Source of the DNA: an uncultured Victivallales bacterium
GTDB taxonomy: Bacteria; Verrucomicrobiota; Lentisphaeria; Victivallales; UBA1829
DNA: 46,336 nt
Direction of reading: 5' to 3'
Assembly (NCBI GenBank): GCA_944390795.1
Contig: CALXRI010000010.1
Coordinates: 64,537-110,872, forward strand
Below are positions 1-46,336 of the stretch, in pieces (the first letter of the stretch is position 1; every line of letters begins with the position of its first letter). The notes below the pieces were generated by a model that was given only the letters and a program-made list of their open reading frames with translations, did no database searches and had not been told where the DNA came from. Both the position numbers and the translations under genes were made by a program.

Positions 1-125
1 TGCGCGGGTGCGACATGCTTCCGCCGGAAAGAAAAAGCTTTGATTTTCGGGAAATCTCTTGAAAAACCTCGATCCCGTGACATTTTAAACTGCTGATTGA
101 ATTTTTTAACAAGGGAGAAGATACC

Positions 126-1463
126 GTGCCGTATATTGCGAACACAGAAAGCGACCGTGCGGAAATGCTCAAGGCCGCCGGCTTTTCCAGTCTGGAGGAC
201 ATGTGGGAGAAGGCGGGCGTCCGCTTTCCGTATCCCGCGCTGTCGGGGATTCCCGAGGGGCGGTCCGAATACGAGGTCGTGAAGCATCTCGAACATCTGG
301 CGGACATGAACGCAACCCATCTGATCAACTTCGTCGGCGGGGGATATTACGACCATGTCATTCCCTCCGTCGTCGACAGCATTGTCTCCCGGGGCGAATT
401 CTACACCGCCTATACGCCATATCAGCCCGAAGCCTCCCAGGGAACGCTTCAGGCAATCTACGAGTATCAGACCGCGATGTGCCGCCTGACCGGAATGGAG
501 GTCTCCAACGCGAGCCTTTACGACGGCGGAACCGCGCTCTTCGAAGCGATGATGATGTCCGTCAAGATCACGGGCCGCCGGAAAGTCGTGATTTCCGGCG
601 CGGTCTCCCCGATTTTCCGCCGCATGATCGAATGCTACTGCATCAATCTGGATGTGGAGCGGAGCGAGGTGCCGGCCGGGAGCGGGACGGACTCCAATCT
701 GGAAAATCTCAAGCGCGCGGTGGATGAAAACACGGCATGCGTGATCGTCCAGTATCCGAACTTTTTCGGCGAGATCGAGGATCTCAGCAGCGTGGTCGCC
801 GCCGCCCATGCCAACGGGGCGCTGGCCGTCTGTTCCACCTATCCCGTCGCGCTGAGCGTCCTGAAGACGCCCGGCGAAATGGGATTCGACATCGTGACGG
901 GGGAGGGGCAGAGCCTCGGGATTCCGCTGAGTTTCGGCGGTCCCTATCTCGGATTCATGACCGTCCGCGGCAAATACATGCGCAAGATGCCCGGACGTAT
1001 CGTCGGGCGCACGAAGGACCTCGACGGCAGGGACGGCTTCGTCCTGACGATCCAGACGCGCGAGCAGCATATCCGCAGGGAGCACGCAACCAGCAACATC
1101 TGCTCGAACGAGAGCCTCTGCGCGCTGTCCGCCCTTGTCTATCTGACCGCGGTCGGCAAACAGGGATTCGTCGACATCGGCAATCTCTGCATGTCCAAGG
1201 CGGTCTTCGCCAGAAACGAACTCCTCGCCCTCAAGGGCGTGGAACCGGTCGGAAACGGCGTTTTCTTCAATGAGTTCGTCATCAAGGTGCCCTGCGACGC
1301 TTCGGAACTGGCCGGAAAGCTGATCGACAAGGGATTCGCCGCCGGCTTCCCGCTCGGCAGATATTATGCGGACCGGCGCGACCAGCTGCTGATCGCCGTC
1401 ACGGAAAAACGCACGAAGGAAGAGATCAAAGCACTTGCAAACGCAATGGAGGCATTACTGTGA
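126..1463 (+). CDS. gcvPA: glycine dehydrogenase (decarboxylating) subunit 1, P-protein alpha
   Basis: This 445-residue protein is the N-terminal half of the two-subunit glycine decarboxylase. With GcvPB it decarboxylates glycine and passes the aminomethyl group to the lipoyl H-protein. The sequence is recognisable along its whole length, including the early segment THLINFVGGGYYDHVIPS, the AYTPYQPEASQGTLQ block and the C-terminal RREHATSNICSNE stretch. I chose the GTG start because AAGGGAGAAG lies a few bases upstream. The next gene starts inside its stop codon (GTGA overlap), so the two are translationally coupled. No gcvT, gcvH or lipoamide dehydrogenase gene lies in the window; they may be upstream of the left edge or elsewhere. 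Length is normal for the family. Confidence 0.95.
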   Translation: MPYIANTESDRAEMLKAAGFSSLEDMWEKAGVRFPYPALSGIPEGRSEYEVVKHLEHLADMNATHLINFVGGGYYDHVIPSVVDSIVSRGEFYTAYTPYQPEASQGTLQAIYEYQTAMCRLTGMEVSNASLYDGGTALFEAMMMSVKITGRRKVVISGAVSPIFRRMIECYCINLDVERSEVPAGSGTDSNLENLKRAVDENTACVIVQYPNFFGEIEDLSSVVAAAHANGALAVCSTYPVALSVLKTPGEMGFDIVTGEGQSLGIPLSFGGPYLGFMTVRGKYMRKMPGRIVGRTKDLDGRDGFVLTIQTREQHIRREHATSNICSNESLCALSALVYLTAVGKQGFVDIGNLCMSKAVFARNELLALKGVEPVGNGVFFNEFVIKVPCDASELAGKLIDKGFAAGFPLGRYYADRRDQLLIAVTEKRTKEEIKALANAMEALL

Positions 1464-2908
1464 AACTGATATTCGAATCCGGCCGTCCCGGGCGCACAGG
1501 CGCCGTCCTTCCCGTTCTCGACGTGCCGCAGGGATGTGCCGTTCCGCCGTCCCTCCGGCGTTCGGAAACCGCCGGGCTTCCCGAGGTTTCCGAACTGGAG
1601 ACCGTGCGCCATTTCACGAATCTCAGCAGAATGAACATGAGCGTGGATACGAATTTCTATCCGCTCGGTTCCTGCACGATGAAATACAATCCGAAGTCCC
1701 ATGAGAAAATCGTCCGGATGCCGGGATTCGCGGAACTGCATCCGCTTCTTCCGCAGCTCCGGCACGGCGGCGTTCTGACGCAGGGCGCGCTGACCGTGAT
1801 CTACGAAACCGAGCGGATGCTGAGCGAGATTCTCGGCTTCTCCCAGACCACGATGCAGCCGATGGCGGGTGCGCACGGGGAACTGACCGGCGTGATGCTG
1901 ATCGCCGCTTACCACAAGTCCCGCCGGGACTATGCGCGGAAAATCATGCTGATTCCCGACGCCGCGCACGGAACGAATCCGGCAAGCGCGTCGGTGGCGG
2001 GATTCACGACAAAGGTGGTGCCGAGCGACGAAAATGGAAATGTCGATCTCGAAGCGCTGAAGGGCATGCTCTCTCCGGAGGTGGCCGGCATCATGCTGAC
2101 CTGTCCGAACACCCTCGGATTGTTCGATCCGAACGTCAGGGAAATCTGTTCCCTGGTTCACGAGGCGGGCGGGCTCTGCTACTGCGACGGCGCGAACTTC
2201 AATGCGATCATCGGGCGACTGCGCCCCGGCGACATCGGCTTTGACGTGATGCATGTCAACATCCACAAAACCTTTTCCACGCCGCACGGCGGCGGCGGTC
2301 CCGGCGCGGGGCCGGTCGGTGTGGCGGAAAAACTCGTTCCGTTCCTGCCTGTCTCCCGCGTGGTGCGGCGTTCCGACGGCATGTGCGTGCTGGAATACGA
2401 GCATCCCGAATCGATCGGCTATATCGCCCCGTTCTACGGGAACTTCGGCGTGATTCTCCGCGCATACGCCTATCTCCTGACCCTCGGGCGCAGAGGATTG
2501 GTGCGCGTCAGCGAGAACGCGGTTCTGAACGCCAACTATGTCATGGCGGCGCTGAAACCTTATTATGAGCGCAAATACGACCGCGTCTGCATGCACGAGT
2601 GCGTCTTTTCCGCGTCGAAACAGGTGCGGGAAGGCGGGGTCCACGCGCTGGACGTGGCGAAGGCGCTGATCGACCGGGGCATCCATCCGCCGACCATTTA
2701 CTTCCCGCTGATCGTGCCGGAGGCGCTGATGATCGAGCCGACCGAGACCGAGTCGCGGGAGGACATGGATGACTTCATCCGGGCGATGATCGAAATTGCC
2801 AAGCTGGCGCAGACTTCGCCCGAATCCCTGAAGGCGTGTCCGCAGACGATGCCCGTGAAGCGTCTGGACGAGACGACGGCCGCACGCAAGCCTGATCTGG
2901 CCTGCTGA
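1460..2908 (+). CDS. gcvPB: glycine dehydrogenase (decarboxylating) subunit 2, P-protein beta
   Basis: This is the 482-residue PLP-binding half of the two-subunit P-protein of the glycine cleavage system. The PLP-lysine region is visible as HVNIHKTFSTPHGGGGPGAG, with the Schiff-base lysine at about residue 270, followed by the family's glycine-rich turn. The early MNMSVDTNFYPLGSCTMKYN segment is also typical. Translation begins at a GTG that overlaps the gcvPA stop by four bases, which fits stoichiometric production of the two subunits. The last 25 or so residues after the conserved core are poorly conserved and may form a lineage-specific tail. Confidence 0.95.
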   Translation: MKLIFESGRPGRTGAVLPVLDVPQGCAVPPSLRRSETAGLPEVSELETVRHFTNLSRMNMSVDTNFYPLGSCTMKYNPKSHEKIVRMPGFAELHPLLPQLRHGGVLTQGALTVIYETERMLSEILGFSQTTMQPMAGAHGELTGVMLIAAYHKSRRDYARKIMLIPDAAHGTNPASASVAGFTTKVVPSDENGNVDLEALKGMLSPEVAGIMLTCPNTLGLFDPNVREICSLVHEAGGLCYCDGANFNAIIGRLRPGDIGFDVMHVNIHKTFSTPHGGGGPGAGPVGVAEKLVPFLPVSRVVRRSDGMCVLEYEHPESIGYIAPFYGNFGVILRAYAYLLTLGRRGLVRVSENAVLNANYVMAALKPYYERKYDRVCMHECVFSASKQVREGGVHALDVAKALIDRGIHPPTIYFPLIVPEALMIEPTETESREDMDDFIRAMIEIAKLAQTSPESLKACPQTMPVKRLDETTAARKPDLAC

Positions 2909-2934
2909 ATTTTTCCGCGGGGAAAATCTCCGAT

Positions 2935-2962
2935 TTGCATTTTTTCCGGAAGAGGGTACATT
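2935..2962 (+). promoter_or_regulatory. candidate sigma70-type promoter for the STAS/anti-sigma pair
   Basis: TTGCAT (2935-2940) and TACATT (2957-2962) are separated by 16 bases, just after gcvPB and about 55 bases before the STAS gene. The match is moderate. It suggests the STAS gene is transcribed separately from gcvPB. Confidence 0.4.
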
Positions 2963-3015
2963 AATCGGACAGTGCACGGAAATTCTGCAACCCGGAACTT
3001 TTTGGAGAATGACAG

Positions 3016-3360
3016 ATGGAACTGAAGGTAATTAAGGCGGACGGCGATTATACGCATGTGGCTCTCTCCGGCCGGCTCGATATTGACGGGGTCACTTCCG
3101 TGGAGGAAAAATTCACGAATGTCGTCAGCGCCAAGGGAAAACCTGCGATTGTGGATATGACGGAGGTCGGCTTTATCGCCTCCCTGGGCATGCGCATGCT
3201 GCTGGGGGCGTCGAAAGCGCTGCGCGCGAATGGAGCGAAGCTGGTCGTTTACAATCCGCAGCCCGTCGTCCTGGAGGCGCTGCAGACTGCCGGGTTCGCC
3301 GCCGTGATGCCCATAGAAAACGACTTTTCAAAAGCGCTGGCTCTTCTGCAGAATGTCTGA
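3016..3360 (+). CDS. STAS-domain anti-sigma factor antagonist (SpoIIAA/RsbV-like)
   Basis: This 114-residue protein is a single STAS domain. In this family an unphosphorylated antagonist binds a serine kinase/anti-sigma factor and releases its partner. The predicted strand-turn-helix core reads TEVGFIASLGMRMLL. The Ser at residue 56 in I-A-S-L-G is the best candidate phosphoacceptor, one position before the usual second Ser of the D-S-S-G motif; other Gram-negative STAS proteins I know of share this arrangement. The next gene encodes the matching RsbW-like kinase only 24-39 bases downstream, so the two almost certainly act together. A GGAG ribosome-binding site precedes the ATG. No PP2C phosphatase or sigma factor gene lies nearby. 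Confidence 0.88.
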   Translation: MELKVIKADGDYTHVALSGRLDIDGVTSVEEKFTNVVSAKGKPAIVDMTEVGFIASLGMRMLLGASKALRANGAKLVVYNPQPVVLEALQTAGFAAVMPIENDFSKALALLQNV

Positions 3361-3399
3361 TGAAAATGCGCTTTCCGGATTGAGATGAGGAAAAACGGC

Positions 3400-3807
3400 A
3401 TGTCCGGCAGACTTGAGTTTCAGCTGCGCAACACTGTCGAGGATGTTTCCGTTTCCCTGCCTTTGCTCCGGCGTTTTGCGGCGGAATCCGGACTTGCGGG
3501 GCGTCAGGAATATGTTTTGATCTTGTCATACGAGGAACTTGCGACCAATATTGTAAAGTACGGATTTGATGATGCAGCCATACACCGGATCAGAGTTCTG
3601 CTGGAGAATCATTCCAGAGACGTCAGCCTTACGCTGATGGATGACGGTCATGAATTCGACCCGTGCAGTGCGCCTGCTCCGGAGTTTTCCCCGAATCCGG
3701 CGGAACGGATGCCGGGCGGAGTCGGGCTTCATCTTGTGAAAAGGATGGCGCGCTCTTTGCATTATTCCCGTAAAAACGGCTGGAATGTCGTCCAGGTTCT
3801 GATTTAG
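3400..3807 (+). CDS. RsbW-like serine kinase / anti-sigma factor (HATPase_c)
   Basis: This is a short GHKL-type ATPase domain of about 135 residues. The N box is visible as SYEELATNIVKYGF, the G1 box as MDDGHEFDP and the G2 box as GGVGLHLVKRM, in the order and spacing of RsbW/SpoIIAB proteins. It probably phosphorylates the STAS protein encoded just upstream and so forms a partner-switching pair; the final target is unknown. I prefer the ATG at 3400 because GATGAGG sits nine bases upstream. An in-frame ATG at 3385 would add five residues but has a weaker ribosome-binding site. A tRNA gene begins six bases after the stop codon. Confidence 0.87.
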   Translation: MSGRLEFQLRNTVEDVSVSLPLLRRFAAESGLAGRQEYVLILSYEELATNIVKYGFDDAAIHRIRVLLENHSRDVSLTLMDDGHEFDPCSAPAPEFSPNPAERMPGGVGLHLVKRMARSLHYSRKNGWNVVQVLI

Positions 3808-3813
3808 CCGATT

Positions 3814-3897
3814 GCACGAGTGGCGGAACGGCAGACGCGCCGGATTTAGGTTCCGGTTTCGCAAGAAGTGCAGGTTCAAGTCCTGTCTCGTGCACCA
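3814..3897 (+). tRNA. tRNA-Leu (anticodon UAG)
   Basis: The sequence folds as a class II tRNA. The acceptor stem is GCACGAG (3814-3820) paired with CTCGTGC (3887-3893), followed by discriminator A and an encoded CCA at 3895-3897. The anticodon arm is CCGGA-TTTAGGT-TCCGG, giving anticodon TAG (UAG, leucine CUN codons). A long variable arm follows, then a T arm with the TTCAAGT loop. It lies six bases after the anti-sigma gene and converges with the 5'-nucleotidase gene. Confidence 0.96.
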
Positions 3898-3924
3898 TTT
3901 TCCGCTTGTCCGTGAATTTTCCGT

Positions 3925-4854
3925 TCAGTGATTCCTGACCGATTCCAGAGGAATATGCACGGACGGCGTGAAGGGACTGGAGGAATCCAGATGCGGATGA
4001 CGCTGGTCGTCGAAGAAAATATGCGGACGGAGGATGGACAGAATGCGCCCCTTGTCCATGCCGCCGAGGAAAAACGTCTGATCCACGGGAATATCCCACT
4101 TGCGCAGCGTTGTGACCACCCGTTCATGGGCAGGCGCGGAGCGGGCCGTCACAATCGCCATTTTCATGTACCGCTGATATTTCGGATCGCCTTTGAGCCG
4201 TTCATCCTCCAGCTTGTGAAGCTTAGCCAGTTTGGAGAAGAGATCGGCCAGGGGACCGGGGGCATGCGGGATCATGGCCTTTTCCGTTTCCTCGGAATAA
4301 AATTTCTCAATGCCTTCCTTCTGATAGACCTCCTCGGCGCTGGAGTCGGCGATCACGCCGTCGAAGTCGAACGCGATGCAGAGCCCGGGATTGCCGGGAT
4401 CGTCCTCGGCCGCGCTGGCGAGAACCTGCCCCGCGGGATAGCCTTCCTTCATCGCCTGCCGGACATCGCCGGAGTTGGCGGAGAGGAAGAGCGAAACATT
4501 GTAGGCCGGAATGTATTTGAACGGGGAGTCGCCGGTGGTGAATGCCGCCCGGATGATGTTGAGCCCGTAGTGCTGAATGGAGTAGAAGACGCGCAGTCCG
4601 GTGTCCGGATCATTGTGGCTGAGCAGGACGACTTCGATCGGCTGGGTGTCGGGAAAGAACCGGTTCATTGCCAGAAGACGCTTCACAAAGGGGAAGGCCA
4701 CCCCGGTGTTGAGAATGTCGTGCTGGTGTTCATACTGATAATCCCGATATGCGTTCAGCCCCTGCTTGCGGAAGACGCTGTCCGCCTCGTCCAGCTGGAA
4801 CAGTGCGCTGGATGCCACTCCGATCACCAGTTTCTCTTCAATTTTATAAGCCAT
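3925..4854 (-). CDS. 5'-nucleotidase, cytosolic NT5C1-like family (PF06189 type)
   Basis: This 309-residue protein matches the bacterial relatives of cytosolic 5'-nucleotidase I. The N-terminal block IGVASSALFQLDEADSVFR and the FDFDGVIADSSAEEVY motif, with the HAD-type aspartates, are both visible. Such enzymes hydrolyse nucleoside 5'-monophosphates to nucleosides and phosphate. I start it at 4854, where AAAGGA precedes the ATG by about nine bases; the open frame upstream overlaps the preceding gene and is not real. It is the last gene of the nucleotide-sugar operon, 20 bases after the guanylyltransferase. Its place there suggests nucleotide salvage or removal of nucleoside monophosphates released by glycosyl transfer, but that link is inference. 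Confidence 0.87.
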   Translation of the reverse strand: MAYKIEEKLVIGVASSALFQLDEADSVFRKQGLNAYRDYQYEHQHDILNTGVAFPFVKRLLAMNRFFPDTQPIEVVLLSHNDPDTGLRVFYSIQHYGLNIIRAAFTTGDSPFKYIPAYNVSLFLSANSGDVRQAMKEGYPAGQVLASAAEDDPGNPGLCIAFDFDGVIADSSAEEVYQKEGIEKFYSEETEKAMIPHAPGPLADLFSKLAKLHKLEDERLKGDPKYQRYMKMAIVTARSAPAHERVVTTLRKWDIPVDQTFFLGGMDKGRILSILRPHIFFDDQRHPHLDSSSPFTPSVHIPLESVRNH

Positions 4855-4874
4855 GAGAATCTGTCCTTTGCTTG

Positions 4875-5972
4875 TCAGATATATTTCTGCTTTTCCTTTT
4901 CGGCCGCAAGCTTTCTCAGCAGCAGCTTGATTTTTTCCGTACTGGCCGCGGGCGCGACCAGGGTCACGTCCGGAGTCTGGATGACGACCATTTCCCGAAG
5001 GTCGATTCCCGCGATCAGGCGATCCGTGTCTTCGGAAAATATGATGCAGTCCCGGCAGTCCAGCAGTTCCGCCGAGGCATGTATGACATTGTTGTCGGCA
5101 TCGGCGGAAAAGTGATTGCGCAGGGAGGTCCAGTTGCCGATGTCGTCCCAGCCGAATTCCGCTTCCAGCATCAGAGCTCCGGACGCGTGTTCCATAATCG
5201 CGTAATCGAAGGAGATCTTCGGAAGTTCTGCAAATGCCCGCCTGCGTTCCGGGGAGAATTTCGCCGTTTTCCAGACGCGCGCCGTATCTTCCGCAAAGCG
5301 GCAGAGTTCCGGAGTTTGAAGGTGCATCTCCTCCAGAATGGTTTTCACGGAAAAGACAAACATTCCGCTGTTCCATTTGTAATTGCCCTGTGCAAGGAGT
5401 TTCTTCGCAGTTTCCAGGGACGGTTTTTCCGTGAAGCTGTCCACTTCGAAAAATTTCCTGCCGGATCGATTCAGCGGTTTGCCGCAGGCAATATATCCGT
5501 AGCTGGAACTCGGTCCCGCGGGTGTGATTCCAATGGTCGCGACTGCATGGCGCCCTGCAACTTCGTCCGCACAGGCCTTCAGGTCCGCGATCATCGCCTG
5601 CTGATTGACGATGAAATGATCTGCCGGCAGAAGAATCATCAGAGCGTCTTCCGAGCCCGCGTATGCCTTGACGATTCCCGCCGCGAGCGCAACGCATGGC
5701 GCAGTGTCCCGGGCGCAAGGTTCCCCGATGACATGCTCTTTCGGAAGCTGAGGCAGGAGCGTCCGGATATGATCGACATATCCTTCATTCGTGACAATGA
5801 GAATCTTCTCCGGCGGAACCAGTCCCTGAAGGCGGAGAACGGTCTGTTCAATCAGAGGCGCGTTGCCGAAGAGCTTTTTCAGCTGTTTCGGGTGCGCGGC
5901 GCGGCATTCCGGCCAGAACCGTTCCCCGTGACCGCCTGCCATGATGACAGCATAAATGTTTTTCCCCATCAT
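4875..5972 (-). CDS. manC: mannose-1-phosphate guanylyltransferase
   Basis: This 365-residue enzyme makes GDP-mannose from mannose-1-phosphate and GTP. The nucleotide-binding signature reads IMAGGHGERFWPECRAAHPK, and the sugar-phosphate region includes VDSFTEKPSLETAKKL and WNSGMFVF. It is the single-domain form, without the phosphomannose isomerase domain of some ManC proteins. The start overlaps the rfbD stop by four bases (ATGA), and a second ATG one codon later is equally possible. Its position between the dTDP-rhamnose genes and a 5'-nucleotidase implies a surface polysaccharide containing both rhamnose and mannose-derived sugars. No phosphomannomutase or GDP-mannose dehydratase is present here. 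Confidence 0.93.
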   Translation of the reverse strand: MMGKNIYAVIMAGGHGERFWPECRAAHPKQLKKLFGNAPLIEQTVLRLQGLVPPEKILIVTNEGYVDHIRTLLPQLPKEHVIGEPCARDTAPCVALAAGIVKAYAGSEDALMILLPADHFIVNQQAMIADLKACADEVAGRHAVATIGITPAGPSSSYGYIACGKPLNRSGRKFFEVDSFTEKPSLETAKKLLAQGNYKWNSGMFVFSVKTILEEMHLQTPELCRFAEDTARVWKTAKFSPERRRAFAELPKISFDYAIMEHASGALMLEAEFGWDDIGNWTSLRNHFSADADNNVIHASAELLDCRDCIIFSEDTDRLIAGIDLREMVVIQTPDVTLVAPAASTEKIKLLLRKLAAEKEKQKYI

Positions 5973-6829
5973 AATCCTTTTTCCGGAAATTCCTTTGCGA
6001 GAAATTCCGCCAGCGCCTGTCTCCAGTCCGGCATGGGCGCAAGACCGCTCAGGCGCAGCATCATTTTTTCCAGGCGCGAGTTTGCCGGCCGCGGCGCCGG
6101 CCGCGGGAAATCCGCTGTGGAGCAGGGAAGGACCTTCTGAGAGACTCCCGCCAGGAGGAAGATTTCCTGCGCGAAATCATACCAGGAGGCTTCGCCTTCG
6201 CAGGTCATGTGAAACGTGCCGGTCAGTTCCGGGCGGTTCAGAATTTCCCGGAGTTTCCGCGCAACGGCAAGCGTGCTGGTCGGATTGCCGATCTGGTCGC
6301 TGACGACTTTCAGCTCCGGACGCGTTCCGTCTGCAAGTTTCAGCATCGTGTGCACAAAACTCGGTCCTCCTGCGCCATACAGCCATGAAATCCGGGCAAT
6401 CACGTGATTCGGGCAGTGATGGCGGATCATCTCCTCGCCGGCAAACTTGCTCCGCCCATACACCGTGTGTCCGCCGCCGGCATGGTCGAATTCCGTGTAG
6501 GGGCGATCGGAAGCTCCGTCGAATACGTAGTCTGTGGAAATCGCGATCAGGCGGATGCCGTTCCTGCAGCACGCGGATGCGACGTTTGCCGAACCGAGGG
6601 CGTTCAGGCTGTATGCAAGATCGCGTTCCGTTTCGCATTTGTCCACGGCTGTCATTGCCGCGCAGTGAATCACGGCGTCCGGCGCGCAGTCCCGGATGAC
6701 TTCATTGATTCCGTGCTCGTCGGTGATGTCCGCCTCCGGCAGGTCGGTCGGGATAACCTCGAATTCGGAAAGCTCCGCGCGGAGCGTGCGGCCGAGCATT
6801 CCTCTGCCGCCGGTAAGAAGGATTTTCAC
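5969..6829 (-). CDS. rfbD: dTDP-4-dehydrorhamnose reductase
   Basis: This 286-residue enzyme carries out the last step of dTDP-L-rhamnose synthesis, the NAD(P)H-dependent reduction of dTDP-4-dehydro-L-rhamnose. It is an extended short-chain dehydrogenase with the N-terminal nucleotide-binding motif LTGGRGMLGRTL and the catalytic pair in YGRSKFAGEE. The segment ARISWLYGAGGPSFVHTML is also typical. It overlaps both neighbours by four bases (ATGA), upstream with rfbC and downstream with manC, so it is translated as part of one operon. Length is normal. Confidence 0.94.
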   Translation of the reverse strand: MKILLTGGRGMLGRTLRAELSEFEVIPTDLPEADITDEHGINEVIRDCAPDAVIHCAAMTAVDKCETERDLAYSLNALGSANVASACCRNGIRLIAISTDYVFDGASDRPYTEFDHAGGGHTVYGRSKFAGEEMIRHHCPNHVIARISWLYGAGGPSFVHTMLKLADGTRPELKVVSDQIGNPTSTLAVARKLREILNRPELTGTFHMTCEGEASWYDFAQEIFLLAGVSQKVLPCSTADFPRPAPRPANSRLEKMMLRLSGLAPMPDWRQALAEFLAKEFPEKGL

Positions 6830-7398
6830 AGCAGATACTCCTTGTCATAATAGTCAAAGACCTCCGCATCGGCGAGAAACGGATTTTTCGCATCCTTTTC
6901 GGACAGGATGAAGGACTCCGCATCGACACGCCAGTTTATGCCGAGAGCGGGATCGTTCCATGCGATTCCCCGTTCGTGCGACGGCATGTAGCGGTTGTCG
7001 CACTTGTAGGCGAAAAGCACTTCGTCTGTCAGAACGGCAAAGCCGTGCGCAAATCCGCGCGGCACAAAAAGCTGGCGCTTGTTTTCCCCGGAGAGTTCAA
7101 CGGCGACATGCTTTCCGAAGGTCGGAGACCCCCTGCGGATGTCGACGGCGACATCCAGAACTCCGCCCTGTATCACGCGGACCAGTTTTGCCTGCGTGTA
7201 AGGCGGCGCCTGAAAATGCAGGCCGCGCAGAACGCCGAAACGGGATTTCGATTCGTTGTCCTGCACGAAATTGGCCTTGATTCCGTTTTTTTCATAAACT
7301 TCCTGATTCCAGGATTCAAAAAAATAACCGCGCGCATCCCCGAAGACTTTCGGCTCAAGAATGAGAACCCCCTCGATTTCCGTCTGAATCACATTCAT
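6826..7398 (-). CDS. rfbC: dTDP-4-dehydrorhamnose 3,5-epimerase
   Basis: This 190-residue cupin-fold enzyme epimerises dTDP-4-dehydro-6-deoxyglucose at C3 and C5, the third step towards dTDP-L-rhamnose. The catalytic histidine lies in GVLRGLHFQAPP, and the conserved VDIRRGSPTFG and PRGFAHGFAVL segments follow in order. It starts six bases after rfbA ends and overlaps rfbD by four bases. The length is typical. Confidence 0.95.
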   Translation of the reverse strand: MNVIQTEIEGVLILEPKVFGDARGYFFESWNQEVYEKNGIKANFVQDNESKSRFGVLRGLHFQAPPYTQAKLVRVIQGGVLDVAVDIRRGSPTFGKHVAVELSGENKRQLFVPRGFAHGFAVLTDEVLFAYKCDNRYMPSHERGIAWNDPALGINWRVDAESFILSEKDAKNPFLADAEVFDYYDKEYLL

Positions 7399-7404
7399 GG
7401 AACT

Positions 7405-8274
7405 TCATGTCTCCTGGATCAGGCGCATCACATATGCGCCGTATTCGGTTTTCAGCATGTCTTTGACGCTTGCGCGGAGCTCTTCCTGCGTCATCCAGCC
7501 GTTTGCATAGGCGATTTCCTGAAGACAGGCGATCTGAAGCCCCTGCCTTGTTTCAATGGTCCGGATGAAATTCGCCGCGTCAAGAAGACTTTCATGCGTT
7601 CCGGTGTCCAGCCATGCGTAGCCGCGCTTGAGTTTTTCCACATGCAGCTCTCCGCTGTGCAGATATTCATTGTTCACGCTGGTGATTTCCAGCTCGCCCC
7701 GGGCGGAAGGTTTGATGTTTTTTGCGATTTTCACCACGTCGTTGTCATAGAAATAGAGTCCGGTGACGGCAAAATTCGATTTCGGCTTTTGGGGTTTTTC
7801 CTCAATGGAGATTGCTTTCCCCTCCTTGTCAAATTCCACGACCCCGAAACGCTCCGGATCGCTCACATAGTAGCCGAATACCGTCGCCCCTTTTTTTCTC
7901 GCGGCGGCTTCGCGCAGAAGCATGCTGAGGTTCGCACCGTAGAAAATATTGTCCCCGAGCACCAGTGCGACGGAGTCTGTTCCTATGAACGATTCCCCGA
8001 TCAGAAACGCCTGCGCCAGACCGTCCGGCGAAGGCTGGACCTCATAGGAAAGGCGGATTCCGAATTTCGAACCGTCTCCGAGAAGCCGGACGAAGCCGCT
8101 CTGATCCTCCGGCGTTGTAATGACAAGAATTTCCCGGATGCCCGCCAGCATCAGGACGGAGAGCGGATAATAGATCATCGGCTTGTCATAGACCGCCAGA
8201 AGCTGCTTGGAGACTCCCTGCGTAATCGGATGCAGGCGCGTTCCCGCGCCGCCCGCCAGTACAATTCCTTTCAT
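7405..8274 (-). CDS. rfbA: glucose-1-phosphate thymidylyltransferase
   Basis: This 289-residue enzyme joins dTTP and glucose-1-phosphate to give dTDP-glucose, the first step of dTDP-L-rhamnose synthesis. The N-terminus carries the full signature [20 protein letters not shown] followed by [11 protein letters not shown]. Typical downstream segments include LGDNIFYG and [15 protein letters not shown] start it at 8274, where the ATG overlaps the rfbB stop by four bases (ATGA); the longer upstream frame would read through rfbB. Confidence 0.96.
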
Positions 8275-9341
8275 TGCACACCTCCGGTGCCGAGACGTTC
8301 GCGGTGATATGTGCCTTCCTGCACATGTTTGCACCAGGTGAACCGGTGGTCGAGATACCACTGCACGGTTTTCCGGATGCCGCTTTCAAAGGTCTCGAGC
8401 GGCTTCCAGCCCAGTTCGCGCCTGATTTTCGCTGCGTCGATCGCATAGCGCAGATCATGGCCGGGCCGGTCCGTTACGAAAGTAATCTGTTCCGCATAGG
8501 TTTTCCCGTCCGCGCGCGGCTGAAGCTCATCGAGGATTTCGCAGATTCTGTGTACAACCTCGATATTCTTCTTTTCATTGTGTCCCCCGATGTTGTAGGT
8601 TTCGCCGGGCACGCCTCGTGTCGCCACCAGATACAGGGCTCGCGCGTGATCCTCCACATAGAGCCAGTCGCGGATCTGCGCACCCGTGCCGTACACGGGG
8701 AGCGCCTTGCCGTCCAGCGCGTTGAGGATCATCAGCGGGATCAGCTTTTCCGGGAAGTGGTAGGGCCCGTAGTTGTTGGAGCAGTTCGTGACGATGGTCG
8801 GGAGCTGGAACGTGCGTTTCCAGGCCCGGACCAGATGGTCGCTTGCCGCCTTGCTTGCGGAATAAGGCGAGGACGGAGCGTAAGGGGTTGTCTCCCGGAA
8901 GAAATCGCCGGGGCCTTTCAGGTCGCCGTAGACCTCGTCCGTGGAAATATGATGGAAACGGAAACGGTTTTTCGCCTCTTCATCCAGTGTGCGGCAATAT
9001 TTCCGGGCGGCTTCGAGCAGTGTATAGGTTCCGACGATATTGGTCTGAATGAATTCACCGGGGCCGTCGATGGAGCGGTCCACATGGGATTCCGCTGCCA
9101 GATGCATGACGATGTCCGGACGGAAATCCGCAAAGATGCGGTCCATCGCGGTCTTATCGCAGATGTCCGCCTTTTCGAAGCGGAAACGCGGATCGTTGGA
9201 AACGCCTTCCAGAGACTCCGGATTGCCCGCATAGGTCAGCTTGTCCACGACACAGACACTGTCATCCGTATTCCCGATGATATGGCGCACAACGGCCGAA
9301 CCGATGAATCCGGCGCCGCCAGTGACTATGATTCTGGTCAC
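8271..9341 (-). CDS. rfbB: dTDP-glucose 4,6-dehydratase
   Basis: This 356-residue extended short-chain dehydrogenase converts dTDP-glucose to dTDP-4-dehydro-6-deoxyglucose. The NAD-binding motif is [13 protein letters not shown], the active-site region STDEVYGDL, and the catalytic Tyr/Lys lie in [11 protein letters not shown] start it at a GTG (9341) preceded by GGAAAGGA at eight bases. The open frame extends further upstream, but that part has no family match and crosses the promoter. It is the first gene of a six-gene operon (rfbB, A, C, D, manC, 5'-nucleotidase) with overlaps or gaps of at most 20 bases. Confidence 0.95.
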
Positions 9342-9390
9342 GGGAATTATCCTTTCCGTTTGTTTTGCATGTCTTTCCTGTCCGAGGGGT

Positions 9391-9419
9391 AATATAAAGC
9401 CCATATGGGCGGATGTCAA
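9391..9419 (-). promoter_or_regulatory. promoter of the rfb/manC operon with an internal palindromic operator
   Basis: Read on the minus strand, TTGACA (9414-9419) and TATATT (9391-9396) are separated by exactly 17 bases, close to a perfect housekeeping promoter. The 17-base spacer holds the perfect 12-bp palindrome GCCCATATGGGC (9399-9410). The expected transcription start is near 9384, giving a leader of about 43 bases before the rfbB GTG. The palindrome is placed where a bound repressor, or a MerR-like DNA-distorting activator, could control polymerase; this is inference. Confidence 0.7.
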
Positions 9420-9681
9420 CTTCTTCCCGGAAAAGGTGTCTGTTTTTCCGGGGAGGAGGAGAGCGTCATTCCGGCATGACGGAACGTCCGCATGGAAGAC
9501 GGGGCGCCTCTCTTTTCCGGACCCCCGTCGGGGGCCGATTCCGTTACGGAGGAATCCCTGATCCGGGAAGCTCATGGGGTATTTTTCACGACTTTTTCCT
9601 TTTCCTGCTTGAAAAACGGTTGAATCAGATTCAGATTATCAGGAATCTTGTTTCTGAATGAAAGGCGGGACGGGGCGGTAG
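9420..9681. other. intergenic region between the rfb promoter and the AsmA-like gene
   Basis: With the rfb promoter and leader, the divergent gap is about 340 bases. I see no coding sequence in it; the short frames there have no family resemblance. It holds a small GC-rich hairpin at about 9519-9536 (CCCCC-GTC-GGGGG core) without a T-run, and a (CAGATT)-like short repetition near 9622-9640. No convincing promoter for the plus-strand gene was found. Confidence 0.4.
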
Positions 9682-12480
9682 ATGACGATGCCGAAATGGA
9701 AAAAAATTTTGACGATTGCCGTTTGCTCGGTATTCGGACTGCTCCTTTTGACAGCGGCTGTCTGTCGGATTGCGCTCAGCTCGACCGTCATCTGCTCCCG
9801 ATGGCTTCCAATGGCCGGGCGTCTGACGAATTCCACGATCTCCGCCTCGGAAGTCAATGTCGGTCTGCTTCGCAATTCTTTGGAAATCAAGGATTTTGTC
9901 TATGCGAACCCCGACGGTTTTGAACTTAGAATAGATTCCCTGCAAGCGAAGATTGCCTTTTTCAGGCTTTTTTCAAAAGATGTCAGAATCGGTTCTCCCG
10001 CGCTTCGGGGCGTGCGTGTGAAATTCCGTCAGACGGTCAGGAAAACAGAAATTCCGGCACCGATGCAGGAATCGCCCGTTCTTTCCCCGCCCGTTGCAAA
10101 AAGCGAAGTCGTTGCGGGGGGTCCACAGCAGGAACGTATCCCGCTGATGGAAAATTTCCGGATTCCGGAATCGATTTCCCCCTGGGGGGCGCTGCCTTTC
10201 AAACTGGCGCTGCGGGATCTTGTGATCCGCGATCTGTCCGTGGATTATGCCGGGGCGGATGGCGTGGAACTGCATTACGCACTGGACACTCTGACCTTGA
10301 ACCGGATTGCGCCCGGCATGTTCTCGGAACTGCGCCTGGATTCCATGCTGACCGGCTCTCTGAAAAAGACGGGGCTGGAAATCCGCTCGCTTCCTCTTTC
10401 GCTGGTCTGCAGAATTCTTCCGGATTTCAATCTTTGTCCGGAGAGCCTGGATCTTTCCATCGATTCCCGTTCGGAGACTCCTGCCGTCTTTCTGATTCCC
10501 GCGGCAAGTCCGAAGGTTCCCCTTGTAGTGGAGCGGATGCGTTTTCTGATGCGCGGGAAGCGCGATGCGGAGAAATGGACGCTGGAAGAGGGGGTTTTTT
10601 CCCTCGGCAAATCCTCCCTGAAGGCATCCGGCGAACTGGACCCCTGCCGCAACGAGGTTTCGCTGGACTGGACGCTGAAGCTGTATCCCGGGGAACTTCC
10701 GCAGCCCCTTCCGGGCGTCATCCGGAAATCCGGTGTGGAAATCACGTATCTGGAGAAAAACGGAAGACTTCTCTTCAGCAACGGCAGGGTCGACTGTTCC
10801 GGCCGCCTGGCCGCGACCGGATTCAAACTGGATGAAAAAGGCGTCTCTTCCGATGATTTCCGCACCGTGATGAGTTATATTGCCGCCGCGGATATTCCCG
10901 GGGGGACATTTGCGCTCTCGAATGCAATGCTGGATGTTTTCGCAGGGCGGAACAGTCTGATCTCCCTGCAGAGCAAGACGCCGCTGAGATTTTACCGGAT
11001 GAGGGAGGGGATCTTTCCCGATCCGGCGACTGTGCCGAACCTGCAGTTCCATCTCCGCGAGATGGCTCTGTCGCACCTGAATGTGTTCCTGAACGGGAAA
11101 AAGTTCCGGAAAGGCGCGGCGGAGCTTTCCGCGACGCTGGGCGCGGACGAGGCGCGCAATGTTCTTGTGAAGGCGCATGGGATTGTCCGGGAGAATCATA
11201 AAGGCGGAACCGCGGCGGAAATCACCATGGATGCCCGCATCAGTCTTGCGGACAACAGGCGGCCGGATTCCATCCGGATTGTTTCTCCGCAGATCGACAT
11301 TCCCCTTCTGCGCGATATTTTTACGCTGGAGGATACGGCGGATGCATCCGTCTCCGGGGCGACTGCTTCCAGAGCGTCTGCTTCCGGTTTTCCGGAACCT
11401 GCTCCTGCCCGTGTTGTCCGCCGGTCCCCGCCGCCCCCGGGCAGCGCATCTGTTCCCGCTCCCGCGGTTTTGAATGCGGAGTTGCCGGAACCGGGCGGCG
11501 GACTGCCCGCATTTCTGCGTTCCCGGTCTGCCGCAGTGGCACTTGACCTGAAGAAGGTTCATTATGAGTCTGGCGTCGATCTTGCGTTTGCGGGAAATGT
11601 CTCCTTCCGGCAATGTCAGCTTGACGCCGACAAGATGCTTCTTCAGATCAACGGAACGGACTTCCCATTGAAATTCGATGCGGATCTGAGAAGCGGACAT
11701 TGGAAGAGCGAAGGAGTGACGAAGGCTTTGAACGCGGGGCCGCTGCTTAATCTCTGTCTGAATCAGAAGACCGCCTCCTTAATGGTGGACTCCCTGAAAT
11801 TCGAACTTGCCGCTGCCGGTTTCACTCCGGACCGGATTCGTCAGACGCTCACAGGAACCTTTGTCACCGGGGTTTCCGGCATTTCCGTCCCGCTGGAACT
11901 GGATCAGTCCAGCGATCTCTTCAAGCTGGTCATGCTTCCGCTGGAAAATATTCCGCAGCTGCTTGGCATGATCGGAGGGAGCGACTTGAAGAATCTTGCG
12001 CTTGAGAAGGCCCGCGGGCTGACTGCCATCCTGAACGGCACCTCGGCCCTTCGCTTTTCCTCCGGCGCTCTGGACGCATCGTTCCGCGACGGCGTGATGA
12101 CGCTGAAGGACCTGACTCTGACAGGTGATCAGATCCTTGCGGAAACACTGCTTGGCACCGTGAATCTTGCGAACGGCGAGATTGACTTGAAAACGCGGAC
12201 CGGCCTGGATATGATCACGATCCCGCTGAATTTCAAGGGTTCGATCGCATCTCCCGTTCCGGATTTTCCGAGCGGAATTGCCGATTTTCTGAAACTCAAT
12301 GCCGCCGCTCCGCTTCAGAAAACGGTGGATCGTCTCCTGAACCGCGCTTTGAATGTCACGGAAGAAGAGGCGGAAGCCGCGGCGGACGAGGGGAATGTTT
12401 TGAACAGGGCTGTTGACAAAGGTCTTCAAAAGGGCCTTCGCAGTCTTGATAAATGGCTGAATCGCCGGAATGGAAAATAA
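9682..12480 (+). CDS. large AsmA-like envelope protein with one N-terminal membrane anchor
   Basis: This 932-residue protein has a single hydrophobic segment at about residues 6-30 after a lysine-containing N-terminus, then a long beta-rich extracytoplasmic region. The C-terminal part contains repeated pattern elements such as LTLTGDQILAETLLGTVNL and ANGEIDLKTRTGL, which resemble AsmA family C-terminal domains. Those proteins belong to the repeating-beta-groove lipid-transfer superfamily and act between inner and outer membranes. A Pro/Ala/Ser-rich linker lies at about residues 550-600. Galactokinase follows after 27 bases, which may be chance. Family assignment is by overall architecture and is moderate; the cargo is unknown. 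Confidence 0.7.
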   Translation: MTMPKWKKILTIAVCSVFGLLLLTAAVCRIALSSTVICSRWLPMAGRLTNSTISASEVNVGLLRNSLEIKDFVYANPDGFELRIDSLQAKIAFFRLFSKDVRIGSPALRGVRVKFRQTVRKTEIPAPMQESPVLSPPVAKSEVVAGGPQQERIPLMENFRIPESISPWGALPFKLALRDLVIRDLSVDYAGADGVELHYALDTLTLNRIAPGMFSELRLDSMLTGSLKKTGLEIRSLPLSLVCRILPDFNLCPESLDLSIDSRSETPAVFLIPAASPKVPLVVERMRFLMRGKRDAEKWTLEEGVFSLGKSSLKASGELDPCRNEVSLDWTLKLYPGELPQPLPGVIRKSGVEITYLEKNGRLLFSNGRVDCSGRLAATGFKLDEKGVSSDDFRTVMSYIAAADIPGGTFALSNAMLDVFAGRNSLISLQSKTPLRFYRMREGIFPDPATVPNLQFHLREMALSHLNVFLNGKKFRKGAAELSATLGADEARNVLVKAHGIVRENHKGGTAAEITMDARISLADNRRPDSIRIVSPQIDIPLLRDIFTLEDTADASVSGATASRASASGFPEPAPARVVRRSPPPPGSASVPAPAVLNAELPEPGGGLPAFLRSRSAAVALDLKKVHYESGVDLAFAGNVSFRQCQLDADKMLLQINGTDFPLKFDADLRSGHWKSEGVTKALNAGPLLNLCLNQKTASLMVDSLKFELAAAGFTPDRIRQTLTGTFVTGVSGISVPLELDQSSDLFKLVMLPLENIPQLLGMIGGSDLKNLALEKARGLTAILNGTSALRFSSGALDASFRDGVMTLKDLTLTGDQILAETLLGTVNLANGEIDLKTRTGLDMITIPLNFKGSIASPVPDFPSGIADFLKLNAAAPLQKTVDRLLNRALNVTEEEAEAAADEGNVLNRAVDKGLQKGLRSLDKWLNRRNGK

Positions 12481-12507
12481 TGAATCCTAGGTGGAAAGGA
12501 AGCAACC

Positions 12508-13662
12508 ATGGAACCATTGGAAAAAATCTTCGAATCGCATTTCGGACGGAATCCCGCCGTGCTTTCCCGCGCGCCCGGCCGTCTGGAAATTCTCGGCAAC
12601 CATACCGACTACAACGAGGGGTATGTTCTGAGCGCCGCAGTCACGCAGTCCACCTCTTTTGCGATGGCGCCGAAGGACGGCTCTCTCTGCCGCCTGATCG
12701 ACTGCGCCCTGACAGGCGAGTTCACAATTGACCTGGACAACATGGACACTCCCCGGAAGGGCGACTGGACCAACTATCTCAAAGGCGCGCTGGTGGAGCT
12801 CCGCCGCCGCGGCTTCAAATTCGGCGCCTTTGACGCCGTGCTCCGCAGTACGGTGCCTCTTTCCGCCGGAATGAGCAGTTCCGCCGCACTCGAAATGGCC
12901 TTCTGCTTTGCACTCAAGACCATCTACGGCATCGATCTGCCGAAAGCCGAGTGGGCGCGTGTCGGACAGGCAGTGGAAAACAAATACATGGGACTGCAGT
13001 CCGGTCTGCTCGACCAGTTCAGTTCGATCTTCGGAAAAAAGGACGCCCTGATTCTCTGCGATTTCCGTTCGGTCGAGGTGCTGAAGAATGTGCCGATGCC
13101 GCCCGGATATTCCATCGTCGTGGCGAACACGATGGTGAAGCACAATCTCGTCGAGTCCGATTACAATCTGCGGCGCGAAAGCTGTGAACGCGCACGCGAC
13201 GCGGTTCGCCGCGTCTATCCGGAGGTCCGGATGCTCCGCGATGTAGACAGGACAATGCTGGAAGCATGCCGCGGCGTGATGGATGCGGTCGATTACCGTC
13301 GCGCGCTGCATGTGGTCGGAGAGGATGAACGCGTGATGCAGGGTGTGGCGTTCCTGGAGAAGGGGGATGTCCGCTCTTTCGGCGAACTTCTGTTTCTCAG
13401 TCACGAGAGTTCCCGCCGCAATTTCGAGAACAGCTGTCCGGAACTGGATGCTCTGGTGGAGATAGCCCGTACGATTCCGGACTGTCTCGGCGCACGTCTG
13501 AGCGGCGGAGGATTCGGAGGCATTACGATCCATCTGGTCAGGCACGATGCCGCGGAACGCTACTGCGATCGTCTCAAGACCGCCTACAAGGCAATGACGG
13601 GAAAAGAGACGCAGACGATTCTCTGCGATATCGGCGACGGCGCATCCGCACGGGCGCTTTGA
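12508..13662 (+). CDS. galK: galactokinase (GHMP kinase)
   Basis: This 384-residue kinase phosphorylates galactose at C1 with ATP, the entry step of the Leloir pathway. The three GHMP motifs are in place: APGRLEILGNHTDYNEGY near the N-terminus, the ATP loop VPLSAGMSSSAALEMA in the middle, and ARLSGGGFGGITIHLV near the C-terminus. The family's usual G-E-H-T-D is here G-N-H-T-D, with Asn replacing the Glu. The ATG at 12508 has AAGGAAGC upstream. No galT or galE lies in the window. A related kinase for another sugar cannot be excluded from motifs alone. Confidence 0.88.
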   Translation: MEPLEKIFESHFGRNPAVLSRAPGRLEILGNHTDYNEGYVLSAAVTQSTSFAMAPKDGSLCRLIDCALTGEFTIDLDNMDTPRKGDWTNYLKGALVELRRRGFKFGAFDAVLRSTVPLSAGMSSSAALEMAFCFALKTIYGIDLPKAEWARVGQAVENKYMGLQSGLLDQFSSIFGKKDALILCDFRSVEVLKNVPMPPGYSIVVANTMVKHNLVESDYNLRRESCERARDAVRRVYPEVRMLRDVDRTMLEACRGVMDAVDYRRALHVVGEDERVMQGVAFLEKGDVRSFGELLFLSHESSRRNFENSCPELDALVEIARTIPDCLGARLSGGGFGGITIHLVRHDAAERYCDRLKTAYKAMTGKETQTILCDIGDGASARAL

Positions 13663-13781
13663 AGCCGGCGCTGTTTCCCGCATGTTTCTCCCGTATCGGG
13701 ATGGCGGAACGGCTTTGGGATTTCCGTTTCCCGATGCGGCGCGGATTCCGGTTCGGACTGCATCCCGTCGTACTATCAGGG

Positions 13782-13807
13782 CCCGGCATGCGGTGGCATG
13801 CACCGGG
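13782..13807. other. stem-loop between convergent galK and AraC genes
   Basis: GCATGC (13786-13791) and GCATGC (13796-13801) pair around a GGTG loop. The stem extends with CCCG/CGGG (13782-13785 and 13804-13807) after a two-base bulge. There is no T-run on either strand, so it is not a classical intrinsic terminator, though it lies where both convergent transcripts should end. Confidence 0.35.
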
Positions 13808-13812
13808 TCCGC

Positions 13813-14661
13813 TTATCTCCGGCAGAATTCCCGGGGCGAGAGTCCGGTGTGTTTCCGGAAATCGTTGGAGAAATAGAGCTGGTTCTGATAGCCGCAGAGG
13901 GTTGCGATCTCCTTGATCGGCATGGATTTGTTCTGCAGCAGGTTCTTTGCGTAATTGATTCGCTGGGAGATCAGGAACTGAATCGGGGTCATGTTCAGGT
14001 GTTTTTTGAAAAGGCGCGTCAATGTCGCCTTGCTGCATTTCGCCTCCTGGCTGATATCCTCCAGCGTCAGTTTCTGAAAGATGTTCTGCTCGATGAAATG
14101 GCGGCTGGCGATCAGCGCCGGCGGCATTGCGGTTGTTCTCCGCGAGGTTGCGATCTGCATCAGAAAGGCATAGGCGAGAATGGAAAGTTCGGAAACGGAA
14201 TCGGGATTTTTCTCCTTCAGCAGGCGGCAGATCCGTTCATGCAGTTCGATGATTTTCAAAGACAGAAAATCGGGCATGACGAAAAAGGAATCCAGTTCCA
14301 GAGTCTTGACCAGAATTTTCAGCGCCATGCCGCTGAATCCGATGCACTTTTTGACGCAGTAGCCGGCCGGTCCCGTTTCCAGTTTATGGGAGCCGAAGGG
14401 AATGACTGCCAGTTCTCCGGGATTCAGGAGTGCGGTTGTGCCGTCGTGGTAAATTTTGAGATTGCCTTCCTGGACGAGCTGGATGTCGAGATTTTCAAAA
14501 TGGTTGTGATTGACCCAGTAGCCATCCGCGTATTTGCTGTCCCCTGCGAAAACCGGCCACAGAGTCATGGCCTGAAACGTGGGAGGCACCCAGGAATTCA
14601 TGTTTTCCTTGATGAAGGGCATCACTTTCTGATTGTAAGTGGTTCCCCGTCTGATTTTCAT
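13813..14661 (-). CDS. AraC-family transcriptional regulator
   Basis: This 282-residue protein has an N-terminal cupin-like sensor (about residues 30-130, with HFENLDIQLVQEGNLKIYHD and LNPGELAVIPFGSH) and a C-terminal double helix-turn-helix. The DNA-binding part reads LTLEDISQEAKCSKATLTRL and then PIKEIATLCGYQNQLYFSND, both characteristic. I start it at 14661, where GGAGG lies nine bases upstream; the longer frame has no family match. It converges with galK and is followed on its own strand by no gene it obviously controls. The ligand is probably a sugar, but this is inference. Confidence 0.92.
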   Translation of the reverse strand: MKIRRGTTYNQKVMPFIKENMNSWVPPTFQAMTLWPVFAGDSKYADGYWVNHNHFENLDIQLVQEGNLKIYHDGTTALLNPGELAVIPFGSHKLETGPAGYCVKKCIGFSGMALKILVKTLELDSFFVMPDFLSLKIIELHERICRLLKEKNPDSVSELSILAYAFLMQIATSRRTTAMPPALIASRHFIEQNIFQKLTLEDISQEAKCSKATLTRLFKKHLNMTPIQFLISQRINYAKNLLQNKSMPIKEIATLCGYQNQLYFSNDFRKHTGLSPREFCRR

Positions 14662-15154
14662 GCGGGATTTCCTCCATTTGCTGTGCATGTCGGGAGCGGA
14701 TGTTGTGAAATGCCGTCCACCGTGTTTTTCCCCGTGGCTCCGGACGCGATGTGTCCGGTTCCTTTTTCCCCGCCATGAAATGTAGCATGTCTGGTGAGAA
14801 TTAAAATACCGGAAAACCTGAAAACGCATCATTTCCGCTGAAATTGCCCGCCGGAAACAGCATCGCGCTTGAAAAGGTGTGCTTCCGTGCCGCAGTATTT
14901 CCGGAAAAGGAGAGACCAACTCATGAATGTGCGGAGCTTCCGTATTCCGGACTGGGGAAATCCTTCCGCACGACTGCATAAACGCGCATTTTGCCAGGTT
15001 GAATTCTGTCTGTCCTGGCCGCTGTTCCGCGGAACGGACAGAACGTTTCGCCGCCCCGCCGGCGATTCCCGGCCGATTCCGCCGGAAGTGCCGCGTCGGT
15101 TCCCCGGCAGGCGGAATCCGCAGGAATGTCTTTCCATCCCCTTGCGGATGGTAT
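14662..15154. other. 493-base gap between the AraC and transporter genes
   Basis: No gene of recognisable family lies here. It contains a compound inverted repeat: the perfect palindrome GTTCCGCGGAAC (15024-15035), flanked by TCTGTCC (15009-15015) and GGACAGA (15036-15042). A plus-strand frame from 14923 to 15189 (88 codons) starts after an AAAAGGAGA ribosome-binding-like site. It runs into the end of the transporter gene in antisense and has an arginine/proline-rich composition typical of spurious frames, so I do not call it. GCATGTC occurs twice, 100 bases apart (14685 and 14785), upstream of the AraC gene. Confidence 0.4.
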
Positions 15155-17431
15155 TCACGCCCGGAGATCCGCTCCTCCGGAGGAGGTGACGACGAACGCC
15201 GGCGGCATTCCCTCCAGCATGATGTTGAAATGAAGGAAGATCTTACGGAAGACTTCATCGGAATCCGGCGGTGAGAGGCCGATGAAGATGGCGGACGCGT
15301 CCGCGGATTCCCTGCGCAGGACAAGATAATAGGGCTCTTCCCTTACCAGCACCTGGGTTTCCGCCTTGATTCTTGCGGATTCCACAAGATGTGCGAGTTC
15401 TCCGCGCTGTTCCTCCGCCTCCTGTTCCGTTCTCACAGCCCGCAGGAGCCGCAGAGTCGTCCCCTGCCAGAGCGGGTCGTTCACCAGAAGATTGGCGAGA
15501 ATCAGCATCAGGGAAATGTTGTTGGTCCCGCGCCACCAGATGTCCACGCGCCCCCGCACGACACGTCGCAGAAGGCGGCGATAGGGTTCGAAGTTGTGCA
15601 TCATGACGCAGCTCATGTGCAGAGTCTGGATGATCCGGATGTTCCGGATGTTCCGGTCGATCCGGTCCTCGTTGTCCGGAAATCCCATCATCACGATATT
15701 CGGTTTCAGGGGACCGACCAGATGTGACTGCAGAAAAACGTAGAGCGCCTTGTCAAAATCCCTGCAGACCACCACTTCCGGGAAAACGTTGTAAATTTCA
15801 TGCTGTTCCAGGATTTCCGCAAGGCGCTTCCGATACTGGTCGCGCATTGCGAAGGCGTCCCGGTCCACTTGGCACTCGACGAACTGAACCATGGAAATGA
15901 TGCCGCGTGCGGATTCCATCATGGTTGCGAAGCAGGGCATGTAGAACTGCTGTTCGGGGCGGCTGGAGAGAACCACCATTGTCGGACGCCAGTTTTTCGG
16001 ATCCGGCGGCGTCTGCGCCAGTCTGTGAAGGTTCATGCGGATCCGCGAATAAAGAAATCCTCTCCGTGCGTCTCCGAAAGCGACCTTGTAGCGCCTCCGT
16101 TTGATGTGGATGAACAGACACCAGGCGATGACCAGCGCAACGGATGCGGCGAAGACGTCAATATAGAATGCCACCAGAATACAGGCGATGAACCCATACA
16201 TCGCAACTGACCAGTGAAAGAAACGGAAGCGCGGGCGGAAGGAGGGGTTGGCGCCGTAGGATTCCACGAACGCGGCCAGATTCACCATCGCATAAGTAAG
16301 CAGGAAACACATGGAGGCGATTTCCGCCACCATGTTCATGCCCGTGCTGATGCCGGTCGGACTCAGCCCTTCCAGTCCGCCCCAGAGCAGGACGGCGATT
16401 ACGATTGCCAGGAGCAGAAGGGTCGCCCTGCGCGGCTCGTTGTGCACGCCGTGTCCTTCGGCGAGGGCGGAAAGCTGCGGGAAAATGCTGTCCTTGGCCA
16501 GCGCCTGCAGCACGCGCGGCGCGCAGACGAACAGGCCCAGTGCGGTCGAGATCGTTGCGGCGATCACGCCGAGGGTGATCAGGAAACCTGTTCCGAAGGG
16601 GGCGTTCTCCACAATGACTTTGTAGGGATTCTGCATGAGTTCGTCTCTGGGAAAGGCCGCGCCGTAAAGAAGGAATTCCAGCAGATAAAGCGTCCCGCCG
16701 AGCAGGATTGTGATAATGATGCCGCGCGGAATGGATTTGGAAGGATCCTTCAGGTCGCCGGACATGTTCACTCCGGCCATGATTCCGGTCACGGCGGGGA
16801 AAAACACGGCGAACAGTCTGCCGAACACGGCGCCTTTCACCGGTTCGAAGTTCGCCTGGAAAGTCTCAGGGGCCAGATGCGGCACGGCTCCGGCGTACAT
16901 GGTCAGAATTCCGATGGCAAGAGCGAAAAAGATCAGAACCTGGAATTTCATGGCGAGATCGGCTCCGGTGAAGGTGATCATGCCGAGAAGCACGCCGGTC
17001 CCGAGCGCGATGAACAGATAGCCCGGAGCAAGAGCCGGAAAATCGCTGCATACGGCTTCCGCAAATCCCAGAATGTTGAAGGGAATGGAAATTCCCTGGG
17101 CGAGAAACAGGGTCACGCCGATGGAGCCGCCGAATCCGGGGCCCAGCGTCCGGGAAATCAGAAAGTAGACGCCGCCGCCTTTGACCGGAGTGTTGGAGGA
17201 AATGGCGGAAATGGACAGCGCCGTCGCCATGACGATGCTGAGGGAGATCGCCAGAATAATCAGAGAATACAGGATCCCCGCCCGCCCCGTAATGTAATTG
17301 ATGCGCAGAAACATGATGGCCCCCAGCATCGTAAGAATGGACGGCAGGACAACGCCGTAAAAGGTCCCGAAATTATGCCCGGAGTCCGCGGCAGTCTGTT
17401 TCCCTTCCTGATTGTTCCGAACTGTAAGCAT
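15155..17431 (-). CDS. SLC12-like (cation-chloride cotransporter/APC superfamily) permease with cytosolic C-terminal domain
   Basis: This 758-residue protein has an APC-fold membrane domain of about 12 segments (residues about 20-430) and a long soluble C-terminal region. The first part reads FGTFYGVVLPSILTMLGAIM and FLRINYITGRAGILYS, then NTPVKGGGVYFLISRTLGP, the pattern of SLC12 transporters and their bacterial relatives. The soluble part begins near RPTMVVLSSRPEQQFYMPC, which resembles the regulatory domain of those proteins. Substrates could be amino acids or Na/K/Cl ions; the sequence does not decide. A GGGGAA ribosome-binding site precedes the ATG, and a likely promoter lies about 45 bases upstream. 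Confidence 0.85.
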   Translation of the reverse strand: MLTVRNNQEGKQTAADSGHNFGTFYGVVLPSILTMLGAIMFLRINYITGRAGILYSLIILAISLSIVMATALSISAISSNTPVKGGGVYFLISRTLGPGFGGSIGVTLFLAQGISIPFNILGFAEAVCSDFPALAPGYLFIALGTGVLLGMITFTGADLAMKFQVLIFFALAIGILTMYAGAVPHLAPETFQANFEPVKGAVFGRLFAVFFPAVTGIMAGVNMSGDLKDPSKSIPRGIIITILLGGTLYLLEFLLYGAAFPRDELMQNPYKVIVENAPFGTGFLITLGVIAATISTALGLFVCAPRVLQALAKDSIFPQLSALAEGHGVHNEPRRATLLLLAIVIAVLLWGGLEGLSPTGISTGMNMVAEIASMCFLLTYAMVNLAAFVESYGANPSFRPRFRFFHWSVAMYGFIACILVAFYIDVFAASVALVIAWCLFIHIKRRRYKVAFGDARRGFLYSRIRMNLHRLAQTPPDPKNWRPTMVVLSSRPEQQFYMPCFATMMESARGIISMVQFVECQVDRDAFAMRDQYRKRLAEILEQHEIYNVFPEVVVCRDFDKALYVFLQSHLVGPLKPNIVMMGFPDNEDRIDRNIRNIRIIQTLHMSCVMMHNFEPYRRLLRRVVRGRVDIWWRGTNNISLMLILANLLVNDPLWQGTTLRLLRAVRTEQEAEEQRGELAHLVESARIKAETQVLVREEPYYLVLRRESADASAIFIGLSPPDSDEVFRKIFLHFNIMLEGMPPAFVVTSSGGADLRA

Positions 17432-17471
17432 GTGTTTTTCCCCGAAGAGTGCGTTTTTTAACCAGTTCCTT

Positions 17472-17499
17472 AATATTGCCGAAGATGATGCTTTGTCAA
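17472..17499 (-). promoter_or_regulatory. candidate promoter of the SLC12-like permease
   Basis: On the minus strand, TTGACA (17494-17499) and AATATT (17472-17477) are separated by 16 bases. This gives a leader of roughly 35 bases before the permease ATG. Confidence 0.45.
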
Positions 17500-17712
17500 G
17501 GCGTCGGGGAAAAAAAATTTAATTTCAGGAAACGGACCGTTCCGGATTTTCCGGAATGGAGCGAGAACGTTTCTGATAAAAATTCTTATTTTTTTTAATC
17601 TTTTGACAACTTTCGGGTTTCCCGGTTGTCTGAAACAAAAAAGGAGGAAGAAAAAACGACGGATGTTTATTTGAACAATCAAAAAAAAAAAGATTATTTT
17701 TAAGATTTATCT
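17500..17712. other. AT-rich divergent intergenic region
   Basis: The gap between the permease and the S24-like regulator (17432-17843) is 412 bases and distinctly AT-rich compared with the rest of the window, with several A- and T-runs. I see no gene. GACAAC (17605-17610) and GTTGTC (17625-17630) enclose CGGG/CCCG and make an imperfect stem-loop, but neither strand has the T-run of a terminator. Confidence 0.4.
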
Positions 17713-17741
17713 TTGAAAAGATGTTGCCGTTATGTTATTTT
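17713..17741 (+). promoter_or_regulatory. candidate promoter of the S24-like regulator gene
   Basis: TTGAAA (17713-17718) and TATTTT (17736-17741) are separated by 17 bases, leaving a leader of about 95 bases before the regulator ATG. TTTATT (17761-17766) and AATAAA (17776-17781) form a weak dyad in that leader. In such AT-rich DNA the match could be chance. Confidence 0.4.
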
Positions 17742-17843
17742 ACGAATATGGAAAAACACTTTTATTCCGAAATGAAATAAACAGAAAGTCGGAAATTTTT
17801 CCCTTGAAAAAATAATCTGAGCGACAAATGAAAGGAAGATTCA

Positions 17844-18554
17844 ATGAAAGTCACTCCTGAAATCCTGGCGGCGATTGATGGTGCGATCGAGCATTACGGC
17901 AATATCACGCAGTTCGCCAAGCATCTGGGAATTGCCCACAGCACCATTCTGTTCTGGAAGAACGGCAAGACAGGCAATATCAGCGGACAGCTCTGGATCA
18001 ACAAGCTGCGCCATGAGCTCAAGCCGTTCATGCACGGAGCATCCGACCGTTCGCGTTTTGCTGTCCGGGAGGATTCCATGCCCTATGTTTCCGACCAGGT
18101 CAGAGCCAATCAGGCGCCCCTTGCGACTTTTTCCCAGATCGCAGACTTTGATCCGACCATCGAGTCTCCATATACTTTCGCTTCGAACTTAGGCGGAAAA
18201 AGCGTTGTGTTCGCCCGAGAGGTGAAACCCGGTTACTTCGCCCTCGAACTGGATGAAACCGCGAAGTGCGGAGATTTTCCGATCGGCACGCTTCTGCTGG
18301 TCGCCAGCGGGGAGTATGCGCGGAACGGCGATACCGTTGTCGCCAAACTCCGTGATTCCGGCGAGATTGTCATCCGGCATTTCATCCGCGAGGAGAACCT
18401 GGTGAAACTTGCCGCTGTCAATGGCGGCGGAAAGACTTACGAATGGGATGCCAAGGAGAATTCCTCCTGCATCGTCTGGATGTATCCGGTCGTCGAGATC
18501 AATCTTGATCTTGCCGGATACCGCTGGGTGAAAGACCGGCTCATAGCAAAATAA
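17844..18554 (+). CDS. HTH regulator with a LexA/S24-like C-terminal fold that lacks the catalytic dyad
   Basis: This 236-residue protein resembles a phage-repressor/LexA-type regulator. Residues about 18-45 (NITQFAKHLGIAHSTILFW) form a helix-turn-helix. Residues about 125-195 follow the S24 layout, with VKPGYFALELDETAKCGDFP, then IGTLLLVASGEYARNGDTVV and EIVIRHFIRE. The Ser of the usual GDSM motif is absent, and the catalytic Lys position in the VKRL-like strand appears to be Arg. It therefore probably cannot self-cleave and would use the fold for dimerisation or ligand sensing. It is monocistronic, with its own promoter candidate and a strong terminator. No phage genes surround it. Target genes are unknown. 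Confidence 0.75.
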   Translation: MKVTPEILAAIDGAIEHYGNITQFAKHLGIAHSTILFWKNGKTGNISGQLWINKLRHELKPFMHGASDRSRFAVREDSMPYVSDQVRANQAPLATFSQIADFDPTIESPYTFASNLGGKSVVFAREVKPGYFALELDETAKCGDFPIGTLLLVASGEYARNGDTVVAKLRDSGEIVIRHFIREENLVKLAAVNGGGKTYEWDAKENSSCIVWMYPVVEINLDLAGYRWVKDRLIAK

Positions 18555-18572
18555 GGCAGCCCGTATTTGCGG

Positions 18573-18611
18573 AAAAACCTTCCGGCTGAACTCTCTGCCG
18601 GAAGGTTTTTT
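18573..18611 (+). terminator. intrinsic terminator after the S24-like regulator
   Basis: AAAAACCTTCCGGC and GCCGGAAGGTTTTT form a long perfect stem around a ten-base loop, ending in a run of six T. It lies about 20 bases after the regulator stop. It could also serve the convergent mutarotase transcript, because the A-run gives T-runs on both strands. Confidence 0.9.
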
Positions 18612-18678
18612 CATGTCCGGACGCTTTCAGGAAACAGACGCGCTGCCCGGAGAAATGATCCTCGTTTTTTCCGTTTTT

Positions 18679-19563
18679 TCAGCGGATCAGGGAAATCGTC
18701 TGGGTGAGCGTATGCGCCGCGCCGGGTTTCAGATTGACGATATCGCCGGCGCAGTTGGCCGCCTCGACGCAGACCATGACGCGATACTCATCGTCGCGGA
18801 AGTCGCCGATGAGTTTGGATTTTTCGATCCAGGGATTCCAGACGACCGTTGCATGCGAACCTGATTTTTCCACCAGAATCCTTCTCTTGAAGACCGGGTC
18901 GATGATGGTGACCGCCGCGTCCGACGCATAGATGTTGTCCGTTTCCGCCGTGAATCCGAAGTCGCCTTTGCAGAGACAGCCGGGAATGTCGCCGCCGCCC
19001 GCCCGGTTGCAGTAGGTCGAGCCGCCGAGCCCCGAGATGGTGAGCTTTTCAATTTCCCCGACGGAAAAGTAAGTGTGAAGCGCGCCGCCGAGCGCGAAGG
19101 GGGCGTCCCCCCGGTTGACCGTCGTGAGGCGCATGGCGAGTTTTGCGCCGAAATTGACTTCAAATCTTGCATCGAGGCGATGCGGTTCCGTGACGGAAAG
19201 TTCAAACACGAGTGTGTCCGAACCGTCGTCTTCCTTTTTTGCCGCGGTCATTTCCCAATACTGGATCCGCGCCACGCCGTGCATGGGCTTTCCCGCCGGG
19301 CCGAACCAGGGCCAGCAGACCGGAACGCCTCCGCGGATCGCCTTCGGCGGTTCATAGGCGCTGAGTTCCGAAACCATAATCAAATCCCTTTCCCCCTCGG
19401 GAACATAGGAGAGCACATGCGCTCCGTAGGGAGATACCGCTCCTTTGCAGTAACGGTTCGAGACAAAGGCCGCCGGGAGCTGCGAGCCGCGCCACGTGCC
19501 GAATGTGATGCTTTCCGAGTTGAAGTTCCGCTTGAGTTCCGCGATCCGTTCCGCCGTGTTCAT
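18679..19563 (-). CDS. D-hexose-6-phosphate mutarotase (YeaD-like aldose 1-epimerase family)
   Basis: This 294-residue protein belongs to the galactose-mutarotase superfamily and resembles glucose-6-phosphate 1-epimerases, which interconvert alpha and beta anomers of hexose-6-phosphates. Recognisable blocks are [48 protein letters not shown] and [14 protein letters not shown], in the family order. The ATG is preceded by AGGCGG-like sequence. It stands alone, divergent from metH with 139 bases between the starts. Aldose-1-epimerase activity on free sugars is a possible alternative, but the [12 protein letters not shown] segment favours the phosphate-sugar group. Confidence 0.9.
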
Positions 19564-19601
19564 GTCTGTTTCCGCCTTTCTGTTGTGTGGTGTCTTCCGG
19601 A

Positions 19602-19629
19602 ACTATGCCATAAATTGCGCCGAATTCAA
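19602..19629 (-). promoter_or_regulatory. candidate promoter of the mutarotase gene
   Basis: On the minus strand, TTGAAT (19624-19629) and CATAGT (19602-19607) lie 16 bases apart, about 40 bases upstream of the mutarotase ATG. The match is moderate. Confidence 0.35.
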
Positions 19630-19702
19630 GTCTTTTCCGCATTTCCGTCTGGAAAAACGCGCATGTGGCAATATAGTATCCGCCGAACAGGGAGACAAAG
19701 AG

Positions 19703-22700
19703 ATGCAGCAGCGGGATTCAGCCATGAAAACACATCAGAATATGGACCACCTTCACACCGCGCTCCGCGAACGGATCCTGATCCTTGACGGGGCGATGGG
19801 GACAATGCTTCAGAAACAGGGCCTGACCGAGAGCGATTTCCGGGGTACGCGCTTTCAATCCCTGGAAAAGGAGCTCAGGGGAAACAACGACGTGCTCTGT
19901 CTGACCTGCCCGGAGGCGGTCCGGAAGGTTCACGACGCCTATCTGGAGGCCGGTGCGGACATCATCGAAACAAACACCTTCAACTCCAACGCCGTCTCGC
20001 AGGCGGACTACGGGCTTCAGGATCTCGTCTATGAACTGAACAAGGCGGGGGCGCAGACCGCCAGACGGGCCGCCGACGCATGGACGGGACAAACGCCGGA
20101 AAAACCGCGTTTCGTCGCGGGATCGATCGGGCCGACGGGCCGGACCGCCTCGCTTTCCCCCGACGTGGCGAATCCCGCACTGCGCAACGTCACCTTCGAC
20201 GAGCTCGCCGCGACATACCGGACCGCTGCCGCGGGCCTGATCGACGGCGGCGCGGACATCCTCCTCATTGAAACCGTTTTCGACACGCTGAACTGCAAGG
20301 CGGCGATTTACGGGATTGAATCGACGCTCCGGGAACGCGGCATGCGCATGCCCGTCATGATCTCCGGAACGGTCAGCGACGCCAGCGGAAGAATGCTCGC
20401 GGGGCAGAATGTCGAAGCCTTCCTGATTTCCGTTTCGCACACGCCCGATCTTCTTTCCATCGGATTCAACTGCGCGCTCGGCGCTTCCGAAATGCGTCCG
20501 CACATCGCGGAACTTGCCGCAAAGGCCCCCTTCTTCGTCAGCGCGCATCCGAACGCGGGACTGCCCGATGAACTCGGACACTATTCGCAGACTCCTGAAA
20601 TCATGGGCTCCATTCTCCGGGAGTTCGCCGAATCGCACCTTCTGAACATCGTCGGCGGCTGCTGCGGAACGACTCCCGCGCACATCAAGGCGATTGCCGA
20701 AGCCGTCCGGGGCATTCCCCCGCGCCGGGTTCCGGAAGTGAAAAAGTATTTCCGTTTGAGCGGACTTGATCCGCTGGTCGTCACGGAGAACACCAATTTC
20801 GTGAACATCGGGGAGCGCACCAACGTCGCGGGTTCGAAGAAGTTCCTGAATCTTATCAGAAACGGCGATTACGAGGCGGCCGTGCATATCGCCCGCAGCC
20901 AGATCGAAAACGGCGCGCAGATCATCGACGTCAACATGGATGACGCGATGCTGGATTCTCCGGAAGCGATGAGGCTGTTCCTGCTTTCCGTCGCGGGGGA
21001 ACCCGACATCGCCCGTGTTCCGGTGATGATCGACTCCTCGCGCTGGGAGGTGATCGAAGCGGGCCTGAAATGCGTGCAGGGCAAGTGCGCGGTCAATTCG
21101 ATCAGCCTGAAGGAAGGCGAGGAAGCCTTTCTCGAAAAGGCGCGCGGCATCCGCCGTTACGGCGGCGCGGCGCTGGTCATGGCCTTCGACGAGAACGGAC
21201 AGGCGGACACTCTCGCGCGCCGGATCGCGGTCTGCGAACGCTCGTTCCGTCTTCTCACGGAGAAGGCGAACTTTCCGCCGGAGGACATCATCTTCGACCC
21301 GAACGTCTTTGCCGTCGCGACCGGAATGAAGGAGCACGACAACTACGCAAGGGATTTCATCGACGCGGTCGGAGCGATCCGCAAGGCCATGCCGCTGTGC
21401 AGGATCAGCGGCGGCGTCAGCAATGTTTCGTTCGCCTTCCGCGGCAACAACACCGTGCGCGAGGCGCTTCACAGCGTTTTTCTTTATCACGCGATCCGGA
21501 ACGGCATGGACATGGGAATCGTCAATCCCGGACAGCTCGCAGTCTATGAGGAACTTCCCGCAGATCTGCGCGAGGCCGCCGAGGACGTCATCCTCAACCG
21601 CCGTCCCGACGCCGCCGAAAGACTGATTGAAATTGCCGCACACTGTTCCGCGGACGCATCCGCACAGGCGAAAAGCGCCTCTCCCGACTGGCGGAACGAA
21701 CCCCTTTCCGCCAGGATCGCCCATGCGATGCTCAAGGGCGACGACGCCTTCATCGAAGCGGACATGGACGAGGCACTCGGCGCGTTCGCCGATCCCGTGG
21801 ACATCATTGAAGGCCCTCTGATGGCGGCGATGAAGCAGGTCGGAACGCTGTTCGGGGAGGGGAAGATGTTCCTTCCGCAGGTCGTGAAGAGCGCGCGCGT
21901 GATGAAGAAGGCCGTCGGAAAGCTCCTGCCCGTGATCGAGGCGCGCAAAGGCGCTTCCGGCACGGCGTCCTCCGGCGGCACGATCGTCATTGCCACCGTG
22001 AAGGGCGACGTGCACGACATCGGGAAAAACATTGCCGGCGTGGTGCTTCAGTGCAACAACTACCGGATCGTCGACCTCGGCGTCATGGTGCCGATGCAGA
22101 CCATTCTGGACGCGGCGGAAAAGGAGAAGGCCGATCTTATCGGACTGAGCGGACTCATTACGCCTTCGCTTGACGAGATGGTCGCGATCGCAAAGGAAAT
22201 GGAGCGCCGCGGCATGAAAATCCCGCTTCTCCTCGGCGGCGCGACAACATCCAGGGCGCATACGGCGCTCAAGGTCCAGCCCTGTTACAGCGGTCCCGTG
22301 GTTCATGCGTCCGACGCGTCGCAGGGAGTGCTTCTCGTCAATGCGCTGCTCAATCCGGAAACGCGCGAAACCTTCCTTGAAAATCTGAAAGAGGAATATG
22401 CCGCGGTCCGCGCCGAAGCCGAGGAGAAACACGCCCCCCTGCTGCCGCTGGCGGAAGCGCGCGCCAATGCCCTGCGTTCCGACTGGGAGACGATTCCGGA
22501 TGAAGCTCCCGTTCATCCGGGAATCACGGATTTTCCCGAGGAAAAAACCGATGCGCTTCTGCCATACGTCGACTGGAAGATGTTCCTGAACACCTGGGAG
22601 CTCGAACATGCGGATGCAGCCTCGCGCGAGGCGCTCCTGCGCGACGCCCGCGCCATGCTGGACTCCATGCGCAACGGGTCTCTCCTGCGCTGTTCCGGTT

Positions 22701-23356
22701 CCGCCGGGCTCTATCCTGCCGCGTCGGACGGGGATGATATCGAGATTTATTCCGATCCGTCATGCGGAGAGTGTCTTGCGAAGCTTCCGATGCTCCGCCA
22801 GCAGTGGAAAAAGAGTGCGGGAAACAATCTCTCCCTCGCCGACTATCTGCCGCAGAAACGTTCCGGACGGCACGGATGGACCGGTGTTTTTGCCGTGACA
22901 TGCGACGGCGCCGAAGCGCTGGCAAAGCGGTATGCCGGACACAACGACGACTATTCCGCTCTGCTGGTCAAAACGCTTGCCGACCGTCTGGCGGAAGCGT
23001 TCGCCGAACTGCTGTTCGAGCGTGTGCGGCGTGAACTCTGGGGGTATGAACGAACCGCGTCTCCGGATGGAAGGATTCGCGGCATCCGGCCTGCGCCGGG
23101 ATATCCCGCCGCGCCGGACCACCGCCTCAAGGCGGAGATTTTCCGTCTGCTCGGAGTGGAAAGGAAATTCGGCATGGAACTGACAGGGTCGTATATGATG
23201 CGTCCCGCCGCGTCGGTCTGCGGCATGTATTTTTCGCATCCGGAGGCTAGATATTTTTCCGTCGGCAGAATCGGTGACGACCAGCTTGCGGATTATGCGG
23301 CGCGTTCCGGAGCGACTCCCGGGGATGTCACGCGGTTTCTCTCTTTTGTCAGATGA
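19703..23356 (+). CDS. metH: cobalamin-dependent methionine synthase, full length
   Basis: This 1217-residue enzyme methylates homocysteine using methyl-tetrahydrofolate and methylcobalamin. All four modules are present. The homocysteine domain has the zinc cysteines Cys257 (IGFNCALGA) and Cys320/Cys321 ([11 protein letters not shown]). The folate domain starts near [17 protein letters not shown]. The B12 domain has the cobalt-ligand His771 in DVHDIGKNI. The C-terminal reactivation domain carries [15 protein letters not shown] and [18 protein letters not shown] chose the ATG at 19703 because GGAG lies eight bases upstream; the frame is open to 19496, but that stretch is antisense to the mutarotase. 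No cobalamin riboswitch fits in the short leader. Confidence 0.96.
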
Positions 23357-23386
23357 AGCTTTCCGGGAGATCCCCGAACTCCGGAT

Positions 23387-24310
23387 TCAGAAGTCGAATT
23401 CGAGCTGGGCGGTCCGGGGAGGGGAGGGCGGCGCGGGTGGCGGCGCACTTTTTTCCAGTTCGCGCAGAATGCTCCGGAGCTCCATTTTCGAGGCGAGTTC
23501 CTGAATTTTCGCATAATCCGGCGCCGTCCGGCGGAAGGTTTCCTCCGTGAGAGCCAGTCCCTCCGGGATGGTCTTATCCAGGAGAATCAGCTTCCGGTTC
23601 AGAAGCATGACGTCTGTGGAGGAGCGGATTTTCTCCCGGAGCGATTCGCGTCTGATTTCGTCCGCGTGCGCGATCAGACCGTCGATCGAACCGAACTGAT
23701 TCAGAAGCGCGGCGGCGGTCTTGGGGCCGACCCCCTCGACGCCGGGGATGTTGTCGGAACTGTCTCCGATCAGCGCGAGGTAGTCAACGATTCCTTCCGG
23801 CTTCACGCCGAATTTCGCAACCGTTTCCGCGACGCCCCGCTTATGGAATCCTTTGGAATCGTGGTCGGGAACAAGCATCTCGACGCGTTCGTCGATCACC
23901 TGGGAGATGTCCTTGTCCGAGGAGACGATCAGGACTTTGCGGTCGCGGAAGCGTTCCGCCGCCGCCGCGATCAGATCATCCGCTTCGGAGCCCTCCCATT
24001 CGATGATGTTCCAGCCGAAGGCCCGGATCATTTCCCGGATGGCGTCAAGCTGACAGCGCAGATCATCCGGCATCGGCGGGCGGTTCGCCTTGTAGGCGGG
24101 CGCGAGCAGCATTCTCTGCGCCGGACGGCCCTTGTCGAATACGAAGGCGCCGTCATAGCCTTCATACTCGTCCCGGAATTTCAGCAGGAGTTTCGTCATG
24201 GCGAACACCGCGTTTGTGGGCGTCCCCTGCGCGGTGGAGAGCCCGCGGATCGCGTAATACCCGCGGTAGATCTGGGAATACGAGTCGATCAGAAGCAGCG
24301 GTGCGGCCAT
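23387..24310 (-). CDS. stand-alone 5'-3' exonuclease / flap endonuclease (PolA N-terminal family)
   Basis: This 307-residue protein matches the 5'-3' exonuclease domain of DNA polymerase I without the polymerase part. Metal-binding acidic residues are visible in LLLIDSYSQIYRGYYAIRGL, AFVFDKGRPAQRM, EGSEADDLIAAAAERF and VSSDKDISQVID. The helix-hairpin-helix region is LALIGDSSDNIPGVEGVGPK. It would remove RNA primers or flaps in replication and repair. It is the last gene of the minus-strand run, starting 19 bases after gpmI, and converges with metH. The C-terminal tail is Pro-rich. Whether a separate full PolA exists cannot be seen here. Confidence 0.9.
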   Translation of the reverse strand: MAAPLLLIDSYSQIYRGYYAIRGLSTAQGTPTNAVFAMTKLLLKFRDEYEGYDGAFVFDKGRPAQRMLLAPAYKANRPPMPDDLRCQLDAIREMIRAFGWNIIEWEGSEADDLIAAAAERFRDRKVLIVSSDKDISQVIDERVEMLVPDHDSKGFHKRGVAETVAKFGVKPEGIVDYLALIGDSSDNIPGVEGVGPKTAAALLNQFGSIDGLIAHADEIRRESLREKIRSSTDVMLLNRKLILLDKTIPEGLALTEETFRRTAPDYAKIQELASKMELRSILRELEKSAPPPAPPSPPRTAQLEFDF

Positions 24311-24329
24311 GACGGATCTTCCTTTCCTG

Positions 24330-25970
24330 TTATTTCGCCATGTTGACGATTGACTTGTCGTAATCGGCCGGCGGCACGAATCCGAGCAGTTCCATGCAGG
24401 TCGTGGCGATGGAGCTGATGCCGAGTCCCGTGTTCAGGACGGGGGAGTATTCGCCTTTGCTTTCCGGATCGAAGATGAAGCAGGGAACCGGATTGAGCGA
24501 GTGACTGGTCTTGCGTTTCGGCGCGCCGTCCTTCGTGCGCTTGACCTCGCCTTTCTTGTCGTGCTCATACATGTCGTCGGCATTGCCGTGATCGGCCGTG
24601 ACGACGAGAATGCCGCCGGCCTTTTTCACCGCGTTGTAGACGCGCTCCAGACAGATGTCCAGCGCGCCCATCGAGACCTGGACCGCCTGATAGACGCCGG
24701 TGTGGCCGACCATGTCGCCGTTGGGGTAGTTGAGGCGGATGAAATCGTATGCGCCGCCTTCAATGGCCTTGACGACGGCGTCGGTGATTTCGGCGCACTT
24801 CATCCACGGACGCTGTTCGAACGGAACGACGTCGGAGGGAATTTCCTGATATTCCTCGTTCTCGAAGCGGCCGGAACGGTTGCCGTTGAAGAAGTAGGTC
24901 ACATGCCCGTATTTCTGGGTTTCGCTGATCGCAAACTGCCGGATGCCCGAGACGCTGAGATATTCCGCAAGCGTGCGGTCGATTTCCGGCGGATTCACAA
25001 GATAGTTGTTTGGAATGTGCAGGTCGCCGTCATACTCCATCATGCCGGTGTAGAAGACGTCGGGTTTTGCGCCGCGGTCGAAATGCTTGAACTCCGGCCC
25101 CTGGTCGAACGCCTGGCTGATCTCCAGCGCGCGGTCGCCGCGGAAGTTGAAGTAGACGACCGCGTCGCCGTCGTGGATCGGGCCGACGGGCGTCGTGCCG
25201 TCTTCGGAGATGACGAAGGGGGGAAGATCCTGGTCGATCGCCTTTGTTTCCGCGCGGAGGGTTTCGACGGCTTCATGGGCGTTCGGGAACATTCTGCCCT
25301 TGCCCTGCACGTGCGTCTCCCATCCTTTGCGGACCATGTCCCAGTTCGCGCCGTAGCGGTCCATCGTGATGACCATGCGTCCGCCGCCGGAAGCGATCTT
25401 GAAGTCAGGTCCGAGCTCCTTGAGATAGGTCTCAAAGGGATCGATATAGTCGAGCGCGGAGGTTTCGGGAACGTCGCGTCCGTCGAGCAGGATGTGGAGC
25501 CGGACCTTCGAGACACCCTCTTTTTTCGCCTGTTCCAGCATGCCCTTGAGATGGGAGATGTTGCTGTGGACGTTGCCGTCGGAGAAGAGCCCGATGAAAT
25601 GGACGGTTCCGCCGTTCTTCGCCTTTTCGATGACCTTCTTCCAGGTTTCGCCCTCGAACATCTTGCCGGTGGCGATCGCTTCTGAGACGAGTTTCGCTCC
25701 CTGCGCGAAGACGCGGCCGCAGCCCATCGCATTGTGTCCGACCTCGCTGTTGCCCATGTCGTCGTCGCTGGGCAGTCCGACGGCGGTGCCGTGCGCCTTG
25801 AGCGTGGTGAACGGCAGTTCCTTCATCAGGCGGTGCAGAAACGGCGTCGGGGAGTCCGCCACCGCGTCGCCTTCTTTGTATTTGCCGATGCCGACGCCGT
25901 CCATAATCATCAGGACGACGGGGCCGCGTCTTTTCTGGAATTCCGGATTGGTCTGAAGTTTTTCAAGCAT
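24330..25970 (-). CDS. gpmI: 2,3-bisphosphoglycerate-independent phosphoglycerate mutase
   Basis: This 546-residue metalloenzyme interconverts 3- and 2-phosphoglycerate in glycolysis and gluconeogenesis. It has the alkaline-phosphatase-superfamily start VVLMIMDGVGIGKYKEGDAV, with metal ligands, and the phosphoserine nucleophile Ser75 in DMGNSEVGHNAMGCGRVF. Later segments include HILLDGRDVPETSALDYI and VTADHGNADDMYEHD, with the C-terminal metal ligands. The length is slightly above the usual 510-550 range midpoint and is normal. It sits between argB (66 bases upstream) and the exonuclease gene. Confidence 0.96.
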   Translation of the reverse strand: MLEKLQTNPEFQKRRGPVVLMIMDGVGIGKYKEGDAVADSPTPFLHRLMKELPFTTLKAHGTAVGLPSDDDMGNSEVGHNAMGCGRVFAQGAKLVSEAIATGKMFEGETWKKVIEKAKNGGTVHFIGLFSDGNVHSNISHLKGMLEQAKKEGVSKVRLHILLDGRDVPETSALDYIDPFETYLKELGPDFKIASGGGRMVITMDRYGANWDMVRKGWETHVQGKGRMFPNAHEAVETLRAETKAIDQDLPPFVISEDGTTPVGPIHDGDAVVYFNFRGDRALEISQAFDQGPEFKHFDRGAKPDVFYTGMMEYDGDLHIPNNYLVNPPEIDRTLAEYLSVSGIRQFAISETQKYGHVTYFFNGNRSGRFENEEYQEIPSDVVPFEQRPWMKCAEITDAVVKAIEGGAYDFIRLNYPNGDMVGHTGVYQAVQVSMGALDICLERVYNAVKKAGGILVVTADHGNADDMYEHDKKGEVKRTKDGAPKRKTSHSLNPVPCFIFDPESKGEYSPVLNTGLGISSIATTCMELLGFVPPADYDKSIVNMAK

Positions 25971-26036
25971 GCTCTGTTTCCTTTCTGTGCTTAACAGCCG
26001 CCGTGCTCCGGAGGAGGGCGGCGGGATCTCTCTTAT

Positions 26037-26912
26037 TTACCCTTCGATGATTTCCGTGCCGACGCCGCTGTTCGTGAAGATTTCCAGAAGCAGCGAGTGC
26101 GGAATGCGCCCGTCGACCATATGGACTTCCCGGGTTCCCGCCTTGATGGCGGAGACGGAACTCTGAATTTTCGGAAGCATGCCGCCGGTCAGCACCTTTT
26201 CCGCGATCAGCGAATCGACCTCGGATGTCTTGATGACCGAGATCAGCGATTTTTCGTCTTTCGGGTCGCGGAGTACGCCGGGGACGTCGCTGAGGAAGAC
26301 CAGTTTGCGCGCCTTGAGCGCCTTGGCGATTTCGCATGCCGCCGTGTCCGCGTTGATGTTGTAGGGCTGGTGGAAGAAATCCATGGCGAGCGGCGTCACC
26401 ACCGGAATGAACTTGTAGCGCAGCGCGTCGAGAATCGGGTTCACATCGACCGAAATCACCTTGCCGACGAAGCCGATGTCGATTTTCTCTCCGGTTGCGG
26501 GATCGGCGGAGTAGAGCTTTTCCGCGCGCATGATTCCCTTGCCGGAGATCGTGACACCCTTGCCGCCGGAGATCGTGATGCCGTCCACAAGACTTCTGTT
26601 CGTGCTGTTGTGCAGAACGTCGTCGACGACCTTGATGGTGTCGGCGTCGGTCACGCGCAGTCCGTTGATGAACTGCGTCTGGATCCCGAGCTCCTTCAGG
26701 CGCGCGCTGATGGCTTTCCCGCCGCCGTGCACCACGACCATCTTCATCCCGATGGCTTCCAGGAGCACGATGTCGCGCATGGTTTTTCTCGTCAGCTCCG
26801 GATTCTCCATCGCGCTTCCGCCGAATTTGACCACGGCGATGGAGTTCTTGAATTCCTGAATGAACGGAAGCGCCTCGTTGAGCACATCCGCTTTTCTGAT
26901 CAGTTCCTGCAT
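26037..26912 (-). CDS. argB: acetylglutamate kinase
   Basis: This 291-residue enzyme phosphorylates N-acetylglutamate, the second step of arginine synthesis. The N-terminal motif is VVKFGGSAMENPELTRKTMR, followed by VVVHGGGKAISARLKELGI and, towards the C-terminus, NADTAACEIAKALKARKLVF and LTGGMLPKIQSSVSAIKAG. It lies 25 bases after argJ in the same direction. ArgJ regenerates the substrate pool through transacetylation, so the two genes form a natural unit. A short N-terminal helix like that of arginine-sensitive enzymes appears present (about residues 1-22), which makes feedback inhibition plausible. Confidence 0.96.
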   Translation of the reverse strand: MQELIRKADVLNEALPFIQEFKNSIAVVKFGGSAMENPELTRKTMRDIVLLEAIGMKMVVVHGGGKAISARLKELGIQTQFINGLRVTDADTIKVVDDVLHNSTNRSLVDGITISGGKGVTISGKGIMRAEKLYSADPATGEKIDIGFVGKVISVDVNPILDALRYKFIPVVTPLAMDFFHQPYNINADTAACEIAKALKARKLVFLSDVPGVLRDPKDEKSLISVIKTSEVDSLIAEKVLTGGMLPKIQSSVSAIKAGTREVHMVDGRIPHSLLLEIFTNSGVGTEIIEG

Positions 26913-26937
26913 TTTTCCCTTCTCCGGTAATGCGTTT

Positions 26938-28176
26938 TCAGGTATGATAATCCGCGTTGATTTTCACATATTCGTAGGTGAAGTCGCTCGTCCAGATCGT
27001 GGCGGAGGCTTCGCCTTCGCCGAGATCGATTTTCACGGTGAATTCACGGCGTTTCATGAGTTCGGCCAGTTCGCTTTCCGGCGTTCCCGCGTCCAGTCCG
27101 CCGCGCACGACGGGCAGTTCGTCAAAGTCGAGCGAGACGTTTTCCTGCGAGAAGACCGCGCCGGAATATCCGGCGGCCGCGAGAATGCGTCCCCAGTTCG
27201 GATCGCATCCGAACCATGCGGTTTTGCAGAGCGGGGAGTTCGCAATGGCGCGCGCGGCCAGTTCCGCGTCGCGTTCGCTGGCGGCTCCGGTCACTTCAAC
27301 GGTCACAAACTTTGTTACGCCCTCGCCGTCGAAGACGATGGAGCGCGCCAGATGTTCCGTGACCATGCCGAGCGCCTCTGCGAAGTGCTCCGCCGCTTCG
27401 GAACCCTTTCCGATCTTCGCCCCGGAGGCGCCGTTCGCCATGAGGATCACGGTGTCGTTCGTGCTCATGTCGTTGTCCACGGTGATGTGGTTGAAGGAGG
27501 CTTCGACGGCGTTTCCGAGAAGTTCGGAAAGAAGCGCATTGTCGATGTCCGCGTCGGTTGTGAGGAAACAGAGCATCGTAGCATGCGGGGCTACCGCCAT
27601 TTTCGGCGCGATCATTCCGGCCCCCTTGCACATGCCGCCGATGGTGACGATCCGGTCCCCGACCGGGAAGGACACTGCGAGTTCCTTTGGACGTGTGTCG
27701 GTTGTCATGATCGCGTGCGCCGCGGAGGACCCTCCGTTGTGCGTCAGGGATTTTGCAGCCTCCCGGATGCCGTTTTCAATGAGATCCATCGGGAGCTGGA
27801 CGCCGATTCTTCCCGTGGAGGCGATCATGACCTGTCCGACGGGGACGGAGAGCGCGCCCGCGGTCAGTTCCGCCATCCGTTTCGCATTGTTGTATCCGTC
27901 GAGTCCGGTGCAGGCGTTCGCCACGCCGCTGTTTGCGACGACGGCACGGATTTTCGGGGAGTTCGCGCAGATTTCCCGGTCATACTGCACGGGTGCCGCA
28001 GGGAAAAGATTCGAGGTGAAGGTTGCTGCAAAACTGCATTCCGTTTCGGACTCGATCATGGCGAGATCGGGCGCCTTGTTTTTTTTCAGGCCCGCGATGA
28101 CGCCGCAGGCGAGAAATCCGAGCGGTGACGTGACGGAGCCGTTTTCCACGAAATCAAATTGCGTGTCTGTACCCAT
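26938..28176 (-). CDS. argJ: bifunctional ornithine acetyltransferase / N-acetylglutamate synthase
   Basis: This 412-residue enzyme transfers the acetyl group from N-acetylornithine to glutamate, the cyclic route of arginine synthesis. It is an Ntn-type self-cleaving enzyme. The scissile bond lies in APHATMLCFLTTDAD, with Thr200 as the new N-terminal nucleophile. KGAGMIAPKMA just before it and MIASTGRIGVQLPMD earlier are typical, and the C-terminus ends in the usual YVKINADYHT. It starts 25 bases after queF and ends 25 bases before argB. Bifunctionality with acetyl-CoA is not decidable from the sequence. Confidence 0.96.
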   Translation of the reverse strand: MGTDTQFDFVENGSVTSPLGFLACGVIAGLKKNKAPDLAMIESETECSFAATFTSNLFPAAPVQYDREICANSPKIRAVVANSGVANACTGLDGYNNAKRMAELTAGALSVPVGQVMIASTGRIGVQLPMDLIENGIREAAKSLTHNGGSSAAHAIMTTDTRPKELAVSFPVGDRIVTIGGMCKGAGMIAPKMAVAPHATMLCFLTTDADIDNALLSELLGNAVEASFNHITVDNDMSTNDTVILMANGASGAKIGKGSEAAEHFAEALGMVTEHLARSIVFDGEGVTKFVTVEVTGAASERDAELAARAIANSPLCKTAWFGCDPNWGRILAAAGYSGAVFSQENVSLDFDELPVVRGGLDAGTPESELAELMKRREFTVKIDLGEGEASATIWTSDFTYEYVKINADYHT

Positions 28177-28201
28177 TTTCCATTCCGTTTATTTTATAAA
28201 A

Positions 28202-28684
28202 TTATTTGGATGATTGCAGATTTTCCCCGTTTGACAGCGTGGCGTCTCCTTCCTGTGCCCGCACGTGAATGGAGATTCCCCCGCGCGGCATGAAGTCGCC
28301 GACGACCTCCATCCAGCGCGGTCTGCACGCGCGTACAAGATCGGTCAGGATGCGGTTGACGGCCTCCTCGTGAAACGTGTTGAAATTCCGGAAGGAGAAG
28401 AGGTAAAGCTTCAGCGCCTTGCTTTCGATGCATTTCCTGTCCGCGATGTAGCGGATGGTGATATGTCCGTAATCCGGCTGGTTTGTCACGGGGCAGAGAC
28501 TGGAATATTCGGGACAGTCGAAAGTGATTACGTAGTTGCGCTGGGGATACGCGTTGTCGAAGGTTTCGATTCTCGCCTTTTCGGGAGAATCCGGATATTC
28601 GGTATGGTTCCTGTTCAGCAGAGTCAGGGACGCGTGAGGCTGTCTCTTTTTCTCCGCGGCGGCCCGCGCTGTTTCTTTTTTCAT
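28202..28684 (-). CDS. queF: NADPH-dependent preQ0 reductase
   Basis: This 160-residue protein is the short, unimodular form of QueF, which reduces 7-cyano-7-deazaguanine (preQ0) to preQ1 for queuosine in tRNA. The thioimide-forming Cys64 and the acid Asp71 are visible in SSLCPVTNQPDYGHITIRYI. The NADPH-binding motif follows as ESKALKLYLFSFRN, then FHEEAVNRI. CGGAG lies seven bases before the ATG. It appears to be the first gene of the queF-argJ-argB-gpmI-exonuclease run. I looked for a preQ1 riboswitch in the leader and found none. Confidence 0.95.
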   Translation of the reverse strand: MKKETARAAAEKKRQPHASLTLLNRNHTEYPDSPEKARIETFDNAYPQRNYVITFDCPEYSSLCPVTNQPDYGHITIRYIADRKCIESKALKLYLFSFRNFNTFHEEAVNRILTDLVRACRPRWMEVVGDFMPRGGISIHVRAQEGDATLSNGENLQSSK

Positions 28685-28776
28685 AAAAATCTCCGGATGT
28701 TTTGGAAAAAAACGACCTCTTCTCCCTATAATATATCATTATCTCTGAAATTTGCGAAACTAAAACGAAAAAATGC

Positions 28777-28805
28777 TTGACCAAATGAAAAATCCGGAAT
28801 ATATT
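28777..28805 (+). promoter_or_regulatory. promoter of the TIGR04073-type gene
   Basis: TTGACC (28777-28782) and TATATT (28800-28805) are separated by exactly 17 bases, a near-consensus housekeeping promoter, about 60 bases before the start codon. Confidence 0.65.
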
Positions 28806-28865
28806 AGCGGATATTTTGAGGAAACGGAATAAAAATTGTGAGATGCAACAGGGAGCAGGGATAAG

Positions 28866-29300
28866 ATGAGCCTTATGAAGAAACTCTTTCTCGCCGCCGC
28901 TTTTTTCATGGCGGTCGGAACGGCAGCGCAGGCATTTGCCCAGGAACAGGAGTCGTATCCGGTCTGGGATTCCATCATCCGCAAGCTCGGGCGCGGAGTC
29001 AGCAATGCTGCCTTCGGCATTGTCGAGTTTCCGGTGCAGTGGTATGAGGTCAATTTCGAGGAGGGCGGATTCGCCGCCTGCACATACGGGATTTTCAAGG
29101 GGATCAGCTATACTGTGATCCGGGAGGTTGTCGGCGTTGTGGAAGTGGCGACATTCCTTGTCCCGCTTCCTGGATGCAGCACGGAGTATCCCGACACTTC
29201 CGCATGGGGATACGGGCCGATTCTTGAACCGGAATGGATTATCACTCCTTCCCAGAACAATTATAATTTCGTCTATCCGGAAACGAGAACGATGCCCTGA
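28866..29300 (+). CDS. exosortase-system-associated protein, TIGR04073 type
   Basis: This 144-residue exported protein has a signal peptide (MKKLFLAAAFFMAVGTAAQA, with cleavage likely after AQA or FAQ). The mature part resembles the TIGR04073 family, with KLGRGVSNAAFGIVEFPVQW, a small-residue-rich FKGISYTVIREVVGVVEVAT, and a C-terminal GYGPILEPEW. Members occur in genomes that carry exosortase/PEP-CTERM-like systems; their molecular role is not established. The gene is monocistronic, between its own promoter and a strong terminator. No exosortase or PEP-CTERM substrate is seen in the window. Confidence 0.82.
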   Translation: MSLMKKLFLAAAFFMAVGTAAQAFAQEQESYPVWDSIIRKLGRGVSNAAFGIVEFPVQWYEVNFEEGGFAACTYGIFKGISYTVIREVVGVVEVATFLVPLPGCSTEYPDTSAWGYGPILEPEWIITPSQNNYNFVYPETRTMP

Positions 29301-29331
29301 TAGCATCATTCCTTCTGTTTCGAAATGCCAG

Positions 29332-29361
29332 AAGCCGTTCCGCAATGGAACGGCTTTTTTT
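29332..29361 (+). terminator. intrinsic terminator after the TIGR04073-type gene
   Basis: AAGCCGTTCC (29332-29341) pairs with GGAACGGCTT (29347-29356) around a five-base loop and runs into seven T. It also lies beyond the end of the convergent AraC gene. Confidence 0.93.
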
Positions 29362-29394
29362 GTCTCCTCTCCCCGTTGGCCGCCGGGATTCCGT

Positions 29395-30192
29395 TCAGAT
29401 CCCGGCTGTGTGCTGCCGCCGGTACAGGGCGGGAGGCGCTCCGTAGAGCTTTTTGAATCTGCGGGAGAAGTGAAAGCGGTCCTTGACTCCGACCAGTTCG
29501 CAGATCTCGTCAATGGAGAATGCCTGCGATTCCAGCAGCTGGGACGCGTAGCTGTAGCGCAGCTGAAGCAGATACTGGTAAGGCGTGCTTCCCGTGATTT
29601 CACGGAACTGGCGCAGAAAGGCGTTGGGCGCCATTCTCACTCTGGCGGCAAGTGCCTCTATTCCGATGTCATTGCGCATATTTTCCCTGAGGTAGTCGCA
29701 GATTGCGGCAATCCGCTTGTCTGAGTTGAGTTCGGTCAGCGCCTCCTGCGGAAGAATCGCCATCGCGCCTGCGGCGAGCGCGATGGCGAGAAGCTTGGTC
29801 CTTGCCCGGTTGTTGTCATCCTTGTGTTCCAGCATGGAACACAGGCGCGAGAGCAGCGACCGCATGTCCGCACTGACGGGAAGCGCGTTGCACAGATGGT
29901 CCGGATTGCCCGCAATCTGGGTCATTTCGAAATGCAGGTAAAGCTGAACCGGATCGCCCGTGCACCAGGTTTCCAGATCGCAGTTCGGCGGCAGAAGGTA
30001 AATGCGGTCCGGCCTGAGTTCCACTTTTTTCCGTCCGAGGTAGACGCCCGCTCCGTAATCGTCGTGGTAGTAGAGACGCCAGTAATGCCCGCCGAGACGG
30101 ACGGAATTCCAGAATTTACCCAGGCGCACATATCCTACGGAGTTCATCCTGAGTTGAGGGTATTCCAGAATTGCGGCATTTATTTTGTTCAT
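29395..30192 (-). CDS. AraC-family regulator, divergent from the alpha-L-fucosidase gene
   Basis: This 265-residue protein has an N-terminal cupin-like sensing domain (with YLGRKKVELRPDRIYLLPPN) and a C-terminal AraC DNA-binding domain. The two helix-turn-helix units read IGIEALAARVRMAPNAFLRQ and FSIDEICELVGVKDRFHFSR. It is transcribed away from the GH29 fucosidase, with 113 bases between the starts, the classical arrangement for a regulator of a sugar-utilisation gene. L-Fucose or a fucosylated oligosaccharide is the likely inducer, by inference. Three TTCATA elements lie in the shared region. Confidence 0.92.
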   Translation of the reverse strand: MNKINAAILEYPQLRMNSVGYVRLGKFWNSVRLGGHYWRLYYHDDYGAGVYLGRKKVELRPDRIYLLPPNCDLETWCTGDPVQLYLHFEMTQIAGNPDHLCNALPVSADMRSLLSRLCSMLEHKDDNNRARTKLLAIALAAGAMAILPQEALTELNSDKRIAAICDYLRENMRNDIGIEALAARVRMAPNAFLRQFREITGSTPYQYLLQLRYSYASQLLESQAFSIDEICELVGVKDRFHFSRRFKKLYGAPPALYRRQHTAGI

Positions 30193-30240
30193 AAATTATC
30201 GTGCTTTATTCATATTGATGCAGTTGAATTCCTTCATAAA
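30188..30240. repeat. three TTCATA elements in the AraC/fucosidase intergenic region
   Basis: TTCATAAA occurs at 30188-30195 and 30233-30240, and TTCATA at 30209-30214. The start-to-start distances are 21 and 24 bases, close to two helical turns. The last copy lies between the -35 and -10 of the fucosidase promoter. AraC-family proteins commonly bind direct repeats about 21 bases apart, so these are candidate operators. The first copy overlaps the AraC start codon. Confidence 0.4.
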
Positions 30241-30252
30241 ATAGCCTATACT
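30224..30252 (+). promoter_or_regulatory. promoter of the alpha-L-fucosidase gene
   Basis: TTGAAT (30224-30229) and TATACT (30247-30252) are separated by exactly 17 bases, about 50 bases before the start codon. The weaker -35 fits an activator-dependent promoter. Confidence 0.6.
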
Positions 30253-30305
30253 TTCCGTTGTTGCAACCTTTCAAACGTCGAAAACCCTAAAAAAGGAAGA
30301 GAAAA

Positions 30306-31595
30306 ATGAGCGACTTCGGAAAAGGCGACACCGGATGGTTCGTGCATGACAGATTTGGAATGTTCATCCACTGGGGTCTTTATTCCATGCCGGGAAGACA
30401 TGAATGGATCCGCCACTATGAGGAGATCCCGAACGAGGCCTACGAGAAATATTTCGAGCGTTTCAATCCGGACCTGTTCGATCCGAAGGAGTGGGCGAAG
30501 GCGGCGCGGGACGCCGGCATGAAGTATTTTGTCGTCACGACGAAACACCACGAGGGATTCTGCATGTGGGATTCCAGATACACCGACTACAAGGTCACGA
30601 ACACGCCGTGCGGACGCGATCTCCTGCGGGAAATCGTGGACGCCTTCCGCGCGGAAGGGCTGCGGGTCGGTCTTTACCACTCCCTGATCGACTGGCATCA
30701 CCCCGATTTCACCATTGACGATGTTCATCCGCTCCGGAAGAGTCCGGACCGGGAAACGCTCAATGCCGGACGGGACATGGCGCGCTACCGGGAATATCTG
30801 CATAATCAGGTCCGCGAACTTCTGACCGACTTCGGAAAGATCGACATCATCTGGTTCGACTTCTCCTATCCGCAGAGGGGAAAAGACGGCAAAGGCCATC
30901 TGGACTGGGGTTCCGAGAGCCTCGTAAGGATGATCCGGGAGCTGCAGCCGGGCATCATCATCAACAACCGTCTGGATCTTCCGGGGTCGGGCGACATCAC
31001 CACCCCGGAACAGAATACGCCGGACGAACCCGTGACGGACGAGAATGGAAATCCGCTCGTCTGGGAGGGATGCCAGACCTTCTCCGGCGCCTGGGGCTAT
31101 CACCGCGATGAACTGACCTGGAAATCCATGAAGCAGTGCATCGACCTGCTTATCAACCATGTCTGCCGCAACGGCAATCTTCTGATGAATGTCGGTCCGA
31201 CCAGCCGCGGTTACATCGACGCCCGCGCAATGGAGCGCCTGAAGGGATATGCCGAGTGGATGAAATATCACTCCCGCGCCATTTACGGCTGCGGTATGGC
31301 CGAAGGCCTGACCGAACCGCGAGACTGCCGCTACACCTTCAACCGGGAGACGAACCGCCTTTACCTGCATATCATGAACTGGCCTTTCAAGCATGTCAGC
31401 TTGAAAGGGCTTTCCGGAAAGGTGGCCTATGCCCAGTTCCTGCATGACGGAAGCGAAGTGAAAATACGTGACAGTTCGGATGGCGCCGTTCATTCCGGGC
31501 TGCTTCACAAGACTCCGGAGGGAGCCGTCACGCTGGATCTTCCGGTGGTGAAGCCGCCTGTCGAAGTGCCTGTGATTGAACTGTTTCTGAAATAG
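30306..31595 (+). CDS. alpha-L-fucosidase, glycoside hydrolase family 29
   Basis: This 429-residue enzyme releases L-fucose from the non-reducing end of glycans. The GH29 (beta/alpha)8 domain begins with WFVHDRFGMFIHWGLYSMPG and includes VVTTKHHEGFCMWDS and VGLYHSLIDWHH. The catalytic nucleophile is Asp185 in FGKIDIIWFDFSYP. The region HVCRNGNLLMNVGPTSRG is also characteristic, followed by a small beta-rich C-terminal domain. There is no signal peptide, so the enzyme should act in the cytoplasm on imported oligosaccharides. AAAAAAGGAAGAG precedes the ATG. The divergent AraC regulator probably controls it. Confidence 0.95.
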   Translation: MSDFGKGDTGWFVHDRFGMFIHWGLYSMPGRHEWIRHYEEIPNEAYEKYFERFNPDLFDPKEWAKAARDAGMKYFVVTTKHHEGFCMWDSRYTDYKVTNTPCGRDLLREIVDAFRAEGLRVGLYHSLIDWHHPDFTIDDVHPLRKSPDRETLNAGRDMARYREYLHNQVRELLTDFGKIDIIWFDFSYPQRGKDGKGHLDWGSESLVRMIRELQPGIIINNRLDLPGSGDITTPEQNTPDEPVTDENGNPLVWEGCQTFSGAWGYHRDELTWKSMKQCIDLLINHVCRNGNLLMNVGPTSRGYIDARAMERLKGYAEWMKYHSRAIYGCGMAEGLTEPRDCRYTFNRETNRLYLHIMNWPFKHVSLKGLSGKVAYAQFLHDGSEVKIRDSSDGAVHSGLLHKTPEGAVTLDLPVVKPPVEVPVIELFLK

Positions 31596-32012
31596 CATCC
31601 CGTGCCGGCGCCCTGCCGGAGAGGATTGCCCCGCCGGACCGAGCCTGGAGCAGGCGCCCGGGAACGGCCTGTTTTCCGAATCCGCCGGCAGCGGATGATC
31701 CGGAAATGGACGATTCAAATCCCGCGCGCATCGATTCGCTTTCCGGCGGGAGCAGGCAGACGGGAAAGAAGCCTGGCGGAGCTGCTGCCGCAGAAAACGA
31801 TCAAACAGGTCTGACGATGGGCCGCGCAGCGCCTGCAGGCGGCGGGTTCCTGCCCGGCCCTTTCCTTCTGTCGGCAGGATCAGGGCGAAGGCATGGCAGA
31901 CGCCGCCGGATCAGCCGGGAGCTTTGCGCGGCAGTCGATAACATAAGAGACCGCCGGACAGCGATGCGATGGTGGAGGCACTTCGCCGCCCGGCGGCCGG
32001 AGTGGGGCTGTT
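31596..32012. other. 417-base GC-rich gap with no recognisable gene
   Basis: The space between the convergent fucosidase and gltD genes is unusually long for this window. It is GC-rich and open in several frames, but none shows family resemblance, and the longest plus-strand frame (31706-32173) runs antisense into gltD. A short hairpin CCGGC/GCCGG (31605-31619) follows the fucosidase stop without a T-run. It may be a decayed gene. Confidence 0.4.
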
Positions 32013-33383
32013 TTACCTGGAGAGATAACGATCGATCTGCGCGGCGGCTTTTCTTCCGTCGACGATCGCGCGGACTACGAGCGAAGGCCCTGTCGCCGAG
32101 TCTCCAGCGAGGAACACTTCCGGCGCATCCTCCAGTTTCAGTCGTTCGAGCATCGTCTTGCGGTCAAGCTTGAGAAAGCCGAGCGCCAGCAGGACAAGAT
32201 CCGCCTCAATGGTTTCCGTCTGACCGGGAAGTTCCTCGAATTTCTGCGGTCGTCCGGACGGTGAGAGCGTCCAGCGTACGGGGATGACTTCCACGCCGCG
32301 CACCCGCCCGTCCGCTCCGGAAAAAGCTTTGCTCTGGAGCTCCCAGCGCCGGACGCAGCCCTCCTCATGGCTTGACGAAGTGCGCAGCTGATACGGCCAG
32401 TAGGGCCACGGCGTCGAGGGAGAACGTGTTTCCGGCGGCCGCGGCATGATTTCAATCTGCATGACGCTGCGGGCTCCCTGGCGGTTTGCCGTTCCGACGC
32501 AGTCGCTTCCGGTATCGCCTCCGCCAATGACCAGCACGCGCTTGCCTTTTGCGGATACGGGAACGGAGGACGCCTCTCCGGAATTCGCCCGGTTCTGTCC
32601 CTGAAGGAATTCCAGTGCAAAGTGAATGCCCTCCAGTTCACGGCCCGGAATTTTCAGGTCGCGCGGAACGGGAGTGCCGCAGGCGATCAGCATGGCGTCG
32701 CAGCGGCCGCGCAGATATCCGGCGGAAACGTCGCGCCCGACTTCAGTATCCGTCTCAAAGCGGATGCCCGACTCCTCCAGAATCCGGATGCGCCGTTCGA
32801 CGACTGCCTTGTCCAGCTTGAAATCCGGAATGCCGTAACGCAGCAGTCCGCCTGGAAAATGATTCTTCTCATAGACTGTGACCTGATATCCGGCCTTGTT
32901 CAGCTGCACCGCCGCGGCAAGTCCGGCAGGACCCGCCCCGACGATGATGACTTTGCGCTTCAGGCGTTTTTCCGGCATGGCCGGCTTGACCCAGGAATTT
33001 TCAAACGCGTGTTCGACGATCGCCTTTTCAATCTGGCGGATCATGACCGGTTCAAGATTCAGACCCTCGGTGCAGCTTCCCTCGCAGAGGGCGGGGCAGA
33101 CGCGGCTGGTGAATTCGGGGAAGGAGCTCGTCGAACTCAGAAGCTCCCATGCCTGACGCCACTGGCCCTGGCGCACCGCTTCGTTGAAGTCCGGGATCAG
33201 ATTGCCGAGCGGACAGCCGATGCCGTGGCAGAACGGGATGCCGCATCCCATGCAGCGGGCCGCCTGATCGCACAGTTGTTTGTCCGTGAGGGGTGCTTCC
33301 ACCTCCCTGAAATCGCGCACCCGCTCTCCGGCGTTCCGGTAGACGTGCCCGATCCGTTCTATCTTCATGAAATCTCTGCTCAT
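32013..33383 (-). CDS. gltD: glutamate synthase, small (NADPH) subunit
   Basis: This 456-residue subunit passes electrons from NADPH through FAD and iron-sulfur clusters to the large subunit. The N-terminal cysteine-rich region reads CMGCGIPFCHGIGCPLGNL. The FAD-binding motif is VIIVGAGPAGLAAAVQLNKA and the NADPH-binding motif VLVIGGGDTGSDCVGTANR. The C-terminal FAD-contact segment is VFLAGDSATGPSLVVRAI. AGGAGG precedes the ATG. The gene begins three bases after the gltB stop, so the two subunits are co-translated. Confidence 0.97.
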   Translation of the reverse strand: MSRDFMKIERIGHVYRNAGERVRDFREVEAPLTDKQLCDQAARCMGCGIPFCHGIGCPLGNLIPDFNEAVRQGQWRQAWELLSSTSSFPEFTSRVCPALCEGSCTEGLNLEPVMIRQIEKAIVEHAFENSWVKPAMPEKRLKRKVIIVGAGPAGLAAAVQLNKAGYQVTVYEKNHFPGGLLRYGIPDFKLDKAVVERRIRILEESGIRFETDTEVGRDVSAGYLRGRCDAMLIACGTPVPRDLKIPGRELEGIHFALEFLQGQNRANSGEASSVPVSAKGKRVLVIGGGDTGSDCVGTANRQGARSVMQIEIMPRPPETRSPSTPWPYWPYQLRTSSSHEEGCVRRWELQSKAFSGADGRVRGVEVIPVRWTLSPSGRPQKFEELPGQTETIEADLVLLALGFLKLDRKTMLERLKLEDAPEVFLAGDSATGPSLVVRAIVDGRKAAAQIDRYLSR

Positions 33384-33386
33384 GGT

Positions 33387-36300
33387 TTATTCCTCCTTTT
33401 TCTGAGAGGCCATCGCGTGGCGGTATTCCACGGGGATGACTTTGACGAATCTGCTGCGTTCGTTTTCCCAGTCCGCGAGTTTCGCGGCCGCGCAGGGGCT
33501 TCCCGTCGCATCCAGATGTTCCCGGAGGAGCGCGAGAAGCTCCGCTTCGTCTTCGGAGCCGGCCAGGACGCTCTCCAGATCGACGGTTCCGACATTGCAG
33601 CGCAGGTCAAAATCGTTCGAGGCGTCGTAGACATAGGCGATGCCGCCGGTCATTCCCGCGCCGAAGTTGACGCCGGTCGGACCGAGCACCACGACCCGTC
33701 CTCCGGTCATGTATTCGCATCCATGGTCGCCGACGCCTTCGACAACCGCCGTGAATCCGCTGTTGCGGATCGCGAAGCGTTCGCCCGCCTGTCCGTTGAG
33801 GAAGATTTTCCCGGATGTGCCGCCGTAGCCGATCACGTTGCCTGCGATGACGTTGTCCGCGGGAGCGAAGGGACTGTCCGCCGGGGGACGGATGACGATC
33901 CTGCCGCCCGAGATACCTTTTCCGACGAAGTCGTTGGCCTCGCCCTCCAGGAGGAAGGTGACGCCGTGCGCGAGAAAGGCGCCGAAGCTCTGCCCGGCGG
34001 TTCCCGTGAAACGGACTGTCACCGTGCCGTCCGGAAGTCCCTGCGGACCGAAGCGCCGGACGATTTCGCTGGAAAGACGCGTCCCCGCCGTCCGGTCGAC
34101 ATTCCGGATCGGAAGTGCCAGTTCCGTTTTCGTTCCGTCGCGAAGCGTCTTCCTGAGACGCGGGAGAAGATGTTCGTCATCAAAGGTTTCCAGCGGATTT
34201 TTCCTTCCTGCGAAGCGCACCTCGCCGTCCGGCACGCGGAGAAAGACGTTTGAAAAGTCGAGATTGCGCGTCTTGTAGAAGTCGATTGCGCGGTTCATTC
34301 TGAGCAGATCGGAACGTCCTACGGCCTCGTCGAGCGAACGGAGCCCGAGCTTCGCGAGATATTCGCGCACTTCGGATGCAAGCATCCGGAGGAAGTTGAT
34401 GATATATTCCGGCTTGCCCCGGAAGCACTTGCGCAGTTCCGGATCCTGCGTGGCGACGCCGACCGGACAGGAGTTCTCATGGCATTTGCGCATCATGACG
34501 CAGCCGAGACAGACCAGAAGCGTCGTGGCGAATCCGAATTCCTCCGCGCCGAGCAGCGCGCCGATGATGACGTCGCGCCCTGTTTTGAGCTGGCCGTCCA
34601 CCTGAAGCTTGACATTGCCGCGCAGCTTGTTGAGGACGAGCGTCTGCTGAGCCTCCGCGATGCCGAGCTCCCAGGGAAGTCCCGCGTGCTTGATGCTGGT
34701 CAGCGGCGATGCGCCGGTTCCGCCGTCGTGACCGCTGATGAGGATCACGTCCGCGTGCGCCTTCGCCACGCCCGCCGCGATTGTGCCGACGCCGACCTCC
34801 GAGACGAGTTTTACCGAGATGCGCGCCTTCTCGTTGGCGTTGCGCAGATCGAATATGAGCTGCGCCAGATCCTCGATGGAGTAGATGTCATGATGCGGGG
34901 GAGGGGAGATCAGCGTCACATGCGGCGTCGAATGGCGCACCCGCGCAATCGCCTCGTCAACCTTGTGTCCGGGGAGCTGTCCGCCTTCGCCGGGCTTTGC
35001 ACCCTGCGCCATCTTGATCTGCAGATCGCGCGCGTTCGCCAGATAGTCGATCGTCACGCCGAAGCGTCCGCTGGCGACCTGGCGGATGGCGCTTCTGCGG
35101 TCCTCTCCGTTCGGCCCGGGTGTTTCCCGCGCTGGATCTTCGCCGCCCTCGCCGCAGTTGCTCATTGCGCCGATGCGGTTCATCGCAAGCGCAATCGCCT
35201 CGTGCGCCTCCGGACTGAGCGAGCCGAGGCTCATCGCGCCGGAAACGAAGCGCCGGAGGATGCTTTCGACGCTTTCAACCTCCTCCAGGGGAATGCTCTG
35301 CGTCTCCGTGAATTCAAAAAGTCCGCGCAGCGTGCAGAGGTGTTCCGACTGCTGATTGATGCAGGCGGCATAGGCCTTGTATTTTTCCGGATCGTTGTTC
35401 TGCACCGCCTGGCGGAAGAGGCTCAGACTTTCAGGGGTCCAGAGGTGATTTTCCCCGTCGCGCCGGAAGCGGTACTGGCCGCCCGACGGCAGAAGGCCCG
35501 CCCTGGCCGCCCCGCAGCGGAGACGCACCTCTCCGGCGATGTCGTCCAGGCGGATTCCGCCGATCCTGCTTGCGGTTCCGGGAAAATAGCACTCGATCAC
35601 GCTGCGGTCGATGCCGACCGCCTCGAAAATCTGTGCCGAGCGATAGCTCCGCAGCGTCGAGATGCCCATCTTGGACATGACTTTCAGGAGTCCCTTGTCC
35701 ACGGCGTTGATGTAGTTCTCCACGGCGCGCGCCGGATCGAGTCTGAGTTTTCCCGTTGCGCTCAGCACGCTGATCGTTTCCAGCGCCAGATACGGGTTGA
35801 TCGCGGTCGCGCCGAAGCCGAGGAGAAGCGCATAGTGCATGATCTCGCGGACCTCGCCGGACTGGACGATGACGCCGACAGGAGGACGGAGCCCCGCGCC
35901 TGAGAGCGCGCGGTTGACTGCCGCCACCGCAAGGAGCGCGGGGATCGGCATGGAGCCTTCCGGCAGTTCGCGATCGCTCAGGATGAGGATATTGCGGCCG
36001 TTCTTCACCGAAGAGACCGCGCTTTCCTCGAGTTTCGCGAGCGCTTCCTCGAGATTTCCGTTCCAGGAGAGCGGAAGCGTTGCCGCCGAGAAATACCCGC
36101 CGCTCAGCGAGCTCAGACGCCGGAGATCCTCGTCGGTGAGGACCGGGCGCGGAAGCTTGATGAGTTTGGATTCCGGCTGTTCGTCGGAGAGAATGTTGCC
36201 CTCGTTGCCGATGTAGGTGGTCAGACTCATGACGAGCTCTTCGCGGATCGGGTCGATCGGCGGGTTCGTCACCTGCGCGAACAGCTGTTTGAAGTAGTTG

Positions 36301-37832
36301 TAGAGGAGCTGAGGCTTTCCCGAAAGCACCGCCAGCGCGGCGTCGTTGCCCATCGAACCGACCGGTTCATGCCCTGTCTCCGCCATCGTCTGCACAATGA
36401 TTTCGACATCTTCGCGGGTCCATCCGAACAGACTCTGGCGGTAACTGATGTGTTCGGGCACCTCCGACGGATTGACCGAATCGAAGAGTCCGTGGACCGT
36501 GATCTTCTCCTCCTCCGCCCAGCGCCGGTAGGGCTTGCGGCGCGCGGCGTCGTTCTTGAGTTCCGCATCGAAGACAAGGCGGTGTTTTTCCAGGTCGCAG
36601 TAGATCATTTCGCCCGGTCTGAGCCTGCCTTTCCGCACGATTTCAGAGGGCTTGAGATCCAGGACACCGGTTTCGGAGGCGAGCACGAAGATCCCGTCCT
36701 TTGTCAGCGAGTGGCGGGCGGGGCGCAGTCCGTTGCGGTCGAGAATTGCGCCTGCGTTCACGCCGTCGGAAAAGGCGACCGCCGCCGGGCCGTCCCAGGG
36801 TTCCATCAGCGCCGAGTGGTAGTCGAAGAATCCGCGGACGTCGCGTCCCAGGTGATAGTTCTGGCCCCAGGCCTGCGGAATCAGCATCAGCATCGCATGC
36901 GGCAGACTGCGTCCGGCGGCGACCAGAAGCTCGAACATGTTGTCAAGGCATGCCGAATCGCTCTGCCCGGCGTCGATCAGCGGGAGGATCTTCCGCATGT
37001 CCTCTCCGAGCAGACCGGACTTCAGGAAGGGCTCCCGGCTCCGGAGCTGGTTGAGATTGCCGCGCAGCGTGTTGATCTCTCCGTTATGTGCAAGATAGCG
37101 GAACGGATGTGCAAGTTTCCATGTCGGGAACGTGTTGGTGCTGTAACGCTGATGCACCAGGGCGAGGGGACTTTCAAAGTCCGGATCGTTGAGGTCGGAG
37201 TAGAACTTGTCGATCTGGGTCGCGAGCAGGAGACCCTTGTAGACAATGCTCCGGCTGGAACAGCTCGGGATATAGCAGTCGGGCAGACGCTTTTCAATCA
37301 GTCTGCGCATGACGAAAAGCTTGCGCTCGAACATGACCTGCGAGGAGAACTCCTCGCCGCCGATGAAGACCTGGCGGATCAGCGGACAGGTTTTGCGCGC
37401 CGCCGCGCCGATGCTCTCCGGATGGACCGGAACATCGCGCCAGAAAAGAATCCGTCCCCCCTCCGATGTGACGATGCTTTCAATCCGCGATTCCTCATGC
37501 GCGCCGCCGAAAAGCATTGCCACGCCGTAGGAGCCCTTTGCCGGAAGGGCGACCGGCAGAATCTTCCGGAAGAATTTGTCCGGCATTGAGAGAAGGATTC
37601 CGGCGCCGTCTCCGGTTTCAGGGTCCCCGCCCGCCGCACCGCGGTGCATGAGGCGCTTCAGAACCGTGATCCCCATTTCGACGATCCGGTGCTCCGCATG
37701 ATTGTTGAGGTTTGCGACCAGTCCGACTCCGCAGGCGTCATGCTCGTTGCGGAAGGAGTACAGCCCTGTGTCCGGCACGGGATAGGCCCCCTGCTGTTCC
37801 GGGCTTTGCTGTTCCTGATTGTTTTCCACCAT
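33387..37832 (-). CDS. gltB: glutamate synthase, large subunit
   Basis: This protein of about 1481 residues makes two glutamates from glutamine and 2-oxoglutarate with GltD. The amidotransferase nucleophile is the Cys in [16 protein letters not shown] (about residue 34 from this start), exposed when the short propeptide is cleaved. The FMN/3Fe-4S synthase domain carries [20 protein letters not shown], and the C-terminal beta-helix has GGRIVIRPP and [14 protein letters not shown]. I prefer the ATG at 37832, which has AAGGAG ten bases upstream; an in-frame ATG at 37856 would add eight residues but has only weak ribosome-binding sequence. It is divergent from purF. Confidence 0.96.
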   Translation of the reverse strand: [1481 protein letters not shown]

Positions 37833-38058
37833 AATTGCCACACTCCTTGTTTGCATTGCTGCTTCCCGTCTTCAGCATGTTTCATGCCAGAATCGAAAAG
37901 GAAGGGCTTCCGTTTCCGGGGCGCCCGGTGTCCCTCAGCCGGATCGTGTCCAGGGGTCCCGTGGTTTTTCAGCCTGCGGAAAATGCTGATGTATTGTGCC
38001 GCCTTTTTGCAGCGCCGCCGCATTCTGAAACCGGAAGCAGCGGATAACGCAGATATGG

Positions 38059-38106
38059 TTTTACATTTTTGTAAAACTCAACCTCTCCACTTTTACAAAA
38101 ATGTAA
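38059..38106. promoter_or_regulatory. paired palindromic operator between gltB and purF
   Basis: TTTTACA-TTTT-TGTAAAA (38059-38076) and TTTTACA-AAAA-TGTAA (38091-38106) are two inverted repeats separated by 14 bases. The second is also the reverse complement of the first, so the whole block is a dyad of dyads. It lies 104 bases before purF and 227 bases before gltB. The regular structure suggests cooperative binding of a dimeric regulator to both halves. The gap between the genes (37833-38209) otherwise shows no coding sequence, and I could not assign clear -35/-10 boxes. Confidence 0.6.
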
Positions 38107-38209
38107 GAAAAATTGATTGGCAGTTCCCGTTTCAGGCATGTCGTTTTCTGGCATTGATCCTGCTGTATGAATTGACGGAATCAGGAAAAACAGGAGAGAA
38201 ACAGAAATC

Positions 38210-39991
38210 ATGTCCGATGAAATCAAACACGAGTGCGGCGTCGCGCTTCTGCGCCTGCGGAAGGATCTGAACTATTATCAGCGGAAATATGGAACCGTGT
38301 ATTACGGCTACCACAAACTTTCCCTCCTGATGGAAAAACAGCACAACCGGGGGCAGGACGGAGCGGGGATTGCGGCTCTCGGTCTTGACGTCGAGCCGGG
38401 GTTTCCGTACTTTCAGCTGGAAAAGTCGAACCGGGATCTGCCGCTCGCCGATCTTCTGGAAAGGATCGGACGGCAGATTGAGGAAGGGCTTGCGGGCGAG
38501 GGGCGAAAAGGCGGATGCGTTTCCTCGCTCTCTCTGCCCTTCTGTGCGGAACTCTATCTCGGTCATCTGCGTTACGGAACGTTCGGAAACCGTTCGCTTT
38601 CCGCATGTCATCCGGTTACGCGCACGAGTTCCTGCCGCAATCATACGCTGCTTCTTGCGGGCAATTTCAATCTGACGAACACGGAGGCGATTTTCCGGGA
38701 GCTTGTCAAGTCCGGCCATCACCCGGCGGGACGCCAGGACAGCGAAATTCTGCTTCTCCATCTCGGGCACCATCTCGAAAAGATGCTCGAAGCGCGCAGC
38801 GGATACGAACCGTTGCTGGACATCTTCGAACTTCTCCGCCGCGCGGCGCGGGAATGGGACGGCGGATTCACCCTGTGCGGCATGTTCGGGAACGGCGACG
38901 CGTTTGCTCTGCGCGATGCCTGCGGCATCCGGCCCGGATACTATTATTTCGATGATGAAATCGCCGTGGTCGCCTCCGAACGGCCCGCGATTCAGACCGC
39001 TTTCGATCTCTCCTCGTCCGAGGTGATGGAACTGCCGCCGGGACATGCCCTTTTTATTCCGGCGGACGGGGGAATCGTTCTCAAGGAGTGTCTGCCGCGC
39101 GCGCCGCATCGGCGCTGCGTGTTCGAACGCATCTACTTTTCTCGGGGAAACGACGCGGATATCCATCGCGAACGGCTCGCACTGGGCCGTTCGCTCGTCC
39201 CGTCTGTTGTGAAAGCGATTGACCATGACTTCGAAAATACTGTCTTTTCCTATATCCCCAACACCGCGCAGATCAGCTTTCACGGGCTTCTGGACGGCCT
39301 TGACGAACTGCGCGGGAGCCGCCGCGTGCGTTTTTCGCAGATTGCCGTGAAAGACGCGAAATTCCGCACGTTCATTACGGACGCCGCCCATCGGCGCGAC
39401 CTATTCCCCCATGTCTACGATGTCACCTACGGCGTCGTCCGCCCCGGAGCCGACACGCTGGTCGTGCTGGACGATTCCATCGTGCGCGGCAACACGATGC
39501 GCAACGCGATCCTTCCGATTCTGGACAGGCTCGGGCCGAAGAAGATTGTCGTGGCCTCCGCCGCGCCGCCGATCTGCTATCCGGACTGTTATGGAATCGA
39601 CATGTCCAGTTTCGGCGAACTGGTCGCATTCGAGGCGCTTGTCTCCCTGCTGGAAAAACGCGGGGAAGGCAACCTTGTCGCCCATGCCGCCGAATTGGCC
39701 GCCGCCGATCTGGAAAAGGAGGATGCGGAAATGAAAAACCGCGTCCGGGCGCTGTACGAACGTGTTTCCTTCGAGGAGCTCTGCGAAGAAATCGGCGTGC
39801 TTCTGACCCCGCCTGATTTGCGCGCATCCGTCCGGGTGGTCTTTCAGCGTCTCGAAGATGTGCACGCGGCATGCCCGATGCATCGCGGCGACTGGTATTT
39901 TTCCGGAGACTATCCGACTCCAGGAGGCAACCGGGTTGTGAACCGCGCCCTTGTCAATTACGCGGCAAAAGTGAGCGGGCGTTCCTACTGA
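38210..39991 (+). CDS. purF: amidophosphoribosyltransferase, long Bacteroidetes-type form
   Basis: This 593-residue enzyme is expected to convert PRPP and glutamine to phosphoribosylamine, the first step of purine synthesis. The class II amidotransferase nucleophile is Cys9 in KHECGVALLRL, after a short propeptide. MEKQHNRGQDGAGIAAL and the PRPP loop LVVLDDSIVRGNTMRNAIL are clear. It is about 100 residues longer than E. coli or Bacillus PurF and resembles the long homologues I know from Bacteroides, with the extra sequence in the amidotransferase half. The ATG is preceded by AGGAG at about 13 bases, rather far. Its stop overlaps the convergent nitroreductase gene by seven bases. Confidence 0.86.
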   Translation: MSDEIKHECGVALLRLRKDLNYYQRKYGTVYYGYHKLSLLMEKQHNRGQDGAGIAALGLDVEPGFPYFQLEKSNRDLPLADLLERIGRQIEEGLAGEGRKGGCVSSLSLPFCAELYLGHLRYGTFGNRSLSACHPVTRTSSCRNHTLLLAGNFNLTNTEAIFRELVKSGHHPAGRQDSEILLLHLGHHLEKMLEARSGYEPLLDIFELLRRAAREWDGGFTLCGMFGNGDAFALRDACGIRPGYYYFDDEIAVVASERPAIQTAFDLSSSEVMELPPGHALFIPADGGIVLKECLPRAPHRRCVFERIYFSRGNDADIHRERLALGRSLVPSVVKAIDHDFENTVFSYIPNTAQISFHGLLDGLDELRGSRRVRFSQIAVKDAKFRTFITDAAHRRDLFPHVYDVTYGVVRPGADTLVVLDDSIVRGNTMRNAILPILDRLGPKKIVVASAAPPICYPDCYGIDMSSFGELVAFEALVSLLEKRGEGNLVAHAAELAAADLEKEDAEMKNRVRALYERVSFEELCEEIGVLLTPPDLRASVRVVFQRLEDVHAACPMHRGDWYFSGDYPTPGGNRVVNRALVNYAAKVSGRSY

Positions 39992-40575
39992 GGGTCGGAG
40001 GGGGAGGGCACTTCCCCGATCTCTTCGCCCCAGCGTTCGGAAAAGGCAATTTCCGCCAGTCCCATGCGTGAAGTCGGGTCCCGGTTTTCCTGCGGATAAC
40101 CGACTGCGATCAGTGCGACCGGCTGGATTCCCCGGGGAATCCCGAGCATTTCCGCGACCTTTTTCCCCTTGAACCAGCCGATCCAGCACGTGCCGAGTCC
40201 CTGTGCCTCCGCGGCGAGGCAGAAGTGTTCGCCGGCAATGCCCAGATCAACCAGATGATACTGCACTCCGGAAAGGATCGGGGCAAGCCAGTGCACTTTC
40301 GCGTCGGTTTTCGCACATAAAACGGCAATGGCGGAGGCGTCCGCAAGCCATTTCATGCCGATTCCCGGGAGCAACCCTCCGTCCGTGATGCGCCGGATTG
40401 TCTCCACGTTCCGGACTATGACGAAGCGCCATGGCTGGCGGTTGCACGCGGACGGAGCGAGACGCGCCGCCTCCAGGCAGTTCCGAAGAACCGCATCGGA
40501 GATTTCCTTTCCCGGCACATACGACCGGCAGCTCCGGTGATTCCGGATTAACTGCAGCAGATTCTGAATATTCAT
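39985..40575 (-). CDS. nitroreductase-family FMN oxidoreductase
   Basis: This 196-residue protein belongs to the FMN-dependent nitroreductase superfamily, which reduces quinones, nitro compounds or flavins with NAD(P)H. The FMN-phosphate contact region reads RNHRSCRSYVPGKEIS, followed by ARLAPSACNRQPWRFVIV and LAAEAQGLGTCWIGWFKG. The physiological substrate cannot be told from the sequence. The C-terminal end overlaps the purF stop by seven bases in the convergent direction. It stands alone on its strand, beyond the terminator of the parvulin operon. Confidence 0.9.
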   Translation of the reverse strand: MNIQNLLQLIRNHRSCRSYVPGKEISDAVLRNCLEAARLAPSACNRQPWRFVIVRNVETIRRITDGGLLPGIGMKWLADASAIAVLCAKTDAKVHWLAPILSGVQYHLVDLGIAGEHFCLAAEAQGLGTCWIGWFKGKKVAEMLGIPRGIQPVALIAVGYPQENRDPTSRMGLAEIAFSERWGEEIGEVPSPSDPQ

Positions 40576-40601
40576 TCTTTCTTCCCTTCGGTTTTTTTTA
40601 G

Positions 40602-40635
40602 AAAAAAAGCCCGCTTCCGGGCGGAGGCGGGCTTT
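40602..40635 (-). terminator. intrinsic terminator of the lipoprotein/parvulin operon
   Basis: AAAGCCCGC (40606-40614) and GCGGGCTTT (40627-40635) pair around a 12-base loop. On the minus strand the hairpin ends in a run of seven T, about 25 bases after the parvulin stop codon. Confidence 0.9.
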
Positions 40636-40660
40636 GGAGTGGACGTTTTCCCGATTGCGC

Positions 40661-41800
40661 TTATTTGAAGTCGCTGATTGTGACCTTCATTTCCGCTTTC
40701 TGCTTGGTCAGCACGTCGGACAGCTGTTTTTCAAGAGCCTGCCCTTCCAGCTGTGCCTTGATTGAGTTTTTTACCTCCGCCAGCGGCATCATGCTTGCCG
40801 GATTTTTCGCTTCCAGCTTGATGATGTGATAGCCGAAATTCGTCCTGACCACGCCGGAGAGCTCGCCGGGTTTGAGAGCGGCGGCGGCTTTTTCAAACTC
40901 GGGAACCATCTGACCCTTGGTGAAGGGGGGAAGCTTGCCTTTTGCGTTCTTTCCGCTCGGGCAGGCGCTTTCCTTCTCGGCGAGAGCGCCGAAATCGGCG
41001 CCCTTCTTGAGATCGGCAAGGATTTTCTCGGCTTTCGCCTTGGCTTCCTTGTCCTTTGCGGGATCGACTTTGCCTGCGGGATTGCCGTCGGCGCCCATTG
41101 TGGAGATCAGGATATGAGAGGCCGTGAGCGTCTCAGGCTTTTTGAACTGATCCTGATGTTCCTTGTAATATTTCTCGATATCCGCGTCGGCGACTTTGAC
41201 TTTGCTTTTCAGATTGTCCTCGACCCATTTGTTGATCGCATAAATCTTGAAGGTGTTCGGATCCTTGAGCGCCTCGTTTTTGAGATCGTCGATCTTTTTG
41301 CCCTGGAGTTCCAGCTGCCTGGTGACCATGTCGAGCTGTTCCTTTGGCATTTCCTTGAGCCGTTTGTCGAACTCGGCGATGACAAGCTCTTTCGTAGGCT
41401 TGATGCCCGCTTTTTCCGCGAGGACAAGAAGCACTTCCATGTCAACCAGATTGCCGACCATCTGCTTCGCCTGGTTCTTGAGCATGTCCGGCGTCAGCTG
41501 CGCGAGGTATTCCACGGGAATTTTCCCGAGCTGGCTCAGGAAATCCTTTTTCGTGATCTTCTTGTCGCCGACGGTCGCAAGGGTGTCGGGCAGGAAGACG
41601 AACACTTCGTCCAGCGTCTTGGCGGCGGGCTTGGCCGGTGCGCCCTTGACGCTTGCGGCAGCGGATTTCACGCTTGCCGCCGGCGCTGCTGCGGACGCGC
41701 CTTTCGGGTTTTCATCGCACGCACAGAGCATTGCGCTCAATGCCAGCGCGCCGGCTGTCGAAACCGTCGCGGAGCGGAAGAATCCTGCTTTTCTCATCAT
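40661..41800 (-). CDS. parvulin-type peptidylprolyl isomerase lipoprotein (PrsA/SurA-like)
   Basis: This 379-residue protein has a lipoprotein signal peptide ending in L-C-A-C (acylated Cys in MLCACDEN), then an Ala/Lys-rich linker. A helical SurA/PrsA-like chaperone region follows (about 75-230), with a rotamase domain at about 235-345. The rotamase hallmarks are TASHILIST, the internal LKKGADFGALAEKES, and TNFGYHIIKLEAK. It would assist folding of exported proteins in the periplasm. I start it at 41800, where GGAAAGGGA precedes two adjacent ATGs. The preceding lipoprotein gene lies 52 bases upstream on the same strand. Confidence 0.92.
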   Translation of the reverse strand: MMRKAGFFRSATVSTAGALALSAMLCACDENPKGASAAAPAASVKSAAASVKGAPAKPAAKTLDEVFVFLPDTLATVGDKKITKKDFLSQLGKIPVEYLAQLTPDMLKNQAKQMVGNLVDMEVLLVLAEKAGIKPTKELVIAEFDKRLKEMPKEQLDMVTRQLELQGKKIDDLKNEALKDPNTFKIYAINKWVEDNLKSKVKVADADIEKYYKEHQDQFKKPETLTASHILISTMGADGNPAGKVDPAKDKEAKAKAEKILADLKKGADFGALAEKESACPSGKNAKGKLPPFTKGQMVPEFEKAAAALKPGELSGVVRTNFGYHIIKLEAKNPASMMPLAEVKNSIKAQLEGQALEKQLSDVLTKQKAEMKVTISDFK

Positions 41801-41852
41801 GGTTGGAATCCCTTTCCTATTAATTTGTTGAACGCATTGCAATATAAAACAG

Positions 41853-42590
41853 CTATTTCCGGCTGTCCGGGGTTCGGGCCATGGCGGAAAGAATTTTCGG
41901 GAGCGCCGGATTCTCTCCGTTTTCCAGGGCCAGGAGCGCCGTGACGGCCGCCGCGGTTCCACCCCGCCCCTGTTCGAGCAGCATGCCGATGTCCGCGATC
42001 ATGCCGAACTGCATCCTGTCATTTTCCGTCATTTGCATCGTCTTTACTTCAGACTCTTTTCTTTCAATAAAGTTCTGTATTTTCTGGGAAATCATGATGT
42101 TTTTCGTAGCGTCGCGGAGACCTGCGAGCGCGCCGGAAAGCTGATCGGAAGATTTCGCCTTGCCGGCTTTTTCCAGAAATGCGCCGATTTTAACAAGGCG
42201 CGCCAGCTGTTCCACTGCCTCCGTCGTATCCTCGTGCCTGCCATTTTGGATTTCCTGCGCTTCCAGATATTTCAGCGCCGCCTGGAATTCCCCTTTTTCC
42301 ACAAGCCCGTTGACGTGCTTCATGACGGCGTTGTTGCGCTCGACGGCCTCCAGCTCCGAAAGAAACACGCTGGTTTTTTCTATGGCGCGGAGCCGTTCAA
42401 TTTTCACGAGAGCCAGTTTGTGGTTTCCGTTCGCGGCGGCTTCGTATATTTCAAGGAGAAGTTCCGGATGCGCTTTGGGCGGGGCGGGGAGTTTATTGTC
42501 CGAGCAGGAGACCAGAAACAGGGCTGTCAGAGCCGCGGCAAAAAGAAAACCGTTTCCGGTTCGCCCCCTGTTCCCTTTTTGAAAAATCAT
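41853..42590 (-). CDS. predicted lipoprotein of helical repeats, unknown function
   Basis: I do not recognise a family for this 245-residue protein. It has a basic N-terminus, a hydrophobic stretch FLFAAALTALFLVSC and a good lipobox (L-V-S-C), so it is probably a lipoprotein. The mature part is nearly all alpha-helical and resembles TPR-like pairs, for example ELLLEIYEAAANGNHKLALV and GLVEKGEFQAALKYLEAQ. It comes first in a two-gene unit with the parvulin lipoprotein, which suggests a shared role in envelope protein quality, by inference. The ribosome-binding site (AGAGAGAG) is weak. Confidence 0.75.
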   Translation of the reverse strand: MIFQKGNRGRTGNGFLFAAALTALFLVSCSDNKLPAPPKAHPELLLEIYEAAANGNHKLALVKIERLRAIEKTSVFLSELEAVERNNAVMKHVNGLVEKGEFQAALKYLEAQEIQNGRHEDTTEAVEQLARLVKIGAFLEKAGKAKSSDQLSGALAGLRDATKNIMISQKIQNFIERKESEVKTMQMTENDRMQFGMIADIGMLLEQGRGGTAAAVTALLALENGENPALPKILSAMARTPDSRK

Positions 42591-42713
42591 TGCTCTCTCT
42601 TCTGTCCCGAAAAACTGTGAAATAAAAAATCAAACACAGTTAACTTTAGCAGTCTTCCCGCAATTTACAACCGCAAAACTATAATTTTTATGTTATTTTA
42701 GCGCATTTCAAAC

Positions 42714-42741
42714 TTGAATTCCCGGAAAAACATGATATTTT
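42714..42741 (+). promoter_or_regulatory. candidate promoter of the small basic protein gene
   Basis: TTGAAT (42714-42719) and TATTTT (42736-42741) are 16 bases apart, about 55 bases before the start codon of the 35-residue gene. Confidence 0.5.
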
Positions 42742-42795
42742 GCATGGTTTAACATGACGAATCAAAACCAATGATGGACGACAAGGAGTCGAAAA

Positions 42796-42903
42796 ATGGG
42801 AAAGCAGTATAACAAGCTTCAGAAGAGAGCCCGCCGCAAAGCCTATCTGGAAAGAGTCAAGGCCAAAGTCAAAGCGGCAATGAAAACAGGCAAGAAGAAA
42901 TAA
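42796..42903 (+). CDS. 35-residue strongly basic protein, probable PVC-superphylum signature protein
   Basis: This tiny gene starts with MGKQYNKLQKRARRKAYLER and ends in KTGKKK. More than a third of its residues are Lys or Arg, and it contains almost no acidic residues. It has its own promoter candidate, an AAGGAG site eight bases before the ATG, and a strong terminator eight bases after the stop, so it is clearly expressed as a unit. The composition and motif recall the small nucleic-acid-binding protein reported as unique to Planctomycetes, Verrucomicrobia, Chlamydiae and Lentisphaerae. I make that identification from memory. A ribosome-associated role would fit. Confidence 0.75.
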   Translation: MGKQYNKLQKRARRKAYLERVKAKVKAAMKTGKKK

Positions 42904-42910
42904 TCGCAGG

Positions 42911-42934
42911 GGCGGGGATTTCCCCGCCTTTTTT
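42911..42934 (+). terminator. intrinsic terminator after the small basic protein gene
   Basis: GGCGGGGA (42911-42918) and TCCCCGCC (42921-42928) form a tight stem followed by six T. It separates the small gene from lpxA. Confidence 0.93.
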
Positions 42935-42994
42935 CTGTCCGCAGCATTGAAATCCGTCCGGTTCCGGACATTTTCCTACAGCAAGGAGTTCTTC

Positions 42995-43792
42995 ATGGCT
43001 AATATTCATCCGACGGCGGTTGTCGATCCTTCCGCCGTGCTGGCAGATGACGTCGAGGTCGGGCCTTACTGCGTCATAGAACATGATACCAGCATCGGGT
43101 CCGGCACCCGGCTTCTCGGGCAGTGCCGCATCGGCGCCTATGCCACGCTCGGCGCGAACAACGTCGTCTATCCTTTCGCCTCGATCGGCACGGAGCCGGA
43201 GGATTACGGCTTCGAGGGCGGCGTCTCCTATACGAAAATCGGTGACAACAACAGATTCCGCGAAGGCGTCACGGTCAACCGGGGAACTCATGAGGGCACG
43301 GTGACCACGATCGGAAACGGATGTTTCATGATGGCGAATACCCACGTCTCCCACAACTGCACGATCGGGAACGGCGTTGTGATGGTGCCTTACAGCGGCT
43401 GTGCCGGATACTGCACCGTCGGGGACAAATGCCTGATTTCCGGACTTTCCGGAATGCATCAGTTCTGCCGCATGGGCCGTATGGCGGTCCTGAGCGGAGG
43501 CTCCCAGATTTCGATGGATCTCGCTCCGTTCATGATCGGCGACGGACGCAACGGCGGCGTGCGCGGATTCAACATCGTCGGCATGAAGCGCAACGGTTTT
43601 TCCAAGGAGACGATCCGCGCGATCAAGGATCTTTACGACATCTTCTTCCGCCACGGACTGAGCATGAGCAACGCGATTGCCAGGGCGGAGGCCGAGGTCC
43701 CGCTCCTGCCCGAGGTCGTGGAGTTTCTCGATTTCATCAAGACCACGAAACGCGGCATTCTGACCGGCGACCGCGGCGGTCGCAGAGCCTGA
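42995..43792 (+). CDS. lpxA: UDP-N-acetylglucosamine O-acyltransferase
   Basis: This 265-residue enzyme transfers a 3-hydroxyacyl chain from ACP to UDP-GlcNAc, the first step of lipid A synthesis. The left-handed beta-helix hexapeptide repeats fill the first 180 residues. The catalytic base corresponds to His120 in MANTHVSHNCTIGNGVVM, and the LpxA-specific FNIVGMKRNGFSKETIRAIK follows. I start it at 42995, where AAGGAG lies seven bases upstream; the frame is open 16 codons further, into the space after the terminator. lpxA stands apart from lpxD and fabZ, which are not in the window. Confidence 0.95.
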   Translation: MANIHPTAVVDPSAVLADDVEVGPYCVIEHDTSIGSGTRLLGQCRIGAYATLGANNVVYPFASIGTEPEDYGFEGGVSYTKIGDNNRFREGVTVNRGTHEGTVTTIGNGCFMMANTHVSHNCTIGNGVVMVPYSGCAGYCTVGDKCLISGLSGMHQFCRMGRMAVLSGGSQISMDLAPFMIGDGRNGGVRGFNIVGMKRNGFSKETIRAIKDLYDIFFRHGLSMSNAIARAEAEVPLLPEVVEFLDFIKTTKRGILTGDRGGRRA

Positions 43793-43828
43793 CGGATTTT
43801 TCCGCGGTTCATTGCCGGGGGGAGGAAA

Positions 43829-43865
43829 TAAAAAAATCCCATGCGCACCGCATGGGATTTTTTTT
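43829..43865. terminator. bidirectional intrinsic terminator between lpxA and the sugar isomerase gene
   Basis: ATCCCATGC (43836-43844) and GCATGGGAT (43850-43858) form a perfect stem, flanked by an A-run on the left and a T-run on the right. It can end transcription from both convergent genes. Confidence 0.93.
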
Positions 43866-43885
43866 ATGCGGCGGAATAAGATGCT

Positions 43886-44629
43886 TCATCCGCGCGGACG
43901 GAGCTTGTGAAGAGCGGCGAGCGACTGCGCGACCCCTTTCTCCGGATCATTTTTTTCTTCATATTCCACGACAATCCATTCCGTATTGCCGCGTTTTTCA
44001 CAGAAATCCAGAATTTTTTCCCACGGAAGATCGTCCGCTCCGATTGCGGGGGCGAATTTTTCAGCCGCCGAGTAGGGCTTGAAATGGATCGACTGGCTGC
44101 GTCCGGGATATTTCTCCAGCACGGCGGGAACATCTGCGCCTCCGCTTGCGGCATTGCCCGTGTCCAGCTGCAGAATCACCTGCGGGAGCGTGTTTTCCGC
44201 GACGATGTCCCAGGGAAGAAGTCCGTCCACCGGCTGAAATTCATGTGCATGATTGTGATAGCCGGTCCGGATTCCGTACGGCGCAAGCTTTTCCGCAATG
44301 GCATTCAGGCGGTCGGCGAATTTTTTCCATTCATCCGCGGTGGGCGCATTGAACCATGGCACGCAGACATACCGGTTGCCGAGAAGCAGATTCCGCCGGA
44401 GAACGGATTCGAAATCATCTTCCAGCGCCTCGATCGGCATGTGCCAGCCGGCGCAGACAAGACCGGTTTCACGGAGGAGGGCGGGATAGAATTCCGCCTG
44501 GAAATGCATGCCGTAGAATTCCACTCCGGTGTAGCCGGCTTTCCGGGCTGTTTTCAGGGCTTCCAGCGGGTTGCCGTCATAAATGTTGCGGAGAGAATAC
44601 GCCTGCAGGGCGATTGGCAGCTGAATCAT
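43886..44629 (-). CDS. sugar phosphate isomerase/epimerase-like TIM-barrel protein
   Basis: This 247-residue protein belongs to the xylose-isomerase-like AP-endonuclease-2 superfamily. The start LPIALQAYSLRNIYDGNPLE, the strand GYTGVEFYGMHF, the metal-site segments GIRTGYHNHAHEFQPVDG and VILQLDTGNAASGGA, and WIVVEYEEKNDPEKGV near the end are typical. These enzymes isomerise or epimerise sugars or polyols using a divalent metal. The substrate is not identifiable. I start it at 44629, where AAAGGA lies eight bases upstream; the longer frame crosses its promoter. It is divergent from the fucose-isomerase-like gene. Confidence 0.9.
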   Translation of the reverse strand: MIQLPIALQAYSLRNIYDGNPLEALKTARKAGYTGVEFYGMHFQAEFYPALLRETGLVCAGWHMPIEALEDDFESVLRRNLLLGNRYVCVPWFNAPTADEWKKFADRLNAIAEKLAPYGIRTGYHNHAHEFQPVDGLLPWDIVAENTLPQVILQLDTGNAASGGADVPAVLEKYPGRSQSIHFKPYSAAEKFAPAIGADDLPWEKILDFCEKRGNTEWIVVEYEEKNDPEKGVAQSLAALHKLRPRG

Positions 44630-44679
44630 TGTTCTGTCCTTTCCATAAAGTTTTCCGGATTGTGTCCGTTTAAGGGTTA

Positions 44680-44707
44680 CATATATCCTGTCAGAGCGGA
44701 TTGTCAA
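44680..44707 (-). promoter_or_regulatory. promoter of the sugar isomerase/epimerase gene
   Basis: On the minus strand, a perfect TTGACA (44702-44707) and TATATG (44680-44685) are separated by 16 bases, about 50 bases upstream of the start codon. Confidence 0.6.
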
Positions 44708-44768
44708 GAGTTCCGGCGGGCGCTTTCGGAAGAAAGATGCGGAACGGTGCGCGGGACGCCGCGGCGGA

Positions 44769-44804
44769 CTGCGCCAAAAATCCGCTTCCTGCGCCAAAAA
44801 TCCG
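44769..44804 (+). repeat. two perfect 16-bp direct repeats upstream of the fucose-isomerase-like gene
   Basis: CTGCGCCAAAAATCCG occurs at 44769-44784 and again at 44789-44804, 20 bases start to start, or about two helical turns. The pair ends one base before a candidate -35 box. This is the layout expected of a tandem activator site, such as an AraC-family protein binding the same face of DNA. I do not see the motif elsewhere in the window. Confidence 0.65.
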
Positions 44805-44805
44805 G

Positions 44806-44834
44806 TTGGCGGATCGTTCCTGCGCATGTAATTT
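44806..44834 (+). promoter_or_regulatory. candidate activator-dependent promoter of the fucose-isomerase-like gene
   Basis: TTGGCG (44806-44811) and TAATTT (44829-44834) are separated by 17 bases, directly after the 16-bp direct repeats. The boxes are poor matches, which fits a promoter that needs an activator. Confidence 0.4.
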
Positions 44835-44866
44835 TACCGTCGACGCCATAAGATCAGGAGGATGTC

Positions 44867-46210
44867 ATGAAAAAAATCAAGGTCGGTTATCTTTCTCTCG
44901 TCAAAGGTTCCTGGATCAACGAACGTCTTGCCGGGCAGCGGGCGGAAGCGCTGAAAATGCTGAGTGAACTTGACATTGAGCCGGTTGACTGCGGCGGTCT
45001 GATTCAGAACGAGGCGCAGGCTGCGGAGGCTGTCGAACATTTTGCCTCCTCCTCCGTGGACTGTCTGCTGATTCACTTCCTGACGTTTGCCCTGGGGGCC
45101 TGCGCGCCCTCCGCGGCGAAGAAACTGGGGGTTCCCGTGATTTTCTGGTCCGTGCCGGAGCCCCCGATGCGCGGCGGGCGTCTTCAGGCGAACAGTTTCT
45201 GCGCGGCCAACATGAATGCGCATGCCTTGTGGCGGATGGGGCTCCGCTATTCCTTCGTTTACGGGGACAACGATTCCGTCCGGGAGAAACTGTGCGGAAA
45301 ATTCCTCGTGGTGCGCGCCATTCGCGAACTGGCGCGCCTGCGCATCGGTTCCGTCGGCGGCCGGGTTCCCGGATTTTATACGTCCAACTACGATGAACTG
45401 GGGCTTTGTGCAAAGTTCGGAGTGGAAACGGAAAAGATCACGCTTCTGGAGGTGGTCGACAAAGCGCGGAAAATTCTGGAAGGCTCCAAGGAACCCGTTT
45501 GCGCCGCGGCGGACAAGGTCCGGGTCAGGGATGTCACGGCGGAGGAATTGCGGAAGCTCAAGGCGTTGTATCAGGCGCTCGCCGAAACGGCGGAAAAGTA
45601 TCGTCTTTCCACTTTTGCGCTCCGCTGCTGGCCGGATGTCAATGACATTTACGGCCTGGGCATCTGCGGGCTGATCGGAATGCTGAATGAAAGCGGCTGC
45701 ATCACAGCGTGTGAAGGCGATGTCCTCGGCGCCGTTGCCATGAAGCTGGCGCAGTGGCTTACCGACGGAGCTGTCCCGTTCTTCTGCGACTGGATCGCTT
45801 TCGATGAACGTGAGAACACCGGGGTCGTCTGGCACTGCGGCGCGGCGGCTCCCGCTCTCTGCCCTGCGGGATGCAGTCCGCAGTTCTGCAAATCCTCGAT
45901 CATCGACGGCGGCGGCGTCAAAGGCGTGACCTGTGAATTCCCGCTGAAGCCGGGCCGTGTCACAATGCTTCGGCTCGGCGAAACCCGTGAACAGGGAAAA
46001 TACCGTTTGTTCGCCGCGGCGGGGACGGCGCTGGACACCGATCAGATTCTCCGCGGCAATCCGCTGAATGTGAAGTTCGACCGCAGAATTCCCGAAATGG
46101 TTGACACGGTCATCGAAAACGGCATTGAACACCATTACGTCGTCGTGCATGGCGACATCATGGACAAGCTCAGGCTGTTTGCCAAATGGATGGATCTGGA
46201 GATCCTTTAA
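44867..46210 (+). CDS. L-fucose/L-arabinose isomerase-like protein
   Basis: This 447-residue protein matches the fucose-isomerase-like family, with an N-terminal Rossmann-like part (KKIKVGYLSLVKGSWINERL, CLLIHFLTFALGACAP) and the C-terminal isomerase domain. Possible metal and substrate residues lie in CWPDVNDIYGLGICGLIGML, ACEGDVLGAVAMKLAQWL and the late HHYVVVHGDIMDKL. It is shorter than classical FucI (about 590 residues) and belongs to the divergent group whose substrates are mostly untested. AGGAGG precedes the ATG. It has its own terminator and a divergent sugar isomerase gene as neighbour, so it probably acts in sugar catabolism. Confidence 0.88.
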   Translation: MKKIKVGYLSLVKGSWINERLAGQRAEALKMLSELDIEPVDCGGLIQNEAQAAEAVEHFASSSVDCLLIHFLTFALGACAPSAAKKLGVPVIFWSVPEPPMRGGRLQANSFCAANMNAHALWRMGLRYSFVYGDNDSVREKLCGKFLVVRAIRELARLRIGSVGGRVPGFYTSNYDELGLCAKFGVETEKITLLEVVDKARKILEGSKEPVCAAADKVRVRDVTAEELRKLKALYQALAETAEKYRLSTFALRCWPDVNDIYGLGICGLIGMLNESGCITACEGDVLGAVAMKLAQWLTDGAVPFFCDWIAFDERENTGVVWHCGAAAPALCPAGCSPQFCKSSIIDGGGVKGVTCEFPLKPGRVTMLRLGETREQGKYRLFAAAGTALDTDQILRGNPLNVKFDRRIPEMVDTVIENGIEHHYVVVHGDIMDKLRLFAKWMDLEIL

Positions 46211-46231
46211 AGGTTCCGGAAGAGACACTGC

Positions 46232-46265
46232 AAAAAAAGCACGGCGCCGGAAACGCCGTGCTTTT
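46232..46265 (+). terminator. intrinsic terminator after the fucose-isomerase-like gene
   Basis: AAAAGCACGGCG (46235-46246) and CGCCGTGCTTTT (46254-46265) form a 12-bp stem around a seven-base loop, 25 bases after the stop codon. The remaining 70 bases to the window edge hold no feature I can support. Confidence 0.9.
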
Positions 46266-46336
46266 GTATGTTATCCTCTGTTGGTATTTCTGCAACTTTC
46301 CTTTTCCGAGAATGGGCTTGATCGCTCGTCGGAGGA

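What the first reader, a model, noticed from the sequence alone, without database searches (positions are those of the whole stretch)
42796..42903. A 35-residue basic protein missed by ordinary length cut-offs, possibly the PVC signature protein
The gene is fully equipped (promoter, strong ribosome-binding site, terminator) and its product is dominated by Lys/Arg with a conserved-looking G-K-x-Y-N-K-x-Q-K-R start. It resembles the nucleic-acid-binding signature protein of the PVC superphylum. At 35 residues it would be easily skipped in annotation. It also supports the taxonomic placement of the window.
Basis: partly seen in the sequence, partly recalled or inferred. Interest (0 to 1): 0.65.

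Follow-up and report, generated by a model that had tools for sequence, protein, structure and literature searches.

The report
Unnamed Verrucomicrobiota small basic protein
The 35-residue gene is real and conserved across much of the bacterial phylum Verrucomicrobiota, but it is not the known "PVC signature protein", which this genome carries elsewhere; it belongs to a separate family with no entry in the family libraries searched, probably RNA- or DNA-binding.

Summary
Window 42796-42903 (+) encodes MGKQYNKLQKRARRKAYLERVKAKVKAAMKTGKKK, with a Shine-Dalgarno site, a terminator and a genus-conserved upstream block. It is single copy, under strong purifying selection (pS 0.77, pN 0.16), and has homologues in 51 of 61 relatives and 225 of 384 Verrucomicrobiota genomes; a reversed profile finds 0 of 145.

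The PVC signature protein (CT421.2) is about 50-53 residues, longer in Planctomycetes. This genome carries a separate 52-residue gene matching NCBIfam TIGR04137 "small basic protein" (82.5 bits, cut-off 50), near-universal in the phylum (143 of 145). The window protein has no TIGR04137, Pfam, NCBIfam or PDB match, and the two profiles do not align.

So it is a second, unnamed family: an N-terminal core MG[KQR]Q.NK..KR.RR..Y..R, predicted as one basic helix, ending at 31-43 residues in Lentisphaeria but followed by Lys/Ala-rich, histone-H1-like tails (to 135 residues) in many Verrucomicrobiia. Most likely function: nucleic-acid binding, perhaps a phylum-specific ribosomal or ribosome-associated protein (inferred). 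Neighbours in some clades (leuS, rimO-like, yacP-like) hint at translation but vary. A nucleoid role is the main rival. Planctomycetota and Chlamydiota could not be searched directly.

The parts
42796..42903 (+). 35-residue small basic protein gene (MGKQYNKLQKRARRKAYLERVKAKVKAAMKTGKKK)
   Evidence: Translation; single copy; homologues in 51/61 relatives and 225/384 phylum genomes; purifying selection; AlphaFold2 single helix 7-34, pLDDT 91
42783..42788 (+). Shine-Dalgarno AAGGAG, 7 nt before ATG
   Evidence: Sequence; SD-like motif upstream in 121/121 Lentisphaeria loci examined
42714..42745 (+). Promoter-like conserved block (TTGAAT, 16 nt, TATTTT, then GCAT)
   Evidence: Conserved among four genomes of the genus; not called by the sigma-70 scan, so tentative
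42908..42931 (+). Intrinsic terminator between this gene and lpxA
   Evidence: 10-pair stem, T tail; G+C-rich hairpin after the stop codon in 14/14 selected family loci
42995..43792 (+). Downstream neighbour: LpxA-type UDP-GlcNAc O-acyltransferase
   Evidence: Pfam PF13720 1.6e-24 and Hexapep; an LpxA-like gene is also downstream in 9 fetched loci
41853..42590 (-). Divergent neighbour: lipoprotein-like protein, no Pfam family
   Evidence: No Pfam match; related protein upstream in 5 fetched loci

Best explanation
Shown: a real, single-copy, purifying-selected gene of a protein family with no model in the libraries searched and distinct from TIGR04137 (taken to be the PVC signature protein). 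Its conserved part is about 22 N-terminal residues (MG[KQR]Q.NK..KR.RR..Y..R), predicted as a short extended tip followed by one strongly basic helix. Inferred: the helix lies along the phosphate backbone of nucleic acid, while the nearly invariant non-basic residues (G2, Q4, N6, Y17) and R20 fix it at a specific site; this suits a structured RNA better than bulk DNA. Most likely it is a phylum-specific ribosomal or ribosome-associated protein, working like bTHX or bS22 without being related to them by sequence. The Lys/Ala-rich tails of many Verrucomicrobiia members would add non-specific affinity.
For: distribution; reversed-profile control 0/145; coding selection; conserved columns, including non-basic ones; R20, which was not used to pick the sequences, is invariant; single helix, pLDDT 91; neighbours leuS, rimO-like, NYN_YacP in separate clades; absent from viral, plasmid and phage records; separate from TIGR04137.
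Against: No experiment or solved homologue. Neighbours are not uniform: lpxA, ispF and others also occur, and the window genome has no yacP match. The family was not found in a substantial share of phylum genomes, odd for a core ribosomal protein. Lys/Ala-rich tails also fit a nucleoid protein. It does not replace bS21, which is present.
Confidence: 0.45

Rival explanations
1. A nucleoid-associated, histone-H1-like protein: the basic helix, extended in some lineages by Lys/Ala/Pro tails, coats or bridges DNA.
For: Tails of 17 long members are 31% Ala and 27% Lys with repeated KKAxxKK; weak, below-cut-off matches of two long members to HC2 and H1-like models.
Against: The window protein and the other Lentisphaeria members lack a tail of this kind; the conserved part is the short core with invariant non-basic residues; HC2/H1 matches probably come from composition. 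To my knowledge ribosomal proteins in several phyla carry similar tails.
Confidence: 0.25
2. It is the PVC signature protein (CT421.2 family) in a short form.
For: Small, basic, present in Verrucomicrobiota.
Against: A separate TIGR04137 gene is in the same genome and in 143/145 phylum genomes; lengths differ; no profile similarity; no TIGR04137 match for any core member.
Confidence: 0.02
3. A leader peptide whose translation regulates the downstream lpxA through the terminator.
For: In the window and several Victivallales loci the terminator lies between the short ORF and lpxA.
Against: The amino-acid sequence is conserved across the phylum beside unrelated genes, and some members reach 85-135 aa; selection acts on protein sequence.
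Confidence: 0.04

Closest known systems
PVC signature protein (CT421.2; taken to be NCBIfam TIGR04137 'small basic protein')
   Same: Small, basic, single copy, present across Verrucomicrobiota, proposed nucleic-acid binding
   Different: 50-53 aa or longer, different sequence (MSxHPSLK...RNVLKRFER...GLPKTK), near-universal; both genes coexist in this genome
Phylum-specific small ribosomal proteins (bTHX, bS22, bL37, bL38; from general knowledge)
   Same: Very short, very basic, easily missed in annotation
   Different: No sequence match in Pfam, NCBIfam or PDB; ribosome association untested here
Histone H1-like proteins HC2 / NF038053
   Same: Lys/Ala-rich tails in long Verrucomicrobiia members
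   Different: Below all curated cut-offs; the tail is absent in the window protein and the conserved core is unrelated

Membership tests
PVC signature protein (CT421.2 / TIGR04137) | Match to TIGR04137 above cut-off (50 bits) | tested here: not met
   0 NCBIfam families for P0001 and no TIGR04137 for any A2 core member; profile-profile probability 0.04%
PVC signature protein (CT421.2 / TIGR04137) | About 50-53 aa conserved region (over 80 aa in Planctomycetes) | tested here: not met
   35 aa; conserved core about 22 aa; published lengths
PVC signature protein (CT421.2 / TIGR04137) | Only gene of this kind in the genome; universal in PVC members | tested here: not met
   Separate TIGR04137 gene in G000; TIGR04137 in 143/145 genomes against 225/384 for the window family
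PVC signature protein (CT421.2 / TIGR04137) | Identity of TIGR04137 with CT421.2 | tested here: inconclusive
   Length, phylum-wide presence, absence from 14 control genomes and model name agree; no Chlamydia sequence could be fetched
PVC signature protein (CT421.2 / TIGR04137) | Non-specific DNA/RNA binding | not testable with these tools
   Needs gel shift
Phylum-specific ribosomal protein | Physically part of the ribosome | not testable with these tools
   Nothing in PDB; the closest solved bS21 to a Victivallales bS21 scores only 43 bits, so no close relative's ribosome appears to be solved
Phylum-specific ribosomal protein | Homology to a known small ribosomal protein | tested here: not met
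   No Pfam or NCBIfam ribosomal family matched
Histone H1-like HC2 | HC2 match above gathering score | tested here: not met
   At most 20.6 bits against 40, and only in tailed members

The most novel reading that the evidence does not exclude
An undescribed, Verrucomicrobiota-specific ribosomal protein, carrying a histone-like tail in some lineages.
Probability: 0.4. Interest if true: 0.65.

Novelty: new member of a known kind. Interest (0 to 1): 0.45.

Why it matters
It adds a second small basic gene, conserved across much of Verrucomicrobiota and without a model in the family libraries searched, beside the known PVC signature protein. Because members occur in culturable genera such as Akkermansia, its location on the ribosome or nucleoid can be tested directly.

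Tried and rejected
PVC signature identity: rejected. Replacement of bS21: rejected, bS21 present in 58/61 relatives. Replacement of L30: L30 is absent from this genome, but the published suggestion of an L30 substitute concerns the other protein (PMC7203096). Phage or plasmid gene: no matches. Annotated RNA: Rfam finds only a tRNA in the window. Fold search: no match, as expected for a lone helix. Ten paper searches gave nothing on this family.

Full report
Observation. It has a good Shine-Dalgarno site and a terminator; the promoter is plausible from conservation in the genus, but the consensus scan did not call it. It is a gene: one copy in its genome, homologues in 51 of 61 relatives, synonymous change far above non-synonymous, and a G+C-rich hairpin after the stop codon in 14 selected family loci.

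Identity. The papers that describe the PVC signature protein give CT421.2 as 53 aa in Chlamydiaceae, 50 aa in Methylacidiphilum and longer in Planctomycetes. The matching library family is TIGR04137, 'small basic protein'. The window's own genome has one such gene on another contig: MSRHPSLKSTGKIRKKRNVLKKFERVNLLTADGRWKPGQKVLSGLPKTKPLD. TIGR04137 is in 60 of 61 relatives and 143 of 145 phylum genomes. The window protein matches no model, and its profile does not align with TIGR04137 members. The equation of TIGR04137 with CT421.2 is an inference from size, distribution and name.

The family. Profiles of the window family find 188 of 289 and 225 of 384 Verrucomicrobiota genomes, nearly always one copy. 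The reversed profile, with the same composition, finds none of 145. The counts are lower bounds: one genome scored as lacking it has what looks like a diverged member (L177). A scan of 85,000 species confirmed 220 stretches; the best 80, the only ones shown, are Lentisphaerota and Verrucomicrobiota by title, with five labelled only 'uncultured bacterium' whose proteins match Victivallales ones. The other 140 could not be inspected, so restriction to the phylum is likely but not proven.

Anatomy. Residues 1-22 carry the conservation. M1, G2, Q4, N6, K7, K10, R13, Y17 and R20 are invariant in the 25-row alignment; the larger set was collected with a pattern that fixes some of these, but R20 was not in the pattern and is still invariant. 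AlphaFold2 gives one helix, residues 7-34, mean pLDDT 91. Lentisphaeria members are 31-43 aa; other members are 30-135 aa, many with Lys/Ala-rich tails.

Context. Neighbours differ by clade: lpxA or ispF in Victivallales groups, leuS upstream in five Lentisphaerae loci, NYN_YacP-like genes downstream in ten Verrucomicrobiota loci, a RimO-like protein in two others (LeuS and RimO named by sequence and partial Pfam support). Three of these are translation-related, which is suggestive only.

Mechanism. Nucleic-acid binding follows from charge and helix and is likely. Binding to ribosomal RNA is preferred because non-basic residues are conserved and because of the neighbours, but it is not shown. 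A nucleoid role is the main rival. Patchy presence argues against an essential role.

Noticed in passing
G000:C17:33061-33210 (-), locus L148:1492-1650: The likely true PVC signature protein of this genome (TIGR04137, 52 aa, 82.5 bits), outside the window.
   Followed up: yes
L112, L119, L121, L122, L125, L138, L155-L157, L169: Verrucomicrobiia members carry histone-H1-like Lys/Ala/Pro tails after the conserved core.
   Followed up: partly
Upstream of homologues, all loci: SD-like motifs precede 121/121 Lentisphaeria homologues but only 6/42 homologues in other Verrucomicrobiota, suggesting a different translation-initiation mode.
   Followed up: no
L105, L108, L115, L123, L126, L129, L132, L134, L159, L160: NYN_YacP (Rae1-like nuclease) gene directly downstream of the homologue; the window's genome has no NYN_YacP match.
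   Followed up: partly
Own genome G000: No ribosomal protein L30 (PF00327) match, as published for PVC bacteria.
   Followed up: partly
window 41853-42590 (-): Lipoprotein-like protein without any Pfam family, divergent from the small gene; a related protein lies upstream in 5 fetched loci.
   Followed up: no
window 3814-3897 (+): tRNA-Leu gene.
   Followed up: no
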